NCBI RefSeq assembly: GCF_001192795.1
Contig: NZ_DF968180.1
Coordinates: 310,001-374,000 of the forward strand
From: Flexilinea flocculi
GTDB lineage: Bacteria; Chloroflexota; Anaerolineae; Anaerolineales; Anaerolineaceae
DNA length: 64,000 nt
Reading direction: 5' to 3'
Below the pieces are notes generated by a model that saw nothing but the letters and a program-made list of their open reading frames with translations, did no database searches and was not told where the DNA came from. Of this stretch, positions 1 to 64,000 are shown piece after piece. A program made the position numbers and the translations under genes. The first letter of the stretch is position 1. The number at the start of each line of letters is the position of its first letter.

Positions 1-1358
1 GCGAATCAGTTCGCGAGGCATCGATTGCAAAGGCATGGCTGCGCCCCGAAATGGCTGCTGCGGACATTGGCGGCGGGACGGGTTTTATAACTGCCGGGAT
101 AGCTCCATTAGTTCGTGAAGTTCATCTGGTTGACCAATCGTCGTCTATGATTGAAATCGCTCAACAGAAACTCTCTTCTTTCACAAATATTCGTTATCAT
201 GAGGCGGATGGAAGACAAATTCCGCTTCCGGATGGTGCTGTGGATGTAGTTTTTGCGAACATGTACTTGCATCATTGCACGGATCCTTTGCTTTCAATTC
301 AGGAAATGGTTCGTATTCTGAAACCGGGTGGCAGAATCATTATTACGGATATGGATGTCCATCCGTTTACCTGGTTGAAAGATGAAATGTCGGATGTCTG
401 GATGGGATTTCAACGCACACAGATTTATGACTGGTTTAAAGCAGCTGATCTTGTCAATATCATAATCGATTGTACCGGACAGGATTGCTGCGCTCAATCT
501 CACTGTGAAGTAATAGGGGAATCGGATCGAAATGCAAAGATCAGTATTTTTATTGCAACCGGAACACGAAGACAAATCAGACAGAAAGAAGTGAAGAATA
601 CTTATCGTGTCATTGCTGAAACACCAACGGGTTGTTGTGATTCGATTTCCTCAAATCAATGCTGTTGTACAGCGCATTCGGATATCTTTCAATCCCCTGT
701 GAATTTTTCTACCGGTTATGACCAGGAAGAAAAAGCTGCAATTCCAAGAGAATCAGAAGCGCTATCCCTGGGATGCGGAAATCCGACGGCGATGGCATCG
801 TTGAAACCCGGTGAAGTTGTTTTGGATATCGGATCAGGCGGAGGTGTCGACTCCTTCCTGGCTGCCCGAAAAGTTGGTCCGTCAGGAACGGTGATTGGTG
901 TTGATATGACACCAGCCATGCTGGAGAGAGCCAGAGCATCTGCTCAGAAAAATGGATATTCCAATGTTGAATTTCGATTCGGCCAGGCAGAATCACTGCC
1001 GGTTATTGCCAATTCTGTCGATGTAATTATTTCGAATTGTGTTATCAATTTATGCGAAGATAAAGGACAGGTTTTTCAAGAGGCCTTTCGAGTTATAAAA
1101 CCAAATGGACGGCTGGAAGTCAGTGACATGGTCAGCAGTAAGGCGCTGCCGGCACATATTCAGGCAGCGAATTGGTCCGGTTGTGTATCCGGCGCATTGC
1201 CGGAAGGTGAATACCTGGATTTAATTCGGCAAGCTGGTTTCATAGATATCAAAACTAATCGAAGTACCAGCGCGGGTTTCATAGAGGATGTGGATGTATA
1301 TTCCGTGATTGTTTCGGCAGTAAAACCGGTGAATCAGGAAAATTGCTGCTGTCAGTAA
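1..1358 (+). CDS. arsM: Arsenite methyltransferase-like protein with two SAM-methyltransferase domains (5' partial)
   Basis: The reading frame is open to the left edge (first full codon at nt 3), so the true start lies outside the window. Two class-I SAM-methyltransferase domains are visible. The first has its glycine-rich SAM loop (DIGGGTGF) at about nt 60-86; the second has [12 protein letters not shown] near nt 822-857. The second domain matches ArsM: it has LGCGNP just before the SAM loop, NCVINLC, and [10 protein letters not shown], which carry cysteines used to bind As(III). A Cys-rich linker (CC...CCC, nt ~630-672) joins the domains and the protein ends in NCCCQ. ArsM methylates arsenite to methylated arsenicals in the cytosol. 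The next gene is an ArsP-type permease, which fits export of methylarsenite. The role of the N-terminal domain is unknown; the fusion is less usual than single-domain ArsM. Confidence 0.82.
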
Positions 1359-1382
1359 AAAAAATATTGTTGAGGTGGTCTT

Positions 1383-2864
1383 ATGGAAATTACTACGTTT
1401 TTATTGAAATTGCTTCAGGGAGGGCTGGGAAACCTTGCTTCTTACCTGGCAGCACACGTATTGCTATGCCTGGTTCCGGCATTTTTTATTGCCGGCGCTA
1501 TGACTGCACTGATCCCGAAAGAGAGCGTAACACGCTTCTTAGGCCGCAATACGCCAAAATTTATATCTTATCCAGCTGCTGCGCTGGCTGGATCGGTTCT
1601 GGCAGTTTGTTCCTGCACAATTGTGCCCCTGTTTGCCGGTATTTATAAGAAAGGAGCTGGACTTGGTCCTGCCATTACTTTCCTGTTTTTTGCTCCGGCT
1701 GCGAACATATTGGCTTTGGTGTATACCGGCGGCGTGATTGGTCCGGATCTGGCTTTTGCCCGACTTTTCCTCTCACTCGCATTTGGAATAGGAATCGGGT
1801 TGATCATGGCACTAATCTTCAGCCGTTCCGACGTTGCGCATGACAAAGCTGCGGATGAGGGATTTGCTGGAAAACAAAATCAAGGTATGCGAAAAATTGT
1901 GGCGGCATTTTTGCTGATTTTAGTAGCTTTATTGCTTGCTGGAACGCTTAAAGTCAATCTGTTAACGGATTCTTATGCTCAGATCACGCTGCCAGTATCC
2001 GGAGTAGATCGCTTTCAGGACTTCCTATACCGATTAGTACCCTATGATGCTACGAAGGGTGAGGAAGGCATCACGGCTCAGGGTGCTTTCTTGATTGTTT
2101 TACTCATTCTCATCGGGTTATCTGCCTGGAAAGGATTTGAGAAAATCCATGAAGGCTTCAGTCGATGGACCTGGTTTACATTTATCCTGGTCGGATTGAC
2201 GCTGCTCACAGCAGCGCTGGGAGTTCAACCGCATTCTGCAGGTTTGGACATTCTCTTTACGGGAAAATTTTTCGCTGAATTATTAGCCCTGCTGGTCTTG
2301 GGATGGATTCTGCGCAAGCATCTGAGTGAAGACGAGCAGCGCAATTTTATCTGGGAATCCTGGCATTTCATGAAACAAATCTTCCCGCTGCTGATTATCG
2401 GCGTTTTCACAGTTGGTATTATTCGTGTTTTAATTAGACCGGAATGGATTGAAGCATTGGCCGGCAGTAACACATTGCTCGGGAATCTGGCTGGTGTCAT
2501 TTTTGGTGTATTTATGTACTTTCCGACATTGGTGGAAGTACCGATTGCCAATATGTTCCTTGGGCTCGGCATGCATCGCGGTCCGCTCCTGGCTTATCTG
2601 ATGGCTGACCCGGAATTGAGCTTGCAAAGTATTCTAATTACTGCGACAATTATTGGTAAATTGAAAGCCTGGGTGTATGTGTTTTGGGTAGCACTTTTTA
2701 GCACATTAGCTGGTTTAATCTATGGAGCTTGGGTGGATGGAACAAGTCTGGCTCTGCTTTTGTTATACCTTGCGATTTTCCTGGGAATATTAATCATGCT
2801 GCTGATCTGGTTTGATCGCCGTAATAAAAAACGGATCAATGCCGAGCATATTTCATCCAATTAG
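1383..2864 (+). CDS. arsP: ArsP / DUF318-family membrane permease (organoarsenical efflux candidate)
   Basis: A polytopic membrane protein of 493 aa with 8 or more hydrophobic segments. It fits the permease family that includes ArsP of Campylobacter: SVLAVCSCTIVPLFAG near residues 71-86 and FFAPAANILAL shortly after are typical. ArsP exports trivalent organoarsenicals such as methylarsenite, which is the product of the methyltransferase encoded 24 bp upstream. The ATG at 1383 follows a GAGGTGG ribosome site. A second permease half starts near residue 320 (HFMKQIFPLLIIGVF) and contains FPTLVEVPIANMFLG. Substrate is inferred from family and context; other DUF318 permeases have unknown cargo. 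Confidence 0.82.
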   Translation: MEITTFLLKLLQGGLGNLASYLAAHVLLCLVPAFFIAGAMTALIPKESVTRFLGRNTPKFISYPAAALAGSVLAVCSCTIVPLFAGIYKKGAGLGPAITFLFFAPAANILALVYTGGVIGPDLAFARLFLSLAFGIGIGLIMALIFSRSDVAHDKAADEGFAGKQNQGMRKIVAAFLLILVALLLAGTLKVNLLTDSYAQITLPVSGVDRFQDFLYRLVPYDATKGEEGITAQGAFLIVLLILIGLSAWKGFEKIHEGFSRWTWFTFILVGLTLLTAALGVQPHSAGLDILFTGKFFAELLALLVLGWILRKHLSEDEQRNFIWESWHFMKQIFPLLIIGVFTVGIIRVLIRPEWIEALAGSNTLLGNLAGVIFGVFMYFPTLVEVPIANMFLGLGMHRGPLLAYLMADPELSLQSILITATIIGKLKAWVYVFWVALFSTLAGLIYGAWVDGTSLALLLLYLAIFLGILIMLLIWFDRRNKKRINAEHISSN

Positions 2865-2880
2865 GCAGCGTTTCTTCTAA

Positions 2881-2991
2881 TGGAGTACAATAATTTTTTC
2901 CCTTAATCGTACGGCTGAGAATGTCGATAATGAAGGTCAACAAACGGTTTGGTTCTTAAAAAAACAGGGATATGAACCGAAGGAAAAATGA
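2881..2991 (+). pseudogene. Possible 3' remnant of a lost gene upstream of the CPNC thioredoxin
   Basis: Between the permease and the thioredoxin, 36 codons stay open directly after an in-frame TAA (2878-2880) and end in TGA at 2989-2991, reading ...QQTVWFLKKQGYEPKEK. There is no start codon and no family I can name. The stop overlaps an ATG at 2988 (ATGA), as if the thioredoxin gene had once been translationally coupled to it. It could also be chance. Confidence 0.25.
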
Positions 2992-3002
2992 ATGAGGTCA
3001 AA

Positions 3003-3242
3003 ATGATAACAATAAAAGTTTTAGGTTCTGGTTGCCCCAATTGTAAACGCGTTGAAGCGCTGTCACATCAGGCAGCTGATGCGTTAAAGTTGGATGTCGA
3101 AGTGATTAAGGTTACTGATTACAATCAGATTCTTGATTACAATATACTGTCTACTCCCGGGTTGGTGATTAATGAAAAAGTAGTCTGTTCAGGGCGAATC
3201 CCTTCTCTGGAAGAAATCAAGACCTGGCTGCAGAACGCCTGA
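3003..3242 (+). CDS. Small thioredoxin-fold protein, redox-active disulfide family (CPNC)
   Basis: A 79-residue single-domain thioredoxin-like protein starting MITIKVLGSGCPNCKRVE, with the CPNC redox pair near residues 10-13 and a cis-proline (STPGLVIN). It resembles the 'redox-active disulfide protein 2' group, short proteins often encoded next to DUF318 permeases. I chose ATG 3003 because GAGGT lies 4 nt upstream and family members begin right at this strand; ATG 2988 is the alternative. It probably supplies reducing power or a thiol relay for arsenical handling with the neighbouring permease. A strong terminator follows. Confidence 0.8.
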   Translation: MITIKVLGSGCPNCKRVEALSHQAADALKLDVEVIKVTDYNQILDYNILSTPGLVINEKVVCSGRIPSLEEIKTWLQNA

Positions 3243-3262
3243 AGGCAGCTTTATTGAATGGT

Positions 3263-3303
3263 AACCTGTGCATTCTCCAAAAGAAAATGCACAGGTTTTT
3301 TGT
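3263..3303 (+). terminator. Rho-independent terminator after the CPNC thioredoxin
   Basis: A perfect 12-bp stem (aacctgtgcatt 3263-3274 / aatgcacaggtt 3286-3297) with an 11-nt loop runs into a T tract. It closes the arsM-arsP-thioredoxin unit. Confidence 0.9.
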
Positions 3304-3310
3304 ATAAATT

Positions 3311-3432
3311 CACCAATTCGAAATATTGATTAACATTTCGAATCAATCGAAAAAAATGTTGTAGTATTGTTTTTGCGTGGATCGCAAAAACAATACTACA
3401 ACAAAGAATCCTTCCCAAATTTCGAATGAGTA
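3311..3432 (+). repeat. Hairpin MITE-like element, copy 1
   Basis: One of about 25 related elements. Ends are inverted repeats (caccaattcgaaatat at left, a diverged atttcgaatgag at right). The centre is a perfect 20-bp stem, 3358-3377 pairing with 3383-3402, with a 5-nt loop. Flanks tgtataaatt (3301-3310) and tgtatgaatt (3433-3442) differ at one base, like a target-site duplication. In this orientation ('+') the longer arm is at the left. Confidence 0.85.
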
Positions 3433-3514
3433 TGTATGAATTCTTTACCGTGCATATTTTTTAATCCTGCTTTCTGATATAGTATTATTTTAAAATTGGA
3501 AACAGGGGATGCTT

Positions 3515-3994
3515 ATGGACACCGATCAAAACTTGGAAAAGAAGAAAAATATCCGTACAATTCTACTGATTCTCGGCATTCTGATTTTAATTATTGCTGT
3601 TTATTTTCTGAAAACTCAAAAAAAACTTTGGGACGATACTGCTAATGACAACCCAAAAGCAGTACTTGCAGGTGAGACCGCAGAAGAACGCTACGAACGT
3701 TTAATCCAGAATGGGGAACCAATCTTTATGTTCTTTCGGTCTGACAGTTGTGAAGCCTGCCTTGAAATGAAAAAGATTGTTGACCAAATTTTTCCAGATT
3801 ATGAAGAGAAAATTGCTTTTATTGATGTAGACGCTTATGATCCGCAGAATAATTCCTTAATGAAACGAGCCCATATTCAAGCGATTCCGACGTTGTTTTT
3901 TATTGACAAGAACGGACAGGCAAGCTATGCTGTGGGCGTTATGGAAGCCGAACAATTTCAGGATCAACTGCAGCTGTTAATCGAAGCGAACTGA
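3515..3994 (+). CDS. Membrane-anchored thioredoxin-like protein (CEAC)
   Basis: A 159-residue protein with one N-terminal transmembrane anchor (about residues 14-33) and a thioredoxin fold outside the membrane. The redox pair is CEAC in FFRSDSCEACLEMKK, and IQAIPTLFFID holds the cis-proline loop. The ATG at 3515 is favoured because AGGGG (3504-3508) is well spaced; ATG 3509 sits on top of that site. The stop is followed one base later by a CcdA-type gene, so the pair is a reductant relay: CcdA moves electrons across the membrane and this protein receives them. Its place in an arsenic island suggests supply of thiols to extracytoplasmic proteins, but a general role is equally possible. Confidence 0.8.
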   Translation: MDTDQNLEKKKNIRTILLILGILILIIAVYFLKTQKKLWDDTANDNPKAVLAGETAEERYERLIQNGEPIFMFFRSDSCEACLEMKKIVDQIFPDYEEKIAFIDVDAYDPQNNSLMKRAHIQAIPTLFFIDKNGQASYAVGVMEAEQFQDQLQLLIEAN

Positions 3995-3995
3995 A

Positions 3996-4673
3996 ATGAA
4001 TATTGATCCATCTCTCTTACAACCGACATCCATTCTTGGTTACATCCTGGTCTTTCTGGGTGGAATCGTCACATCGATAGAACCTTGTAACATTGCGATG
4101 ATCCCATTAATTATGGGAATTGTCAGCGGAACGAAGAATTCCTCTCGTCTGCGATCTTTTGCTATCTCATCCTTTTTTGCCCTGGGACTGGCCGTTACCT
4201 TTACGGCAATGGGAGTAGTGGCGGCATTGGTCGGTGGATTAATTGGCGGCAATTCCCGAATATGGTATTATCTGGTCGCATTCGTCTGTTTCATCATCGG
4301 CTTTCAAATGTTTGGTCTCATTCATTTGTCTTTTCCCTCCAGTTTCGGAAATATCCGCGAAAGGATCCAGCGGAAAGGCCTCCCAGGAGCTTTGTTGTTG
4401 GGACTGGTCTCAGGGTTGGTTTCATCGCAATGCGCGACACCGGTTCTGGGCGCCATCCTGACCTATGTGATGGCACAACAGAGCGGTTTGCTATATGGAG
4501 CCATTTTATTGTTTGTTTACGCTCTCGGGAGGGGAATTCCGATCATCCTGGCAGGAACGTTTACCGGCTTTCTGAAGACATTCCGCGCTTTTGGACGCTG
4601 GGCCGGCATTGTTGAAAAAGTCGGCGGGATTATCATGATTGGCGTCGGCATTTACTTCCTGTGGATTGCCTGA
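3996..4673 (+). CDS. ccdA: CcdA-like thiol-disulfide transmembrane transporter
   Basis: A 225-residue protein with six predicted membrane helices. It has the two conserved cysteines of the DsbD/CcdA core: one in SIEPCN near residue 31 and one in SSQCATP near residue 146. CcdA transfers electrons from cytoplasmic thioredoxin to extracytoplasmic thioredoxin-like proteins; here the likely acceptor is the CEAC protein whose stop codon ends 2 nt before this start. The two are surely co-transcribed. No cytochrome c maturation genes are in the window, so a role tied to the anchored thioredoxin is more likely than c-type haem ligation. Confidence 0.85.
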   Translation: MNIDPSLLQPTSILGYILVFLGGIVTSIEPCNIAMIPLIMGIVSGTKNSSRLRSFAISSFFALGLAVTFTAMGVVAALVGGLIGGNSRIWYYLVAFVCFIIGFQMFGLIHLSFPSSFGNIRERIQRKGLPGALLLGLVSGLVSSQCATPVLGAILTYVMAQQSGLLYGAILLFVYALGRGIPIILAGTFTGFLKTFRAFGRWAGIVEKVGGIIMIGVGIYFLWIA

Positions 4674-4687
4674 AACCTGTAATCGAT

Positions 4688-4807
4688 CTGCAATTCGATA
4701 TTCAGATGAATCATTCAAATCGAGCAAAAAAATGTTTTGTGTTGCTTTTGTGGCACTATGCAAAGGCGATTGAACAAAAAAATTTCTTCCCCATTTGAAA
4801 ATTACTG
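4688..4807 (+). repeat. Hairpin MITE-like element, degraded copy 2
   Basis: Left end ctgcaattcgatat and right end catttgaaaattactg match the family ends; the central stem (about 4733-4785) is mutated and no longer pairs well. Long arm on the left. Confidence 0.6.
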
Positions 4808-4872
4808 AATTCGTAATTTCCATTGTCTTTTTGAATTTTAAAATTTCCTTCATTTCGATTAAAAATTGGATA

Positions 4873-4909
4873 TTCATAGATTGATAATTTTCTATATGAA
4901 TGATAAAAT
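4873..4909 (+). promoter_or_regulatory. acr3 promoter with inverted repeat (candidate ArsR operator)
   Basis: TTGATA (4881-4886), a 17-nt spacer and TAAAAT (4904-4909) form a good sigma-70-type promoter 57 nt before acr3. An AT-rich imperfect inverted repeat, attcatag (4873-4880) against ctatatgaat (4892-4901), overlaps the -35 box. ArsR/SmtB repressors bind such AT-rich dyads; the arsR gene lies just beyond acr3. Confidence 0.6.
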
Positions 4910-4965
4910 TTCGCATAAATACTGCGTTGTAAGGTTTTATCTTTTGTACGAAAGAGGAGAGAATA

Positions 4966-6024
4966 ATGGAAAAAGGAAAACAAAGCAAATTGTCGTTTCT
5001 TGACCGGTTTTTGACATTATGGATATTCATCGCTATGGCGATCGGCGTTCTTGCAGGGTATTTATTTCCGGGACTGGCTGATTCCATCAGTCGGATGAGC
5101 ACCGGAACCATCTCCTGGCCGATTGCGATTGGCTTGATTGTTATGATGTACCCGCCATTGGCCAAAGTAAAGTATGAAGAAATTGGGAAAGTGGCTCAAA
5201 ACAAACAGGTGTTTAAACTTTCCCTGATTCAAAACTGGATCGTCGGACCGTTGTTAATGTTCGTTCTCGCTATCCTGTTTCTTGGCGATAAACCCGGATT
5301 TGCCACCGGGCTGATCATCATCGGCCTGGCACGGTGTATTGCGATGGTTATCGTATGGAATACACTGGCAAAGGGAGACAACGAGTACTGTGCTGCGCTG
5401 GTTGCCCTGAATTCCATTTTCCAGATCCTACTTTATACCGTCTATATCTATATTTTTGTCACATTGCTGCCCAAATGGCTGGGATTGTCCTGGGGAGGAC
5501 AGGTTGTCAATGTGTCCATGCTCGAAGTAGCAAAAAGTGTGTTGATTTATCTCGGTATTCCATTCGCAGCCGGATTTATTTCCAGATTTGTTTTGATCCG
5601 TACCAAATCGAAATCCTGGTATGAAAATGTATTCATCCCTAAGATTTCGCCGCTTGCACTGATTGCACTGCTTTACACGATTATCATTATGTTTATCACA
5701 AAGGGAGAACAGATTATTCGCAATCCGATTGATGTAATCCGTATCGCCATTCCTTTGCTGATTTACTTTGCAGTCATGTTTTTTGTCAGTTTCTACATGG
5801 CATACAAAAACAAAATCAATTATGAACAGTCCGTAACACTGGCATTCACAGCTGCCAGCAATAATTTTGAACTGGCCATCGCGGTAGCTGTGGCGATTTT
5901 CGGAATCTCTTCGGATGTTGCCTTTACTGCAGTGATCGGTCCATTGATCGAAGTACCGGTCATGATCGGTCTGGTAAATGCTGCGTTGTATTTTCGGCGA
6001 AAGTACTTTCATATCGCAGGATAA
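4966..6024 (+). CDS. acr3: ACR3-family arsenite efflux permease
   Basis: A 352-residue membrane protein with about ten transmembrane helices that pumps arsenite out using the proton motive force. Family marks include [13 protein letters not shown] with the conserved cysteine near residue 123, and [20 protein letters not shown] with [13 protein letters not shown] near the C-terminus. The ATG at 4966 follows GAGGAGAG. It has its own promoter and a terminator, so it is probably monocistronic and controlled by the convergent ArsR repressor. Together with ArsM and ArsP it gives two parallel exits for arsenic: direct As(III) efflux and methylation followed by efflux. Confidence 0.93.
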
Positions 6025-6094
6025 CAGAAATCTGACTGTAGCAGGATGCAGCGCTGTCAAAAAGCGCGATCCATAAGAAATGCAATTAACATAG

Positions 6095-6132
6095 AAGAGT
6101 CTGCCCAACCAGAAGAAGCAGACTCTTTTTTG
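6095..6132 (+). terminator. Rho-independent terminator after acr3
   Basis: A perfect 10-bp stem, aagagtctgc (6095-6104) with gcagactctt (6118-6127), is followed by a T run. Confidence 0.9.
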
Positions 6133-6169
6133 TTTTAGCTCTTTGCTCTCAAATAAATCAGGCTGGTGA

Positions 6170-6292
6170 CAGCAATTCGAAAAATGGAGAGGATTCAATA
6201 ATGTTGTGATGTTTTTGCGCTTCGCGCAAAAACATCACAACATCAAGTTTTTCCCGATTGATTCGAACTGCAAGTCTATTTTCGAATTACTG
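6170..6292 (-). repeat. Hairpin MITE-like element, copy 3, with perfect 9-bp flanking duplication
   Basis: The best-preserved copy (123 bp). It starts cagcaattcgaaaa and ends ttttcgaattactg. A perfect 20-bp stem, 6201-6220 with 6224-6243, has the loop ttc. The direct repeat ggctggtga lies immediately outside both ends (6161-6169 and 6293-6301), as expected for a 9-bp target-site duplication. Long arm on the right, hence '-'. Confidence 0.93.
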
Positions 6293-6329
6293 GGCTGGTG
6301 ATTTGAAATCTGAAAAAGTCTTTTAAAAC

Positions 6330-6473
6330 CTGAATTTCTCACCTTTTGAAAAAAGAAAGTCCAATTTTACGCTTAAATTTGGTGAATTCAAAACACTAAT
6401 TCGAAATACTCAGGGGAACGCACATGGTAAATTGTCATCGCGAGGAGGGCATCAGCCCGACGAAGCAATCTTA
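6330..6473 (+). repeat. Second dispersed repeat family, copy A
   Basis: About 144 bp closely matching 29463-29602. It begins ctgaatttctcac, contains ccaattttacgct and caggggaacgcacatgg, and ends with gtcatcgcgaggagggc and cgacgaagcaatctta. The last part resembles the GTCATTGCGAGGAG...GAAGCAATCT short repeats seen across many bacterial genomes. It is unrelated to the hairpin elements. Confidence 0.85.
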
Positions 6474-6787
6474 TCTCACATGATAGAGGATCGCTATTAA
6501 ACGGACATGAACTCATGATCTTACACCACCGATCAGTTAGCTTGAGTGACGAAAGAAAAGATCAGATGTCTGATTCCCCCGATTGCAATAACAACGGAAG
6601 TTGATATATCCTTTTCAGTCATTCCTCATACGGTGATGAGGAAGATCTCAAACGCCAACACATCGATCCTACCCTCTCAAGCAATAGCTTTTTCTCCACC
6701 GATTCGAACTATGGGAAAAATTCTATATTGCCAGCGTAAATCAGACTTCGAAAGAAACAGGATATGAACTATCACCCAATCCGATCA
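6474..6787. other. Spacer with no recognisable gene between repeat and arsR
   Basis: I see no conserved protein, RNA or strong signal in these 314 bases. Short open frames exist on both strands but have neither a ribosome site nor family resemblance. It may hold the decayed remains of another gene of the arsenic island. Confidence 0.4.
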
Positions 6788-7087
6788 TCAGCACTCGCTA
6801 TCACTGTTGGTACAGATGATTGCATTCAGAAAATTTTTAAAATCATGGATACAATCCGTATTCAATGAATAGTGCATCCATTTTCCTTCTTTTCGAGCAC
6901 GGACAACACCTGCATCGCACAACACTTTCATGTCATGGGAAAGTGTAGGCTGCGTAATCTGAAACTCTTCCAAAATCTTGCAGGCACATAATTCACTGTT
7001 GGAGATCATCGTGATTATCTTCAGTCTTTTGGGATCAGCTATTGCTTTCAGTATTTTTGATTTTTCAATATAGATCTCTTCAATCAT
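6788..7087 (-). CDS. arsR: ArsR/SmtB-family metalloregulator
   Basis: A 99-residue winged-helix repressor. The metal-binding motif ELCACKILEE (Cys34, Cys36) sits at the start of the recognition region, matching the ELCxC motif of arsenite-sensing ArsR proteins. TQPTLSHDMKVLCDAGVVRARKEGKWMHY follows as recognition helix and wing, interrupted by no gaps. AAGGAAG precedes the ATG. It converges on acr3 and would release DNA on binding As(III) or Sb(III), derepressing the island. The DNA in front of acr3 has a matching dyad. Confidence 0.9.
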   Translation of the reverse strand: MIEEIYIEKSKILKAIADPKRLKIITMISNSELCACKILEEFQITQPTLSHDMKVLCDAGVVRARKEGKWMHYSLNTDCIHDFKNFLNAIICTNSDSEC

Positions 7088-7144
7088 TTCTTCCTTTTTA
7101 TGAAGCTTCTGTTTATTCCCATTTTCGATTAATTGTTCGTATTA

Positions 7145-7233
7145 CGGCAATTCGAAATTTATATCATCCTTTCGAATTAAGAGCATAACTTTCTCTTTTT
7201 GTTCAAAAGGTTGTACCAATTTTCGAAATACTG
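7145..7233. repeat. Short derivative of the hairpin element family
   Basis: About 89 bp with the family ends only: cggcaattcgaaattt at left and attttcgaaatactg at right. The central hairpin is absent; the interior (atcatcctttcgaattaa) resembles that of the short copy at 61706-61774. It separates arsR from the divergent transporter gene. Confidence 0.6.
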
Positions 7234-7335
7234 TTTACGTCATGATCAAGTGATCGTTGATCATGAAGATGATTATAATTTGACTCACTCTTTTTGTCGG
7301 GACATCCATTTCTCGTATGTCTTTAAGGACTTTTC

Positions 7336-8208
7336 ATGAAGATAAAAAACAATTATCACATCTTTGCAATTATAGCAATTCTTGGCTGGACATTGGCATA
7401 TGTTTATACCAAACTTTCTTTGAAATACTATTCTCCCATGTCCGTAGGATTTTTGCGATACTTCATTGCTTCCATCATTCTGGCGGCTTTCCTGATTATC
7501 GGGAAAGTCAGACCTCCGCAAAAAAAAGATTTCTTGTGGTTCCTTGCATCAGCCACCTCCGGTTTTTCGTTGTACATGATCGTCTTTAATATCGGAATGT
7601 TACAGGTAACTGCAGCTACCAGCAGTATCGTCATTGCTACCGCCCCAATTTTTACTGCGTTACTTGCCTGGATTGTACTGAAAGAAAAATTGAAGACTTA
7701 CCAGTGGATTGCAGTATTTCTGGAGTTCGCCGGTATCGTGATTCTCACGTTAATTGGAGACCGTTTTTCTTCTAATACTGGTGTACTGCTGCTGCTTTCC
7801 TGTGCGATCATGCTGGCTATCTACAATCTGCTTCAGAAAAAATTGACAAAAACATATTCGGCATTGCAGATCACTGCCTACAGCATTCTGATCGCAACAG
7901 TGATGTTGTCCATTTTCTCTAAGCAGGCATTTCGCGAGTTGAAGGCTGCTCCGCCTGATCAAATTTTCAATATTTTCGTTCTGGGAATCATTCCCAGCGC
8001 AATTGCTTATGTCTGTTGGACAAAGGCGATTGCATTGGCGCCAAAGACATCCCAGGCGACCATCTATATGTTCTTTGTTCCGCTTTGTACAGCCATTGCC
8101 GGAATTCTGATTGCCGGAGAAAACTTGGATCTTTCCACCATTTTTGGCGGAACTGTGATTCTGTCGGGTATGCTGTTATTCAATCGAGAGGCTTTTTCAA
8201 AAAGTTAA
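7336..8208 (+). CDS. DMT-superfamily (EamA) exporter
   Basis: A 290-residue inner-membrane protein with ten predicted helices arranged as two EamA repeats (about residues 8-135 and 150-285). The first repeat ends ATAPIFTALLAWIVLKEKLK, and the second has GIIPSAIAYVCWTKAIAL and MFFVPLCTAIAGIL, both typical of drug/metabolite exporters. Members move amino acids, nucleosides or drugs; nothing here shows the substrate. AAGGA lies 8 nt before the ATG. It stands alone, with a hairpin element directly downstream. Confidence 0.85.
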   Translation: MKIKNNYHIFAIIAILGWTLAYVYTKLSLKYYSPMSVGFLRYFIASIILAAFLIIGKVRPPQKKDFLWFLASATSGFSLYMIVFNIGMLQVTAATSSIVIATAPIFTALLAWIVLKEKLKTYQWIAVFLEFAGIVILTLIGDRFSSNTGVLLLLSCAIMLAIYNLLQKKLTKTYSALQITAYSILIATVMLSIFSKQAFRELKAAPPDQIFNIFVLGIIPSAIAYVCWTKAIALAPKTSQATIYMFFVPLCTAIAGILIAGENLDLSTIFGGTVILSGMLLFNREAFSKS

Positions 8209-8256
8209 TTTTTTGATTCTCGTCTTATGCAGAGAAGAGCGTTTGATTCTTTATGG

Positions 8257-8379
8257 CTGCAATTCGAAACAGGGAAAGAAATACTTGTTGATGTGTTATT
8301 TCTGCGCGAAGCACAAAAACAACACATCAATAAGATTCCCCTTTTTTCTCACAATGCTTTCCCACATTTCAAATGATTG
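8257..8379 (-). repeat. Hairpin MITE-like element, copy 4, at the addA stop codon
   Basis: Starts ctgcaattcgaaac, ends atttcaaatgattg; imperfect stem within 8284-8334. Flanks tctttatgg (8248-8256) and actttatgg (8380-8388) match at 8 of 9 bases. The right-hand flank contains the addA stop codon (8383-8385), so the element landed on the very end of that gene. Confidence 0.85.
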
Positions 8380-8382
8380 ACT

Positions 8383-11300
8383 TTATGGAAAAAGCAGCGT
8401 ATCAAACGCTTTTTGATTGTACTTCAGATCATCATTTTTCCAAAAAACGCTCGTTTTTCCGCAATCATCTAAAAAACAAATCGCCGCACTGACAGGACAA
8501 CGCAACATCAATTTCGCAGCGCGTTCGTAACGTCTGATCTGTTTGGTATACTTTTTTTCCAGAATGAACCGCTCGTCTGGATTTCTTATTGCATCTGTCT
8601 TGAAATCCAGTATCTTCCATTGGTTTTCAAAGCGGTACAAAAGATCGATTACGCCGTGTTCTGGATACGCAACACCCGGCATATCATAGGGAATCTCATG
8701 ATATCGTGCATCGGCTGCATTGATTTCCTGCCAAATTGCGGATTCTTGGAAAGCGGACAATAATTGAATCGTCCTTTGTATGGCTGACTCCTGTTGCGAT
8801 TCGGTCAATTCTTTCAATTCGAGGGACATCTGTTCCATTAATGGGCTAAATCCGGTTTCTTGCGGAAAAGTCCAAATTTCTAACGCCTTATGTACGAGAA
8901 TTCCCACTTTCTTGCCTAAAATGCCTTCCTGAATTTCTGCCGGTTCCGATTCAAATTCCGCAGATGTCGTTGATGAAATTTTCTGCATCAATGAAATGGA
9001 AAGGTGTTTTTGTTCATTTTCACAGGATACGTTATCGGAATCTTGTTTTTCGTAGATTGGTATTTCCTGTTGACTCGATGTCGCTATCCTGACCAGGAAA
9101 GGTTTTCCATCGCGCGTTTTCATCTGTCTCTGCGATTGCTCTCGGATTTCTGACAGCTCATCTTTCCAGGGATCGAGCAATTCGCTGATCCATCCATTCA
9201 ATCGTTTCTCCGTGAAATGTCCGCTGATGATTAATTTATCTTTAGCCCGTGTGAATGCAACATATAACAGCCGTTTTAATTCCGCTTCATTCTGTTCTTT
9301 TTCATCTTTCTCGGCAAGAATATAACCCATTGATTCAGGCTCAGTGCGAATTTGAATTCCGAATTTTTGAGATATGATCCAGGATTCTGCGGAACGGTTA
9401 TTCTGATGAGCGGCATCAGCAACAACGACAATCGGAAATTCGAGCCCTTTCGATTTATGAATGGTCATCAATCGAACCGCTCCGATAGCGTCAGATGGAG
9501 CTTCTCCTTCTCTTGTGCCTGAATCATTCAAATTACGTAAATAGGATAAAAAATCATTCAGTGAAATCATTCCGCTTTGATGGGCATCCGAAATGAGTTT
9601 ATCCACGTTTCGCGAAAATTGTTCATTTGGCATGGATGCCAGCAGAGATCGGTATTTTGTCAGCTGGATTAATTTCGACAGAACGGTTTCGACGGATGCT
9701 CTGCCGGATAGAGAGAATAATTCTTGCAGCACATAGAATACACGTTCTGCAGCTTTCTTGTCATTAGCGGATAAAATTGACTGGTTATTTTGCAGGGATT
9801 CCCAGAGATTGGCAGGTTTTTCAGGTTTGCCACCTTTCGTAAGATTCGGCCAACGCAGTTGAAAAAGGCCATTTTTTGACAGGTGAAAAACCGGACTGAG
9901 GAGCATACCTGCCAATGCGAGATCATCTGCAGGGTTTGCCGCTGCGGAAAGCATGTTTAAAATATCTCGGATTTCCGGGCGATCATAGAATCCTTTGCCC
10001 GATACTGTCACAAATGGAATACCGCTTTTTTCGAAGACCGATTCATAGATTGCAAATCCGCTTGATGCTCGGAACAGCAAGGCTACATCATCCCAACTCT
10101 TCATAAAATCACTGTTTTTCAGCTCTTGCAGTCTGGCTGCAAGCTGTGCTGCAGAGGTTCTTTTTGCTTTATCAACTGATCCCGGATCGTATCCAAGCAA
10201 AAATTCGAGTTCCGGTTCCTTTGGCTGTTCGATTCTTGTTCTCATAGAAGCCAGTGGAGCAAATGGAATCCAGTAGGACTTGTTGGGGATGTTCTGGGTT
10301 CCCATCAGACGGCTGAGAAATTCACCACTTGCGTCTAATAAATCAGGGTCTGTACGATAAGTTGAATCCAGGTCAATGGACAATCCTTCCTTCTTGCAGA
10401 TACCCCGTTGTACAGAGCGGAAAACGGTTACGTCTGCTCCACGGAATCGGTAAATACTTTGCCTGGCATCTCCCACTGCAAAAAAGCTCCCGGGCTTATC
10501 AGATATAATTTCAAGCAGGTGTTGCTGCCGGTAATTGGTGTCCTGAAATTCATCTACCAAAACGGCTCTGATCTTTTCTCGCCATATTTTTCTCACAGCC
10601 GGATTTTCCAATACAATCAGCGTTTTCTCTTCCAGATCATCAAAATCCAAAACCGTTTGCTGATGCAGAATATCTTGATATTGCTTCAGTAATCCCTGAA
10701 ATGCAATTCGAAAAAGATCGATAAGCTGCTGATATTGGTCTTCATTTTCCTTGGATGGCATCCGGTTATTTTTATCCAGAATGTTTTTCCAATTCAAATC
10801 AAGATATTCTCGAATGATTTTTAGCGCACGTTTTGCTTCAGATGTAGCCTTTCCGGCTGATAATTTCATTTTTTCTGTATAAGCAGCCTGCAATACCTTG
10901 ATCGAAGCAAAGGAATCACCTTCCCGAAAATAGGCATCCGCCTGTTTCCAGAGGACAATAAATTCATCAAGCTGCATAGCCAGTTTGTCACCCGCATCTG
11001 CTGTCAATTCCGCTGGATTCAGCCCTGCGATCCATTCAAATTGAGTTCGAACATTCTCATCCGAAAACAATTCTTGCAATTTTTCGTGGATCATCGATTG
11101 CAAATCAAATGTACGCTCAAAAATCCCCTTTGTTTCAAGACGCCGATCCAGCATTCCGGCAAGAATTTTGCGTATTTCATCGATTCTAAATGTCTGAAAA
11201 AGCGGATGGAAATTGTTCTTTTCTGTCATGAATTCGAGCCATTCTTCTATGGCTCTAACTTTTACCATGGAACACTGTTTTTCATCCAGAACGGAAAAAT

Positions 11301-11688
11301 CAGGATCAATTCCCGCTTCTGCAAAACTGGTTTTTAATATTTGAGAACAAAGACTATGGATAGTTCCGATTCTTGCTGAATCCATCGCATTTAACCGATC
11401 CAGCCATTTTTCCCGTTCTTCTGGATCAACGCTTAATTGAGAAATTTCAATCAGCTTGCTTCGGACGCGGGATTTCATTTCGCGGGACGCTTTGTCCGTA
11501 AAGGTAATTGCAGCGATTTCCTCCGGTCTATATCCATCATCCAGTAAGGTCAGAAACCGTGCAACCAGGGTATGCGTTTTGCCGCTTCCGGCTCCTGCAG
11601 TGACAATCACATCCCGCTTTCTCTCATTTGCAGCCTGTTTTTGTTTTTCTGATAGTTTGTCGAGAAGTTGAATCAGCGCTCTTGTCAT
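8383..11688 (-). CDS. addA: AddA-type helicase/nuclease subunit
   Basis: An 1101-residue UvrD-like (SF1A) helicase with a C-terminal PD-(D/E)XK nuclease, partner of AddB in processing double-strand breaks. Helicase motifs in order: VTAGAGSGKTHTL (Walker A, residues ~30-42), VLVDEFQDT (Walker B), GDARQSIYRFRGAD, VRLMTIHKSKGLEFPIV and LLYVAFTRAKDKLII. The nuclease end shows VIDLLYRFENQWKILDFKTD near residue 1020. The start overlaps the addB stop by 4 bp (ATGA type), so the two are co-translated. Length is a little below the 1200 residues usual in Bacillota. Chi sites cannot be recognised by eye. Confidence 0.93.
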   Translation of the reverse strand: MTRALIQLLDKLSEKQKQAANERKRDVIVTAGAGSGKTHTLVARFLTLLDDGYRPEEIAAITFTDKASREMKSRVRSKLIEISQLSVDPEEREKWLDRLNAMDSARIGTIHSLCSQILKTSFAEAGIDPDFSVLDEKQCSMVKVRAIEEWLEFMTEKNNFHPLFQTFRIDEIRKILAGMLDRRLETKGIFERTFDLQSMIHEKLQELFSDENVRTQFEWIAGLNPAELTADAGDKLAMQLDEFIVLWKQADAYFREGDSFASIKVLQAAYTEKMKLSAGKATSEAKRALKIIREYLDLNWKNILDKNNRMPSKENEDQYQQLIDLFRIAFQGLLKQYQDILHQQTVLDFDDLEEKTLIVLENPAVRKIWREKIRAVLVDEFQDTNYRQQHLLEIISDKPGSFFAVGDARQSIYRFRGADVTVFRSVQRGICKKEGLSIDLDSTYRTDPDLLDASGEFLSRLMGTQNIPNKSYWIPFAPLASMRTRIEQPKEPELEFLLGYDPGSVDKAKRTSAAQLAARLQELKNSDFMKSWDDVALLFRASSGFAIYESVFEKSGIPFVTVSGKGFYDRPEIRDILNMLSAAANPADDLALAGMLLSPVFHLSKNGLFQLRWPNLTKGGKPEKPANLWESLQNNQSILSANDKKAAERVFYVLQELFSLSGRASVETVLSKLIQLTKYRSLLASMPNEQFSRNVDKLISDAHQSGMISLNDFLSYLRNLNDSGTREGEAPSDAIGAVRLMTIHKSKGLEFPIVVVADAAHQNNRSAESWIISQKFGIQIRTEPESMGYILAEKDEKEQNEAELKRLLYVAFTRAKDKLIISGHFTEKRLNGWISELLDPWKDELSEIREQSQRQMKTRDGKPFLVRIATSSQQEIPIYEKQDSDNVSCENEQKHLSISLMQKISSTTSAEFESEPAEIQEGILGKKVGILVHKALEIWTFPQETGFSPLMEQMSLELKELTESQQESAIQRTIQLLSAFQESAIWQEINAADARYHEIPYDMPGVAYPEHGVIDLLYRFENQWKILDFKTDAIRNPDERFILEKKYTKQIRRYERAAKLMLRCPVSAAICFLDDCGKTSVFWKNDDLKYNQKAFDTLLFP

Positions 11689-14600
11689 GGTCTATCTTCC
11701 CTTTGAAACAGGGCACACCACGTGGCTGCACTGCAGTAGGATGGACATTTTCCATCGATCGGATTGGCAGGAAATTCCCCCACTTCTAAAATTTGATAAA
11801 ACTGTTTGATTTTTTCCATAATTAAAGCCCGAAATGTGGCCGTTCGATCCATTTCCTGCGGATCCATAAAACCGGAAAGTTTCAAAGAGCTGGCTTTTGC
11901 AGATAGAATTGCCCAGTAAAATCCTTCTTCTATACGGCCGATTTTCAATGCATCGGCTGCAGCTAAAGCATAAAGGAACAATTGCACACGTCTTCCGCTA
12001 AAAACATCATCTGCCGAAAAATGGGTACCGCCAATCTTGTAATCGATGATGCGCAGATTCCCGTTGCGGTTACGGTCGATCCGATCAATGATTCCACGAA
12101 AGTTGAGAGATATTCCTTCGATATCGATTTTCAGAAACGGCTTACCGCGTATTCCAAAAGCGGATTCTGCCGCAACCATTAACCATCCTTCACTGATTTC
12201 AGATAACTTTTCGATTGTTTGCATCAGTTGTTTTTTTAACTGATTTTGCTGAAAGATCCATAATCCTGATGGGCGGAATTGATAAATGATCGGGGCTTTC
12301 GGAAAAGTGCAATTGCAGGCTTTCTCCAGTTGTTCCAGCAAGAATGTTTTATCGGTTAAGTTTTCCGCTTTCTCAAAGGTTAATTGAAGAATCCGGTGCA
12401 GTAATGATCCCAATTGTTTTGTATCCAATTCGAACGCCGGTTCTTTTATCGGTTCCAGAAACAAGATATTACTGATAAAGTATCGAAATGGGCAGTACAG
12501 ACCATTTTCCAACTGAGACGAGCTGAAGATCTGCTGGCTTCGAAATTGTTCCGGCAAATTCACACAAGAATCACATGCGCCGGATGACAGGAGTCCTTCT
12601 AACATCGGATCCCTTTGAGATGCTTCAAGCATATCCTGATTATTATCATCGTCGGCATATTCATCTCGTTTTCTCTGTAGAACAGCCCAGTATTCTTTTT
12701 CATCCTCCGAGGCTGCTTCCGAAAGCGGCCTTTTCGTTGAAGAACGAATTCGCTGGACGGTATTCTCCGGGACGATTTGTCTGATTGCATTCCAATAAAG
12801 CGATTCCTCCCATTCATCTCCCGCATCCGTGATACAAGGACGGCTGATCAATAATTTCTCGTCAGCTCTTGAGAGAATCTGGATCAATAATCCGCTTTGA
12901 TCGTTATCAGCAGACACAGGTATCTGTAATAAATCCTGAAATTCTTTTTTGATAATGACATCTTCTGCGACAGCAGATGGGAATATGCTTTCTCCAAAGC
13001 CTAAAAAGGCAGCTGCCTGAAAGCGAATACCGCGAGCCCAGGTAATTTCACCGGTGAATATGGAATTTGCGAATTGTTGCGTGGGATTACTTCGCTCTGA
13101 AGCTGTGATGGTTTCTGTCAGTGCACTCAGAAAGTCGTTATAATCGATATTTTGCCGTGGAACCATACGATCTTCTATGATCAATTCTTCGAAACAGGCG
13201 GTTAACGCAAAATAATCTGATTCTTCTTCTTGACGAATATGCGATCGAAGCTGAATTTTTTCACAGACTCCTTTCAGCCATGCAATCCAAACCGGGATCT
13301 GCTGGTTTCCTTGCGGAGGGGTGATATTGTCAAGGAATGCTTGCAATCCGTTTTTCAAAAGCAGAAGCTCAGCGCTATCAGGAAAACACGAATAATCCAG
13401 GAACTGATTTCCATCTTCGTCATCCACCTTTTCTGTTGCATCTTCCTTTTGTAAAATATTCCAGGCTTCCTCCCATTGTTCTGAGCCGCCAGTAATGCTC
13501 AACTGCCGGCTGATGAAATCCAGCCAGTTGACCTGTTCCGGTGTCAAACCCGAGCTGATATATGGGAATCGCAAGCAATTCATCAAATTATTTGTTTTCA
13601 ACCCTTCCGGCTGTAGTCGGAGTAAGCTAAAAAGTGTTATAACAACAGGGCTTTCGATCAAAGATACTTTTCTGCCAAAGTTCAACGGAATTTGCATCTC
13701 TTCGCTGATTCTGCGTAAAGCAGGAGCATATTTTTCCAGTTGTGGCGCAAAAATTGCGCAGGACGCAATCGGAATTGCATCACGAATAATCCAGCTTTTC
13801 ATCTGTCGCAGTACTTCTCTGACTTCGTCCTCCTGTGTCCCGGCTTCCAACAGGATCAGCGATTTTTCATCGGATGGATTTGTTTCAATCCACTTGACTG
13901 GCTGTTGTTTAAAAATATTCTCGACGATATACCTGAGAATGTCCGGTAAGTGAATCGCACTTTTTACAGTGTTTTCTGCAATTTGGATATTCAGTACTTT
14001 TTGGATCTGTTCCAGCGAACGGGAAAATCTGCGATTGACCAGCCGTTCTTTTTCTTCCGCTTGCAGCGATCCTGGAAGGGTCAGGTAAATTTCATCGGTG
14101 ATTGGCTCAAGATTCCGGATCAACCAGAGCTGGTCTTGATCAAAATTGTCAAAACCATCAATAATAAGCAATCTGAAAGGATCAAGATGGTCAGGCTTTT
14201 TTTTGATTATCTCCGCAGCAGCCTGGATCACTCCGGAGGGGCTGACCCATCCATGATCCGATAAAAAAATCTGATACTCCTCAAAAATCAAATTAATTTC
14301 AATTTCTTGCTGTGTTTGGACAATCGATTTCATTTGATCTGCTGAAATGCAATTTTTTTCAAAATCGGAGAATGCTTTTGTGACTACTTTGGAAAAACCT
14401 GCTGTATTCCAGACATTACAGTAATAGTTCAGTTTCCCTTTCGCTTGAATGTGCCGAATTGCTTCACAGACAATTTGCCGGTTTAATGAAGGATTAATAA
14501 TAATTTTTCCTGACAACGCTTTTTCAAGTATCGAACGTGCAAACTGAGCGAATGTGTTCACTCTGATACCCCAAGAGCCTGAAGGAGAAGCAAGTCTTTT

Positions 14601-14744
14601 TTGAAATGCCTGCAATTGCAGGCTGTCAGGAACTAATACTTGTACTGAAGCCAGCGGATCATCAGATTTGATTTGGCGTATTTTTTGAAGGCAGACGGTT
14701 GTTTTGCCAGATGCAGGAAGATCCATGATGAGTTCAATTGTCAT
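11685..14744 (-). CDS. addB: AddB-type helicase-like/nuclease subunit with Fe-S cluster cysteines
   Basis: About 1019 residues; the inactive-helicase plus nuclease partner of AddA. The N-terminus holds a Walker A-like LPASGKTTV. The C-terminal nuclease has IRIIDYKIGG-type residues (LRIIDYKIGG). Four cysteines suited to the AddB [4Fe-4S] cluster are present: one in GLYCPFRYF and three in KCPSYCSAATWC near the end. I chose ATG 14744 (MTIELIMDLPASGK); ATG 14759 five codons earlier is possible and neither has a strong ribosome site. It precedes addA with a 4-bp overlap. The overall sequence is divergent from Bacillus AddB, as is common. Confidence 0.87.
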   Translation of the reverse strand: MTIELIMDLPASGKTTVCLQKIRQIKSDDPLASVQVLVPDSLQLQAFQKRLASPSGSWGIRVNTFAQFARSILEKALSGKIIINPSLNRQIVCEAIRHIQAKGKLNYYCNVWNTAGFSKVVTKAFSDFEKNCISADQMKSIVQTQQEIEINLIFEEYQIFLSDHGWVSPSGVIQAAAEIIKKKPDHLDPFRLLIIDGFDNFDQDQLWLIRNLEPITDEIYLTLPGSLQAEEKERLVNRRFSRSLEQIQKVLNIQIAENTVKSAIHLPDILRYIVENIFKQQPVKWIETNPSDEKSLILLEAGTQEDEVREVLRQMKSWIIRDAIPIASCAIFAPQLEKYAPALRRISEEMQIPLNFGRKVSLIESPVVITLFSLLRLQPEGLKTNNLMNCLRFPYISSGLTPEQVNWLDFISRQLSITGGSEQWEEAWNILQKEDATEKVDDEDGNQFLDYSCFPDSAELLLLKNGLQAFLDNITPPQGNQQIPVWIAWLKGVCEKIQLRSHIRQEEESDYFALTACFEELIIEDRMVPRQNIDYNDFLSALTETITASERSNPTQQFANSIFTGEITWARGIRFQAAAFLGFGESIFPSAVAEDVIIKKEFQDLLQIPVSADNDQSGLLIQILSRADEKLLISRPCITDAGDEWEESLYWNAIRQIVPENTVQRIRSSTKRPLSEAASEDEKEYWAVLQRKRDEYADDDNNQDMLEASQRDPMLEGLLSSGACDSCVNLPEQFRSQQIFSSSQLENGLYCPFRYFISNILFLEPIKEPAFELDTKQLGSLLHRILQLTFEKAENLTDKTFLLEQLEKACNCTFPKAPIIYQFRPSGLWIFQQNQLKKQLMQTIEKLSEISEGWLMVAAESAFGIRGKPFLKIDIEGISLNFRGIIDRIDRNRNGNLRIIDYKIGGTHFSADDVFSGRRVQLFLYALAAADALKIGRIEEGFYWAILSAKASSLKLSGFMDPQEMDRTATFRALIMEKIKQFYQILEVGEFPANPIDGKCPSYCSAATWCALFQREDRP

Positions 14745-14874
14745 GATTTGTATTATCATCTCAAATCATGTTTTGGGTCAATAGCAGTGTCGATATGTAT
14801 GGAGTTCGAATTGCTGCTGTTGGCATGAATCCGTGTACAATGAAATAGAATCAAGTAAAGGAGGAAATTCAGGT

Positions 14875-15363
14875 ATGCCACAAGAAAATATAAGCATCAA
14901 TGAACTGGAAATCTTAAAAAAACAGGAAGAACAGTTTCAGTTTGAGCATTTCACCAATGAAGATATTTGGAAACTGGGCAAATGGATGACCGAAGAAGCC
15001 ATTCGGCAGGCGTTGCCCATTGCGATCAGTATCCGATTGTTTTCCGGAGTTATTGCATTTCAATACTTCTGCAAAGGTTCTAAGCTAAATAATGAAACAT
15101 GGATGAAACGCAAAGAATTGACAGTCCGTGAAATGGAAATGAGCAGTCTTCGAATGTGTATGGAATTTGAAGCAGCTGGAAAAACAATGGAAGATAAACT
15201 GATGGATCGTTATACCTATGCCTGCTGCGGCGGAGGATTTCCAATTCGCATCCGAAATGCAGGCGTGATTGGATCGATCATCGTTTCAGGACTGCCGCAT
15301 AAAGATGATCATGCTTTTATCATCCATTGTCTGGAAGGCTTTTTCCGCTCGGAAAATCTTTAA
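14875..15363 (+). CDS. UPF0303 / haem-degrading-domain protein
   Basis: A 162-residue cytosolic protein of the UPF0303 group (haem-degrading HbpS-like domain). ALPIAISIRLFSGVIAFQYFCKG at residues ~40-65, the WMKRKELTV segment and the C-terminal GVIGSIIVSGLPHKDDHAFIIHCL follow the family pattern. The start at 14875 is fixed by AAAGGAGG about 10 nt upstream; the frame is open earlier without a ribosome site. Family members bind haem or act as small-molecule sensors; enzymatic activity here is unproven. It diverges from addB. Confidence 0.8.
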   Translation: MPQENISINELEILKKQEEQFQFEHFTNEDIWKLGKWMTEEAIRQALPIAISIRLFSGVIAFQYFCKGSKLNNETWMKRKELTVREMEMSSLRMCMEFEAAGKTMEDKLMDRYTYACCGGGFPIRIRNAGVIGSIIVSGLPHKDDHAFIIHCLEGFFRSENL

Positions 15364-15387
15364 GAATCAAAACTGTTTTTCAAAAAT

Positions 15388-15425
15388 AATGAGTATATGC
15401 AAATCTCAGCCTGCATATACTCATT
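15388..15425. terminator. Hairpin between convergent genes
   Basis: A perfect 13-bp inverted repeat (aatgagtatatgc 15388-15400 / gcatatactcatt 15413-15425) with a 12-nt loop lies between the UPF0303 gene and the convergent uppP. There is no long T tract, so termination strength is uncertain. Confidence 0.6.
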
Positions 15426-15474
15426 GCATTAAAATTTTGATCGAAGCGTCTGTGTATCGCCTGAATATTCGGGA

Positions 15475-16299
15475 TTATCGGAGAAGACTGAAAAATAATA
15501 GTACAAGAATTCCAAGAAATATTCGATAATATCCAAATAGGGTAAAGTCGTGTTTTTTTATATAACCCATCAAAAATTTGATAGCTGCTGCGGAAACCAG
15601 AAAGGCAGTGATCATTCCGGCAAAAAGTACAGCTATTTCTATGTTAGAAAAACTGAATCCGAATTTAAGCAGTTTTAAACCGCTGGCTCCTAACATGATT
15701 GGAATGGACAGGAAGAAAGAAAACTCTGCGGCAACGCTTCTGGATGTCCCGATCAGGATAGCGCCAAGTATTGTTGCGCCAGAACGCGATGTTCCCGGAA
15801 TCAGCGACAGCATTTGAAAAATGCCGATCATCACTGCAGCAGCATAATTTAATTGTGATAATTCGTTGATGCTGCTGTTTCTCGTTTTATTTCTGCGTTC
15901 AATCAGGATGAATAAAATTCCATAGATAATCAGTGTTGCTGCAACTGTCTTAAAGTTGAAAAACAGCTTGTCAATTTGATCTTCGAACAAAAAACCGATC
16001 AAACCGGCTGGAATACATGCCAGGAAAATCTTCAACCATAATTGAAAGGTTTCTTTCTTATGATTCCCGTTTCTATTTGAAGAAAATGGATTGAGCTTTT
16101 TGAAAAAAGTGATAATTACGGCAAGAATGGCTCCCAGTTGAATTACGACAAGGAACATTTCTTGAAAAGCATCGCTCATGTTCAAATGGACCAATTCGTT
16201 CAGGAGAATCATGTGACCTGTGCTGCTGATGGGCAGCCATTCTGTGATCCCCTCAACAATCCCAAAAACAATTGCTTTAATTATTTCTGTTATATACAC
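15475..16299 (-). CDS. uppP: Undecaprenyl-diphosphatase (UppP/BacA)
   Basis: A 274-residue membrane enzyme that dephosphorylates undecaprenyl diphosphate so the lipid carrier can be reused in peptidoglycan synthesis; it gives bacitracin resistance. Signatures are [17 protein letters not shown] at residues ~16-32 and [13 protein letters not shown] near residue 165, the two motifs that form the active site. About seven helices. The start is GTG with GGAG five bases upstream. It is transcribed alone on the minus strand. Confidence 0.95.
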
Positions 16300-16430
16300 T
16301 TGGGCTCCGTCTGCTCTTTAGATTTCTCTGTGCATTGGTTCACTTGTTTTATACGAACATGTGAATCAAACGATTTGGAATCTTGGAAGAGTTACTGGTC
16401 AAAACTCTGATAGCCTTCAGATTGAATGAT

Positions 16431-16458
16431 AAAAAGCGAACATGGGACAGAATTCGCT
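16431..16458 (-). terminator. Terminator after the HAD phosphatase gene
   Basis: Read on the minus strand, agcgaa (16458-16453) pairs with ttcgct (16440-16435) and is followed by a T run (16434-16431). Confidence 0.65.
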
Positions 16459-16482
16459 CTTTATTACATAACCTAAAGAAAA

Positions 16483-17109
16483 TTATTCCTGAAAAATAAA
16501 GAATGGTTCAATCTCCGCACAAGCCGGAAGGTGAATGGCGTTCAATCCTGCACGGATTGCAGCTTGTGTATTTTCCAGCATATCGTCGATAAAAACGGAT
16601 TTTTCGGGATTTAATTGGTAAGAATGGATCAATAAATCGTAAATTTCCTGCTCAGGTTTGATGACCTTGTGTTCATAAGAGAGGATCTGTCCGTCAAAAT
16701 CTGAAAAAAAGGTGTTTCGTTTTTTTATCACAGCATAAACTTCATTGGCAAAATTCGAAAGGACATAAATTTTTGCACCGGCTTCCTTAATTCGATACAT
16801 TGCTGCAACATTTTTAGGAATTCCGTTAAAGTAATAAGGCCATTTGCGCAGATATTGCCTGATTTCTTTGCGCAGTGAAGGCTCTTTTGCTGAAGCAATT
16901 TCGACCAGTTCAGAATTCGTAATGGTTCCACGATCCAGTTTTGACCATGTTTCCGTGTCCTCAAATAATACGGAGGCCAAACGGTCATGCAGATCCGGAT
17001 GAAATCCCATTTCGCCCAAAAATCTGCGCGGTGAATAATCCAGCAGAACGTTCCCTAAATCAAAAATGACAGCTTCGATTTCTTTTTTGTTTTCTTTCAA
17101 AAAAACCAT
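16483..17109 (-). CDS. HAD-superfamily hydrolase (subfamily IA)
   Basis: A 208-residue cytosolic phosphatase. Motif I is VIFDLGNVLLDYS with the nucleophile aspartate at the start of DLGNV; motif II is YVLSNF; motif III lysine lies in VIKPEQEIYDLLI; motif IV is VFIDDMLENTQAA. The cap is a short helical insert between motif I and II. This matches the group with glucose-1-phosphatase YihX and epoxide hydrolase N-domains; the substrate cannot be read. It follows a small membrane-protein gene by 21 bp and ends before a terminator. Confidence 0.87.
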   Translation of the reverse strand: MVFLKENKKEIEAVIFDLGNVLLDYSPRRFLGEMGFHPDLHDRLASVLFEDTETWSKLDRGTITNSELVEIASAKEPSLRKEIRQYLRKWPYYFNGIPKNVAAMYRIKEAGAKIYVLSNFANEVYAVIKKRNTFFSDFDGQILSYEHKVIKPEQEIYDLLIHSYQLNPEKSVFIDDMLENTQAAIRAGLNAIHLPACAEIEPFFIFQE

Positions 17110-17130
17110 TGATGATTCCTTAATAAAGAT

Positions 17131-17370
17131 CTATTTTTTATGGATAAATTTTGGCAGCAGAATTGCAAACAATCCTAAAACGATAAAAAAGATCACGATG
17201 ACCAGCATCATCCAGTCTGAATTTGTCACCGGTTTCTTCATAATGGAAGGTAAATTGAAAATACCGGCTGCCAGAAATACAATTCCTACGAAACTTCCGG
17301 GGTTCAGAACTGTTTTTTCCTGTTTTACTGTTTCTTTATGAGTATCCTTGTTTTTACTTTTTTTTTGCAT
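17131..17370 (-). CDS. Small two-helix membrane protein, unknown function
   Basis: A 79-residue protein with a Lys-rich N-terminus (MQKKSKNKDTHKETVKQEK) followed by two hydrophobic segments, about residues 27-42 and 53-74, and a charged tail. No family is recognised. It lies 21 bp before the HAD phosphatase on the same strand, so the two are probably co-transcribed. The composition is typical of small inner-membrane proteins, and the reading frame is plausible, but there is no homology evidence. Confidence 0.6.
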   Translation of the reverse strand: MQKKSKNKDTHKETVKQEKTVLNPGSFVGIVFLAAGIFNLPSIMKKPVTNSDWMMLVIVIFFIVLGLFAILLPKFIHKK

Positions 17371-17498
17371 AAGCCCTTTTCATGCTTATTCTTAAATGGT
17401 TCGAAAATCCTTCAGAATTAAGTCCGCATCAAAATAACCATGTATCTCAATTATTAGCAACTATTGAAAAAAGTCTGCGAATACTCTGAGAGCGAATC

Positions 17499-17609
17499 CA
17501 GGATTATGGGATTTGAAATAGAATCATAGGATAAGATGAAGAGTTATTTTTATGTGGAGCACAAAAATAACTCTCCAACAAATAATTCTGCCTCTCATTC
17601 GAATCGCTG
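17499..17609 (+). repeat. Hairpin MITE-like element, copy 5
   Basis: A right end attcgaatcgctg is clear; the left end (caggattatgggatttgaaat) has diverged. The short stem is gagttatttttatgt (17541-17555) with acaaaaataactc (17561-17573). Flanks gagcgaatc and gaaaaattc match weakly (5 of 9). Confidence 0.6.
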
Positions 17610-17655
17610 GAAAAATTCATACGATTGGTATGAACGATCGCGGTTGCAGTAACAG

Positions 17656-18297
17656 TTATTCTTCTTTCTTTTCTGTATCTTCAATTGATTCCGATGTTTT
17701 AACTGATTCTTCCTGTTCATTTGATACGGATTCATCTGCGGATTGTTCCATGCTATCCGAAGTGTTCTGCTCAACTGAGATTTCTGCATCGGGTGTGTTT
17801 TGTATAGGCTCGATCGTTTTCTGTGTAAGCGTTGATTCCTGTTTCTGTTTCCTTTTATCCAAGTAGTCTTTCAACAGCGGCCATGCCATCAAACAACCGG
17901 CGACGAGATAAATAATATCTCCGAACGCTGCCAGTTTTCGATCCTGGGGATTTTCGAGTTTCAGTGATCTTGGCAATTCAGTTATCGAATACACAACCAG
18001 ATAAAGTCCCATTCCGCGCATCGCATAAGTGAATCCGCGGTTGATCTTGTCGTCTTTTTTACTTTTCCCTTTGGGTGAATCCGCTGGTTCCACACTTCCT
18101 TGTATTGAAGCTGATGGATCCGATGAAATTTCTGAATTTGTATTTCCGTCCTCATGATCTGAAGGAAGTTCGACAACCCCTGGATTTCCGTGCAGCGGCA
18201 TTCCGCAAAAAGCACAGTTTGCCAGATCGTCGTTGTTGGGTTCAAGACAATTGGGACAAATTTCCTGATTATTTCTTGTAATTTGTTTTTCTTCCAT
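17656..18297 (-). CDS. Zinc-ribbon membrane protein, unknown function
   Basis: A 213-residue protein. The N-terminus has a zinc ribbon (Cys14-x2-Cys17 and Cys28-x2-Cys31: CPNC, CAFC). A Ser/Pro/Glu-rich linker follows, then two hydrophobic segments near residues 98-112 and 127-142, and an acidic Gln/Glu/Ser-rich tail. This architecture is common among uncharacterised membrane proteins. It starts 3 bp after the PfkB kinase gene stops, so it is the last gene of the lyxose isomerase-kinase unit, though nothing in it points to sugar metabolism. Confidence 0.75.
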   Translation of the reverse strand: MEEKQITRNNQEICPNCLEPNNDDLANCAFCGMPLHGNPGVVELPSDHEDGNTNSEISSDPSASIQGSVEPADSPKGKSKKDDKINRGFTYAMRGMGLYLVVYSITELPRSLKLENPQDRKLAAFGDIIYLVAGCLMAWPLLKDYLDKRKQKQESTLTQKTIEPIQNTPDAEISVEQNTSDSMEQSADESVSNEQEESVKTSESIEDTEKKEE

Positions 18298-18300
18298 TCT

Positions 18301-19446
18301 TTAAAACTCCGTTTTTATTTTCCAGTTTGAATTGATCCGGTCGCATAATTTATCCCACGATAAAAGGCCACTGAAGGCATCCGGTTGTTCACAACAGCAT
18401 GCACCTGCACCTGCTGCGATTTTTAAAGTTTCTTCCGGTGATAAATCGCGAAGAAGCGCTGAAAGGAATCCAGCGATACAGGTGTCACCAGAGCCGCAAG
18501 TTCCTTTTACTTCCACTTCGAAGCAGGGTTGTTTTACAGATAAATTCTCCCAACTGGAAAGGTCGGAAGGGCAAGATGCTCCCATGGTTGAAAGCCGTTT
18601 CGTATCAGAAGTCCTTAAGAAGACTCCCCGGTATCCCATCTTAATAAGTATAACCTTACATCCCATTTCCAAGAGTTGTTGTGACAAATCGCGCAAGAGT
18701 ACGTCATCCACATGTTTGATCAAATCACCAGTACTTGCCAATCGTTCATAAAGACTGCGATCGAGCATGAAAAGAATTTCTTCAATGCTAGGAAGAAAAA
18801 GGTCGACATATGGGAGCGTTTTTTGCAAAATTTTGTTCCATGGCGCTTGTCCGGATGAACGGGTAGGATCCGGTACGCACATGTCCATGGATGTCGTCAA
18901 TCCATAGTTTTTTACTTTTTGATAAAGTGCGAGCAGTTCCGATCCCTCATCTGCAATCATTGTCCGGATCATCGGAGGATATCCGAAATGGAAAAGGCCG
19001 GCGGATTTCAGAAGTGCGTCATCAACATCCTTCGCTGTAAAATAATCGCTGGATCCGGGATGATGAAAAAATCTGCGATCCTGATTCCTTGGATTGATCA
19101 CATAAGCATGGCCGGTCATATGATCAGAATCAACAATCAGTGAATCCAACAGCCGTTCATCAATCTTTCGATACAAATCCTTGAGAATTTCCGCGAAACT
19201 GTCGTTGCCGATTCTGCAGATAAGTTTTGTATCGATACCCAGCCGATGCATTGCCAATCCGGTGTTGGAGACAGAACCGCCAGTGCTCAATAGGGTTTCA
19301 TCGGTTTCAATCAACTTCCCGGGTAAAAATTGGCGGTCAAAATCGGAACCTTCAATATTTTGCATGCCCGGGATGATATCCAGACAGACTAATCCTGCAG
19401 CTATCGCCGCATACCGCGGCTTTTTTGTTTTATCTATCGAATGCAT
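18301..19446 (-). CDS. PfkB-family carbohydrate kinase
   Basis: A 381-residue ribokinase-like sugar kinase, longer than the usual 300-330. The N-terminal part has STGGSVSNTGLAMHRLG for substrate contacts; the C-terminal signature VKGTCGSGDTCIAGFLSALL contains the catalytic aspartate in GSGD. It overlaps the end of the lyxose isomerase gene by 13 bp, so the two are coupled. It may phosphorylate the ketopentose made by that enzyme or another sugar; sequence alone does not decide. xylB across the divergent promoter region is the regular xylulokinase. Confidence 0.88.
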   Translation of the reverse strand: MHSIDKTKKPRYAAIAAGLVCLDIIPGMQNIEGSDFDRQFLPGKLIETDETLLSTGGSVSNTGLAMHRLGIDTKLICRIGNDSFAEILKDLYRKIDERLLDSLIVDSDHMTGHAYVINPRNQDRRFFHHPGSSDYFTAKDVDDALLKSAGLFHFGYPPMIRTMIADEGSELLALYQKVKNYGLTTSMDMCVPDPTRSSGQAPWNKILQKTLPYVDLFLPSIEEILFMLDRSLYERLASTGDLIKHVDDVLLRDLSQQLLEMGCKVILIKMGYRGVFLRTSDTKRLSTMGASCPSDLSSWENLSVKQPCFEVEVKGTCGSGDTCIAGFLSALLRDLSPEETLKIAAGAGACCCEQPDAFSGLLSWDKLCDRINSNWKIKTEF

Positions 19447-20111
19447 CGATAATCTCCAATTAACGGATGATAAATCGGTTCGTCCTCTTCAATTTGCGGA
19501 AATCTTGGAATTGACTCGTAAAAGCGATTGTCCGTGTGATCATCGTTGATTTTTGATACTTCGCCTACTAAAACTTTACCTTCACCCCAGAAACTGTGAT
19601 ACAGTCTCTGCGGAAGTGTCACGCTTTCTCCTGGATCCAGCGAAAGAATGCTGCCTGCTTTTAAAACCGTGCGAATTCCATCCACGTAGACAGTGATCGG
19701 AGATTCCCGGTCAAATTCATCGTTTTCGGTTGCCTGATAAAATTGAAGTTTGAGTTTTCCACCGCCACGGTTGATGATATCCTCCACTTTATCCCAATGA
19801 AAATGGAACAGACAAACCTGCTGATCCTCCATGATCATAATCTTTTCACAATAGGGCTTCTCATAACCGGTCTCCTCAGTACTTCCGTTGCGAATGGTGA
19901 ACAGAAAAAGACCTTTCTGATGGAATTGGTTTAACCCAAAATCTGTAACATCCCATCCTAATTCTTTTTCAAGAATTTCGTGAATTTCATTTTTGTCTGC
20001 TCTTTGCCATTCTTCCCATGTCCAGTCAGCCCATTTAGGTAAAAAAAAGCGGTTTTCTTCAAAAAATTTTTCTGCATCACGAATGATGGTATTGATTTCT
20101 GATCGTTTCAT
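19434..20111 (-). CDS. D-lyxose ketol-isomerase family protein
   Basis: A 225-residue cupin-fold enzyme of the D-lyxose isomerase family (Bacillus YdaE and Providencia D-lyxose isomerase relatives), which interconverts D-lyxose and D-xylulose. Supporting segments are WADWTWEEWQ, LGWDVTDFGL, CLFHFHWDKVEDIINRGGG with metal-binding histidines, and a C-terminal LPQRLYHSFWGEG. The start at 20111 has CAGGAGAT directly upstream; the frame continues further without such a site. It leads an operon with a PfkB kinase and diverges from lacI, next to xylose genes that share the xylulose node. Confidence 0.87.
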   Translation of the reverse strand: MKRSEINTIIRDAEKFFEENRFFLPKWADWTWEEWQRADKNEIHEILEKELGWDVTDFGLNQFHQKGLFLFTIRNGSTEETGYEKPYCEKIMIMEDQQVCLFHFHWDKVEDIINRGGGKLKLQFYQATENDEFDRESPITVYVDGIRTVLKAGSILSLDPGESVTLPQRLYHSFWGEGKVLVGEVSKINDDHTDNRFYESIPRFPQIEEDEPIYHPLIGDYRCIR

Positions 20112-20163
20112 ATATCTCCTGTTTTCTGATTTTTCAATCCATAGCATGTCGTTTTTGGAGTAA

Positions 20164-20192
20164 ATCATAATATCTGAGTAATAAAAACGCAA
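20164..20192 (-). promoter_or_regulatory. Promoter of the lyxose isomerase operon
   Basis: On the minus strand TTGCGT (20192-20187), 17 nt, then TATGAT (20169-20164). It lies 53 bp ahead of the start codon. Confidence 0.6.
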
Positions 20193-20209
20193 TATTCTTA
20201 ATCCAACAC

Positions 20210-20285
20210 CGGCTGTTCGAAAAAAGGATTAACGTTTCGAATCAATCAAGAAAAAAAATTGTTCTTTTCAAATTTCGAAATGCTG
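20210..20285 (+). repeat. Short derivative of the hairpin element (no stem)
   Basis: 76 bp: left arm cggctgttcgaaaa...aacgtttcgaatcaatc and right end aatttcgaaatgctg. The hairpin centre is missing. It closely parallels the 71-bp copy at 41035-41105, so the deletion form itself may be mobile. Confidence 0.7.
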
Positions 20286-20287
20286 TG

Positions 20288-20299
20288 AACGTGCACGAT
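20288..20299. promoter_or_regulatory. Candidate LacI-family operator (aacgtgcacg)
   Basis: The palindrome cgtgcacg (20290-20297) inside gaacgtgcacgatt lies in the lacI/lyxose isomerase divergent region. The same ten bases aacgtgcacg recur at 21800-21809 ahead of xylA. CG-centred palindromes of this kind are typical LacI-family sites. Confidence 0.6.
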
Positions 20300-20367
20300 T
20301 ACCAAAAATCGATATATACTTGTTAAAAGAAAACATTTTCTGATTTCATCTGTAAAAAAGTCAGAAC

Positions 20368-20491
20368 CAGCAATTCGAAATATCGATTGGACTCTTGATT
20401 GTTGTGAAGTTTTTATGCTTTGCACAAAAAAACCACAACAAAAAGTTTTGTCCGATTGATTCGAATAACAAGTCGATATTTTAAATTACTG
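20368..20491 (-). repeat. Hairpin MITE-like element, copy 6
   Basis: Starts cagcaattcgaaatat and ends ttttaaattactg. Stem 20399-20418 with 20422-20441, a few mismatches. Flanks agtcagaac (20359-20367) and aatctgaac (20492-20500) agree at 7 of 9. Confidence 0.88.
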
Positions 20492-20556
20492 AATCTGAAC
20501 AACGGTTAGCGTCTTTCTTTAAATAAATTGCCGTGGTTTGTTACGGAGAGGAAAAA

Positions 20557-21582
20557 ATGCCTGGATCCATAAAAGAAATTGCCCGAATTGCAAATGTCTC
20601 CCGCGGAACTGTGGACCGTGCACTGAATGATCGCCCAGGTGTGAATAAAGAAGTAGCCAAACGTGTCAAGGAAATTGCAAATGCGATGGGATACAGACCC
20701 AATGTCGTTGCCAAAGCATTGGCAACGCATCGGAAACCCACAGTCATCGGCGTCATCATTAACAGTGAAGGGAACCCTTTTTTTGACGATGTTCTGGCGG
20801 GAATTGATGCGGCAAAGCAGGAAATTTTCGATTTTGGTGTGAATGTGGTAGTAAAAAAAATGAAGGGCTATGATCCCAAACAGCAATTGAGTTTGATCCG
20901 GTCTCTGGTTGAAGATGGTCTGGATGCGCTGGCAATTACTCCCGTCAGCAATCCATCCATACGAGATGAATTAAATGGATTAATTGCTGCGGGAATCCGA
21001 ATCGTTTGTTTCAATCTGGATCTGGCTGATGTGAATTATTTAGCTTACATTGGATGCGATTACTATAAGAGTGGAGAAACATTAGGCGGGATGATCGGAT
21101 TTGTTACCGGTGGCAAAGCCTTATTGGGTGTTATTGCCTGCACCAATAATCTGGAAGGACACCGCAAACGTATTGAAGGATGCCGCAGTGTTTTAGCCAG
21201 TGAATATCCGGAAAGCCGCATTGTTGATATTATCGAAGCAGAAGATAACGATGAAATTGCGTATGAGAAAACTTTGAAAATGTTACTGGAACACCCTGAG
21301 ATGAATGCATTATGTTTTAATGCCGGCGGAACAAGCGGCGGATTAAGGGCAGTTCGAGAACTTGGCTTGGAAAAAAAATTCAAAATCTTTACTTTTGATA
21401 TGACGCCAGTAGTCATTGAAAGCATTCGAAATGGAATTGTGCAATCCACAATCTGTCAGCAGCCGTTCGAACAGGGTTATCAGAGTATAAAAATCCTGTT
21501 TGATGCGCTGATGAATAATCAGGTACCAAAGACAAATCATATTTATACCGAATTGAATGTAAAAATCCGATACAACATTTGA
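20557..21582 (+). CDS. LacI-family transcriptional regulator of the pentose locus
   Basis: A 341-residue regulator. Residues ~3-25 form the LacI helix-turn-helix (SIKEIARIANVSRGTVDRAL) and hinge; residues ~60-340 are a periplasmic-binding-protein-like sensor (VIGVIINSEGNPFFDDVLAGI, ITPVSNPSIRDELN, KIFTFDMTP). This sensor resembles sugar ABC binding proteins, suggesting a pentose effector. The ATG at 20557 follows GGAGAGG; the upstream extension lacks a ribosome site. It lies directly before xylA, and a shared palindrome sits before both genes, so control of xylAB and its own transcription is likely. Confidence 0.9.
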   Translation: MPGSIKEIARIANVSRGTVDRALNDRPGVNKEVAKRVKEIANAMGYRPNVVAKALATHRKPTVIGVIINSEGNPFFDDVLAGIDAAKQEIFDFGVNVVVKKMKGYDPKQQLSLIRSLVEDGLDALAITPVSNPSIRDELNGLIAAGIRIVCFNLDLADVNYLAYIGCDYYKSGETLGGMIGFVTGGKALLGVIACTNNLEGHRKRIEGCRSVLASEYPESRIVDIIEAEDNDEIAYEKTLKMLLEHPEMNALCFNAGGTSGGLRAVRELGLEKKFKIFTFDMTPVVIESIRNGIVQSTICQQPFEQGYQSIKILFDALMNNQVPKTNHIYTELNVKIRYNI

Positions 21583-21590
21583 CTTATTAT

Positions 21591-21705
21591 CTGTGATTCG
21601 AACTTTACGAAGAATCACTCGCTGATGCGTTGTATTTGCGCATCGAACAAATTTTACAAAATTGCGAGTTTTTTCTCATAGCTGAGAGCTAAATTGTAGA
21701 AACCC
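21591..21705 (-). repeat. Badly degraded hairpin element (tentative)
   Basis: ctgtgattcgaac at the left and gatgcgttgtatttgcgc followed by gagttttttctcata recall the family's left end, stem and right arm, but the hairpin and right end are gone. Confidence 0.35.
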
Positions 21706-21758
21706 TTCATTAATTATTGATGTAAAAATGTCATAGGATAATAGTTACATAAGACGGA

Positions 21759-21815
21759 TTGACCAAATTGCGAAGATTTATAAAATTAAAGATTACAATA
21801 ACGTGCACGTGCACA
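21759..21815 (+). promoter_or_regulatory. xylA promoter and LacI-type operator
   Basis: TTGACC (21759-21764), 16 nt and TAAAAT (21781-21786) form a promoter. About 14 bp downstream lies acgtgcacgtgcac (21801-21814), containing the palindrome cgtgcacg (21802-21809), shared with the lacI upstream site. An operator just downstream of the start point would block transcription. Confidence 0.65.
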
Positions 21816-21856
21816 ATTTTTTTCGAAATCGAATCGATGAATTGGGAAGGGATCAC

Positions 21857-23167
21857 ATGAAAGAATATTTTCCGAGTATTCCAAAAATTAAATACGAAGG
21901 TGCCGCGAGTGACAATCCGCTGGCATATAAATTCTACAATCCGGAAGAAGTGATTGCCGGAAAGAAAATGAAGGATCAATTAAGATTCTCCGCTGCTTAT
22001 TGGCACACAATCTGTGCTGCAGGGTCGGACATGTTTGGCGCTGCAACAGCGGATAAGACCTTTGGGAATACTGATCCGATGGATTTAGCAAAAGCCAAGG
22101 CTTATGCTTTTTTTGAAATCATTGACAAACTGGGTATTGAATTTTTTGCTTTTCATGATCGGGATATTGCTCCGGAAGGGACAACGCTCAGCGAGTCGAA
22201 CAAGAATCTGGATGTCATGGTTGATCTCTTCGAATCCCTGATGAAAGAGTATGACAAAAAACTTTTATGGGGAACGGCTAATATGTTCAATAATCCGCGA
22301 TATATGCACGGAGCTGGAACGTCCTGCAACGCGGACGTATTTGCATATGCTGCAGCCCAGGCAAAGAAAGCAATTGAAGTTTCTGTTCGTTTAAATGCCT
22401 CTGGATATACATTTTGGGGTGGACGCGAAGGCTATGACACACTGCTGAATACCAATATGGGTTTGGAAGTTGATAATATGGCTCGTTTCCTGAAACTGAC
22501 AACGGAATATGGCCGCAGCATCGGCTTCAAAGGCGCCTATTATATCGAACCAAAACCGAAGGAACCAACCAAACACCAATATGATTTTGATGCGGCGACT
22601 GTCATTGGATTCCTGCGGAAATATGGTCTGGATATGAAACTGAATCTGGAAGCAAATCATGGGACACTTGCAACCCATACATTTCAACATGAGCTGCGCG
22701 TTGCCAGAACCGAAGGATTTTTCGGATCTGTGGATGCCAATACCGGCGATTTGCTGTTAGGCTGGGATACTGATCAATTCCCGAATGATGTTTATGATAC
22801 AACGCTGGCGCTTTACGAAATTATTAAAGCCGGAGGATTCACAACCGGTGGCTTGAATTTTGACTCCAAGGCGAGACGTGCTTCCTTCAAGCCGGAGGAT
22901 GTTTTCATTTCTCATATTATGGGGATGGATTCCATGGCGTTGGGCCTGCGCTTTGCAGACAAATTGATCAAAGATGGTCGGATTGACAAGTTCGTTGAAG
23001 AACGATACGCCAGTTATTCGAGCGGAATCGGCAAGAAAATTGTTAATGGCACTGTCACAATTCAGGAACTGGAAAAATATGCGCTTGAGCAAGGCGATGT
23101 GAAAACGAATCAGAGCGGTCGACAGGAATACCTGGAGGGCGTTATTAATCAAGTATTATTCGGATAA
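21857..23167 (+). CDS. xylA: Xylose isomerase
   Basis: A 436-residue class-II xylose isomerase that converts D-xylose to D-xylulose with two divalent metals. Visible signatures: [13 protein letters not shown] with the catalytic histidine, [35 protein letters not shown] and [19 protein letters not shown] carrying the metal ligands. The ATG at 21857 follows GGGAAGGGA; the earlier in-frame ATG at 21803 lies inside the putative operator and is not a start. xylB begins 4 bp after the stop. This is the entry enzyme of the locus. Confidence 0.97.
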
Positions 23168-23171
23168 TCCT

Positions 23172-24695
23172 ATGGCGTATTTGATTGGTGTAGATCTTGG
23201 AACAACCGGGACAAAGACCGTTCTGTTTGACGAAACAGGAAAAATTTTCGGTTCAGTAACCTTCGAATATCCTTTATATCAGGAACATAATGGCTGGGCG
23301 GAACAGGAACCGGAAGATTGGTGGAATGCTGCAAAAAACAGTATTAAAGCTGTTCTTGATCAAAGCAAAGTCAATCCTGCTGAAATTAAAGGCCTGGGTA
23401 TTTCCGGACAAATGCACGGTCTGGTCATGCTGGATAAGGATGGGAATGTTTTACGCCGGTCAATTATCTGGTGTGATCAGAGAACTGCGAAAGAATGCGA
23501 GCAGATTACGGAAGCTGTCGGAGCAAAACGGCTGATCGAAATTACTGCAAATCCCGCTCTTACCGGTTTTACTGCTTCAAAAATCCTCTGGGTCAGGAAT
23601 AACGAACCGGCGATTTATGAACAATGTGCTCACATATTGCTGCCTAAAGATTTTATCCGCTATCGACTTACCGGCGAGTTTGCAACGGAAGTCTCCGATG
23701 CATCTGGTATGCAGTTGCTCGATGTGCCCAACCGCTGCTGGTCTGAAGAAGTATTGCAAAAACTGCACATCGATCGATCACTGCTCGGTAAGGTTTATGA
23801 ATCTCCGGAAATTACAGGCGTCCTTACGAATAAAGCTGCTGGTGAAACTGGATTGAAACCTGGTACTCCGGTTGTTGGTGGCGCAGGTGATAATGCCGCT
23901 GCGGCAGTCGGCACCGGCGTAGTTCGGGATGGACTTGCTTTTACAACAATCGGTTCCTCCGGTGTGGTTTTTGCGCATTCCTCCAGTATCACGATTGATC
24001 CGAAAGGACGCGTTCATACATTCTGCTGTGCGGTTCCGGGAGCCTGGCATGTTATGGGTGTCCATCAGGCTGCCGGGCTATCGCTTAAATGGCTGCGGGA
24101 TAATGTGTGTATTCCGGAAATGGCTGAGGCTGAAAAGCTGGGAGTCGATCCCTATGTCGTAATGGGTGCAGAAGCGGAAAAAGTAGCCTTAGGATCGGAA
24201 CGTCTGATTTATCTCCCATATTTGAATGGGGAACGGACGCCTCACCTGGATCCGAATTGCCGGGGTGTATTCTTTGGTTTGTCCGGTATGCATCGACGTC
24301 CACATCTCATTCGTGCGGTCATGGAAGGTGTGAGCTATTCATTGCGGGACAGCATCCGAATTCTGCGTGAGATGAATGTTGAAATTTCTGAGATGATGGC
24401 TTGCGGCGGCGGCGGTAAAAGCCCATTATGGCGGCAAATGCTGGCGGACAATTATCATTGCCGTGTAAAAACTGTCGATACGCAGGAAGGACCTGCTTTG
24501 GGCGTCGCTATTCTGGCTGGTGTTGGAGCGGGATTGTTCCATTCAGTGCCAGAGGCTTGCGAAGCTTTAATCCATAGTGATGTGGTGCAGGATCCAATTG
24601 CAGAAAATTCGAATTATTATGATCGGGCGTATCCGTTATATCAAAAGCTGTACGCAGATTTGAAAAATTCATTTGATCAGTTGACGACTTTGTAA
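23172..24695 (+). CDS. xylB: Xylulokinase
   Basis: A 507-residue FGGY-family kinase that phosphorylates D-xylulose to xylulose 5-phosphate. The N-terminal ATPase loop is GVDLGTTGTKTVLFD; GISGQMHGLVMLD is the substrate-binding signature; GGAGDNAAAAVGTG and CGGGGKSPLWRQMLAD mark the second lobe. It sits 4 bp behind xylA, so the two form an operon. A hairpin element starts a few bases after the stop, with the TAA bordering its imperfect duplicated flank. Confidence 0.95.
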   Translation: MAYLIGVDLGTTGTKTVLFDETGKIFGSVTFEYPLYQEHNGWAEQEPEDWWNAAKNSIKAVLDQSKVNPAEIKGLGISGQMHGLVMLDKDGNVLRRSIIWCDQRTAKECEQITEAVGAKRLIEITANPALTGFTASKILWVRNNEPAIYEQCAHILLPKDFIRYRLTGEFATEVSDASGMQLLDVPNRCWSEEVLQKLHIDRSLLGKVYESPEITGVLTNKAAGETGLKPGTPVVGGAGDNAAAAVGTGVVRDGLAFTTIGSSGVVFAHSSSITIDPKGRVHTFCCAVPGAWHVMGVHQAAGLSLKWLRDNVCIPEMAEAEKLGVDPYVVMGAEAEKVALGSERLIYLPYLNGERTPHLDPNCRGVFFGLSGMHRRPHLIRAVMEGVSYSLRDSIRILREMNVEISEMMACGGGGKSPLWRQMLADNYHCRVKTVDTQEGPALGVAILAGVGAGLFHSVPEACEALIHSDVVQDPIAENSNYYDRAYPLYQKLYADLKNSFDQLTTL

Positions 24696-24701
24696 TATTT
24701 T

Positions 24702-24824
24702 CGTTATTGGAAATACTGAATTGCTGTTTGAATTAATCGGGAAAAATTGGTTGTTGTGATGTTTTTACGCGAAGCGCAAAAACATCACAACAACCAGTAC
24801 TCCACCTCATATTTCGAATTGCTG
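24702..24824 (+). repeat. Hairpin MITE-like element, copy 7
   Basis: Right end atatttcgaattgctg is intact; left end cgttattggaaatac is diverged. The stem of 22 bp (24749-24770 with 24774-24795) has one mismatch. Flanks taatatttt (24693-24701) and taatcattt (24825-24833) share 7 of 9 bases. It separates xylAB from the transporter operon. Confidence 0.88.
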
Positions 24825-25102
24825 TAATCATTTGATATTAAGGTAAATTTGATTATTTTCGGTTAAAATTGGACTTTAACAATTTGCAATAGATTTATCA
24901 TCATGTTTTTGGAAAAAGCAGTGTTGGTCATTGATCCTGAACGAGCGCTTTTATCTTATTTTTCTATGAATATATGTATAAATTTAAGAAATATAACATG
25001 ATGATTGGTACTATACGAAATGCAGAATAATATTACAATTCTATACTGTCTAATTTATGCCGGATTTTTCCGGGATAATAAATTAATAAAGGAGAGGTAT
25101 AA
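24825..25102 (+). other. AT-rich leader region of the xylose transporter operon
   Basis: 278 bases without a gene. Very AT-rich, as expected of a promoter and long leader; gccggatttttccggg (25059-25074) can form a small hairpin shortly before the AAAGGAGAGG ribosome site. I find no second copy of the GTGCAC operator here. Confidence 0.4.
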
Positions 25103-26197
25103 ATGAAAAAGTTAGTTGTTGTTTTGTTAGCATTAGCAGTTCTTATGTCTTTTGCCCCTGTATTTGCAGAAGGTGAATTAGTTGGTGTAGCTATGCCTAC
25201 CAACAGTCTCCAGCGCTGGAATCAGGATGGTGATAACATGAAAGCTCAACTGGAAGCAGCAGGCTATAAAGTTGATCTTCAATACGCAAACAATGATGTT
25301 GCGATGCAGATTTCACAAATTGAAAACATGATTACAGAAGGCTGTGACGTGTTGGTTATTGCATCGATCGACGGCGGCGCATTGGGTGATGTTCTGAAAA
25401 CCGCAACAGAAAACGGGATTAAGACAATCGCATATGATCGTCTGATCACTGGAACCGAATATGTTGATTACTATACCTCCTTTGACAACTACAAAGTAGG
25501 TACAATCCAGGGTACATTCATTAAAGAAGCCCTTGATCTCGACAATGCTGCCGGCCCGTTCAACATCGAATATTTCGGTGGATCACCGGACGACAACAAC
25601 GCCCACTTGTTCTATCAGGGTGCAATTGATGTGCTGCAGCCATATATTGACGCAGGAAAACTTGTCAATCCTTCCGGTCAGAAAGATTTCGAAACCGTCG
25701 CGATTCTTGGCTGGGGTACTGATGATGCCCAGGCTCGTATGGATACTCTGATTAACGGTTGGTATACCAGCGGAACAAAATTGGATGTCGTTCTTTCCCC
25801 GAATGACTCCTTAGCCCTTGGTATTGCAAACTCCCTGACCGCTGCCGGTTTCACAAAAGAAAATTGGCCGATCATCACTGGTCAGGACTGCGATATCCCG
25901 AATACCGTCAACATTATCAAAGGTTTACAGTCCATGTGCGTTTTCAAAGATACCCGCACACTGGCAGCACGCACTGTTACAATGGTTGGTCAGATTCTTT
26001 CCGGCGCTGAAGTTGAAGTCAATAATACCGAAGATTATGACAACGGCGTCAAAGTTGTTCCTTCCTTCCTGTGCGATCCAGTATTCTCGAATGTAGATAA
26101 CTACAAAGAAATTCTGCTTGACTCTGGCTACTATAGCAAAGAAACCAATCCAGAAGCTTATGCAAAGATTACGGAAGCAGCAGAAGCCGCGAAATAA
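25103..26197 (+). CDS. xylF: Sugar ABC transporter substrate-binding protein (ChvE/xylose-binding type)
   Basis: A 364-residue secreted binding protein. Residues 1-22 form a Sec signal peptide (VVVLLALAVLMSFAPVFA) with no lipobox cysteine, unusual if the cell is a monoderm. The mature part begins LVGVAMPTNSLQRWNQDG and continues in the ChvE style (VLVIASIDGGALGDVL, TIAYDRLITGTEYVDYYTSFDN, VLSPNDSLALGIANSL). It captures xylose or related monosaccharides for the ATPase and permease downstream. AAAGGAGAGG precedes the ATG. A stem-loop just after the stop could let this gene be expressed more strongly than its partners. Confidence 0.92.
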   Translation: MKKLVVVLLALAVLMSFAPVFAEGELVGVAMPTNSLQRWNQDGDNMKAQLEAAGYKVDLQYANNDVAMQISQIENMITEGCDVLVIASIDGGALGDVLKTATENGIKTIAYDRLITGTEYVDYYTSFDNYKVGTIQGTFIKEALDLDNAAGPFNIEYFGGSPDDNNAHLFYQGAIDVLQPYIDAGKLVNPSGQKDFETVAILGWGTDDAQARMDTLINGWYTSGTKLDVVLSPNDSLALGIANSLTAAGFTKENWPIITGQDCDIPNTVNIIKGLQSMCVFKDTRTLAARTVTMVGQILSGAEVEVNNTEDYDNGVKVVPSFLCDPVFSNVDNYKEILLDSGYYSKETNPEAYAKITEAAEAAK

Positions 26198-26220
26198 TCG
26201 GGTAATTTAGAATCGATACG

Positions 26221-26252
26221 AAGGCAGTGTGGGTAGCCATACTGCCTTCAAT
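26221..26252 (+). terminator. Stem-loop after the binding-protein gene
   Basis: aaggcagt (26221-26228) pairs with actgcctt (26241-26248), 12-nt loop, then a weak T stretch. A partial terminator or mRNA-end protector, common after binding-protein genes. Confidence 0.65.
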
Positions 26253-26283
26253 TTATACTTGATCACTTGATGCAGTTTTTGTT

Positions 26284-26408
26284 CAGCGTTTCTAAATATA
26301 GATTTGCTGATTGAATCAATCGGGAAAAAATTGTTGTTGTTATGTTTTTGCGCGTAGCGCAAAAACATAACAACAACAAAGAATCCTATCTTATAATTCG
26401 AATTACTG
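26284..26408 (+). repeat. Hairpin MITE-like element, copy 8
   Basis: Perfect 23-bp stem, 26331-26353 with 26357-26379, loop gta. Left end cagcgtttctaaatat, right end aattcgaattactg. Flanks gtttttgtt and aattttatt are only 6 of 9. It lies between the binding-protein and ATPase genes of one transporter. Confidence 0.88.
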
Positions 26409-26575
26409 AATTTTATTTTTACAAGTTGAAATATTAATTGCAGACTATAGCATCGAAGCGACCGAAATCATTTAATAATTTATCCCTTTGCAATCATCAT
26501 TTCAGCCTGATAAATCTAAAATAAACAACCTGACCCATATCAGGTTATTCCATAAATGTGAAGGAGAAAAGCTTA

Positions 26576-28144
26576 ATGGAAAAGATACTTCTGGAAATGC
26601 AATCGATCATTAAGGATTTCCCTGGTGTCCGCGCACTCGATAATGTCAATTTACAGGTTCGAGAAGGCGAAGTTCATGCATTGGTTGGCGAAAATGGTGC
26701 CGGCAAATCAACGCTGATGAACATTTTAAGCGGCTGGTATGGATACGGAACCTATGAGGGAAAGATTATCTATGATGGAAAGGAATGTGAATTTCACAGT
26801 CTGAGCGATAGTGAGAAAGTTGGAATCGTCATTATCCATCAGGAATTAGGCTTAATCCCGTATCTGTCTATCGCTGAAAACATGTTTCTCGGAAATGAAA
26901 CAGCAAGAAAAGTGGGGCTGTTGAAAGTTATCGATTGGAATGAATGCCACAATAAAGCGATTGAGATGTTGAATCGTGTTGGATTGGATGAAAATCCAGA
27001 AACACTGATTAAGGATATCGGTGTCGGCAAACAACAAATGGTTGAGATTGCCAAGGCAATGGCAAAAAATGTGCGGCTCCTCATTCTGGATGAGCCGACT
27101 GCATCCTTGAACGATCAGGACAGTGAGCATTTGCTGGAACTCATTCGCGGTTTGAAAGAAAAAGGTGTTACCTGCATCATTATTTCTCACAAACTGAATG
27201 AAGTGGAGAAAATTGCTGATGCGATTACGATTATTCGTGACGGTACAACGATTGAAACACTTTATAAAGGCATTGACGAATTCACGCAAGCTCGCGTTAT
27301 TAAAGGGATGGTTGGCCGGGAAATGAAAGATCGTTATCCGAAACGCGTTCCAAAAATCGGTGAAGTCTGTTTCGAAGTAAAAAACTGGAATGTAGAACAT
27401 CCGCTTTTTGAAGGAAAGAAAATCATTGAGAATGCGAATTTCAATGTACGGAAAGGTGAAATAGTCGGTTTCGCTGGATTGATGGGTTCAGGCCGTACGG
27501 AATTGGCAATGAGCGTTTTTGGCAAGGCTTACGGGAAAAATATTTCTGGTACGATCATAAAAAACGGACAAGAAATTGTGTTGGGCGATATTTCGGATGC
27601 GATTTCCAAGGGAATCATGTACTTGACTGAAGACAGGAAAGGTTCCGGATTAAATGCGATTGATGATATTCGACATAATATTACAATTGCAAACCTTCAG
27701 ACAATCAGCAACGGCCGCGTAATCAATCAGAATGAAGAGATTAAAGTGGCGGAAGAATACCGTGACCGACTGGCAATTCGATCGACCGGTATCTGGCAGA
27801 CAGCGGGAACACTCTCCGGTGGAAATCAACAAAAAGTCATGCTCAGCCGCGGTTTGTTTGCAAATCCGGATGTATTAATCCTGGATGAGCCGACGAGAGG
27901 TATCGATGTCGGTTCGAAATATGAGATTTACAGCTTTATGAACAAACTTGTTGAAGAAGGGAAAGCGGTAATTTTTATTTCTTCTGAAATGCCAGAATTG
28001 CTCGGTATGTGTGATCGGATTTTTGTACTGAATGAAGGTCACATAATTGCAGAATTAACAGGTGATGAAATTTCGCAGGAAAATATTATGGAGAAAATAT
28101 TAACGGATACCAGAGAGAGGTCAGAACATGGAACAGATCAATAA
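26576..28144 (+). CDS. xylG: Monosaccharide ABC transporter, tandem ATP-binding protein
   Basis: A 522-residue ATPase with two ABC domains in tandem. Domain 1 has Walker A GENGAGKSTLMN near residue 38 and Walker B LLILDEPTASL. Domain 2 has a degenerate Walker A (GLMGSGRTELA, no lysine), as usual in this family, plus the intact signature TLSGGNQQKVMLSRGL and VLILDEPTRGID. It powers the transporter with the permease next door. The ATG at 26576 follows AAGGAG; an ATG at 26558 precedes that site. It closely resembles the MmsA/GguA group that pairs with ChvE-like binding proteins. Confidence 0.93.
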   Translation: MEKILLEMQSIIKDFPGVRALDNVNLQVREGEVHALVGENGAGKSTLMNILSGWYGYGTYEGKIIYDGKECEFHSLSDSEKVGIVIIHQELGLIPYLSIAENMFLGNETARKVGLLKVIDWNECHNKAIEMLNRVGLDENPETLIKDIGVGKQQMVEIAKAMAKNVRLLILDEPTASLNDQDSEHLLELIRGLKEKGVTCIIISHKLNEVEKIADAITIIRDGTTIETLYKGIDEFTQARVIKGMVGREMKDRYPKRVPKIGEVCFEVKNWNVEHPLFEGKKIIENANFNVRKGEIVGFAGLMGSGRTELAMSVFGKAYGKNISGTIIKNGQEIVLGDISDAISKGIMYLTEDRKGSGLNAIDDIRHNITIANLQTISNGRVINQNEEIKVAEEYRDRLAIRSTGIWQTAGTLSGGNQQKVMLSRGLFANPDVLILDEPTRGIDVGSKYEIYSFMNKLVEEGKAVIFISSEMPELLGMCDRIFVLNEGHIIAELTGDEISQENIMEKILTDTRERSEHGTDQ

Positions 28145-29309
28145 ATCATTCAAAGCAAACATCCGACAGTATGGAATGATCATCGTTATGGTGGTCCTGG
28201 TGTTATTCTTTTATGCAACTACCGGTGGAAAATTTGTCAAACCGATGAATGTATATAACATTATCATGCAGAATGGTTATGTCCTGGTTTTGGCAATTGG
28301 TATGCTACTTCCGATTTTAATTGGCACCATTGACCTCTCTGTCGGTTCTGTCGTTGCAGTTATTGGATCCATTGCAGGCATCATGATGTATCGCTGGGGA
28401 CAACCGGTCTGGCTTGCTTTAATCGTTTGTCTTCTGTGCGGTTTGATTATCGGTATTTGGCAGGGATTCTGGATTGCAATTGTTAATTTACCGCCGTTTA
28501 TTGCCACATTAGGCGGTATGCTGATCTTCCGTGGAATAACACTGGTTTTACTGCAGGGTAAAACATTAGCTCCGCTGCCAAATTCCTATGTCCAAATCTC
28601 CTCCGGATATATACCCGATTATATTTCGCAGATTCTTGGGAAGGAAAGTAAACTTAATATTACAACGATGGTAATAGCTGCCATTCTTTGTTTTCTGGTA
28701 TTGCTTGGCGAATTGCGTACACGCCGACAAAAATTGAAATATGGATTCCAAGCTTCTGGAATCGGGACGATATTATTCAAAGTAGCTTTGATTTCAGCGG
28801 CAATTCTGTTGGTTTCCTGGCGGCTTGCTTTATATAAGGGTATTCCTTTTGTTCTGGTCATTGTGGGCGTTCTTGCAATTTTTTACACCTTCATATTGAA
28901 CAATACAACAATCGGCCGTCACATTTACGCGCTTGGGGGTAATGCCAGGGCAGCTGAACTCTCCGGTATCAAAGTCCGCAACGTTCGATACGGAATTTTT
29001 GTCAACATGGCTTTCATGAGTGCTGTTGCGGGTATCGTTTTTTCTTCACGCTTAAATTCAGCCAGTCCTCTGGCAGGCCAGAACTTCGAAATGGATGCGA
29101 TTGCTTCATGCTACCTGGGTGGTGCATCCGCATCAGGCGGTATCGGAACGATCATGGGAGCGCTGGTTGGCGGTTTAATCATGGGTATTCTGAATAACGG
29201 TATGTCATTGATGGGAATTTCTTCGGATGTCCAACAGATCGTCAAAGGTCTGGTCGTGATTTTTGCTGTCGCTTCCGATATTCTTTCCAAAACAAAATCG
29301 TCGAAATAA
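28128..29309 (+). CDS. xylH: Monosaccharide ABC transporter permease
   Basis: A 393-residue permease with about ten membrane helices (MmsB/GguB/XylH group). Family segments include LVLAIGMLLPILIGTIDLSVGS, NLPPFIATLGGMLIFRG, GGNARAAELSGIKVRNV and ASCYLGGASASGGIGTIMGALVGG. The start overlaps the end of the ATPase gene by 17 bp, so the two are coupled. It ends just before a strong terminator and so closes the pentose locus. Confidence 0.93.
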   Translation: MEQINKSFKANIRQYGMIIVMVVLVLFFYATTGGKFVKPMNVYNIIMQNGYVLVLAIGMLLPILIGTIDLSVGSVVAVIGSIAGIMMYRWGQPVWLALIVCLLCGLIIGIWQGFWIAIVNLPPFIATLGGMLIFRGITLVLLQGKTLAPLPNSYVQISSGYIPDYISQILGKESKLNITTMVIAAILCFLVLLGELRTRRQKLKYGFQASGIGTILFKVALISAAILLVSWRLALYKGIPFVLVIVGVLAIFYTFILNNTTIGRHIYALGGNARAAELSGIKVRNVRYGIFVNMAFMSAVAGIVFSSRLNSASPLAGQNFEMDAIASCYLGGASASGGIGTIMGALVGGLIMGILNNGMSLMGISSDVQQIVKGLVVIFAVASDILSKTKSSK

Positions 29310-29332
29310 TATATCTATTTCTTATGCAATGC

Positions 29333-29365
29333 AAAAAGAGCTGATTTCTAATCAGCTCTTTTTAA
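29333..29365 (+). terminator. Rho-independent terminator closing the sugar transporter operon
   Basis: Perfect 13-bp stem aaaaagagctgat (29333-29345) with atcagctcttttt (29351-29363), 5-nt loop, T tract. Confidence 0.92.
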
Positions 29366-29378
29366 TACGCATGTGGTA

Positions 29379-29440
29379 GTCGATTGCTTCGCAGCATTTG
29401 TCATGACTAACTTTGCTCCTGTGTGGCTCGCAATACGAGG
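29379..29440 (-). repeat. Degenerate inverted copy of the GAAGCAATCT-type repeat (tentative)
   Basis: tcgattgcttcgcagc and gctcctgtgtggctcgcaatac read, on the minus strand, like a weathered version of the GTCATTGCGAGGAG...GAAGCAATCT motif present at 29565-29601. The opposite orientation could make the two pair. Confidence 0.4.
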
Positions 29441-29462
29441 ATTCAAAGCTGTAGAGCTCTCC

Positions 29463-29602
29463 TGAGTTTCTCACTTATTGAAAAAAAGCCCAATTTTACG
29501 CTCGAATTTGGTGATTTCAAGTAACTAATTCGAGATGCTCAGGGGAACGCACATGGCAAATTGTCATTGCGAGGAGGGCGCCAGCCCGACGAAGCAATCT
29601 TA
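29463..29602 (+). repeat. Second dispersed repeat family, copy B
   Basis: About 140 bp, closely matching 6330-6473 over its full length, including caggggaacgcacatggc and gaggagggcgccagcccgac. The two copies lie 23 kb apart, both in spacers after a transporter operon's terminator. Confidence 0.88.
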
Positions 29603-29640
29603 AGTATTAGAGAAAAAAAGCCTTAATATACATGGGGATA

Positions 29641-29682
29641 AAAGATGATTTATCCTAAAGGAACAAACTCCAATCATCTTTT
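29641..29682 (-). terminator. Possible terminator of the secreted SLT-like gene
   Basis: aaagatgatt (29641-29650) pairs with aatcatcttt (29672-29681), 21-nt loop, with Ts beyond on the minus strand. Confidence 0.5.
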
Positions 29683-29707
29683 CCACATTTGGTATTGCCG
29701 AATTTAT

Positions 29708-31267
29708 TCATAAATTACCAAAAATATACACATTTTCCACATATGCTTTTGCATGATTGCAAATGCCGCTGAGAAAATTCTGGACGTGATCCCAGGTTAA
29801 TGCATATTGATAAGCTGCTGTGATCCGCATGGCATTCTGGATACAGCCGCTGCCTGAATAATAATTGGCTATTGTAAATTTCCATAAATCTTCGTAGGAT
29901 GCGGTGTGTTCGCAATCTGATCCAGTAATATTTTGGATGATCTGGTTGACTTGTGCTGCGCTCGCTCGAATCACAGCACCAAGCAGATCGATTTCTTCAT
30001 ACGTTCCAATTTTTTGCAGAGCACTACCGCGCAATAGTTGTTGTTCCATTGCTGGAAGCTCTGAATATTGGATCTCACATCGATCGGCTTTTTGTGGAAA
30101 AACAGCTTTGCAGAGCTTCATATAATAGGGCGTATTCCAGCGCAGCAGGAGGTCAATACCATTCTCCGTGATCATCCCCAGTCCGTATTCGTTATCAATT
30201 TCCGAATACGGCCAGAATTGTGATTCCTGCGCAATCATACCCTTGATGATGCGCGGTGGAACATGATTCCGAATTCCTGATTCAAAGAGCAAATCGTTAT
30301 ATTGATTCTGCATCGTAAAGATCATGTCAGCACTTACTTTCTCGCCGCATCCATTTGCAGATCCATCGCTCATGAGGCCATAATTATTGCAATGACTGGT
30401 ATCCACCAATCCATGCGTAATAATCTTTCCAGCTAAAATGCTCAGATGAAAGGTGGTTGTAAGAAAATCAGATGAGAATGGCGCTTCATAGATCTTTTGA
30501 TTTTGCAGGTTAAGCTGAGGAAAGACTTGCCAGATATCCGAACAGAAGGGAGCTGCTTCCGGATATGCAGTACTGATCAAATCAAATTGGTATATCGGAC
30601 TGCTTGAATTTGAAACAATCGCAGCCCGATATTTAAAACGGTCATGGACTCCTTGTATCCCATCCGGAGAAAGTGACCAGAATTCCACCCATTTCCCTTC
30701 TTCACTGGTGATTGGTAGTTCCATCTGACATTCATCTTCAGCACATTCACCTTCAAAAGTACCAATTTTGATACGAACGGTGGATGATGGGTCATTACGG
30801 TCCGATGATTTGTTTTGGAAAATCACAACCGGAAGTTGGTTACAGCGGTCGGAAGGTTCACAACCGTGAATGAAGAAAAGGGGATCCTTCGTTTCAAGCA
30901 TGTTCTGTTGATCCGGGTCTGAGACCTGTTTCTGCCAGATCTTTCTAAGAAAAAGGCCGCTGCAATCATTTACATTTTCAGAACGAAAAAACGGATGGCT
31001 GCAAGCCGGTGTGGTGTACCATAAATTCGCAATTTCTTTCCCGCATGCTGCTTCAATCTCAAAAGATGAAGGGATTCCATCTCCTTTCACAGTGATGTTA
31101 CATGCAGGTTCCTGATTCGCCCAAAACGCTAATTGCCAGACGGTTTCCTGTTGTGTGATGGAATGTGCGCAAGTTTTACTTCCAAACGACAGGAATATAG
31201 CCAAACAATAGATTCCCGCAGCGAATTTAGGAAAATGATAATGGATGAATTCCATAAATCTGTTCAT
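29708..31267 (-). CDS. Secreted Cys-rich protein with C-terminal lysozyme-like (SLT) domain
   Basis: 519 residues with a hydrophobic N-terminal segment (about residues 15-33) that acts as a signal peptide or anchor. The middle (residues ~40-300) is rich in cysteine and Asn/Ser and is not recognised. Residues ~330-500 look like a lytic transglycosylase fold: PPRIIKGMIAQESQFWP with the likely catalytic glutamate, then NEYGLGMITENG and later ANYYSGSGC. SLT enzymes cut peptidoglycan between MurNAc and GlcNAc. Because the middle is not a known wall-binding module, the target could be cell wall of other cells. It shares its strand with two other secreted proteins downstream of which it lies. Confidence 0.7.
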   Translation of the reverse strand: MNRFMEFIHYHFPKFAAGIYCLAIFLSFGSKTCAHSITQQETVWQLAFWANQEPACNITVKGDGIPSSFEIEAACGKEIANLWYTTPACSHPFFRSENVNDCSGLFLRKIWQKQVSDPDQQNMLETKDPLFFIHGCEPSDRCNQLPVVIFQNKSSDRNDPSSTVRIKIGTFEGECAEDECQMELPITSEEGKWVEFWSLSPDGIQGVHDRFKYRAAIVSNSSSPIYQFDLISTAYPEAAPFCSDIWQVFPQLNLQNQKIYEAPFSSDFLTTTFHLSILAGKIITHGLVDTSHCNNYGLMSDGSANGCGEKVSADMIFTMQNQYNDLLFESGIRNHVPPRIIKGMIAQESQFWPYSEIDNEYGLGMITENGIDLLLRWNTPYYMKLCKAVFPQKADRCEIQYSELPAMEQQLLRGSALQKIGTYEEIDLLGAVIRASAAQVNQIIQNITGSDCEHTASYEDLWKFTIANYYSGSGCIQNAMRITAAYQYALTWDHVQNFLSGICNHAKAYVENVYIFGNL

Positions 31268-31485
31268 AAAGCAACTGATAATAATTATAAAAAATCTTGC
31301 AATACTAATTAAAATAGCAAGTATATTAGATATTATTATACAGGATAGAACTATTGTTAAGCGTCGAAAAAGCTGTAATTCAAGCTTCGGGAAACAATAA
31401 TTGTTTCAAAATCAGCACGCTGGAAATCTCCATTGATTTCATATTCGAGGTATTCATGCAGGGTTTGCGGATCAAGGAATTTAGA

Positions 31486-31525
31486 AAAAAAAGATGTCCG
31501 AAAATTGCTTCGGACATCTTTTTTT
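31486..31525. terminator. Bidirectional terminator hairpin
   Basis: A perfect 17-bp stem, 31486-31502 with 31509-31525, loop attgct (core gatgtccgaa), has an A run on one side and a T run on the other, so it can stop transcripts from either direction. Confidence 0.85.
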
Positions 31526-31528
31526 GAT

Positions 31529-31596
31529 TCAAAAACTTCATACCAACAAGTTTTACCCGATTGATTTGAATAGCAAGTCCATATTTTGAATTGCTG
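31529..31596 (-). repeat. Half of a hairpin element, cut near the stem apex
   Basis: Only the right half remains: right stem arm (caaaaacttcataccaac), the arm acccgattgatttgaatagcaag and the end atattttgaattgctg. The left half is replaced by the terminator hairpin. Confidence 0.75.
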
Positions 31597-31625
31597 TATC
31601 AAATCAGAATTTTTTACAGATAAAA

Positions 31626-32366
31626 TTATTTTGCCAGATAGCTGAAAGAACCGCTGCCTCCTCCGATCAGGCTGCCTGAAACACCATCATATAGTTGAAA
31701 GTAAAAGGTATGATATCCCAGGTCTTCGCTACCGTGTGCGGCAATCGAAAATGCCCGTTTCCCACCAGGAACGACAGGCTCGTAGGTTGTATCGACAATC
31801 ACGTTAGGGGAATGACCGGTATAGGTGCCCGATGTTGCTACATTGCGCATTTCGATCAAAGCCGGCCAGACGGTATCCCCGTCATTTTCGAACACCACAT
31901 CGATATTGAAGAGGACATTTGGAGTATATTCTGTCTCAAACGTCTTGAGTTCCCCTTGATCACCACCTACCGTGTAAGCGTAGGAGTTGACAAATTTTGC
32001 ATGCACACCTTTATAACTGCCATCGGGATTGGTTTCTCCGGTTTTTATCGCGGTCTTGGTGGGCGCTGCAACAGTGGGAGATGCGATGGCAGTGGCTGAT
32101 GCAACCGTCGCAGTTGGAGCTGTTGTGGGTGGTATTGGTGAACTGGCTGCAGCATTCGATGGATTTCCCAATTGTGATAATACCCGAGCCTCAACAGTTG
32201 CAACAATGGAATCCATCATTCCTTGCGGGTTAATGGTTTGGATCACGGAATCGACAATCAGATTTTGTTCATCCATTGTCAATTGAGGTTTTGGGGTTGC
32301 CGCCAATGCCATAGCGACTGTCAAAGCGGTTATGATAACACCGATGAAAAAAATATTCTTTTTCAT
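31626..32366 (-). CDS. Secreted protein with Thr/Pro/Ala-rich linker and Ig-like (NBR1-type) domain
   Basis: 246 residues. A Sec signal peptide spans about residues 1-23 (IFFIGVIITALTVAMALAA). A region rich in Ala, Thr, Pro and Ser (~75-110) is a flexible linker. The C-terminal ~110 residues form a beta-rich domain resembling the NBR1-like Ig domain (FNIDVVFENDGDTVWPALIEM, PGGKRAFSIAAHG, YHTFYFQLYD). Such proteins are abundant outside Anaerolineae cells; function is unknown, probably binding. It follows the related lipoprotein gene by 18 bp, so they form an operon. Confidence 0.72.
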   Translation of the reverse strand: MKKNIFFIGVIITALTVAMALAATPKPQLTMDEQNLIVDSVIQTINPQGMMDSIVATVEARVLSQLGNPSNAAASSPIPPTTAPTATVASATAIASPTVAAPTKTAIKTGETNPDGSYKGVHAKFVNSYAYTVGGDQGELKTFETEYTPNVLFNIDVVFENDGDTVWPALIEMRNVATSGTYTGHSPNVIVDTTYEPVVPGGKRAFSIAAHGSEDLGYHTFYFQLYDGVSGSLIGGGSGSFSYLAK

Positions 32367-32384
32367 AAAACTCCACGTAAAAAA

Positions 32385-33035
32385 TTACTGAACTGTCCAA
32401 TAGCAGCTTTGATATCCGTTAGTGAGGATATTTCCGCTATCATCGGTCAGCGCAAATTGTGAGTAATGACTGCCTAATTCGTGACCTGCCATATTCTGGT
32501 TAAAGCTGAAACAAGCCTTCTGCCCGTTAGATACCGTTTTTCCAAGCAGAACCGATTGCGGAGAAGTGGAACCACCATCATTTACTATCACTTTACAGGA
32601 AAAGTTCTGGTTCCATGTTCCGGAGCCCTGGTTTTCATAACATACTTCCAGATAGAGTTGGTCGAATGGAACATAGGCGGATTGCACGCCACCGCCCTTT
32701 TGCTGGACATAGCAGCTTTTATTCCCTACTGAATAATAGGGTAAAGTTTCTTTAGTGGCTGTTGGCGGAATCGCAGGCAGCGCACTGGTAGCAGTAAATG
32801 CCGGTGTGGGAGTGTCGGTAGGTAGCGGTGTTGCGGACGGGTGGAGGATTGCATCCTGGGTTTGAGTCATCGCAAGGATTACGGATGCGGTTTCTTGTGC
32901 CGCCTGCATCATCTCTGCTTCACTCATCGTCGGCGTTTTTGTTGGATCATGCGGAATATTTCTGCAGCCTGAGAACAGCAATGCAGCAAAAATCAACATC
33001 GTAAAGAGTCGGTTCATTCTTTTATTTATGTTCAT
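32385..33035 (-). CDS. Lipoprotein with Thr/Pro-rich linker and Ig-like domain
   Basis: 216 residues. The N-terminus is a lipoprotein signal with lipobox LFSGC, cysteine near residue 24. A Thr/Pro-rich linker covers ~60-95. The C-terminal domain (LYLEVCYENQGSGTWNQNF, NGQKACFSFNQNMAG, GNILTNGYQSCYW) has the same layout as the domain of the gene that follows it, plus cysteines likely to form disulfides. GGGAGA precedes the ATG. It would be displayed on the outer face of the membrane; no enzyme motif is visible. Confidence 0.72.
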   Translation of the reverse strand: MNINKRMNRLFTMLIFAALLFSGCRNIPHDPTKTPTMSEAEMMQAAQETASVILAMTQTQDAILHPSATPLPTDTPTPAFTATSALPAIPPTATKETLPYYSVGNKSCYVQQKGGGVQSAYVPFDQLYLEVCYENQGSGTWNQNFSCKVIVNDGGSTSPQSVLLGKTVSNGQKACFSFNQNMAGHELGSHYSQFALTDDSGNILTNGYQSCYWTVQ

Positions 33036-33116
33036 GATGCTTTCTTTCTCCCAAAACCATCGGGCTGAATCGCGAATAATAGCAATTTTATCACATACAA
33101 AAAAACAGCTTTTAAG

Positions 33117-33237
33117 CAGCGATGCGAAATATCAAAAAACATTTCGAATCAATTGATAAAACTTGTTATTGTGTTGTTCTTGTGTTCTGTGCAAAAGCTA
33201 CTAAATAACTAATTTTCTCTCATTGTTTATTTGGAAA
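33117..33237 (+). repeat. Hairpin MITE-like element overlapping the end of the SGNH gene
   Basis: Left end cagcgatgcgaaatat and arm catttcgaatcaattga are clear. The stem (33159-33205) is degraded. The right end, near 33237, is diverged and overlaps the last codons of the SGNH gene, whose stop is at 33220-33222. Confidence 0.6.
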
Positions 33238-33876
33238 AAATGGCCGGATGACGTCAGTCCAAATCTGGTACCCTTCGGCCATGAGGTGGAGATGATCATT
33301 CGAAAGCTGGTCTTTCAACGCACCCTGTTCGTTAGCCAGGTGTGAGAACAGATCAATAAATTCATATCCATAGGAACTTGCAAGTTCTTCCAGGTTTTTA
33401 TTGAGGCGGATAATACGTTTGGAAAAACTCTTGTGCCGCGGAAAAATCGACTGAATGTATACTTTTGTCAGTGGAGTTTTCTCGCGAAATTCCTGAAGAA
33501 TCATCCGATAGTATTTTATAATAAATCGGTCGTTGTGAGAGAGCCAGAAACCTAAATCGTTCGTCCCGATCAGCAAGAAAACGATTGACGGCTTTCCCTC
33601 AATAATCTGATCTATGCGCTTGTAAACGCCTTTGACTGTATCAGCGCTGATGCCGCGATTTTTTACCGGATATTCCGGAAAGATTTCTTCCCAAGGGCCG
33701 AAATCTGTAATGCTGTCTCCCAAAAAGACAATATCCCCGGGTTGAATCGGGAATTTTCGAAAATGATCAACTTTTTGATAATAGTAAGCGCTAATCAGAT
33801 GTCTCTCAATAATTTTATATAATAAATAGGCTGAAATGATAAATATAAGAATATATAAAAAGATCTGTTGTATCAT
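33220..33876 (-). CDS. SGNH/GDSL hydrolase with N-terminal membrane anchor
   Basis: 218 residues. A hydrophobic N-terminal helix (residues ~4-22) anchors the protein. Catalytic blocks: VFLGDSITDFG (nucleophile serine), the glycine in NRGISADTV, LLIGTNDLG (GxND) and SNDHLHLMAEGY with the Asp-x-x-His dyad. It is an esterase or lipase of the TesA/GDSL kind, probably acting on lipids or acylated glycans at the membrane. It overlaps the radical-SAM gene by 4 bp, so it is translationally coupled to it. The last residues may be altered by an inserted element. Confidence 0.88.
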   Translation of the reverse strand: MIQQIFLYILIFIISAYLLYKIIERHLISAYYYQKVDHFRKFPIQPGDIVFLGDSITDFGPWEEIFPEYPVKNRGISADTVKGVYKRIDQIIEGKPSIVFLLIGTNDLGFWLSHNDRFIIKYYRMILQEFREKTPLTKVYIQSIFPRHKSFSKRIIRLNKNLEELASSYGYEFIDLFSHLANEQGALKDQLSNDHLHLMAEGYQIWTDVIRPFFPNKQ

Positions 33877-34439
33877 TGAATTCCCTCAATCCTGCCTAAT
33901 CCGCTCATGATGATGGTTCCATTTTCCTGGATAAATATCTCATTGGTCATAAGATTATTAAAATCTTCTTTCTGATAACGGCTGCTTAATAAGAAAAGTT
34001 TCTGATTGCCTGATGCACAAAACTGATTGTAATCAGGTTGCACATCCTTTTGATAGGGGCCGCTGATCAACACATCAGTATTTTTCAGGCATGCGCGATA
34101 CAGAGGTACCGTATCAAGCAGCGTTTTCTCGTAACCACTGAAAATGAGTACCGACAGCAAGGTTGTTTGTTTGATTTCAAGAAGCAGACAGTTTAGTGCC
34201 TCTGCCTGAAGGAAAGGTTCACCGCCGCTGATGGTAATGCCTTCAATATCGCTGCCAAGTCTCATAATTTCTTGCATAAGTTTAGTCACTGACATCCGAT
34301 AACCTTGGTGCATCGGATGGGTTTGCGGATTACAGCATCCCGGACAATTTTGCAGACAACCTTGCGTCCAGATAACTGCCCGAATTCCTGGCCCGTTCGC
34401 GCTGCTTCTCTTCAGAAAGTAATTCAGCTTCAAATCCAT
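33873..34439 (-). CDS. Radical-SAM activase-like protein (NrdG/PflA-type, 4Fe-4S)
   Basis: A 188-residue short radical-SAM protein. The cluster motif is CLQNCPGC (C-x3-C-x2-C, cysteines about residues 27, 31, 34) in TQGCLQNCPGCCNPQTHP, followed by the SAM-contacting GGEP in ITISGGEPFLQAEAL. This resembles activases that install a glycyl radical or supply electrons (NrdG, PflA), and '4Fe-4S single cluster' proteins. No glycyl-radical enzyme gene is nearby. The start touches the stop of a DUF2997-like gene (TAGATG) and its stop overlaps the SGNH gene, so it is part of a tight operon of three. Confidence 0.85.
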   Translation of the reverse strand: MDLKLNYFLKRSSANGPGIRAVIWTQGCLQNCPGCCNPQTHPMHQGYRMSVTKLMQEIMRLGSDIEGITISGGEPFLQAEALNCLLLEIKQTTLLSVLIFSGYEKTLLDTVPLYRACLKNTDVLISGPYQKDVQPDYNQFCASGNQKLFLLSSRYQKEDFNNLMTNEIFIQENGTIIMSGLGRIEGIQ

Positions 34440-34661
34440 CTATTTTCGAACGATTTTCACATTTTCCTTTTTTAGAATGTTCATTGCAATCGGCTGATCA
34501 AAAAACTCGGGCGTCATTTCCCGACTGGCAATATTATCTCCTAAAAGGGCTTCTAATCCAGCTGTCGAATCAAGGCAGGTTCTTCCAGGGATGCCGCGTA
34601 CATGAATCTGGATCTTTCCATTTTCCCCGATGATAACTTCGATTTCTTCTAAATTGATCAT
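34440..34661 (-). CDS. DUF2997-like small protein
   Basis: 73 residues: EIEVIIGENGKIQIHVRGIPGRTCLDSTAGLEALLG followed by a short tail. This matches the DUF2997 pattern (an initial beta strand pair, then G-x-x-C-L-D, then an amphipathic helix). Members have no known function and are found next to DUF1257/Ycf35-like proteins, AAA ATPases and radical-SAM proteins, from memory and not checked here. It directly abuts the radical-SAM gene. The conserved Cys in RTCLD is the residue to watch. Confidence 0.75.
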   Translation of the reverse strand: MINLEEIEVIIGENGKIQIHVRGIPGRTCLDSTAGLEALLGDNIASREMTPEFFDQPIAMNILKKENVKIVRK

Positions 34662-34757
34662 GATTCACCTGTTCTTGCCTAAAGCCCGCTTTTTATTGCT
34701 TCAGTGTAATTTCCTCTTCAATCGATTATATCCGTTTTCTGACGGGCACAATTCGAT

Positions 34758-34880
34758 TAACGATTCGTAATAAAAACTTGTTTTTTGAGTAAGGGACGAA
34801 AACTTGTGGTTGTGTTGTTTTTGCTCTCAGCGGAAAAACAACACAATAATAAATAATCCCTCTCATAATTCGAATCGTTG
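34758..34880 (+). repeat. Hairpin MITE-like element, copy 11
   Basis: Right end ataattcgaatcgttg; left end taacgattcgtaat, arm caacttgt-like but diverged. Stem about 34806-34850 with mismatches near the apex. Flanks caattcgat and caaatcagg agree at 5 of 9. Confidence 0.7.
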
Positions 34881-34884
34881 CAAA

Positions 34885-36453
34885 TCAGGTGAGTCTGATC
34901 ACTGGAAATCGCGAAAATACTTTCTCGCCGTTTTTCAAATCGAAAGCAGAAATCAGCAGCATCTTATTGCTGTCGATTTCAAACTCAACTGAAAAACGTG
35001 CTTCTCCCTTTGCAGCAGGTGGATTGGCAACCAGAAATGAAGGGGTTTGTTCATTCATCCAATAAAATAAGTGGGAATCATTTTCTTCTTGTTCTGTCGG
35101 AAAAATCCGGACTTCACCATTTTCGTTGAACATGATTTCAAAGTGACCAGATGGGAATGAGGACTGGCTGCTGATTTCGTAAATTGCCAAGCCGAGCAAA
35201 GATTGCTGATCGAAGGCTGCTTTGATGGTCAGTGTTGATATGGGTTCCAATGTTGGATAGCGAGTACGTCGCTTGATGATCGTGTGAAACGCGTACGCTC
35301 CATTGGCGGGATTCCGGTAGCGAACTGCGTATTCATGTTGAATAAAATCAAAAATCTCCAGACCTCCGGCAAAACAGGCCGCTCCGCGGGCTACAGCTCC
35401 CATGGGCTCTCCAAAAGCCATTTTTTCTATTCCAAATTGATCAATCAGTGTTTTTTGGATCATTGGAATCAGACAACTTCCACCAACCGGAATGACTTTC
35501 TTGATTGATTCAACCGGATAACCGTGATCTGCCGCTTGCATCACTGCATCCTTGACGAGTCGATGAACCGATTCAACAAGCTGGTTCTCCGACAGGATAT
35601 TTTCCAGCTTTTTCCTTGTAAACAGGTTGGTTATCGTCCTCTTATTGGAAAGAGTGAATGCATATTCAACAGACTCTTGTGCGGATAATTGCTGTTTCAC
35701 TTTTTCACACAGGCTTAATAGAGTGCAACTGTTTTGTATCACTTCAGGTTGATGCGGAGATAATCCGTTTTCTCTACAAACTTCTTCGTAAATCCATCGA
35801 TCGATGACAGCTCCACCGATGCTGCATCCCGCTTTGCCCAGAATTCTGCAAAATCGATTACCTGATCCCTCGGATTCCTCAGCTATAGTGATAGCTGTCT
35901 GCATTGTACTGCCACCGAAATCAAACAAGAGGAAAACTTCCCCGGGATGAACTTTTTCTCCATAACCTGCAGCAGCTGCAGATGCCTCATCTACGATACG
36001 AATTCTTTCTGCGTGATGTCGATCGGTTAAGGACATTAACCAATTTTGATAATACTCAAAGGACTCGATGGGAACGCTTAGTGTAATTTCATCAGATTGG
36101 AAGGTATATGTATCTGTTGCTGCAAGTTTCAGCGCATTCAAAAAATCTTCGGCTGCTTGTTGCGCATTGATTCTCATGTTACCAATTTGAATTTGATATG
36201 GACTGCGTAAGCTGATGTATCGTTTCATCCACCGAAATGTGTGCGGAGAGGAAAGCAAATTACGGGAGATGATTTGATTGCCAATGAGCTGATTCCCATC
36301 GGATTCATAATGAATCAGAGATGGAATCAAAAAATCAGAGCCATCGCTGAATTCCGGTAGGGAGATGGTTTCTGTGGTCTGTAACGCTTCGTTCCATAGC
36401 GCCAGGACGGTGTTCGAGTTTCCAAAATCAATCGCCAGTTTGTTTTCTGTCAT
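34885..36453 (-). CDS. Hsp70-like chaperone/ATPase with short C-terminal region
   Basis: 522 residues. The N-terminal ~370 residues are an actin-fold ATPase: LAIDFGNSNTVLALW (phosphate 1), LLFDFGGSTMQTAI (phosphate 2) and VIPVGGSCLIPMI with GAVARGAA (adenosine pocket). DnaK's EEVD end and full lid are missing; only a beta-rich domain of about 120 residues follows. The TAGAAT hexamer eight bases before the ATG could make the transcript nearly leaderless. It lies upstream of the DUF2997/radical-SAM/SGNH operon on the same strand, with only a hairpin element between. Specialised Hsp70s of this kind assist particular protein complexes; no J-protein or GrpE is seen here. Confidence 0.87.
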   Translation of the reverse strand: MTENKLAIDFGNSNTVLALWNEALQTTETISLPEFSDGSDFLIPSLIHYESDGNQLIGNQIISRNLLSSPHTFRWMKRYISLRSPYQIQIGNMRINAQQAAEDFLNALKLAATDTYTFQSDEITLSVPIESFEYYQNWLMSLTDRHHAERIRIVDEASAAAAGYGEKVHPGEVFLLFDFGGSTMQTAITIAEESEGSGNRFCRILGKAGCSIGGAVIDRWIYEEVCRENGLSPHQPEVIQNSCTLLSLCEKVKQQLSAQESVEYAFTLSNKRTITNLFTRKKLENILSENQLVESVHRLVKDAVMQAADHGYPVESIKKVIPVGGSCLIPMIQKTLIDQFGIEKMAFGEPMGAVARGAACFAGGLEIFDFIQHEYAVRYRNPANGAYAFHTIIKRRTRYPTLEPISTLTIKAAFDQQSLLGLAIYEISSQSSFPSGHFEIMFNENGEVRIFPTEQEENDSHLFYWMNEQTPSFLVANPPAAKGEARFSVEFEIDSNKMLLISAFDLKNGEKVFSRFPVIRLT

Positions 36454-36660
36454 CCTTACAATTCTACCGGAAACCTTGAACCTGTCATCTCAATAATTTG
36501 AAATATGAAAAGAATTCAGTGCTCTTCTGACAGTTTTACTGAAACCGCAAAACTGACGGAGTGTAAAAAAAAAAGCAAACCATTTAACGCTCTCCTTTTA
36601 TGAATCGCAGACAAGATTGGGGAAAACGACATGAAATAGAAAAATTACTGTAGAATTGTC

Positions 36661-36688
36661 TTGAAAAAGTAAGCGCTAAAAATACTAT
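36661..36688 (+). promoter_or_regulatory. galK promoter
   Basis: TTGAAA (36661-36666), 16 nt and TACTAT (36683-36688), 36 bp before the start. The palindrome aagcgct between the boxes could be an operator. Confidence 0.6.
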
Positions 36689-36724
36689 TTTGTGAAACGA
36701 TTTCTTAAGTGAAAGGATACCCTT

Positions 36725-37885
36725 ATGCTTGAAAATGTCATTGCTGCATTCCAAAAAGTTTATCATTGTGAACCGGATTTTGTTCTCCGTTCTCCCGGGA
36801 GGGTTAATCTGATTGGTGAACACACCGATTATAATGACGGGTTTGTATTTCCACTGGCGATCAAATATGCGCAATGGCTGGCTATCCGAGCAAACGAAAA
36901 ACCAGAAGTCAAACTGCATTCCGTAAATTTGGAAACCGACGGCATTTTTTCACTTGCTGATTTTTCACAGAAAAGTGAAGGCTGGATTCGATATCCTCAG
37001 GGGATTGCTTATACATTGTCCCAAAATGGATATAAGCTGACAGGGTGGGACGGATTGTTAATGGGCGATTTACCGATTGGTGCAGGACTGTCTTCTTCCG
37101 CAGCATTGGAAATGGTTGTCGCACGAGCATTTTCTTTGCTGGGCGGTTATTCATGGGACCCTAAGAAAATGGCTTTACTGGCTCAAAAAACTGAAAATCA
37201 ATGGGTAGGCATGAATTGCGGAATTATGGATCAGCTTATATCCGGATGCGGCGAAGCCGGGAAAGCGGTTTTAATTGACTGCCGTTCTTTAGACCTTTCT
37301 TCGTATATGCTGCCAAGAGGAACGGTTATCGTTGTCATGGATACCATGGTAAAGCATTCTCTGATTTCTTCCGCATATAACGAACGGCGAGAACAATGTA
37401 TGGAAGGTGCAAAATTCTTTAAGCGGCAAGTACTTCGTGATGTGTCCATGGATGAATTTGCTGACAGAAAAAATCAATTGTCGGAAGTTGTCATGCGGCG
37501 TTGTCAACACGTTCTAAGTGAAAATTTGCGGACGCTTGAAGCAGCGAAATGTATGGAAGCGAACGATCCAAAACGACTGGGATGGCTGATGAATGAAAGT
37601 CATGCAAGTCTTCAACACGATTTTGAAGTATCCTGTGAAGAATTGGACATCATGGCGCTGGAATCACAAAAACTGGATGGGTGTTTTGGCGCCCGAATGA
37701 CTGGCGGCGGTTTTGGGGGTTGTGCCATAGCACTGGTGGCAGCTGATAACGCAGACCATTTCCAAATGCAAATATCCGAAATCTATGAAAAGAGAACGGG
37801 TATCAAACCGAATATCTTTATAACTGAAGGCGCTCAGGGTACGTCGGTTGTATTCAGTAACTCAAAATTTGATCAAACCATATAA
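36725..37885 (+). CDS. galK: Galactokinase
   Basis: A 386-residue GHMP kinase that makes galactose 1-phosphate from galactose and ATP. The galactokinase signature RVNLIGEHTDYNDGFVFPLA is at residues ~24-44; the ATP loop GLSSSAALEM near residue 118; the C-terminal MTGGGFGGCAIALV near residue 325. The usual protein ends around the DGAREL-type segment, equivalent here to TEGAQGTSVVF; the extra SNSKFDQTI tail reads from the left end of an adjoining hairpin element (from 37855). AAAGGAT precedes the ATG. No galT or galE is seen near. Confidence 0.95.
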   Translation: MLENVIAAFQKVYHCEPDFVLRSPGRVNLIGEHTDYNDGFVFPLAIKYAQWLAIRANEKPEVKLHSVNLETDGIFSLADFSQKSEGWIRYPQGIAYTLSQNGYKLTGWDGLLMGDLPIGAGLSSSAALEMVVARAFSLLGGYSWDPKKMALLAQKTENQWVGMNCGIMDQLISGCGEAGKAVLIDCRSLDLSSYMLPRGTVIVVMDTMVKHSLISSAYNERREQCMEGAKFFKRQVLRDVSMDEFADRKNQLSEVVMRRCQHVLSENLRTLEAAKCMEANDPKRLGWLMNESHASLQHDFEVSCEELDIMALESQKLDGCFGARMTGGGFGGCAIALVAADNADHFQMQISEIYEKRTGIKPNIFITEGAQGTSVVFSNSKFDQTI

Positions 37886-37980
37886 AAAAATGAATTGCTT
37901 ATTGTTGTGTCGTTTTTAAGTTTCAAGCCAAAAAAAGCACAACAATAAGCAATACTTCCCTTATTTTTAATCCATAACTG
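37855..37980 (+). repeat. Hairpin MITE-like element overlapping the 3' end of galK
   Basis: Stem 37897-37917 (gcttattgttgtgtcgttttt) with 37930-37950. The left end cagtaactcaaaatttgat lies inside galK, and the element spans 126 bp if it starts there, the normal length. Right end tccataactg is diverged. Flanks do not match convincingly. Confidence 0.7.
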
Positions 37981-38046
37981 CATAGTACATGCGAAAGATC
38001 GAGCAAGGCTAAGTTGATCGATACTATCGTGAAAACCAACGCTGAT

Positions 38047-39102
38047 TCAGGGATTCAGTAGATGCCAAACGCGGTCTAGAGCTTGAAGAGCAGTCAAATT
38101 ACGGACAGTCCAACCGTAATTTTGGAGATCAGAGCCGGAAAAATTACATAGCGATGTTTGATTGAATGTCGGATGAACATCTCCTTCTCTTAATCCATGA
38201 TTGGGGAGGGAATCCATCGCTCGCCAAAGATTCCAGCATGGAACCTCATATTCTATTGACAAACGGGCGATCACGCTGTTAAAACTGTCATCTCCCTCTA
38301 AATTGTCAGCTTTGGTCACCAGGATTGGAACGATAAAACGATCTAATGTTTTCTGAATCAAAGAGCGCAGATGGGATTCGAAAATGTCGATGCGCATAAA
38401 AGCGTCGTTGGTTCCAAGGGCAATGAATGCGATCGATGGTGTCCAGAGTCTATATTCACAGGTTGTTGCCGATTCATACGGCCAGCAGATGTCGTCCTCA
38501 TACCAGTGATATCCGTCCAGATCAAGCGCTGTCGCTCCATTTTTTGTAGCACGGGATTCACGAGAAAACGACCATTGAAATTGCTGGATGGTCTCTTCCA
38601 ATGATGTATAAGAACCGATAGCGTATCCTTTTTCACCGTAATCAAAACAGGACAGAAATGACGGCATGACGCTGTTGGAATCACCAACCTTGCTGAATGC
38701 GGCTGGATTATTCCCTTTTTCTAAACCGGTCCGGTATATATCAATCATTTTTTGACTGATTGTCTGCGGTAAAATTGGCCAATTCTTCCAATCTGCCGGA
38801 TCAAGTGCAACAATCGATGCAACGGTCTCCGGAATTGCGGTTGGAGTTGGCTGGATCTCGGGCAGCGCTGTCGCAGCAGGAGTGTGATCGGCTTGTGCCA
38901 CAACCTGATCCAGCATGGATTGCATGCGGGTCTGCTGAGCAGAAATCGTCGAAGTTTCATCTGCATGTACACGCCGGATTTTGCCATTCGCGGTAAAAAC
39001 CAGCAAAATACCAAAAACAATCATCAGGAATATAACGCCCGCAATGAGTGTGGACAAAGCGTATCTTTTTTTCTTTTGCTGCCTGTTTGAATACTTTCTC
39101 AT
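38047..39102 (-). CDS. Membrane-anchored SGNH/GDSL-type hydrolase
   Basis: 351 residues with an N-terminal membrane helix (about 14-34), a Thr/Pro/Gln-rich linker (~50-95) and an SGNH-like hydrolase domain. Motif blocks: KVGDSNSVMPS (GDS), IALGTNDAFM (GxND) and REGDVHPTFNQ (Asp-x-x-His). A segment rich in Trp and Tyr lies between. It would act outside the cell, perhaps removing acyl groups from polysaccharide. The start overlaps the end of the DUF212 gene by 4 bp. Confidence 0.75.
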   Translation of the reverse strand: MRKYSNRQQKKKRYALSTLIAGVIFLMIVFGILLVFTANGKIRRVHADETSTISAQQTRMQSMLDQVVAQADHTPAATALPEIQPTPTAIPETVASIVALDPADWKNWPILPQTISQKMIDIYRTGLEKGNNPAAFSKVGDSNSVMPSFLSCFDYGEKGYAIGSYTSLEETIQQFQWSFSRESRATKNGATALDLDGYHWYEDDICWPYESATTCEYRLWTPSIAFIALGTNDAFMRIDIFESHLRSLIQKTLDRFIVPILVTKADNLEGDDSFNSVIARLSIEYEVPCWNLWRAMDSLPNHGLREGDVHPTFNQTSLCNFSGSDLQNYGWTVRNLTALQALDRVWHLLNP

Positions 39103-39548
39103 ACCATCAGTCTCACTACAATGAAAGCAACAATAATTCCCCAGAATACGCCTGCGTATACTTGACGTGGTGTATGTCCGATTACTTCTTTGAGCAATTC
39201 TTCATTAATCTGCTGGCGATTAAAAACATCACGAATTAATTGGTTAATACGCTGCGCATGCAATCCGGATTGCCATCGCACATTTGCCGCATCATAGGTC
39301 ACGATGATTGTAATTACCAGCGCGACTGCAAAAGTTGAAGTATTAAAACCCTCTGTTAATCCAATTGCTACCGCTGTTGCTGTTGACATCGAGGAATGAG
39401 AACTGGGCATACCTCCGCTGTCAAGTAAAAGGAACCAGTCCCATTTATGGTTCATGAGATAATGAAAAAAAGGTTTCAGTAATTGTGCTGTTAACATCGC
39501 AAAAAAACCGGCGATCAATGCCGGATTATGAAGTAATTCAAGAAGCAT
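39099..39548 (-). CDS. Divergent PAP2-family (DUF212) membrane protein
   Basis: 149 residues and four or five membrane helices. The family signature LLDSGGMPSSHSSMSTATAVAIG at residues ~41-63 carries the phosphatase-like SGGMPSSH; YDAANVRWQSGLHAQRIN and GHTPRQVYAGVFWG follow. These proteins resemble acid phosphatases acting on lipid phosphates, but activity is unproven. It overlaps xseB by 11 bp and the following SGNH gene by 4 bp. Confidence 0.9.
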   Translation of the reverse strand: MLLELLHNPALIAGFFAMLTAQLLKPFFHYLMNHKWDWFLLLDSGGMPSSHSSMSTATAVAIGLTEGFNTSTFAVALVITIIVTYDAANVRWQSGLHAQRINQLIRDVFNRQQINEELLKEVIGHTPRQVYAGVFWGIIVAFIVVRLMV

Positions 39549-39762
39549 TGCCTTGATCCTGGTTCATTTCATCGATGGTTCGGATTTTGTTTTCAGCGGT
39601 ATTAAGATGTTGATCGCAAATCTTCAACAGATCTCTTCCTTCTTTAAACAGCGTTAACGCCTGTTCAAGATTAACCGTCTCATTTTCAAGTTTTTCTACA
39701 ATTTTCTGAAGCTTTGAAAAAGCTTCTTCAAAAGAAATGATATCGTCTTCTTTTTTCGTCAT
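39538..39762 (-). CDS. xseB: Exodeoxyribonuclease VII small subunit
   Basis: 74 residues forming the usual two-helix protein: SFEEAFSKLQKIVEKLENETVNLEQALTLFKEGRDLL. It binds XseA to form exonuclease VII, which degrades single-stranded DNA from both ends. I start at ATG 39762 with AAAGGCAG upstream; an ATG at 39807 would overlap xseA by 29 bp. It follows xseA closely, as in most bacteria. Confidence 0.93.
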   Translation of the reverse strand: MTKKEDDIISFEEAFSKLQKIVEKLENETVNLEQALTLFKEGRDLLKICDQHLNTAENKIRTIDEMNQDQGNAS

Positions 39763-39778
39763 TTTTCTGCCTTTATTG

Positions 39779-40993
39779 TCATTGAATGGTTGCTTCAACA
39801 TTTCCATCCGCCATCAGAATTCGTACAGAATCCTGCGGCATCAATTCAGCAGCGGAAGTAACCAGACCTTTTCCTTTTTTTTCTATCAATGCATACCCTC
39901 TTTTTAGGACAGATTCCGGATTTACAGCCGCAAGGCGTTGATCTATTGCTGATAAACGCAGCCTTTCCTGCTGCAGGATATGATTCAGGCATTGCATCAA
40001 TCGGATCTGCAATTGATCGACTGATTGTTTTTCCTGCTGAATCTGGCGAAATGGTGCGCGGAGTTCCAGTCTGTGGGCTAAAAGCTGAAGATCGCTCCGA
40101 TTGGTTTGAATTTTATCCCGCATACAGTTAGTTAACTGCATGCTCAATGCATCCAGATATCCGCGAATTTCCTGAATATCCGGTGTCGCTGCTACTGCAG
40201 CGCCGGTTGGTGTCGGCGCTCTTAAGTCAGCTACAAAATCAACCAGTGTAAAATCTGTCTCATGCCCGATACCACTGATGACCGGAACAGGACTTTCCGC
40301 AATTCTGCGGACAAGGAATTCATCATTAAATGCCCAGAGATCCTCGATGGAGCCGCCGCCCCGACCGATGATGATTACGTCAGGATGCTCTTTTTCCAGT
40401 CTCTCGAAAGCATTGAATAATGCTGCAGGCGCTTCAACACCCTGAACTGCAGCCGGCGACAGGAGTATCGGCGCAATCGGCCAGCGCTTTTGGATTGTGT
40501 TCAACATATCCTGCAGAGCGGCGCCGGTGAGCGATGTCACAATACCGATGGTCTGCGGAATTTCCGGGATTTTTATTTTACGTTCTGCGTCAAATAAGCC
40601 TTCTTTTTCCAGTTTATCTTTTAAACGCAGAAACTCTTCAAATAATTTGCCCAGTCCTGCTGTACGGATTTCATCAGCATATAGCTGATAAATTCCTTCC
40701 CGTTCATATACGCTGATTTTTCCATGCGCCTCTACATCATTTCCGTTTTTTAAAGCAGAATTCGCTGCTGCAGTCAGATTACTGCGCCAGATGACACATT
40801 TCAGACTGCTTTTCGCATCTTTGAGTGTAAAGTAAGCATGTCCTGATACGGGGATGGATAGGTTGGAGATCTCGCCGCGAACCCAAATGTCTTCTAAAAT
40901 TGGATCCCGTTCCAGCAAATTTTTGATTTGCCGGTTGATATCTGAAACCGATAAAGCTGGCGTACCTAACGAGAGAAAAGATTGATTCAGCAT
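39779..40993 (-). CDS. xseA: Exodeoxyribonuclease VII large subunit
   Basis: 404 residues. An N-terminal OB fold binds single-stranded DNA (LSVSDINRQIKNLLE to AYFTLKD); the catalytic domain has IGIVTSLTGAALQDMLNTI, IIIGRGGGSIEDLWAFNDE and ISGIGHETDFTLVDFVAD followed by RAPTPTGAA, all conserved in XseA. A coiled coil fills ~270-370. The start is ATG 40993; the earlier TTG start lies in a degraded repeat and is unlikely. It heads xseA-xseB-DUF212-SGNH. Confidence 0.95.
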   Translation of the reverse strand: MLNQSFLSLGTPALSVSDINRQIKNLLERDPILEDIWVRGEISNLSIPVSGHAYFTLKDAKSSLKCVIWRSNLTAAANSALKNGNDVEAHGKISVYEREGIYQLYADEIRTAGLGKLFEEFLRLKDKLEKEGLFDAERKIKIPEIPQTIGIVTSLTGAALQDMLNTIQKRWPIAPILLSPAAVQGVEAPAALFNAFERLEKEHPDVIIIGRGGGSIEDLWAFNDEFLVRRIAESPVPVISGIGHETDFTLVDFVADLRAPTPTGAAVAATPDIQEIRGYLDALSMQLTNCMRDKIQTNRSDLQLLAHRLELRAPFRQIQQEKQSVDQLQIRLMQCLNHILQQERLRLSAIDQRLAAVNPESVLKRGYALIEKKGKGLVTSAAELMPQDSVRILMADGNVEATIQ

Positions 40994-41034
40994 ATTAAAA
41001 AGTATAACATTTGCATATGGAAATCTCACAAAAC

Positions 41035-41105
41035 CAACAATTCGGAATATGGATTTACATTTCGAATCAATCAACAAAGATTTTATTTTATATTTCAAAT
41101 CGTTG
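41035..41105 (+). repeat. Short derivative of the hairpin element (no stem)
   Basis: 71 bp with the left arm caacaattcggaatat and catttcgaatcaatcaac, then a right end atttcaaatcgttg. The hairpin is deleted, much as in the copy at 20210-20285. Confidence 0.7.
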
Positions 41106-41151
41106 TTTTGAAAAGCGGTCTCTTTTGATTTGAAACATGCGATGAAGGAGA

Positions 41152-41604
41152 TTATTGCTGAAATTTTGCAGCAGCTGCAACGGCAAGTTCATCGCACCGA
41201 TTGTTCCAGGGATTCTCTGCATGTCCTTTCACCCAGATCATTTTTACATCATGAACTTGCAGAAGCTGGAAAATTTTCTCCCATAAATCGACATTTTTAA
41301 CCGGATCTTTCTTGTTGCGCATCCAATTGTTCTTTTTCCAGCGATTCAGATATCCCCCTTCCACCATATCAACGAGATACTTGGAATCGGAGTACAATGT
41401 GACTTCGCAAGGTCTTTTTAGTGCCTGTAATCCTTCAATGACAGCCATCAATTCCATCCGGTTATTGGTTGTATGAGGTTCCCCGCCGGATATTTCTTTT
41501 TTCTTTTCGTTAAATAAAAGAATCGTGCCATATCCGCCCGGACCTGGATTCCCTTTACATGCTCCGTCAGTGTAAATTAATACTTTCGATTTTGTTTCTG
41601 TCAT
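41152..41604 (-). CDS. rnhA: Ribonuclease HI
   Basis: 150 residues. The four catalytic acidic residues are present: Asp in IYTDGACKGNPGPGGYG, Glu in NNRMELMAVIEGL, Asp in LYSDSKYLVDMV and Asp in NRCDELAVAAA. It cuts RNA in RNA-DNA hybrids. It also has the basic region WKKNNWMRNKKDPVKN used to hold the hybrid. It stands alone. Confidence 0.96.
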   Translation of the reverse strand: MTETKSKVLIYTDGACKGNPGPGGYGTILLFNEKKKEISGGEPHTTNNRMELMAVIEGLQALKRPCEVTLYSDSKYLVDMVEGGYLNRWKKNNWMRNKKDPVKNVDLWEKIFQLLQVHDVKMIWVKGHAENPWNNRCDELAVAAAAKFQQ

Positions 41605-41646
41605 TAAAACGAATTATCCTGTCTTTTTTGCACCTTCAACATAAAC

Positions 41647-41671
41647 CAGCAATTCGAATTTCAAATTGCTG
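41647..41671. repeat. Minimal pair of hairpin-element ends
   Basis: cagcaattcgaatttcaaattgctg: the two terminal repeats fused with nothing between, a 25-bp imperfect palindrome. Confidence 0.5.
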
Positions 41672-41726
41672 CTGGCAATTTTTTGCCTGCCATAAATGGC
41701 TATATTCTATCATCGATCAGTTTTTC

Positions 41727-41851
41727 CTAATTCTTTTTTTATTTTATTCAAACTGTTGAAAAAAGAGATAATAATAGTTGTTGCGTTGTCTTTGCGCGTC
41801 CGCGCAAAGACAACGCAACAACTATTTATCCTTCCGATAATCGAATTGCTG
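41727..41851 (+). repeat. Hairpin MITE-like element with the longest stem
   Basis: The stem is 24 perfect base pairs (41774-41797 with 41802-41825, loop gtcc), with its own stem sequence (gttgttgcgttgtctttgcg). Right end ataatcgaattgctg. The left arm (from about 41727) is strongly diverged. Confidence 0.75.
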
Positions 41852-41919
41852 AAATGAAAAACGATAAATTGAATATAATCTTTGTTGATGATAATTGATT
41901 TCTAAAAATTTTATTTGCA

Positions 41920-44013
41920 ATGGAAAAACAGGTCGAAGAAATCCGGGTAATTATGAGGCAAAGAAAAGATTTAATAAGAAAAATTTTTTTCAGTTTGATT
42001 CTGTTAATCATGACAGCAAAAAGCTGTATTTCAATATACGAACGTTATGTTGAATTTCTCCAAAAAGGAAGTATTGTTGTTTCTTTTTTATTTATCGTAT
42101 TTGTCACAGTCTTTATGCTTGTTTTTTTCGGGATACTCCTGTGGAAACCGACGTTGCTTCAGTCAATTTTCCTGTTGAAGTCCAAATCCATTCTCTTTCG
42201 GCGAATTGCTGCAGGTGTGATCTGTTTTCTTCCCATTTATCTGTTTATCTTTCATCGATGGAATGAACCGTATCATGCCCAACCGATTCGAATCTTTCTG
42301 TATGTTTCTGCGATTATTCTCAGTGCATGGGTACTTTCGCATGAGAATCGCGTTACAATGGGAGCCTTGGTCTCAGCCAGTCTATGTTTCAGCGTTCTGT
42401 TTGCGTTATGCAGCCAATTTCGCGATGTGAATAATTATCCATTTAGTGTCGGATGGTCGGAAGGAAACCGGATGTGGGATTATTCTGTTCTCTTCGGAAA
42501 AAAGTTGTATGATTGGCCTCAGGATCAGACCATTCCTGCCTATATTGATGTCGGCAGACAAAGTTTATGGGGAGTTATTTTCTTATTGCCGCGTGTGTCC
42601 ATCGCAATGATGCGCGGGTGGAATGATTTTTTATTCACCCTGCCTTATGCTTTACTGGGATGGATTCTGCTTAGAAAAACAGAAGGACTAAATCAGAAGT
42701 ACCATTTTGCCGCCGGTTTATGGGCGATGTTATTCTTAATACAAGGTCCGATCTATACACCCCTTATTCTTGCTGCTGTTCTGGTGGCAATCGGCAGAAG
42801 ATTTTCGGCTGTTCCTGCCATTTTGTTGACATTTCTTGCAGGATATTATGCCGTAATGTCGCGATCCACCTGGGTGGCGGCGCCGGCAGCTTTTGCGGTT
42901 ATGTTGGCGTTTATTGAGCAGCGGCGATCTTATGATCTTCACCCCGGGAAACGTTGGCTCCGATCGGTTCTGGTGGGTTTCGCCGGTTTGTCAGGCGCCG
43001 TTTGTTTTTTGAAGAAAGATTCTGTCATGAACTTTCTGCATAAAATTGCAGAATTCGGGACGATAATTGCGCAAGGATCTCAGGATTCTATTGAAGCGGT
43101 ATCTCAAACTGCTGCAGGAAATGCTCCCGCGATGCTTTCTCCGGAATGGTTTCAATATTTTTTGACACGGCAGCCATTGTTATGGAACCGTCTTTGGCCG
43201 AATGAAACGTATCAACCAGGAATTCTGCTTGGTTTGCTGATGGCAATTTTACCGCTGACAATCATCCTGATCGTTTGGACAATCCAGAAAAAATGGAATT
43301 TGGATACGTGGCAGCGCTTATTGTTGATTATCGGACAAAGTGCCTTTTTGGGCGTTGGAATCCTGATATCCGTCAAAATTGGCGGTGGGTCCAACTTGCA
43401 TAATCTGGACATGTTCCTGCTCGGATTATTGATCATCGCTGCTTTGGCATGGGAGGCCGGCATGGGACGCTGGCTGGCAGAGAATATTCGTGCAGAAAAA
43501 TGGATTAGTCTATTCGTTATCGCAGCAATATTACTTCCCGTTTTTCAGGATGCCATGCATATTGAACCGAAGAAGTATCCTGCTGCGGAAACGACAATGG
43601 ACGCCGTTGAGAAAATTCAACAATCTGTTGCTGCTCATGCAGATGGGGAGATTCTTTTTATGGATCAAAGGCAGATGCTGACATTTGGTCTGGTCCCCAA
43701 GGTCTCTTTAATTGCGGACTATGAGAAAAAATGGATGATGGATGAAGCGATGGCGGACAATGGACAGTTTTTTCAACCCTATATTGAAGATCTTAAAAGC
43801 CATCGATTTGATCTGATTATCAGTGAACCGCTTTGGATCAAATTTCAGGGGGAAGGGCTGGATTTCAGCGAAGAAAATGACCTTTTCGTCAAATGGGTCT
43901 CTATTCCAACCCTTTGTTATTATGAACCACAGGAAACTTTTTTGGACCAGGGAGTTCAAATATTAGTACCCCGTTCACAGGTTTTACAACAGGAGGGGGT
44001 TGTTTGCCCGTAA
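41920..44013 (+). CDS. Large polytopic membrane protein, GT-C-like, unknown function
   Basis: 697 residues with at least 10 transmembrane segments from residue ~20 to ~540, then a soluble C-terminal domain of about 130 residues. The layout (loop rich in Trp/Arg after the first helices, VGWSEGNRMWDYSVLFG with an acidic residue in the first large loop) recalls GT-C glycosyltransferases that use lipid-linked sugars, but I see no clear D-x-D. The start could be 41920 or 41953 (no strong ribosome site at either). No sugar-transfer partners adjoin. Confidence 0.6.
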   Translation: MEKQVEEIRVIMRQRKDLIRKIFFSLILLIMTAKSCISIYERYVEFLQKGSIVVSFLFIVFVTVFMLVFFGILLWKPTLLQSIFLLKSKSILFRRIAAGVICFLPIYLFIFHRWNEPYHAQPIRIFLYVSAIILSAWVLSHENRVTMGALVSASLCFSVLFALCSQFRDVNNYPFSVGWSEGNRMWDYSVLFGKKLYDWPQDQTIPAYIDVGRQSLWGVIFLLPRVSIAMMRGWNDFLFTLPYALLGWILLRKTEGLNQKYHFAAGLWAMLFLIQGPIYTPLILAAVLVAIGRRFSAVPAILLTFLAGYYAVMSRSTWVAAPAAFAVMLAFIEQRRSYDLHPGKRWLRSVLVGFAGLSGAVCFLKKDSVMNFLHKIAEFGTIIAQGSQDSIEAVSQTAAGNAPAMLSPEWFQYFLTRQPLLWNRLWPNETYQPGILLGLLMAILPLTIILIVWTIQKKWNLDTWQRLLLIIGQSAFLGVGILISVKIGGGSNLHNLDMFLLGLLIIAALAWEAGMGRWLAENIRAEKWISLFVIAAILLPVFQDAMHIEPKKYPAAETTMDAVEKIQQSVAAHADGEILFMDQRQMLTFGLVPKVSLIADYEKKWMMDEAMADNGQFFQPYIEDLKSHRFDLIISEPLWIKFQGEGLDFSEENDLFVKWVSIPTLCYYEPQETFLDQGVQILVPRSQVLQQEGVVCP

Positions 44014-44103
44014 TTCGGATTGGAAACTTCTGGATTTTTCATACTTTCAAATTGGTGTTTCATCAACCTGTGAAAACTTTTTATGGAATATCTTCCTGTT
44101 AAT

Positions 44104-44227
44104 CAAGTACTTGAAATATTGACTTGCTATTCGAATTAATCGGGAAAACCTGATTGTTGTGATGTTTCTGTGCTTCGCGCAAATACATCACAACAACATG
44201 GAAGCCGCCCCTAACTTTGAATTGATG
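44104..44227 (+). repeat. Hairpin MITE-like element, copy 15
   Basis: Arm gacttgctattcgaattaatcggg is close to consensus. Stem 44154-44173 with 44177-44196, few mismatches. Flanks cctgttaat (44095-44103) and ccggttcgt (44228-44236) agree at 6 of 9. Confidence 0.85.
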
Positions 44228-44290
44228 CCGGTTCGTGGATTCTGAAACTAATTATTATGATTATCGTTAATGGAGAAAGGAGAGGAATTT

Positions 44291-45040
44291 ATGGGAAAAA
44301 AGAAAATTATTTACGGAATACTGTTTTTTATGACAGTTTTCAGTATTCTCGGTTTCACAACAGCAGGACAGATTGAAATCAAACCGGTTCAGACTGCAAC
44401 CCCGATGGCAAATATTTCACAAGGAGTGCAAAATCAAATTGTGTTGGCAAATCCAACCCAGACGCCATATATCATTTATGTGGTCGTAACAGCAACTCCG
44501 GAAAGTCAATCCAGTTATGTTCAACCCCCTGTGGCAAAAGTTCCAGATGGTCAATGCGTTGTCCAGTTGCCTGATGGTTCCACCTGTACAATGGGTTTGG
44601 AAGTTGTCTCCGAGCCGACTTATGCAAGTGGAGCAAAAATTGCAGAGGGAGAAGTCTTTTACAAAGAATGGGAAGTAAGAAATACCGGAACCTGCACCTG
44701 GACAAAAGATTATCAGTTTGAATTTCAGAAAGGCTGGCAAATCGGCAGCACCCGTTTTAATCTTCGCAAGGAAACCGCGCCTGGAGAAACGGTTAATGTA
44801 CAGCTTGGAATGACGGCATTATTAGACCCGGGTGACCAATATTACAGCACGTATGTCTTAAAAAGTCCTACCGGTGTTGAGTGCGGCGAAATTACATCCA
44901 AATTTACTGTGGTTAGCGGTTATTACACTCCGACAAAAAAGCCGGGACCGCCAAGGCCTGGCCGCCCCGGACCGGACGACCCTTATTGCTACTGGCTTCC
45001 GGGAGGTGAATGCTATCCATGGCATCCGTGGAGACCCTGA
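44291..45040 (+). CDS. Secreted NBR1-Ig-domain protein with Pro/Gly-rich tail
   Basis: 249 residues. Signal peptide about residues 4-24; a short Thr/Pro linker follows. Residues ~105-215 are a clear NBR1-like Ig domain (YKEWEVRNTGTCTWTKDYQFEF, APGETVNVQLGMTALLDPG, YSTYVLKSPTGVECG). The tail is rich in Pro, Gly, Arg and Trp (KKPGPPRPGRPGPDDP, HPWRP). The ATG at 44291 follows AAAGGAGAGG. Similar domains occur in many extracellular Anaerolineae proteins. A terminator follows. Confidence 0.8.
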   Translation: MGKKKIIYGILFFMTVFSILGFTTAGQIEIKPVQTATPMANISQGVQNQIVLANPTQTPYIIYVVVTATPESQSSYVQPPVAKVPDGQCVVQLPDGSTCTMGLEVVSEPTYASGAKIAEGEVFYKEWEVRNTGTCTWTKDYQFEFQKGWQIGSTRFNLRKETAPGETVNVQLGMTALLDPGDQYYSTYVLKSPTGVECGEITSKFTVVSGYYTPTKKPGPPRPGRPGPDDPYCYWLPGGECYPWHPWRP

Positions 45041-45054
45041 TTGTATGAAAAACG

Positions 45055-45098
45055 AATCTCACAAGTAGTCAAAGTATCTGCTTGTGAGATTTTTTTGA
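45055..45098 (+). terminator. Rho-independent terminator after the NBR1-Ig gene
   Basis: Stem aatctcacaag (45055-45065) with cttgtgagatt (45081-45091) and a T run; it also lies between convergent genes. Confidence 0.88.
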
Positions 45099-45099
45099 T

Positions 45100-45510
45100 T
45101 TATTTCTCTATTTCGTAAGGCCAGTCAATAATTCCGCCAAGATCGTATAGATTCTTATAACCTGCATTTGATAATGCCGTCGCTGCCTCAGCGCTGCGTC
45201 TTCCTGAACGGCAATAGACAACGATGGCACTGCTTTCTTTATCAAGTCCCAGATCATTTACACCTTTGACAATGCCGGACAATGGAATGTTCACAGCGTT
45301 GGGAATATGTCCCTCTGCATATTCGTATGGTTCACGTACATCGATCAGAACATAAGATGAATTATTGCCAAACAGCTCTTTTGCTTTATCTGGCAATAAT
45401 TTTTTTATCACAGGGGTTGTTTCGGCAGTTGGAGTCCATGATTTCGACATACATGCGCTAAGAAGCAAAACTGTTGCAGCTAATAGAAAGAAAGTCAAAT
45501 ATTGTTTCAT
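45100..45510 (-). CDS. Rhodanese-domain lipoprotein
   Basis: 136 residues. Lipobox LLSAC places the cysteine near residue 20. The single rhodanese domain has LIDVREPYEYAEGHIPNAVNIP and the active-site loop VYCRSGRRSAEAA (Cys about residue 100). Extracellular rhodaneses move sulfur or bind oxidised thiols. The acid-lined loop CRSGRRS is a standard sulfurtransferase type. No clear partner gene adjoins. Confidence 0.9.
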   Translation of the reverse strand: MKQYLTFFLLAATVLLLSACMSKSWTPTAETTPVIKKLLPDKAKELFGNNSSYVLIDVREPYEYAEGHIPNAVNIPLSGIVKGVNDLGLDKESSAIVVYCRSGRRSAEAATALSNAGYKNLYDLGGIIDWPYEIEK

Positions 45511-45550
45511 CGTTAATCCTCAAGATTCCAGTTTTTTTTACCCTTGTTAT

Positions 45551-45674
45551 CAGCATTTTTAAAATACTAAGAGGCTAATCCGTTGATGTGATGTTTTGTG
45601 CTTTGAATAAAAACATCATAACACCAAGTTTTTCCCGATTGATTCGAATAGCAATTCAATATTTCAAATTAATG
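45551..45674 (-). repeat. Hairpin MITE-like element, copy 16
   Basis: Right arm aagtttttcccgattgattcgaatagc and end aatatttcaaattaatg. Stem about 45582-45626, imperfect. The left end cagcatttttaaaatac is diverged; flanks do not match. Confidence 0.75.
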
Positions 45675-45837
45675 ATTTAGATGCAGTTGAAATAAAAAAG
45701 TTACAGTAAAATTTTAAATCGAAATAATCGATCTATTCGTGAAAGACGCTTTGAAATTTCAATCAGGCGATTTTTCATTTACTGTTTCTCAATTCATGCT
45801 GTCATCAAAAGAAAGAGCTTTTTTCCAAATATTCATC

Positions 45838-46623
45838 ATGATCACATCCAGTCAAAACCCAAGAATTCAACAGGTTCGTAAGCTAATCGCACAGAAAAAA
45901 GAACGGGATGAATCCGGTTGTTATGTTTTAGAGGGTGTTCGTCTGATAGAGGAGGCGATGAAAAAGAAGGAACACTGTCGCCTCCTGCTCTATACAGATC
46001 CGCTTTCTCCCAGAGCTGAAGCGCTCGTCCGATCATTTGTGGATCAGGGTGTTGATACGGAGGAAATTGCTGCGCAGTTGATGAAGACCATCTCTGATAC
46101 GGAGTCACCGCAAGGCGTTTTGGCTGTGATGGAGATGACCAAGCCGGTCATACCGGATAAGCTCGATTTTATCATTATTGTGGATGCCATTCGCGATCCG
46201 GGGAATCTTGGTACAATGATTCGCACGGCGGCTGCGGCTGCGGCTGACATCCTGATTCTTACTCCCGGCTGTGCTGATCCGTATGCGCCGAAAGTGCTGC
46301 GCTCTGCCATGGGAACACATTTTATGATTCCGATGGTTCAGATGGACTGGGGTGAAATTGCAGCGAAAATGAAAACCATCCCAGATTTACAGGTTCTTGC
46401 TTCAATTATGGATGGTGGAAAATCCTGCTGGGATTATGATCTGTGCAAACCCACGGCGTTGATTATCGGTTCAGAGGCGAATGGGATTTCTCGGACAGCG
46501 CAAGATATTTCTGATGGGAAAATCTTTATTCCAATGCCTGGCAACATTGAATCCTTAAATGCAGCGATGGCTGCCGGTATCTTGATTTTTGAAGTAGTGC
46601 GGCAGCGAATAAAGAAAGATTGA
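45838..46623 (+). CDS. TrmH-family (SPOUT) rRNA/tRNA 2'-O-methyltransferase
   Basis: 261 residues. An N-terminal substrate-binding part (NPRIQQVRKLIAQKKERDESGCYVLEG), then the SPOUT knot: motif 1 VDAIRDPGNLGTMIRTAAAA, motif 2 ALIIGSEANGIS and motif 3 IPMPGNIESLNAAMAAGILIFE. The glutamate and asparagine of motif 3 and Arg in motif 1 are present. It methylates a ribose in RNA. The start at ATG 45838 gives the usual length; an earlier ATG at 45739 is without support. The next gene begins 14 bp later. Confidence 0.92.
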   Translation: MITSSQNPRIQQVRKLIAQKKERDESGCYVLEGVRLIEEAMKKKEHCRLLLYTDPLSPRAEALVRSFVDQGVDTEEIAAQLMKTISDTESPQGVLAVMEMTKPVIPDKLDFIIIVDAIRDPGNLGTMIRTAAAAAADILILTPGCADPYAPKVLRSAMGTHFMIPMVQMDWGEIAAKMKTIPDLQVLASIMDGGKSCWDYDLCKPTALIIGSEANGISRTAQDISDGKIFIPMPGNIESLNAAMAAGILIFEVVRQRIKKD

Positions 46624-46637
46624 TAAAGAGATAAACG

Positions 46638-47300
46638 ATGATGATTCAATCGCAAATGTGCGTCAGTTCTGAAAGCGAAAACCGAAAATTCAGCAAAACG
46701 GATTATCTGGATATTGCTGTATATGGCAGACTCCAGGCAGATGGGACTCTGCAGCCAATTGTTTTTGAGCTGTTAGGAAAGGCACGTGAGCTGGCTGATC
46801 AAACGAGCGTAAAAGTCTCTTTGGTGATGATCGGAAGTCACATCAGCAGGTATGCGCGTGATTTGTTCCGCTATGGTGCGGATCGCATTTTTGTTTATGA
46901 TGATCCTTTGTATGAAAACTTGAATTCCGATATTGCACGCTCAATTCTTGAGCACTTTTTTGAAAACTATAAACCTTCAGTCATGCTTTTTGGCGATAAT
47001 AACGGCGAAAGTGACACAGTCGAGTCTGTATTTCGCCAGAATAAAGCGGCTTTTGCTTGTCGGCAAGCGATTTTTTCGATCCGTTCGAATAAGGATTTAG
47101 ATTTTTCAAATGATTCTCAGCATCCAGAACTGGTTCATATCTCTGATTTCCGTCCTCAGCTTGTTTCTGTACCTGGCGGAATTTTTCAACCTCCAGTTCC
47201 GAATCTTTCCCGCAGAGGGGAACTTATCTTATGCGAACAGCCATCGAATCTGAGCCATCAGGAGAAAAACACGACTTATAAAAAACTCCTCGATGATTAG
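46638..47300 (+). CDS. Orphan ETF alpha N-domain-like protein (truncated paralogue of EtfA)
   Basis: 220 residues. Residues ~24-205 align along the N-terminal domain of the EtfA encoded at 48423: VYG, FELLGKARELAD versus YELLGKARELAD, GADRIFVYD versus GADTIFLYD, KPSVMLFG versus KPSVILIG, and LSRRGELILC versus LSRKGDLIFC. The C-terminal FAD-binding domain is absent, and the stretch equivalent to APRIAARLKTGLTADCT and FGGNIMAHIRTP has diverged. The frame is intact, so it is probably made. It lies 14 bp after a methyltransferase gene and upstream of etfB-etfA-lctD. Function unknown: a degenerate relic or a partner that modulates the ETF. Confidence 0.75.
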   Translation: MMIQSQMCVSSESENRKFSKTDYLDIAVYGRLQADGTLQPIVFELLGKARELADQTSVKVSLVMIGSHISRYARDLFRYGADRIFVYDDPLYENLNSDIARSILEHFFENYKPSVMLFGDNNGESDTVESVFRQNKAAFACRQAIFSIRSNKDLDFSNDSQHPELVHISDFRPQLVSVPGGIFQPPVPNLSRRGELILCEQPSNLSHQEKNTTYKKLLDD

Positions 47301-47378
47301 TCTCTTAAGAATTTCGATTTGCCGTAAGTGTTGATATTCGCTTTCTAATAATAAAATTGAGAGCATTTCCATCTAATT

Positions 47379-47498
47379 CATAAATTCGAAGTTTGAAAAA
47401 GCTTTTTTTAGCAAAAAAGAGATCTTTTTGGTGTGTTGTTGCGCTTTACACAACGAGAACACACCAACAATTATTCCATCTCATATATGGGATTACGG
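47379..47498 (+). repeat. Hairpin MITE-like element, copy 17
   Basis: Left end cataaattcgaag, right end catatatgggattacgg. Stem with a loop in 47428-47466 (ttggtgtgttgtt / gaacacaccaa). Flanks catctaatt (47370-47378) and catcgattt (47499-47507) match at 7 of 9 bases. Confidence 0.85.
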
Positions 47499-47623
47499 CA
47501 TCGATTTTCAGGTATTCCGGTTCGTACAATCCAAAGATACAATAAACAACAATCATCAGTAATTTCGGTTTTATCAAATGAGAATCAACAGCCTGTTGAA
47601 TTCGCAGGCAAGGAGAGAAATGA

Positions 47624-48412
47624 ATGAAAATCCTGATTTGTATCAAACAGGTTCCCGGTACAACGCAAGTTGATATTGATGAAAAAACCGGCGTTCTGAA
47701 ACGCAGTGCGGCTGCAGCCAAGATGAATCCCTATGATCTGTTCGCCATAGAGACTGCGCTGCAGATTCAGGAAAAATATGGCGCTGAAACAACCGCTCTG
47801 ACGATGGGACCTGCGTATAGCGAGGCAGTTCTACGGGAAGCTTTTTCGATGGGGATTGATCATGGGGTACTCTTGACGGATCGCATTTTTGGAGGGGCGG
47901 ATTGCCTGGCGACATCCTATGCATTATCCCAGGCTGTCAGATTTTTGGGAATGCCTGATTTGATCGTTTGTGGCAAGCAGACAACCGACGGGGATACGGC
48001 GCAAGTTGGCGCTGAATTAGCGGAAGCGCTTGATCTTCCTCAGGCAACCAATGTCCTGGAAATTATCGATCTGTCCGAAAAAGCGATCGTTGTAAAGAGC
48101 GATTTGGGAAATTTCACACAGACTGTAGAAATTTGTTTACCCTGTTTGATCACCGTGGAAAAAGATATTTATGAACCTCGTCTGCCATCTTATAAACGGA
48201 AAATCAGTACCAAAGATAAACCGATACAAATCTTGACCTTTGCGGATATGCCGGATCAGGATAAGAACCATTACGGGTTGAATGGATCTCCGACACGCGT
48301 TGTCCGTGTTTTCCCGCCGGCTCATGAGAAAGAAAATGAAGTTATACAAGGTTCGCCGGATGAAATTGCCGAACTTCTTTTTCAGAAGTTAACCCGGTTG
48401 AAAGTGATCTAA
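47624..48412 (+). CDS. etfB: Electron transfer flavoprotein subunit beta
   Basis: 262 residues, matching FixA/EtfB: MKILICIKQVPGTTQVDID at the start, KMNPYDLFAIETALQI, the nucleotide-binding region VCGKQTTDGDTAQVGAELAEALDLPQAT and a C-terminal arm. EtfB binds AMP or, in bifurcating ETFs, the bifurcating FAD. It heads etfB-etfA-lctD: AAGGAGA lies before the ATG and the next gene begins 10 bp after its stop. The set matches the lactate dehydrogenase complex of Acetobacterium woodii (LctB). Confidence 0.93.
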   Translation: MKILICIKQVPGTTQVDIDEKTGVLKRSAAAAKMNPYDLFAIETALQIQEKYGAETTALTMGPAYSEAVLREAFSMGIDHGVLLTDRIFGGADCLATSYALSQAVRFLGMPDLIVCGKQTTDGDTAQVGAELAEALDLPQATNVLEIIDLSEKAIVVKSDLGNFTQTVEICLPCLITVEKDIYEPRLPSYKRKISTKDKPIQILTFADMPDQDKNHYGLNGSPTRVVRVFPPAHEKENEVIQGSPDEIAELLFQKLTRLKVI

Positions 48413-48422
48413 AGGAGGATTT

Positions 48423-49601
48423 ATGGCAGGAATTATTGTTCATCCTGAAAAGATTATCTCCTATGCAGATATAGAAAATCTATGTCCGTTTGGAGCGATC
48501 GAAGTCTTTCCGGATCAAACTGTGCAAATCAATGCTGGTTGTCGTCTCTGCAAGGTGTGTGTGCGGAAGGGACCGGAAGGAGTCTTTGAGTATCGCGAGG
48601 AAGTCATATCGGCAGCGAATAAGGCAGAATGGCAGGGTATTACGGTTTACGGAGAAATTTGCCCGGATAAAACCGTGCATCCGGTTGCTTATGAGTTGCT
48701 TGGCAAAGCGCGGGAATTAGCGGATAAAGTCGGTTGTAAAGTCTGCCTGCTGTTGATTGGAAATCATTTGAATCAAAATTTGGAGGATTTTTTCCATTAT
48801 GGCGCGGACACAATTTTTCTATATGATCACCCGATTCTGGAGGATTTTCAGGTTGAGCGCTATGCCGGAATTATGGAAGATTATGTGGCAAAACAAAAAC
48901 CTTCTGTAATTCTGATCGGAGGTACACCTTCAGGACGGTCTTTAGCTCCCCGAATTGCAGCGAGACTGAAAACCGGATTGACTGCTGATTGTACGCAGTT
49001 GGATATGCAGCCCAATTCAGATCTGGATCAAATCCGCCCTGCTTTTGGCGGAAATATTATGGCTCATATCCGCACCCCTTATCACCGACCGCAGTTTGCG
49101 ACTGTTCGTTACAAGATTTTTTCTGCAATGGAACCGGATCTCTCTAGAAAGGGAGACCTGATCTTTTGTGCACTTCCGGAAAAATTGCAATGCCGGAGCC
49201 GGCAGCTCGAAATTGGAATCAAGCCAAAAATTAAAAACATCGAAGATATGGATATTCTGGTTGTCGCAGGCAGAGGGATCAAGAAAAAAGAGGATCTCGC
49301 ACTGTTGCGTCGCTTGTCAGAGCGGCTCGGTGGAGATTTGGCATGTACGCGTCCGTTGATTGAAGCTGGCTGGATGGATGCAAGAAAACAAATTGGTTTA
49401 AGCGGCCGAACGGTCAAACCTAAGTTATTAATTGCTTGCGGAATTTCCGGATCGGTACAATTTGCCGCTGGAATTAAAGCCAGTGAAATGATCATCTCTA
49501 TCAACACGGATCCGGATGCAGCCATCAATCAGATTGCTAATATTGCAGTCATCGGTGATCTTTATTCTGTCATTCCGGCACTTCTCGAAAAACTTGGATA
49601 A
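48423..49601 (+). CDS. etfA: Electron transfer flavoprotein subunit alpha with N-terminal ferredoxin-like segment
   Basis: 392 residues. Residues ~20-46 hold four cysteines, Cys21 (CPFGAIE) and Cys40-x2-Cys43-x2-Cys46 (CRLCKVC), enough for one 4Fe-4S cluster. The EtfA N-domain follows (~75-255), then the FAD-binding C-domain with IACGISGSVQFAAGIKASE and INTDPDAAI. Such ferredoxin extensions occur in LctC-type subunits of electron-bifurcating lactate dehydrogenases. AAAGGAGG precedes the ATG; the dehydrogenase gene follows 10 bp after the stop. Confidence 0.94.
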   Translation: MAGIIVHPEKIISYADIENLCPFGAIEVFPDQTVQINAGCRLCKVCVRKGPEGVFEYREEVISAANKAEWQGITVYGEICPDKTVHPVAYELLGKARELADKVGCKVCLLLIGNHLNQNLEDFFHYGADTIFLYDHPILEDFQVERYAGIMEDYVAKQKPSVILIGGTPSGRSLAPRIAARLKTGLTADCTQLDMQPNSDLDQIRPAFGGNIMAHIRTPYHRPQFATVRYKIFSAMEPDLSRKGDLIFCALPEKLQCRSRQLEIGIKPKIKNIEDMDILVVAGRGIKKKEDLALLRRLSERLGGDLACTRPLIEAGWMDARKQIGLSGRTVKPKLLIACGISGSVQFAAGIKASEMIISINTDPDAAINQIANIAVIGDLYSVIPALLEKLG

Positions 49602-49611
49602 GGAGTTGAAT

Positions 49612-51015
49612 ATGGAATATAAAAAGATAGACGAAGCGGATATCGACTTTCTGCGCAACGTCTGCGGAGAAGACCAGGTTGTTCTGAGAGATAACATTCT
49701 TGACGATTTTTGTCATGATGAAATGCCGGGTCAATTTTCTGCTCCGGATGTGATGGTTTATGTCCAGGATGTTTCTGCGGTGTCCCTGATTTTGAAGTAT
49801 GCCAATCAGAAAAAGATTGCTGTAACTCCTCGCGGACAGGGCACCGGACTGGTCGGTGGCGCCATTCCATTGTTTGGTGGAATTCTGTTGAATCTTTCCA
49901 AAATGAACCGCATTTTGGAGCTGGATGAGAATAATTTTACACTGACGGTTGAACCGGGTGTCCTGATTATGGATATCTATGAATATGTAGAAGCACGAGG
50001 ATTGTATTACCCGCCGAATCCCGGGGAGAAAAGCGCCAGTATCGGTGGCAATGTTTCAACGAATGCCGGCGGGATGTCTGCAGTGAAATATGGCGTAACG
50101 CGGGACTATGTACGCGGGCTTGAAGTGGTGACTGCCGAGGGTGAAATTTTATCGCTTGGTGGAAAAATCGCTAAAAACAGTTCTGGTTACTCTTTGGTGC
50201 AATTGATCACAGGTTCAGAAGGTACTCTTGCGGTTGTCACAAAAATCATTCTGCGTCTGATACCTAAGCCGAAATTTTTGCAGAGTCTGTTAATTCCCTT
50301 TGATAATCTTCCGGCAGCAATCAAGACAGTTCCGGAAATTTTCAAGTCAAAAATCATTCCGCGATCTATCGAATTTATGACACAGGATATGCTGAGCAGC
50401 AGCGAACAATATCTTGGACGCCGATTCCCCGATCATAGCGGCAATGCATATCTGTTGCTTGCATTCGATGGCAACAGTCTGCCGGAGATTGAAAAAGAAA
50501 GTGATCAAATCGCAGAATTGTGTATCCTGCATGGCGCAAAGGATGCGTTTCTCATCGATACAAATGAGCGCAATGATGCTGTTTGGAAACCGCGCAGTTC
50601 CTATCTTGAGATTATTAAAGCCTCTACCTCGGAAATTGATGAATGCGATGTAGTTGTGCCGATTGATCGCGTCGCTGAGTTTGTGGAATTTGCCCAAAAT
50701 TTGGAAAAAGAATGTGGTCTGCGGATTCGTTCCATGGGACATGCCGGTGACGGGAATCTGCATATTTATGCTCTCCGCGATAAACTGGATCAGAAGCTTT
50801 GGAAAGAAAAAATCGATCATTTGTTTGATCGTTTATATTCTCACGCTTCGGAAATTGGCGGAAAAGTGTCCGGAGAACATGGCATCGGAAGCGCCAAATT
50901 GCCCTATCAATACCAAATCGAGGGGAAGGCTGTCATGCAGATGATGTATCGGATTAAGCAGGCGTTTGATCCCAATGAAATTCTCAATCCCGGAAAAGTG
51001 GTTCAATATAACTGA
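49612..51015 (+). CDS. lctD: FAD-linked (D-)lactate/glycolate dehydrogenase, GlcD type
   Basis: 467 residues. An FAD-binding type-4 domain (VTPRGQGTGLVGGAIP, NPGEKSASIGGNVSTNAGGM, KNSSGYSLVQLITGSEGTLAVV) is joined to the oxidase C-domain with MGHAGDGNLHIYALR and GEHGIGSAK. It oxidises lactate or glycolate to the keto acid. In the Lct complex the electrons pass to the ETF, which couples them to NAD and ferredoxin, letting lactate oxidation proceed with NAD. The start follows AAGGAG at 49601-49606. It ends the operon. Confidence 0.93.
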   Translation: MEYKKIDEADIDFLRNVCGEDQVVLRDNILDDFCHDEMPGQFSAPDVMVYVQDVSAVSLILKYANQKKIAVTPRGQGTGLVGGAIPLFGGILLNLSKMNRILELDENNFTLTVEPGVLIMDIYEYVEARGLYYPPNPGEKSASIGGNVSTNAGGMSAVKYGVTRDYVRGLEVVTAEGEILSLGGKIAKNSSGYSLVQLITGSEGTLAVVTKIILRLIPKPKFLQSLLIPFDNLPAAIKTVPEIFKSKIIPRSIEFMTQDMLSSSEQYLGRRFPDHSGNAYLLLAFDGNSLPEIEKESDQIAELCILHGAKDAFLIDTNERNDAVWKPRSSYLEIIKASTSEIDECDVVVPIDRVAEFVEFAQNLEKECGLRIRSMGHAGDGNLHIYALRDKLDQKLWKEKIDHLFDRLYSHASEIGGKVSGEHGIGSAKLPYQYQIEGKAVMQMMYRIKQAFDPNEILNPGKVVQYN

Positions 51016-51153
51016 GCATTCATTTGTGGGTTATTTAATCGACAGGGTAAGTACGAATTTCATTTGGATGCAATCCTTGGAAACATTCCATTTTTTCTTA
51101 ATAGGCTTCTTTAAATTTTGAATTTCAGGTTCGAAATTGAAAGAGGTGATTCG

Positions 51154-51162
51154 TGGTATAAT
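51154..51162 (+). promoter_or_regulatory. Extended -10 promoter of the phosphoribosyltransferase gene
   Basis: TGgTATAAT (TG 51154-51155, TATAAT 51157-51162) with no clear -35 at the normal distance. A leader of about 70 nt follows, with a small hairpin in gttaaccgtctcccgattggctaac (51169-51193). Confidence 0.7.
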
Positions 51163-51239
51163 GCATGCGTTAACCGTCTCCCGATTGGCTAACAAAAGAA
51201 AATGGATTTTCCGAAAGGAAATGGAGTAAAGAGGACTCT

Positions 51240-51791
51240 ATGAATGCTGATCATTATGAGATCGAAATCGCAGGAATCAAACGGTCGCTGCCGTTATTTG
51301 AAGTGGCGCCGGGTATTCGTATCGCGATTTTAAATATATTAGGTGATACGGAATTAGTTGAAGCGTGTGCATCGGAAATTGCAAAAAAACTGGAAGGAAT
51401 CGAGTTTGATGTTTTATTTACTGCAGAATCAAAAAGCATTCCTTTTGCGCATGCATTATCTGTTCGAACCGGGAAACCTTATGTTGTTTGCCGGAAAAAT
51501 TACAAATCTTATATGGGAAAAGCATTGGAATCAGTTTCCAATTCCATCACAACACAGCAGGACCAGCGTTTGATTTTGGATGAAAAAGACATTCCATTGA
51601 TCAAAGGGAAGAAAGTTGTCATTGTGGATGATGTCATCAGTACTGGTTCAACGCTTCATGCGCTGACGACATTGCTGGAAATGGCAGGCAGTAAGCCGGA
51701 TTATATAATTGCATCGATTCTTACGGAAGGTGCTGAAGATGATTGGCCGAATGTAATTTGTCTTGGCCATCTGCCCGTTTTTAAAGATTAA
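51240..51791 (+). CDS. Adenine-type phosphoribosyltransferase
   Basis: 183 residues with the type-I PRPP motif VVIVDDVISTGSTLHAL at residues ~124-140, a flexible loop region ~85-105 and an N-terminal hood. It salvages a purine base with PRPP. Similarity is to adenine phosphoribosyltransferase, but the substrate loop is not clear enough to exclude xanthine or an unusual base. AGAGGA sits before the ATG. The leader hairpin may be regulatory, but no purine-riboswitch core is visible. A strong terminator follows. Confidence 0.87.
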   Translation: MNADHYEIEIAGIKRSLPLFEVAPGIRIAILNILGDTELVEACASEIAKKLEGIEFDVLFTAESKSIPFAHALSVRTGKPYVVCRKNYKSYMGKALESVSNSITTQQDQRLILDEKDIPLIKGKKVVIVDDVISTGSTLHALTTLLEMAGSKPDYIIASILTEGAEDDWPNVICLGHLPVFKD

Positions 51792-51810
51792 TAAAAATCG
51801 AACAAGATTA

Positions 51811-51846
51811 AAAAAGGTTCCGATTTTAAATCGGAACCTTTTTCTT
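51811..51846 (+). terminator. Rho-independent terminator
   Basis: A perfect 15-bp stem, aaaaaggttccgatt (51811-51825) with aatcggaaccttttt (51829-51843), loop tta. Confidence 0.93.
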
Positions 51847-51853
51847 TTATAAG

Positions 51854-51977
51854 CAGCGATTCGAAAAATAGACTTGCTATTCGAATCACTCGGTAAAAAT
51901 TTGTTATTGTGAGGTTTTTACGCTTCGCGCAAAAACCTCACAATAACAAATAATCCTCCTCATATTATGAATTGCTG
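51854..51977 (+). repeat. Hairpin MITE-like element, copy 18
   Basis: Left end cagcgattcgaaaaat, right end attatgaattgctg. 24-bp stem, 51900-51923 with 51927-51950, one mismatch. The stem has its own variant gtgagg/cctcac. Flanks ttttataag (51845-51853) and tttaaaaag (51978-51986) agree at 7 of 9. Confidence 0.9.
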
Positions 51978-51988
51978 TTTAAAAAGAA

Positions 51989-52050
51989 TTGACATTTGTT
52001 AGAAAGTGCATTAACATAAAAGCGACATTAGTGTCGCTTTTATGTTAATG
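51989..52050 (+). promoter_or_regulatory. tetR promoter with long palindromic operator
   Basis: TTGACA (51989-51994), 17 nt, TAACAT (52012-52017). A perfect 19-bp inverted repeat (52009-52027 with 52032-52050, loop ttag; core agcgacattagtgtcgct) covers the -10 box and start site. This is where a TetR-type repressor would bind, and it lies 8 bp before the tetR start codon. Confidence 0.75.
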
Positions 52051-52058
52051 ATTGGATT

Positions 52059-52670
52059 ATGAAAATGACTCCAAAAGGGAATTTAACCAAAAAAAATATA
52101 CTGAACCAGGCGATACACTTATTTTCTCAAAAAGGGTATGCTTCCGTAACGATGGAGGATATTCGAGAAGCAAGCGGTTTGAGCCGCGGGGGTTTATATC
52201 GATATTTCCAGTCCACAAAAAAAATCTTTGAAGAAATTCTTATTAACGATAAAGATCAAAATGAGCAAGCATTGAATGATGCGATTGCTTCAGGTGTGCC
52301 TGCTGGAAATTTGTTCCAGTTTTTTATCGAACAACAAAAATCAGCGATCTTGAATCACAAAGGAAAATTCAATGTAGCGGTATATGAATTTTTCCAAACA
52401 GAACCAGAAATGATGGAATTGATGAATGATCGATTTTCAGCCGCAGTGCGAATGCTGAAAACGTTGATTGAGTATGGAAATCGGGATTACGGTTTTTCTG
52501 TACAGAATACGCAAGAAACAGCCCGATTTGCCGTGTTGTATCTCGAAGGAATCATTAATGCTTCCGCTCTAATGCCAATGTCAGAAAAAATGCTGGATGA
52601 GCAGTTTGCAATATTGTATTCCATATTATTTGAAGGCAAAAAGGTACAAAAAGTTGAAAATGAAAAATAA
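52059..52670 (+). CDS. TetR/AcrR-family transcriptional regulator
   Basis: 203 residues. The N-terminal HTH (KKNILNQAIHLFSQKGYASVTMEDIREASGLSRGGLYRYFQSTKK, split here: helix-turn-helix at residues ~25-50) is canonical; the C-terminal ligand domain is all-alpha and unassigned. A perfect palindrome covers its promoter, so autoregulation is likely. The start at 52059 has no clear ribosome site, and ATG 52065 is as possible. It overlaps the next gene by 11 bp. Confidence 0.87.
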   Translation: MKMTPKGNLTKKNILNQAIHLFSQKGYASVTMEDIREASGLSRGGLYRYFQSTKKIFEEILINDKDQNEQALNDAIASGVPAGNLFQFFIEQQKSAILNHKGKFNVAVYEFFQTEPEMMELMNDRFSAAVRMLKTLIEYGNRDYGFSVQNTQETARFAVLYLEGIINASALMPMSEKMLDEQFAILYSILFEGKKVQKVENEK

Positions 52671-53121
52671 TCAATATTGTCCGATCGTTGTAAGCGATGA
52701 TTATCAAAACGTGAATGCGGATGGAACGGCGGAGACTGAAGTGTCTCAAATCTCAGTCGGGTTCACCAGGCATGAGCAAACAAAGGGAAATGTTCTTTCT
52801 GTCAGGATCCAATCTGAAACAGAAATCGAAATTCCGCTCCATCAGTTGATTGATTTGACGATTCTGTTTTGCCAAACCAAACTTTATTTTCAGGATGCAT
52901 ATCGATTTCCAAATTACTATGATCCGGAAAAAATGCAGATCGCACGGATCGGTCTTCAGGGTGATGCGATGACGGTTGCAATCGATAAAAGCAATTCGAT
53001 GCTGGATCATGACATCAAGGATTTTGCTGATCAGTTATCCAAAGAGGATGAGCGAATCAGTGAACGTTTGTTTGTCCTATCCCGTATCCTGAAGGAAGCC
53101 GGTTATGACTCAAAAAATTGA
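52660..53121 (+). CDS. Conserved protein, DUF6530-like
   Basis: 153 residues. The pattern YCPIVVSDDYQNV, SQISVGFTRHEQ, LHQLIDLTILFCQTKLYFQDAYR and ARIGLQGDAMTVAIDKSN recalls the uncharacterised DUF6530 family, as far as I remember it. It has no catalytic motif I can name. The start is ATG 52660 inside the end of tetR, and the last codons overlap the isochorismatase-like gene by 17 bp, so the three genes are coupled. It may be a sensor or accessory protein of the TetR-controlled function. Confidence 0.6.
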   Translation: MKNNQYCPIVVSDDYQNVNADGTAETEVSQISVGFTRHEQTKGNVLSVRIQSETEIEIPLHQLIDLTILFCQTKLYFQDAYRFPNYYDPEKMQIARIGLQGDAMTVAIDKSNSMLDHDIKDFADQLSKEDERISERLFVLSRILKEAGYDSKN

Positions 53122-53653
53122 AAATCGGAAAGCTTTAATCGTGATCGATATGCAAATCATGCCGTTTATCTGGAAAGATTATCATGGTAAGGCGATTTAT
53201 CGTGAGAAAGAATTATTGGAACAAATAAAAATGTTGATTCAGAATGCACGAGCGGCAGATATGCCAGTCTTTTATATCCTCTATACAGAGAAAGGCGAAT
53301 CCCATCGGGCAGAAGGAAAACCTTTATGGCAGGTTCATCCGGACATCGTTCCGGGAAAAAAGGATGTGCTTGTTGTCAAATATTTTGCCGATTCCTTCTT
53401 TAAAACAGATTTGGAGCCACGATTACGAGAATCTGAAATCAATAAATTAGTTCTGTGCGGAGTTCAGACAGAATACTGTGTTGATACAACCTGTCGAAGT
53501 GCGTTGTCCCGTGGATTTGAGATCGAGTTAGTTGAGGATGGTCACAGCACCTATGACTCCGAATTCCTACGAGCAGATCAAATTATTCAGCATCACAATC
53601 AGATATTAAAACAGTTTGCCGACGTCATACCGGCAAACCAGATTCAGTTTTAA
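53105..53653 (+). CDS. Isochorismatase-like cysteine hydrolase
   Basis: 182 residues. KALIVIDMQIMPFIW has the catalytic aspartate; a lysine sits in DVLVVKYFADSFF; the catalytic cysteine is in CGVQTEYCVDTTCRSALSRG near residue 122. The fold covers nicotinamidases and related amidases; the substrate is unknown. It is third in the TetR-led operon, so it may clear a compound the regulator senses. Confidence 0.88.
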   Translation: MTQKIENRKALIVIDMQIMPFIWKDYHGKAIYREKELLEQIKMLIQNARAADMPVFYILYTEKGESHRAEGKPLWQVHPDIVPGKKDVLVVKYFADSFFKTDLEPRLRESEINKLVLCGVQTEYCVDTTCRSALSRGFEIELVEDGHSTYDSEFLRADQIIQHHNQILKQFADVIPANQIQF

Positions 53654-53779
53654 CATTGCGATAGATCAATCGATGTTCTACAATGCTGTCAATAAATCGG
53701 TTCAGTATCATTTTTTAAGAATTAACACACAAAAAGGTATTTTTTCTTCTCTTGAAAATTCATATTCCTGATGGGTATC

Positions 53780-53898
53780 CAGTACTTCGAAAAATAAAAG
53801 GAATTATTGTTATGCTGTTTTTGCATGAAGCGTGAAAGCGACATAACGATAATTTTTATTGATTGAATCGCAAGGCTTGTTTCTATTTCAAATTGTTG
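53780..53898 (-). repeat. Hairpin MITE-like element at the end of the 875-aa membrane protein gene
   Basis: Left end cagtacttcgaaaaat, right end ctatttcaaattgttg, imperfect stem (53803-53853). Right end is 8 bp from the stop of the following minus-strand gene. Flanks atgggtatc and tcggggatt agree at 5 of 9. Confidence 0.75.
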
Positions 53899-53905
53899 TC
53901 GGGGA

Positions 53906-56533
53906 TTAATCGGAAAAAATAAGCGGTTTGCCCTCTGAATCGATCATTTCGGGGAAAATCAGCCAGCTGCCTTCAAAATAACCGTTATTGCTTTGCGTAC
54001 CGATGACCAGACAATCGGCGCTGTTTGGGACAAAATCCGGTGAGGAATCCATAGGAATAATAACGTTGGTGTTTTCCTGATTCAGCAGAATGAATCCCAG
54101 CCGGTTAAAATCTCGTACCTCGTAAACAGTCCATGGATTCGCGCTGGTTAAACCCTGTCCTGCTTCAAAATAGCGCGGGTAAATTGTTCTACCGTTTTTG
54201 ATAAGCAGATTCTCCTGATTGACTTGCTGCAGTATGGATAGAAAAGGTTCTCCGTACTGAGCAGCCATTTTTTCTATCGTTTGCGAATTCTCGGATTGCG
54301 ATTTTTGCACTATCTGGACGGGAATCAGATAGGGCAATGAGACAGGGAGAGACCCGATGAAGATGAGTACAAGAAATAGCACGAACGGTTTTACATATCG
54401 AAAGCCCGATTTTCGGAGAGCAGAGCGTTCTTTTTTTAGAATGACCGCTTGTGAATTTTGATTTGATTTGAAATTCTTGAATAATCGTTGAATCACCTCA
54501 ATAAATCCGGCTGAAAAATAAAAATAATAAATCCAGTCGGCGGGTAAAACAAATCTCCAACCGGAATATCTGCCGGCTGCTACCGTGAACATATAACATG
54601 AACTGAGGAAAAAGGGTAATAATCCAATCAATCCATGGTTATTGATACTGGCAGCAAATCCACAGGCGATAAAAACCGCAAAAAACAAAAGTGAAAATAT
54701 GTTTTGATTGGATATTCGCTGTGTTACCTGATGATACGAAGTATCCAGTAAATCCTCCGCAGTCAGATCGAATGACAAACCGGCAGGCAAAACGAGCCAG
54801 GAATCAATCTGATTCTTAAGAAAGTGATTCGAAATGAAATGCAAAACGTAAAACGGTTCTTTCAAAATGAACTGGATAATATGGTTTTCTTCCTGATTTT
54901 CTGATTTATCCTGATTATCCAAATGATTCTGCGATGGAATTACTTCGGCAGGGTTGGAATATCGCCTGGCGATTTCTGAGCCGTGAATATCGCTATCTTC
55001 CAGAAATAACGTTCCATTCACGGAAATGCTGCGAATCAGAGCCGGTGTCAGGACTGCAAGCAGTGTGATCGAGAAAAACAGCAAAGAAACGGCTGTTTTC
55101 CTATGGAACTTTTTTCTTTGAAACAAAAAGAGTAAGAAGATCAATGGAAAAAACAAGAAGAATTGCGAACGAATTAAGCTCACCAATCCGAGCAAGCCTC
55201 CAGCAAGGATGGCTTTGTTTTTGGAATCCGCATTTTGATACCATGCAATGCAAGCTGACAGGAAAAATAAGAAAAAAAGCATGGTTGGTAAATCGGATAG
55301 GAACATTTTAGAATTGGATACACCGTAATGAGGCGCTAACAGCAGCGTGTTATATTCCCTCAATATCGCAATTCCGGCCGTCAGGAGACCAGCGCCAATA
55401 GTGTGAAGTTGTTTTCCGATCACGAATAACATTGCCGGGATCAATGCCAGGAAGATGGTTTGCAAATCGATTGTCAGGAGGATATTTTTCTTTGAAATCA
55501 ATTGAAATAAGGCCAGCATGGCAACATAGAACTGGCGGGAAACGACACTGTTCTTAAATCCCAATCCACTGATCAGACTTTCCGACCATAATCCAAAATA
55601 TGCCGCATCTGAAGCCGGATAGGGTACATGATTTGGCGGTGTGATTTCCATGAAATAGCTGTGTTTCAGCACTTCTGATGAGGATATGGATGTCCAAAGC
55701 AGTGATGCGATCATCCAAATCAATATGAAAAACAGGATGGTCTGAAATCTTTGCGGGATTTTATTTTGAAATATGCGCGCGATGGCTAGTAGAGCGATAC
55801 CGGACAAAAAAACTGCAATCAATTCCCAATATTGAATAGTCATTCCGTTTGGCTGCCAATCCAACGGATCCGGTGTAATTCCCAAACCGGTAATTCTAAT
55901 AATCAGAAAGATGCCTACTTCAATCAGAAAAATCTTAATCGATCTTTTCAACAGCATATCATGAGAATCAGCGATTCGTAACATGGATGGAATTATTTGT
56001 GTTTGTGTTGTCTTTCCGTTTTTCTCAAAAGGATTCTCCATATTTCGAATTACGGCAGAAGAATCGAATTTTTCATCCTTTTCCGATTCGATACGCTGCA
56101 AAAGCAGGATCGATTGAATCGACAATACGATGATAAACAGAGACAGTGGGAGGAGTCTTTGATAATACAGCCGATAATCTGCTGGATTAAGAAATCCGGT
56201 ATATAAAAGAATAGAGGAAAAAAGGAAGAAAAGGAAAACACAGAACCGGATCAAGATTCCATGTACCACATTCCTTTTATGAAGATTGTAAAAATACTGC
56301 TGCACTTTTTTCGATGAAAGGTTCCATAGAAGACCTAATAATGCCGCAGAAAGGCTGAAAAACAGGAATACAATCATCAAGAAACGCGAGAAAGAAAATC
56401 CGAGAATGAAACTGTCTGTATCCTCTTTTTGGATGGACGCAAGCCAAAAAATTGCCGCACTTGCTTCCAGTGCGGACAGTGCAAAATAAGAATTGACGAA
56501 TTGTTGGACACGCCTTGTTTTCATTCTGTTCAT
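53906..56533 (-). CDS. Large polytopic membrane protein, GT39-like glycosyltransferase candidate
   Basis: About 875 residues from ATG 56533 with ten or more transmembrane segments, a basic N-terminus and a C-terminal soluble domain of about 150 residues (after SLPVSLPYLIPVQIVQK). The layout is that of GT-C enzymes that transfer sugars from polyprenyl phosphates to proteins, such as protein O-mannosyltransferases, but the family is not certain; the segment YPASDAAYFGLWSESL may be an equivalent of the first large loop. Frame runs to 56641 but that part reads through a hairpin element, so a start there is unlikely. ATG 56581 lies in the element end and is also doubtful. Confidence 0.6.
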   Translation of the reverse strand: MNRMKTRRVQQFVNSYFALSALEASAAIFWLASIQKEDTDSFILGFSFSRFLMIVFLFFSLSAALLGLLWNLSSKKVQQYFYNLHKRNVVHGILIRFCVFLFFLFSSILLYTGFLNPADYRLYYQRLLPLSLFIIVLSIQSILLLQRIESEKDEKFDSSAVIRNMENPFEKNGKTTQTQIIPSMLRIADSHDMLLKRSIKIFLIEVGIFLIIRITGLGITPDPLDWQPNGMTIQYWELIAVFLSGIALLAIARIFQNKIPQRFQTILFFILIWMIASLLWTSISSSEVLKHSYFMEITPPNHVPYPASDAAYFGLWSESLISGLGFKNSVVSRQFYVAMLALFQLISKKNILLTIDLQTIFLALIPAMLFVIGKQLHTIGAGLLTAGIAILREYNTLLLAPHYGVSNSKMFLSDLPTMLFFLFFLSACIAWYQNADSKNKAILAGGLLGLVSLIRSQFFLFFPLIFLLFLFQRKKFHRKTAVSLLFFSITLLAVLTPALIRSISVNGTLFLEDSDIHGSEIARRYSNPAEVIPSQNHLDNQDKSENQEENHIIQFILKEPFYVLHFISNHFLKNQIDSWLVLPAGLSFDLTAEDLLDTSYHQVTQRISNQNIFSLLFFAVFIACGFAASINNHGLIGLLPFFLSSCYMFTVAAGRYSGWRFVLPADWIYYFYFSAGFIEVIQRLFKNFKSNQNSQAVILKKERSALRKSGFRYVKPFVLFLVLIFIGSLPVSLPYLIPVQIVQKSQSENSQTIEKMAAQYGEPFLSILQQVNQENLLIKNGRTIYPRYFEAGQGLTSANPWTVYEVRDFNRLGFILLNQENTNVIIPMDSSPDFVPNSADCLVIGTQSNNGYFEGSWLIFPEMIDSEGKPLIFSD

Positions 56534-56574
56534 TTCTGGCTTAATTCTAATGCTGATCGAATGAATTTTTTTAA

Positions 56575-56696
56575 CCGCCATTCGAAATATAGGGGTAATT
56601 TGATATTGTGATGTTTTTTGCATGAAGCGTAAAAACATCACAAGAACAAGTTTTTCTCGATTGATTCTGATAGCAAGTCTATTTTTCGAATTATTG
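56575..56696 (-). repeat. Hairpin MITE-like element, copy 20
   Basis: Left end ccgccattcgaaatat, right arm tttttctcgattgattctgatagcaagtc and end tttttcgaattattg. Stem with bulge in 56605-56650. It sits between the divergent starts of two membrane-protein genes; no duplicated flanks. Confidence 0.82.
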
Positions 56697-56771
56697 CTGC
56701 AGGAGGATGCATAATTCCAAAAAAAAAGGTAAGATTATTGGATTCAAATACTATCAAAAAATCAGGCAGGT

Positions 56772-58475
56772 ATGATGATGATTGACGCCAAATCAGAAAC
56801 CATTCTTGATTGCAAACAGAGTTCTTTGTTTCAATTCCTGAAGAATTACGGGTGGATTTTCGTATTTTTTATCATCGGATTCGGATCTCTTGTTTTTTCT
56901 TTGGGAAAAAACTTCCTGCAAGTACCGGGGGATCTCGGAGACGCACGCTTCAATAATTATATTTTGGAACATTTTTATCAATGGCTCATTCATCGTGAGA
57001 CAGATTATTGGAATGCCCCTATCTTTTACCCTTACCCTTTGGCAACTGCCTTCAGTGATAATCTCCTTGGGTCGGCTCCATTTTATGCTGTGATTCGAAT
57101 TTTGGGATTTAGTCGAGAGACAGCTTTTCAGGGATGGTTTTTGTTTGGTTTTGTGTTGAATTATGTCGTTTCAGCTTATGTTTTAAAGAAAGTAAATCTT
57201 CACTCTCTTTCTGTCGCAACTGGTGCATTTCTATTTACTTTTGGACTGCCCATGTTGGCGCAGGAAGGGCATCCGCAGCTCATTTATCGATTTTGTATCC
57301 CCGCCGCTTGCTATTTCTTGTATGATTTTACAAATAAACCAAAGCTGAAGACAATCTTCTTTCTGATGACAGCAATTATCTGGCAGTTTTATCTGACGAT
57401 TTACATGGGATTTTTTCTTTTATTGTTGATTGTTGTCATGGCTTTCATGATTCCATTGTCGGCTTCTTCGATCAATATTATTAAATTCTGGTTTTCCCGC
57501 ATCCGGTCTGCATGGAAAGATGCCAGAGGATCACACAAATTGTGGTGCATCGCTGGTTTGATATTGCTCACAGCACTGCTTGTGCACCTTTTTATACCTT
57601 ATTTGCAGGTAACCAACCTTTATCATTTCTCAAGAGGTTTTGATGAGATAAAAACTATGCTGCCCCGATTATCCAGTTATTTACTATCGGATCACAGCAC
57701 TTTATGGCGGCTCGGAATGAATAATTTTAAAGATCTGCCGATGCGGCATGAACATCAATTGTTCCCGGGGCTGGCGGCTGCGATTCTCCTGTTGATTGGT
57801 ATGCTTTGGAAAAAAACTGACGAGAAAATCCCTTTTCTCCAGATCCATGCAACCAGTCTTTTGATCATTTTTCTCATCACCATTTCTGTCAATGAGAAAT
57901 CGCTTTACTATCTTCTTTTGAAAATTCCCGGATACAACAGTATCCGCGCAGTTACACGGATCCAACTGGTACTTCTGTGGCCGCTGGCTGTCTATATTGC
58001 TTTTGTTATTGATCGAATGGTTCGTTTGAACAGCTCGAGTTTCAGGGTGAAAGCGGCGCTTGGTGTGATCCTTCTGTTGATGGTTTCTGAATCTGTCTTT
58101 TTCTCTCATTCTACTTACTCGAAAATTGAAGGACAGAAACGAGTTGATTCACTGCGGAAAATTGCAGAATATTCCTTGAAGAAAGCGAATTATCCGGATC
58201 CTGTTTTATTGATCCATGGAAAAGCCGGTGATCCCTGGCAAATAACTGCCTTGGATGCCATGCTGACAGCGCAAGAACTTGGAGTACCGCTGATCAATGG
58301 GTATTCCGGGAATGCGCCTGCATATTCTTTTGCGGAATGGATGCACAGTTGCCAGACGCTGCCTGGATCTGTGAATTTCTATGTTGATAAAGCGAATGAG
58401 TTTCTGCAGGATCCTGGGCTGAAACTCAAAGAGCGTATTGTTTATGTTCGTTATTGGGAATGCGGATTGTATTGA
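56772..58475 (+). CDS. Polytopic membrane protein, GT-C-like
   Basis: 567 residues with about ten transmembrane helices and a short C-terminal soluble tail. The first large outside loop contains GDLGDARFNNYILEHFYQWL and ETDYWNAPIFYPYPLATAFSDN, an acidic pattern common in YfhO/GT-C-like enzymes that use lipid-linked sugar donors. It is divergent from the 875-residue protein but similar in design; they may share a job in cell-surface glycosylation. The start at ATG 56772 has no strong ribosome site; ATG 56775 and 56778 follow directly. Confidence 0.6.
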   Translation: MMMIDAKSETILDCKQSSLFQFLKNYGWIFVFFIIGFGSLVFSLGKNFLQVPGDLGDARFNNYILEHFYQWLIHRETDYWNAPIFYPYPLATAFSDNLLGSAPFYAVIRILGFSRETAFQGWFLFGFVLNYVVSAYVLKKVNLHSLSVATGAFLFTFGLPMLAQEGHPQLIYRFCIPAACYFLYDFTNKPKLKTIFFLMTAIIWQFYLTIYMGFFLLLLIVVMAFMIPLSASSINIIKFWFSRIRSAWKDARGSHKLWCIAGLILLTALLVHLFIPYLQVTNLYHFSRGFDEIKTMLPRLSSYLLSDHSTLWRLGMNNFKDLPMRHEHQLFPGLAAAILLLIGMLWKKTDEKIPFLQIHATSLLIIFLITISVNEKSLYYLLLKIPGYNSIRAVTRIQLVLLWPLAVYIAFVIDRMVRLNSSSFRVKAALGVILLLMVSESVFFSHSTYSKIEGQKRVDSLRKIAEYSLKKANYPDPVLLIHGKAGDPWQITALDAMLTAQELGVPLINGYSGNAPAYSFAEWMHSCQTLPGSVNFYVDKANEFLQDPGLKLKERIVYVRYWECGLY

Positions 58476-58503
58476 TTCAATTCTGAAACGCTCTCAGCGA
58501 ATC

Positions 58504-58630
58504 AACCATTCGAAATTTGATGAAAGCGTTTGATATAATGCTGTTGTGTTGTTTTTACGCTCGGCGCAAAAACAACACAACAATAAATTCTTTTCATATT
58601 AGGAAAGTCAATCCATATTTCGAATTGTTG
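58504..58630 (-). repeat. Hairpin MITE-like element, copy 21
   Basis: Left end caaccattcgaaatt, right end atatttcgaattgttg. Stem 58542-58561 with 58565-58584, two mismatches. It lies just upstream of ftsK. Confidence 0.82.
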
Positions 58631-58669
58631 GACCAGCGGAGCGAAAATTAGTTCTAATGTTCTATCTGA

Positions 58670-58687
58670 TGTTATACTGTAATTATG
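58670..58687 (+). promoter_or_regulatory. Extended -10 promoter directly ahead of ftsK; possibly leaderless
   Basis: TGtTATACT (58670-58678) ends 6 nt before the ATG at 58685, so transcription would begin at or next to the start codon. No ribosome site is present. Confidence 0.55.
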
Positions 58688-61249
58688 ACGTCAATTCAAC
58701 CGAAAAAAAAAGTGAAGGCAAGTTATCGCGGCGACAAGAAACCATCTATGGCTGCGAGGAAAAAAGCTGCAACCATTGCTGCGAAACGGAATAAAAAAGC
58801 TTTATCCAATACACCTCTCAGTTTTTATTCGATCTTCAGTATTTTTGCTGATTTCATCGGATTATTACTTCTTCTTTCGGGCATCCTGATTTTTTTCAGT
58901 TTGAAATTTCCCGAGATGATCTCTCTGACTGAATGGTGTTCTCGATTTATTTTATTTTATGCTGGCAAGAGCGCTTATTTCTCAGGCGGCATCTTCGTAT
59001 TGGCTGGTCTGTGGATTCTGATTTTACGCCGGATTAAAAAACCATTTTCATTTTCATGGAAATTCTTCATCTTTTTCATCGTGGTCTATCAATATATTTT
59101 GGTTCTTATACAACACGAGGAAAATGCAGATGCATATGTATACGGAAAATTCGCTAATTTGGCGGGCGGGGTTGTAGCTGGACAGATTGACGCTGCATTA
59201 TTTACTGCGGTTGGAAATGCAGGATCCATTTTAATTTACTGCTTTTCCGCTCTCATCATGCTATTAATTGCATGGCTCTGGATTTCAAATTCTTTTTCCA
59301 ATTCCCTGCATATTCATCCTGCGTTTTTTAGCCCGTTGCGAAAAAAATTGAAATCACTATTCCGAAATTTATCCAGATCAAATGCTGTTTATATCACTGA
59401 ACCGGACCCCAAAAAAGAGGCGATCCCTTTTAATTTTTCTGACACAGAGCCGCCTTTGGAGGAAGTGAAAGATCAAAAGAAGCCTTCAGTAACCCGGAGC
59501 AAAAAGAGCAGAACGGCCGCCAACGAAGTTACAGAGAATGTTATTTCTGATGACCGCATAGCGAAGCCGGATAGTAAAACAGATCTTGAAAAAACATTTC
59601 ACACACAAAAGAAAATCGATCCGTTGCCAGAGAAAATACAACCAGTTACATTTTTAAAAAACTCATTCAGACCTTCTTTATCGGAACGATTGGGAAAACA
59701 GGAAACCACTGAAAAAAAAGACGAGCTTGTGATATCCTGGAGATTGCCGATTACCGACGAAATTCTGGATCCTATTAAAATTCGACAGAATATTACATCG
59801 GAGGATCCCCACATTCAGGGACAAATCCAAAAAATCGAACATGTGTTGGATGCTTTTGACGCTCCTGGGAAAGTCGTTGATATTCAGATTGGTCCAACCT
59901 TTACACAATACGGTATTGAGCCTGGCTTTATGGAACGGGCAGATCGAAAGACACGTGTGCGTGTAAAACAAATCGAAAACGTTAAGAAGGATCTGGAAAT
60001 GGCGTTATCTGTCAAACAACTGACAATTGAAGCGCCGATTCCGAATAAAACTTTTATTGGACTGCAAGTTCAAAACAAGTATCGAATCCCGGTTACATTA
60101 CGTGAAATCATCGAAAGCGATGTGTTTCAGAAAAATCGTAAAGGATTGGGAATCGCATTGGGAAAGGATATCAACGGTGCGGTCTATGCTGCTGATTTGA
60201 CGCGGATGCCACATCTCTTGATTGCCGGTGCTACTGGATCCGGTAAATCGGTTTGTTTGAATGCAATTTTAGTTTGTCTGCTGATGAATTACACACCTGA
60301 TCAATTAAAACTGGTGTTGATCGATCCCAAACGTGTGGAATTAACCGGTTATAACGGTATTCCACATCTGATTACGCCGGTTATTACCGATGTGGAACAG
60401 GTCGGAAATGTTCTTCAATGGATCCTGCGTGAAATGGATATGAGGAATCTGCATTTTATGCAAACCGGTGTCAGAAATATTCAGGATTACAATCAGAAAA
60501 ATCCGGACAAAATCTTACCGTATTTGGTCGTTGTGATCGATGAACTGGCAAACCTGATGATGGAGGCAGCTTCCGACATTGAAACCAGTATTACCCGCCT
60601 GGCGCAGACTGCGCGAGCTATGGGGATCCATATCATTGTGGCTACGCAGCGTCCTTCCCGGGATGTTATTACCGGCACGATTAAAGGGAATCTACCGTCT
60701 CGAATTGCATTTGCTGTTGCAACGAATATTGACAGTCATGTGATCCTGGATCGAAGCGGCGCAGAGAATTTGTTTGGTAAAGGGGATATGTATTTTATGT
60801 CCTCAGAAGACAGTAACTTGAAACGGCTTCAATGTGTATATGTATCCGATGATGAAATCAGAAAGTTAGTGGATTACTGGAAAAAGAATCCAAGGATTGG
60901 TGATGAACAATCGGAAATGAAAACAAATACGATATCTCTAGTGACGGTTAGAGCGCAGCCGCAAATCACGCAGGGCACATTGACACAGCTTCCGATGCTC
61001 AATGAGGACATTTCTTCTGTAAAAAAAGGGGATGACCCATTATTGAATGAAGCCATAGCAATGGTTCGAAAACAAGGCCGCGCATCCGCAAACATGCTGG
61101 TCAGTCGCCTCAGCATCGGATTTACACGTGCCAATAAACTGCTTTCGCAAATGGAAGATATGGGAATTATCAGCCCTCCGAACGCGAATCCTGCGATTCC
61201 ACGGGAGATATTGGATTATGGTGAGAATGGCGCTCCCCCTGAGGATTAA
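58685..61249 (+). CDS. ftsK: DNA translocase FtsK/SpoIIIE
   Basis: 854 residues. A Lys-rich start is followed by four membrane helices (about 50-190), a charged linker (~200-370) and the RecA-like motor. Walker A is GATGSGKSVCLN (~residue 515), then KLVLIDPKRVELTGYNGIPHL, VVVIDELANLMM (Walker B) and HIIVATQRPSRDVITG. The gamma winged helix, which finds the oriented DNA sites, is at the C-terminus (LNEAIAMVRKQGRASANMLVSRL). FtsK clears chromosome ends from the division septum. It is followed 7 bp later by an RNA methyltransferase. Confidence 0.96.
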   Translation: MTSIQPKKKVKASYRGDKKPSMAARKKAATIAAKRNKKALSNTPLSFYSIFSIFADFIGLLLLLSGILIFFSLKFPEMISLTEWCSRFILFYAGKSAYFSGGIFVLAGLWILILRRIKKPFSFSWKFFIFFIVVYQYILVLIQHEENADAYVYGKFANLAGGVVAGQIDAALFTAVGNAGSILIYCFSALIMLLIAWLWISNSFSNSLHIHPAFFSPLRKKLKSLFRNLSRSNAVYITEPDPKKEAIPFNFSDTEPPLEEVKDQKKPSVTRSKKSRTAANEVTENVISDDRIAKPDSKTDLEKTFHTQKKIDPLPEKIQPVTFLKNSFRPSLSERLGKQETTEKKDELVISWRLPITDEILDPIKIRQNITSEDPHIQGQIQKIEHVLDAFDAPGKVVDIQIGPTFTQYGIEPGFMERADRKTRVRVKQIENVKKDLEMALSVKQLTIEAPIPNKTFIGLQVQNKYRIPVTLREIIESDVFQKNRKGLGIALGKDINGAVYAADLTRMPHLLIAGATGSGKSVCLNAILVCLLMNYTPDQLKLVLIDPKRVELTGYNGIPHLITPVITDVEQVGNVLQWILREMDMRNLHFMQTGVRNIQDYNQKNPDKILPYLVVVIDELANLMMEAASDIETSITRLAQTARAMGIHIIVATQRPSRDVITGTIKGNLPSRIAFAVATNIDSHVILDRSGAENLFGKGDMYFMSSEDSNLKRLQCVYVSDDEIRKLVDYWKKNPRIGDEQSEMKTNTISLVTVRAQPQITQGTLTQLPMLNEDISSVKKGDDPLLNEAIAMVRKQGRASANMLVSRLSIGFTRANKLLSQMEDMGIISPPNANPAIPREILDYGENGAPPED

Positions 61250-61256
61250 CTGAAGT

Positions 61257-61697
61257 ATGGCTTTTTTTGAAATTGGAATTTTTCAACCCAGATCGGATGA
61301 GAATATCGGCACTTTATGGCGAAGTGCCTGGCAATTGGGCGCAGCCGGAATTTTTACCATCGGTAAAAAGCAGCGGAAACAGACCAGTGATGTGCTGCAT
61401 GTATCTTACAAGATCCCTTTTCGTCAATATGAAACCATTGAAGATTTTCTCAATTCACGGCCGAAACAAGCACAATTGATCGGGATTGAGATAGGAGGGA
61501 CGCCACTGCGTACATTTATCCATCCGGAATGCGCAGTCTATTTATTAGGTTCGGAAGCCAATGGGCTTTCCAAACAAGTGTTGTCTCAATGCAATCAGGT
61601 AGTTGAAATTGAATCCGTTCGCTATGCTTCTTTCAATGTCGCTGTCTCTGGCTCCATCGTCATGTATCACCGTTGTTCTGCTTTGGGTTTTTCTTAG
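61257..61697 (+). CDS. SpoU/TrmL-like RNA 2'-O-methyltransferase
   Basis: 146 residues, a SPOUT knot only, without the extra RNA-binding domain. Motif 1 is PRSDENIGTLWRSAWQLGA, motif 2 is YLLGSEANGLS and motif 3 SVRYASFNVAVSGSIVMYH with the conserved asparagine. In TrmL it would modify tRNA wobble ribose; the substrate here is unproven. It follows ftsK by 7 bp and ends beside a short repeat. Confidence 0.88.
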   Translation: MAFFEIGIFQPRSDENIGTLWRSAWQLGAAGIFTIGKKQRKQTSDVLHVSYKIPFRQYETIEDFLNSRPKQAQLIGIEIGGTPLRTFIHPECAVYLLGSEANGLSKQVLSQCNQVVEIESVRYASFNVAVSGSIVMYHRCSALGFS

Positions 61698-61705
61698 TGG
61701 TACAT

Positions 61706-61774
61706 CAGTAATTCGAATTATTTGATCCTTCTTTCGAATAACCAGAGAATAAAAGGTGTGGTTTCGAATTACTG
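61706..61774. repeat. Short derivative of the hairpin element family
   Basis: 69 bp with ends cagtaattcgaatt and gtttcgaattactg and no stem. Flanks gtggtacat and attatacgt match at 5 of 9 bases, both mismatched ends being transitions. It lies one base from the stop of the HerA-like gene. Confidence 0.65.
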
Positions 61775-61775
61775 A

Positions 61776-63437
61776 TTATACGTCGGGAAACATCCAGTCA
61801 ATATTGGATTTTTTTATTTGCGGATTGGTCTTTTGATCTCCTAACAGGTCCTTCCAAAAATCCTCATCGTAGCGCCGTGATCGAACTGGCAGCGGCATTG
61901 GAACACCATATCCGAGCAGCAGGACTTCTTCTTTTGGCTGCAGCCGTGATAACATTCCGCGCAGCGCGTCTCTGCCTGCCAATCCGGATAATACAGCCGA
62001 AATATCCGCATCATCACCCAGCCAGCCGGAAATGCGCGTTCCCAATTGAGACATAACTTCATCATAAATCTGAGATGGCCGCTGATCGATGACCAGTAGG
62101 GTTACGAAATATTTCCGCATCTCGCGTGCTATCATCGCAAAAGATGTCTGCGCGGCCATTTCCCTGTTAAGCAGTTTATGAGCTTCTTCAATGGCGATGA
62201 CCAGGGGCGTCGGTTGTTTTCCGATACCCCCGTGGAAATCATTGGTTTGTTTTTCCCAGGCTTCGCGAATTTTCCGGGTAAGTATGTTGGTTACGAGCAG
62301 ATAATCCAAATCGGATTGATATTTTCCAAAGGATAACACGACGGAACAACCGGATTGCAGCGTTTCAATGATCTGCTGGATACAATTTATCGGCGCCTTT
62401 TCGAGGATGTACGGTTTGTTGTACACACGTGCTAATTTGCCCTGCAGGCTTTCGGCAGCCTGTGGGAAGATTTTCGATTCTAACGCCCACGCTTCCAGTG
62501 TTCCCTCTCCGCTGCCAGCTTTTAATTCCATAAATGCTTTAAACCATTTTTTTTCTCCGAACGATCGAACCAAAGCAGCCAGTGTATTCGAAGTTGTTTC
62601 CCGTAAATTCAATTCACGGGAAAGCATTTCAACATCTTCCGGTAAAATATCCTGCTGTTCGATGACGAGATCAAAATCTGGACGCAATTTCTTTTTGATT
62701 TCGGTTCCTATCCCCAGCGTGCAGACTTTTACCTGACTGCCAAGTTTTTCTTTTAAACCGGGAACCCGGATATTGGTATCCGGGGAGGTATCGCCAAAAG
62801 AATATTCATCATGCATGTCAAAGATTAATACGGATGCCAGTTTGCTATGAATCAGACCGGCAAGTATTAAACGAGTCAGATAAGATTTGCCTGTTCCGGT
62901 TGCGCCAAAAATACCGGAGGAGCGTTTCGTAAATTTTTCCAGATCAATGGCAATCGGATGATTTTGTTCACGAGTCATCCCGATGGTAAATTTCTTTTTA
63001 TCCTTTGGATCTCCAAAGATTTCCCATACGTCGAAGGCGTTGGCGATCCTTACAATAGCATGGTGAGCAGGCAGCGTCTTCACCGGAATCGGATGTGAAT
63101 CGACGGACTGAGAATATTGGGCGTATTCCGCCGTTCCCGGCTCCGGCCCAACCTTCTGCATTAATGACGGAAGTATTTCCAACTCTGTATAGAGGGTTTT
63201 TGCGTTAAGAAGGACAGCGATATCCTGTTGAAGTCTTACTTCATTTTTTTCTTCAGAAAAACGCGGATCGGATGCTTTAAGCCGTAAATCCGTGATTAAT
63301 CCGTAAAATTTATAATTTCCGCTTTGGACAACAACGAATCCGCCTTCCTGAATTGCATCAGCAGGTACTGTCAACCGAACCAGAAATCCTGTTTTTAAGC
63401 TGCCACCAGTAATAAATCCGATTGATTTTTGTTCCAT
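61776..63437 (-). CDS. HerA/FtsK-like ATPase (HAS-barrel, DUF87)
   Basis: 553 residues. An N-terminal beta-barrel (HAS; ~1-130) precedes a RecA-like core with Walker A GATGTGKSYLTR near residue 177, FDMHDEYSFGD, a Walker B-type TPLVIAIEEAHKLLN and FVTLLVIDQRPSQIYDEV. HerA is a bipolar DNA translocase that works with the NurA nuclease in DNA-end processing; bacterial relatives are also defence components. The gene upstream on the same strand does not look like NurA. CAGGAG lies before the ATG. Confidence 0.9.
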   Translation of the reverse strand: MEQKSIGFITGGSLKTGFLVRLTVPADAIQEGGFVVVQSGNYKFYGLITDLRLKASDPRFSEEKNEVRLQQDIAVLLNAKTLYTELEILPSLMQKVGPEPGTAEYAQYSQSVDSHPIPVKTLPAHHAIVRIANAFDVWEIFGDPKDKKKFTIGMTREQNHPIAIDLEKFTKRSSGIFGATGTGKSYLTRLILAGLIHSKLASVLIFDMHDEYSFGDTSPDTNIRVPGLKEKLGSQVKVCTLGIGTEIKKKLRPDFDLVIEQQDILPEDVEMLSRELNLRETTSNTLAALVRSFGEKKWFKAFMELKAGSGEGTLEAWALESKIFPQAAESLQGKLARVYNKPYILEKAPINCIQQIIETLQSGCSVVLSFGKYQSDLDYLLVTNILTRKIREAWEKQTNDFHGGIGKQPTPLVIAIEEAHKLLNREMAAQTSFAMIAREMRKYFVTLLVIDQRPSQIYDEVMSQLGTRISGWLGDDADISAVLSGLAGRDALRGMLSRLQPKEEVLLLGYGVPMPLPVRSRRYDEDFWKDLLGDQKTNPQIKKSNIDWMFPDV

Positions 63438-63535
63438 AGCGTCTCCTGATACTACTGTTCAAGGGCATTCCATGTATCGAAACATTGGAAATCCTGATCA
63501 ATTTGAAAGAAATTTATTGCAGGCAGAATCGATTC

Positions 63536-64000
63536 TTATTCGATCGAAATATCTGCGTCTCCCAGAGCGCTGAGAATCTCAAGCAAACCGGAACTGTCAT
63601 CTTTCATCAGTTCAATAATCTCCATAATTGCGTTTTTAATCCAGACAGGATGATTATTCGCTCTTTGAGCAATCGCAGTTTGCCGGATATGAACAGCCAG
63701 TAATTCAGAAACCGGCACATTCGTAATCCGAAGGATATGGCGTAAATAGCCAAAATTTCCATGTGATGTGAAATCAGCAATTTCAGAGGATGTGCAAAGA
63801 AATATTGAATCCAGCGTTAGCGGTGGTCTCGGCGGAAGAAGATGCGAAAACCCATTCTCGGTTCGATATCCAAGGAATACGATTCGAATTACAATCGGGA
63901 TGTTTCGGTTATAACGATTGTCAACCAGAACTTCATCAGCAATGGAATCCGCTGCTGCAATTTGTCTCAAGAAATCGTCTTGTTCCATTTGCACATCGGT
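63536..64000 (-). CDS. Conserved hypothetical protein, partial at right edge
   Basis: About 154 residues are visible, open to the window edge; a GTG at 63994 and an ATG at 63988 are possible internal starts but no ribosome site decides. The sequence has VLVDNRYNRNIPIVIRIVFLGYRTENG, then LPPRPPLTLDSIFLCTSSEIADFTSHGNFG and an all-alpha C-terminus ending SALGDADISIE. It could be the C-terminal part of a larger protein. It sits 98 bp ahead of the HerA gene, where some genomes encode NurA, but I cannot see NurA's metal ligands. Confidence 0.6.
   Translation of the reverse strand, partial: TDVQMEQDDFLRQIAAADSIADEVLVDNRYNRNIPIVIRIVFLGYRTENGFSHLLPPRPPLTLDSIFLCTSSEIADFTSHGNFGYLRHILRITNVPVSELLAVHIRQTAIAQRANNHPVWIKNAIMEIIELMKDDSSGLLEILSALGDADISIE

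Follow-up and report, generated by a model that had tools for sequence, protein, structure and literature searches.

A short Hsp70, DUF2997 and a radical SAM protein in Flexilinea flocculi are part of a recurrent gene module with DUF1257 and a Cdc48-type ATPase

The locus studied here raises the question of why an Hsp70-like ATPase, a small DUF2997 protein, a radical SAM (rSAM) protein and an SGNH hydrolase lie side by side on one strand, and what they might do together. The window, that is, the whole 64,000-nucleotide stretch of contig NZ_DF968180.1 that was analysed, comes from a 97% complete genome of Flexilinea flocculi. A sequence-only reading had placed the rSAM gene directly behind DUF2997 (TAG, then ATG) and in 4-bp overlap with the SGNH gene, with the Hsp70 gene upstream on the same strand. 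All four open reading frames were found at the coordinates it gave, with Pfam scores above their cutoffs (Table 1), and the junctions were as described, the Hsp70 and DUF2997 genes being separated by a 223-bp gap. Rfam yielded no match in the window, and a promoter scan gave no excess (8 observed versus 8.5 expected).

Table 1. Genes of the locus, with positions in the window.
Product	Coordinates	Strand	Length	Pfam matches	Assignment
Hsp70-like ATPase	34885..36453	-	522 aa	HSP70 94.1 bits	module component
DUF2997 protein	34440..34661	-	73 aa	PF11211 54.3 bits (gathering score 24.1)	core component and candidate rSAM substrate
Radical SAM protein	33873..34439	-	188 aa	Fer4_12 97.1, Radical_SAM 34.2 bits	module-specific rSAM
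SGNH hydrolase	33220..33876	-	218 aa	Lipase_GDSL_2 83.6 bits	not part of the module

Conservation of the gene set within the family

Among 147 genomes of the family, DUF2997 was found in 37, the rSAM in 37, DUF1257 in 38 and the Hsp70 in 39, with all 37 shared (Fisher P values of 9e-33 to 1e-35, which ignore shared ancestry). In G031 and G009, the two genomes beyond these 37, the contigs end 93 and 54 bp past the match, and in two others, G039 and G045, the rSAM was counted by position (166 and 63 bits; two contig pieces) because the genes are broken in the assembly. At the level of loci, the rSAM adjoins DUF2997 in 36 of 38 cases, and 32 of the loci include the Hsp70. Five loci of the Flexilinea genus lack the Hsp70, which is then encoded on another, third contig of the same genome; in G122 it is the rSAM that lies on a different contig.

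DUF1257 is adjacent to DUF2997 in all 24 carriers outside the genus. These 24 genomes hold DUF2997 and the Hsp70 together with DUF1257 throughout, the rSAM in 23, a Cdc48-type AAA protein in 19 and a WD40-type protein in 23. All WD40-type matches, here and in the loci below, rest on a low limit of 60 bits and may take in unrelated WD40 proteins. HEAT repeats were found in at least one of three proteins scanned. Among PDB entries, the AAA protein comes closest to p97/Cdc48; no AAA protein was found within the 12 kb fetched around L077 and L081, which represent two genomes of one genus. Within the genus, the module is present in 13 of 14 genomes, and in all 13, the source genome included, DUF1257 lies apart from DUF2997 (about 2.1 Mb in the single-contig genome G037), at a separate locus (L032) that also holds the Cdc48-type AAA and WD40-type proteins. 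Both halves are kept in every carrier, and the window and the distant locus are almost certainly the two parts of one split module.

Taken with the loci of other phyla described below, these observations show that the short Hsp70, DUF2997, a dedicated rSAM, DUF1257 and the Cdc48-type AAA protein, usually with a WD40-type and sometimes with a GrpE-like protein, belong together. The gene set proposed by the sequence-only reading, which had named the absence of conservation in relatives as grounds for dropping it, is conserved both in the family and in other phyla as far as Hsp70, DUF2997 and rSAM are concerned; that reading missed the DUF1257, AAA and WD40-type partners, and its fourth member does not belong. 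The SGNH gene adjoins DUF2997 in only 3 of 38 family loci (the window, L089 and L093, with L094 cut off on that side). It was therefore rejected as a component and is a lineage-specific neighbor outside the module.

Properties of the individual components

The rSAM has the activase layout noted earlier: the CX3CX2C and GGEP motifs are kept in 32 of 32 aligned members, with an intact window copy, and the N-terminal S-x2-N-G-P-G-x-R is present. In these features and in size it resembles the NrdG and pyruvate formate-lyase (PFL) activating enzymes, whose models are its closest matches. It differs from them in its constant partner, DUF2997, and in its place in the tree, where the module rSAMs (the window sequence being counted among them) lie on one side of a branch with support of 99/96; the two homologues checked across that branch both adjoin NrdD. 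The earlier statement that no glycyl-radical enzyme lies nearby can be extended to the whole source genome, in which PF01228 and PF13597 found none, although these two models matched 3 and 6, respectively, of the 14 genomes used as controls. A role of the rSAM as the activase of a distant glycyl-radical enzyme was therefore rejected for this genome, and the protein is not an ordinary activase. The window copy is also the only match in the source genome to profile A3. This profile and the Hsp70 profile A5 were built from module members, so high scores of those members are expected.

Profile A5 gave 504 to 817 bits in 39 of the 147 family genomes, while the next best Hsp70 reached 133.5 bits. 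The module protein, of about 520 to 550 amino acids, thus stands apart from DnaK and HscA, with which it shares the nucleotide-binding domain and its catalytic motifs. These motifs are present in the window protein and largely invariant across 20 aligned members, the window copy reading GGS-T instead of GGG-T. Best matches to solved Hsp70s stop near position 430 to 440 of the 529 in the profile, so that only about 100 residues remain, a length that suggests a beta subdomain with little room for a C-terminal helical lid. A gene for a GrpE-like nucleotide exchange factor occurs in 16 of 66 loci, and a GrpE domain was found in 9 of 84 neighbors scanned. No such gene lies beside the window genes, and the source genome encodes a canonical DnaK and one canonical GrpE elsewhere.

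DUF2997 carries an invariant G-x2-G-x2-C motif (G23, G26 and C29 in alignment A2, 35 sequences), which includes its single invariant cysteine. All 94 rows of a set that contains near-duplicates have that cysteine, and 19 of them come from loci without an rSAM. In DUF1257, Ser2 is kept in 87 of 88 rows and His3 in 85. The predicted structure of DUF2997 (pLDDT 63) was too poor for fold comparison, and the DUF1257 model (pLDDT 91) had no clear fold match, the best being a KA1-type domain at a Z score of 6.7, within the tool's common range. PDB relatives by sequence were rejected for both families, the two matches obtained being at chance level.

Distribution in other phyla, plasmids and phages

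Beyond the family survey, 63 named loci were collected via DUF1257; each of them holds DUF1257 because it was the search key, and the set overlaps the family loci (L115 and L063, for instance, are the same contig). In the 29 with 8 kb or more of flanking sequence on either side, DUF2997 was found in 28, the Hsp70 in 26, a WD40-type protein in 25, the rSAM in 24 and the AAA protein in 23. Gene order is shuffled in these phyla, with the genes still together. Module loci span eleven named bacterial phyla and are also carried by plasmids and phages; L167 is a metagenome-assembled contig titled archaeon that may be misassigned. An apparent natural fusion of AAA and DUF1257 in L137 proved to be an open-frame artifact, its coordinates showing different frames, and a cyanophage "Nol" protein beside DUF2997 and DUF1257, considered as an AAA partner, is a NodU-like protein instead.

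Some versions are minimal. The Paenibacillus plasmid pPPM1a carries a four-gene AAA-DUF1257-DUF2997-rSAM operon, with DUF2997 and the rSAM at L201 4785-5582, and since such versions lack the Hsp70 as well as the WD40-type protein, an Hsp70 step would not be universal. On a Treponema plasmid with AAA and DUF1257, the rSAM scores just 157 bits, which makes the score limit of the rSAM profile a soft one. A cyanobacterial plasmid version has the Hsp70 and a GrpE-like gene with no rSAM in the cluster, so the earlier suggestion of an Hsp70 chaperone that serves only the rSAM and DUF2997 was too narrow. Scanning of phage regions revealed no rSAM next to DUF2997, and a search for the rSAM elsewhere in ten genomes without one in the locus gave at most 153 bits in the six cyanobacterial genomes, two of which had no match at all. 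The DUF2997 cysteine is nevertheless retained in the phage and cyanobacterial loci that lack the rSAM, which argues against an essential modification of DUF2997.

A possible protein-remodeling machine and its alternatives

Given this composition, we consider the best explanation, at a probability of roughly 0.55, to be an ATP-driven protein-remodeling machine with its own rSAM maturase; remodeling, taken as the function of the module by itself, is slightly better placed. A client would be captured by the WD40-type protein and held extended by the Hsp70, with GrpE, while the AAA ring would thread or disassemble it, coupled through DUF1257 and DUF2997 as an adaptor pair. The rSAM, with less confidence than the remodeling, may act as a maturase whose 5'-deoxyadenosyl radical modifies one component. 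The first candidate target is DUF2997, as the immediate gene neighbor with an invariant Gly/Cys loop, and it is a plausible substrate, although that the rSAM specifically modifies DUF2997 is doubtful. It is tempting to go one step further and picture Hsp70/GrpE, a Cdc48-like motor and an rSAM-modified DUF2997, with DUF1257 linking client capture to the motor and with cyanobacteria, plastids and phages keeping a reduced, rSAM-free form. This fuller picture is more doubtful still; under it, Ycf35, the DUF1257 relative encoded in the chloroplasts of algae, and probably also Ycf46 would be parts of the same machine. Ycf46 of cyanobacteria and plastids is an AAA protein of about 500 amino acids. 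Its inactivation lowers the activity of the carbonic anhydrase EcaB, according to the section consulted of PMC7496141 (citing Jiang et al. 2015).

Alternatively, the module might be an NTPase-centered conflict system, directed against phages or serving self/non-self recognition, in which WD40- or FGE-type proteins would be sensors, the AAA and Hsp70 proteins a switch, and rSAM and DUF2997 an effector branch. We regard this as unlikely, even though its logic is that of the systems described by Kaur et al. 2020, which, in the sections of PMC7159879 consulted, include an FtsH-type AAA protein, a beta-propeller, Hsp70/GrpE or an rSAM. The FtsH-containing ternary systems of that paper share with the module an FtsH/Cdc48-type AAA protein, beta-propellers and an rSAM, whose target there may be a small peptide. 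Consistent with such a role are the patchy distribution in the family (37 of 147 genomes), the copies carried by plasmids and by phages or a prophage, and the FGE-domain proteins in 9 of the 84 neighbors. Among the PADLOC matches to these neighbors (best 25 of 110 families), AbiLi appeared in 2, IetA-type AAA in 3 and kinase-type models (PD-T4-6, mad6) in 2; AbiLi fits L112 9430-10497 (AAA_21) and L113, where an RloB-family gene adjoins DUF1257. However, no effector domain among the families listed was found in more than 2 or 3 of the 84 neighbors, and PADLOC on nine proteins (the eight of the module and SGNH) gave only general AAA matches (IetA, TRIP13, DUF1156_MTase) and a weak pVip match. 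The presence of the module in nearly the whole genus, beside galK in 6 of 13 genomes, and the retention of Ycf35 in many plastids (PMC5940233, in the part consulted) also speak against it. The FtsH ternary systems have a MoxR and vWA pair; neither ranks in the 25 most frequent Pfam families of the 84 chosen neighbors, the other 82 families matching at most one neighbor each, and DUF1257 and DUF2997 are absent from the main text of PMC7159879. A second rSAM family in these genomes, seen in L188 beside an AAA protein and a 454-amino-acid protein without a Pfam match, looks closer to those systems.

Less likely again is a role in iron-sulfur or redox maintenance, with an HscA-like Hsp70, DUF2997 (invariant Cys) and DUF1257 (near-invariant His) carrying or inserting a cluster or metal, and the rSAM, or a ferredoxin in cyanobacteria, as client or electron partner. 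HscA is indeed the best NCBIfam match of the window Hsp70, but at 93 bits against a cutoff of 708, and DnaK models score nearly as well. In cyanobacteria, DUF2997 and ycf35 are grouped with the ferredoxin gene fed7, with DUF2997 and DUF1257 adjacent as in the family outside the genus, and the Ycf46 operon of Synechocystis responds to iron and sulfur deficiency and to oxidative stress (PMC4284462 and PMC7496141, in the excerpts consulted). The DUF2997-ycf35-fed7 cluster has a ferredoxin in place of the rSAM and, in the same excerpt of PMC4284462, no named Hsp70, AAA or WD40 protein and no assigned function; in the source genome, a scan of 9 window and 5 L032 proteins revealed no ferredoxin. Against this reading, the single invariant cysteine of DUF2997 would not suffice by itself to bind a cluster, and the Cdc48-like AAA and WD40-type proteins are left unexplained.

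Finally, it is very improbable, and largely refuted already, that the rSAM serves as an ordinary activase for a glycyl-radical enzyme and lies here by accident: NrdG and PFL activase are its closest models, but it misses the NrdG cutoff (92.7 versus 126.1 bits), lies across the 99/96 branch from the NrdD-adjoining homologues, and accompanies DUF2997 in 37 of 37 genomes, and no glycyl-radical enzyme was found in the 97% complete genome.

The sequence-only reading knew of no described system with this set, and no description of the module was found in the open-licence PMC literature searched. Its part list matches no described system found there; its single parts come from known families, and the DUF2997-ycf35 neighborhood is already in print, and plastid ycf35 is treated as belonging to a conserved hypothetical family in the part of PMC5940233 consulted. 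The module makes a single testable system out of several orphan families, namely DUF1257/Ycf35, DUF2997, a distinct rSAM subfamily and a short Hsp70, and gives the plastid gene ycf35 a set of partners. With a four-gene plasmid version in the cultured host Paenibacillus polymyxa M1, the enzymology is directly approachable.

Gene neighbourhood in the window and in the family

All four ORFs that the sequence-only reading had grouped (Hsp70, DUF2997, radical SAM [rSAM] and SGNH hydrolase) are present as claimed on the minus strand, with family assignments scoring above the curated Pfam cut-offs. The SGNH hydrolase drops out of the set, as it adjoins the rSAM gene in only the window and two relatives (3 of 38 DUF2997 loci). 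The same genome (three contigs, 97% complete) encodes one DUF2997 protein and, on a different contig, one DUF1257 protein (Ycf35 family). In this second locus, L032, an AAA ATPase gene (515 aa) is followed by DUF1257, which overlaps by 4 bp the gene of a 742-aa protein that carries a WD40-type propeller at its C terminus, and then by GyrI-like and SprT-like genes.

Features in the window and in the loci compared
Feature	Location	Strand	Length	Remarks
Hsp70-like protein	window	minus	522 aa	most upstream of the four
DUF2997 protein	window	minus	73 aa	223-bp gap after Hsp70-like gene
rSAM	window	minus	188 aa	begins immediately after DUF2997 stop codon
SGNH hydrolase	window	minus	218 aa	4-bp overlap with rSAM
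Proteins downstream of SGNH	window 29708-33035		216, 246 and 519 aa	among DUF2997/DUF1257 loci scanned, relatives only in L093, same order
Hairpin repeat copies	window 6230, 8280, 20428, 24743, 26326, 33158, 34799, 45611, 56633, 58570		~100 bases	two at the four genes above: one after SGNH, one between Hsp70 and DUF2997
SprT-like metallopeptidase	L032 5543-6493			follows AAA-DUF1257-WD40 half in 13/13 genus carriers (L032, L100-L111); by Pfam in L032, phmmer in relatives
Injection-system context (Treponema succinifaciens plasmid pTRESU01)	L205 1-18060; L200 1561-13162			also L175, L176
Region with AAA_21 ATPase gene	L112 9430-11003			cyanobacterial plasmid; within DUF1257-DUF2997 genes
ATP-binding/RloB-family pair	L113 6168-8098			another cyanobacterial plasmid; adjoins DUF1257-DUF2997 genes
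Second, larger rSAM and 801-aa ORF	L163 3834-7059			Delongbacteria contig; directly after module rSAM

Of 147 Anaerolineaceae genomes, 37 have DUF2997, and these all belong to the 38 that have DUF1257. The two genes are adjacent in all 24 DUF2997 genomes outside the window genus, where, with some of the fetched loci (L062-L085) cut by contig ends, their partners are Hsp70 (24), rSAM (23), a WD40-type protein (23) and AAA (19), usually in the order AAA-(WD40)-Hsp70-DUF1257-DUF2997-rSAM-WD40. Within the genus, 13 of 14 genomes are carriers and the operon is split in every one, with DUF2997-rSAM at one place and DUF1257-WD40-SprT-like at another; about 2.1 Mb separate DUF2997 from DUF1257 in the single-contig genome G037. 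AAA lies at most 2 kb from DUF1257 in 12 of these 13 (L109 starts at a contig end), and Hsp70 is on a third contig in five.

With the rSAM profile, 35 genomes scored 205 to 266 bits; together with G039 and G045, in which the gene is broken, they are the same 37 that carry DUF2997, and the top score in the remaining 110 was 157 bits. In G122, rSAM sits on a contig other than that of DUF2997. With the Hsp70 profile, 39 genomes (the 37 together with G031 and G009) scored 504 to 817 bits, and no other Hsp70 exceeded 133.5 bits. These two exceptions look like assembly ends, because the contigs stop 93 bp past the DUF1257 match in G031 and 54 bp past the Hsp70 match in G009. Since both profiles were built from module members, high member scores are expected; absence from other genomes and the unlinked copies do not arise by construction. 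Fisher tests of co-occurrence gave p values of 9e-33 to 1e-35 over the 147 genomes, with shared ancestry ignored.

The window also contains a dispersed, apparently intergenic hairpin repeat (AAACATCACAACAACAAGTTTT plus its upstream arm), with 10 matches against 0.01 expected. Its consensus stem has 18 pairs, six of which show two-sided changes that preserve pairing, and a comparison with Rfam returned no match.

Other phyla and reduced forms

Neighbourhood search showed the Hsp70-DUF2997-rSAM set of the sequence-only reading to be conserved across the family and beyond it. Searching named genomes with an alignment of DUF1257 yielded 63 loci, which at fixed thresholds hold DUF2997 in 54, a WD40-type protein in 46, and Hsp70, AAA and rSAM in 43 each. 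For the 29 flanked by 8 kb or more on each side, the counts are 28, 25, 26, 23 and 24, respectively, with misses in L125, L129, L131, L132, L156, L159, L172 and L176 (Treponema). By record titles and tree labels, loci with DUF1257 plus rSAM or Hsp70 span eleven bacterial phyla (Chloroflexota, Cyanobacteriota, Thermodesulfobacteriota, Planctomycetota, Verrucomicrobiota, Nitrospirota, Sumerlaeota, Hydrogenedentota, Acidobacteriota, Myxococcota and Delongbacteria). Gene order is shuffled across them, the planctomycete locus L147 reading DUF1257-DUF2997-rSAM-AAA-DUF1257-WD40-GrpE-Hsp70. A GrpE-like cluster is found in 16 of 66 loci, and FGE-sulfatase-type proteins lie beside the module in eight loci outside Chloroflexota (L153, L157, L158, L161, L162, L169, L170 and L174; domain confirmed in three); these may be formylglycine-generating enzymes or binders of lectin type.

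Reduced forms occur on mobile elements. Plasmid pPPM1a of Paenibacillus polymyxa M1 carries AAA (456 bits), DUF1257 (44), DUF2997 (35) and rSAM (188) as consecutive genes; in a Rhizobium phage, AAA (326 bits) and DUF2997 (37) accompany a DUF1257 that scores weakly (17); the G101 prophage combines AAA, DUF1257 and DUF2997; and DUF2997 adjoins DUF1257 in cyanophage P-SSM2. A Pseudanabaena plasmid bears a cluster without rSAM (GrpE-Hsp70-DUF1257-two extra genes-DUF2997-AAA-WD40-type). These forms suggest a core of AAA, DUF1257 and DUF2997, with rSAM as a frequent and Hsp70/GrpE/WD40 as a common extension.

Phage records H28-H52, Mycobacterium and Rhizobium phages among others, hold homologues (~33% identity) over nearly the whole module AAA; two phage regions were scanned, and DUF2997 with a weak DUF1257 turned up in the Rhizobium one alone. 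On pTRESU01, DUF1257 is placed among genes of a contractile injection system, between those for sheath/tube and those for the baseplate, and rSAM (157 bits) and AAA (522 bits) lie amid further injection-system genes. AbiLi matches were seen in 2 of 84 module neighbours.

The rSAM protein and its possible substrate

The CX3CX2C and GGEP motifs are kept in all 32 aligned module rSAMs. NrdG is the top NCBIfam model for the window protein, at 92.7 bits and below its 126.1 cut-off. In a tree of 71 sequences, a 99/96 branch separates module rSAMs from 12 other family rSAMs, two of which are shown beside NrdD and others beside an AAA or kinase gene. The sequence-only reading saw no glycyl-radical enzyme nearby, and two models of such enzymes matched nothing in the whole genome either; the rSAM profile found no second match there. 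Ten genomes were chosen for a DUF2997 locus without rSAM: rSAM lies elsewhere in the four non-cyanobacterial ones (G122, G153, G154 and G155; 226 to 254 bits), and no score above 153 bits came from the six cyanobacterial ones, two of which had no match at all.

That rSAM modifies DUF2997 we consider rather doubtful. In its favour, DUF2997 is the immediate neighbour of rSAM in 36 of 38 family loci, the two co-occur exactly among family genomes, and G-x2-G-x2-C is invariant in 35 aligned DUF2997 proteins. Against it, all 94 DUF2997 rows have the Cys, among them 19 from loci without rSAM (one Gly is replaced in one of these rows), suggesting either that the Cys has a role independent of rSAM or that cyanobacteria reach the same chemistry otherwise.

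A second NrdG-like rSAM family scores 136 to 157 bits against the module profile (L185, L186, L187, L188, L193, L194 and L195). The 801-aa ORF of L163 is probably the one PFL-like match among scanned neighbours, and a Calothrix plasmid (L202) reads Hsp70-TPR-rSAM-hypothetical-AAA.

Rival readings and a candidate remodelling machine

No description of the module gene set was found in the open-licence literature that was searched. One rival reading is a conflict system: the systems of Kaur et al. 2020 follow a similar logic but, as outlined in that text, come without DUF1257 or DUF2997 (PMC7159879). In L188, the second-family rSAM adjoins an AAA protein and a protein of 454 aa that matches no Pfam family, an arrangement resembling their FtsH-ternary systems. 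A second rival gives the module an iron-sulphur role. The cyanobacterial neighbourhood DUF2997-ycf35-fed7 is already in print (part of PMC4284462), and ycf35 and fed7 are SigD-dependent in Synechocystis (in a section of PMC8875361). For red algal plastids, part of one study reports that the presence of ycf35 and ycf46 tracks habitat (concordance 81.8 and 87.9%), both being absent from many freshwater species (PMC5940233), a pattern compatible with a shared pathway. Ycf46 is reported to influence CO2 use (passage in PMC7496141, citing Jiang et al. 2015).

The C-terminal half of the module AAA has p97/Cdc48 as its nearest PDB relative. Members of that class unfold or extract proteins, and WD40 proteins are usual binders of clients or partners. 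Conceivably, the module AAA belongs to the Ycf46 family. The module Hsp70 conserves its ATPase motifs and in some loci has an exchange factor of its own. DUF1257 is modelled as a confident single domain (pLDDT 91) with Ser2 in 87 and His3 in 85 of 88 rows, and fold comparison of the model gave no clear match. On these grounds, the module is best read as a candidate protein-remodelling machine with an rSAM maturase.
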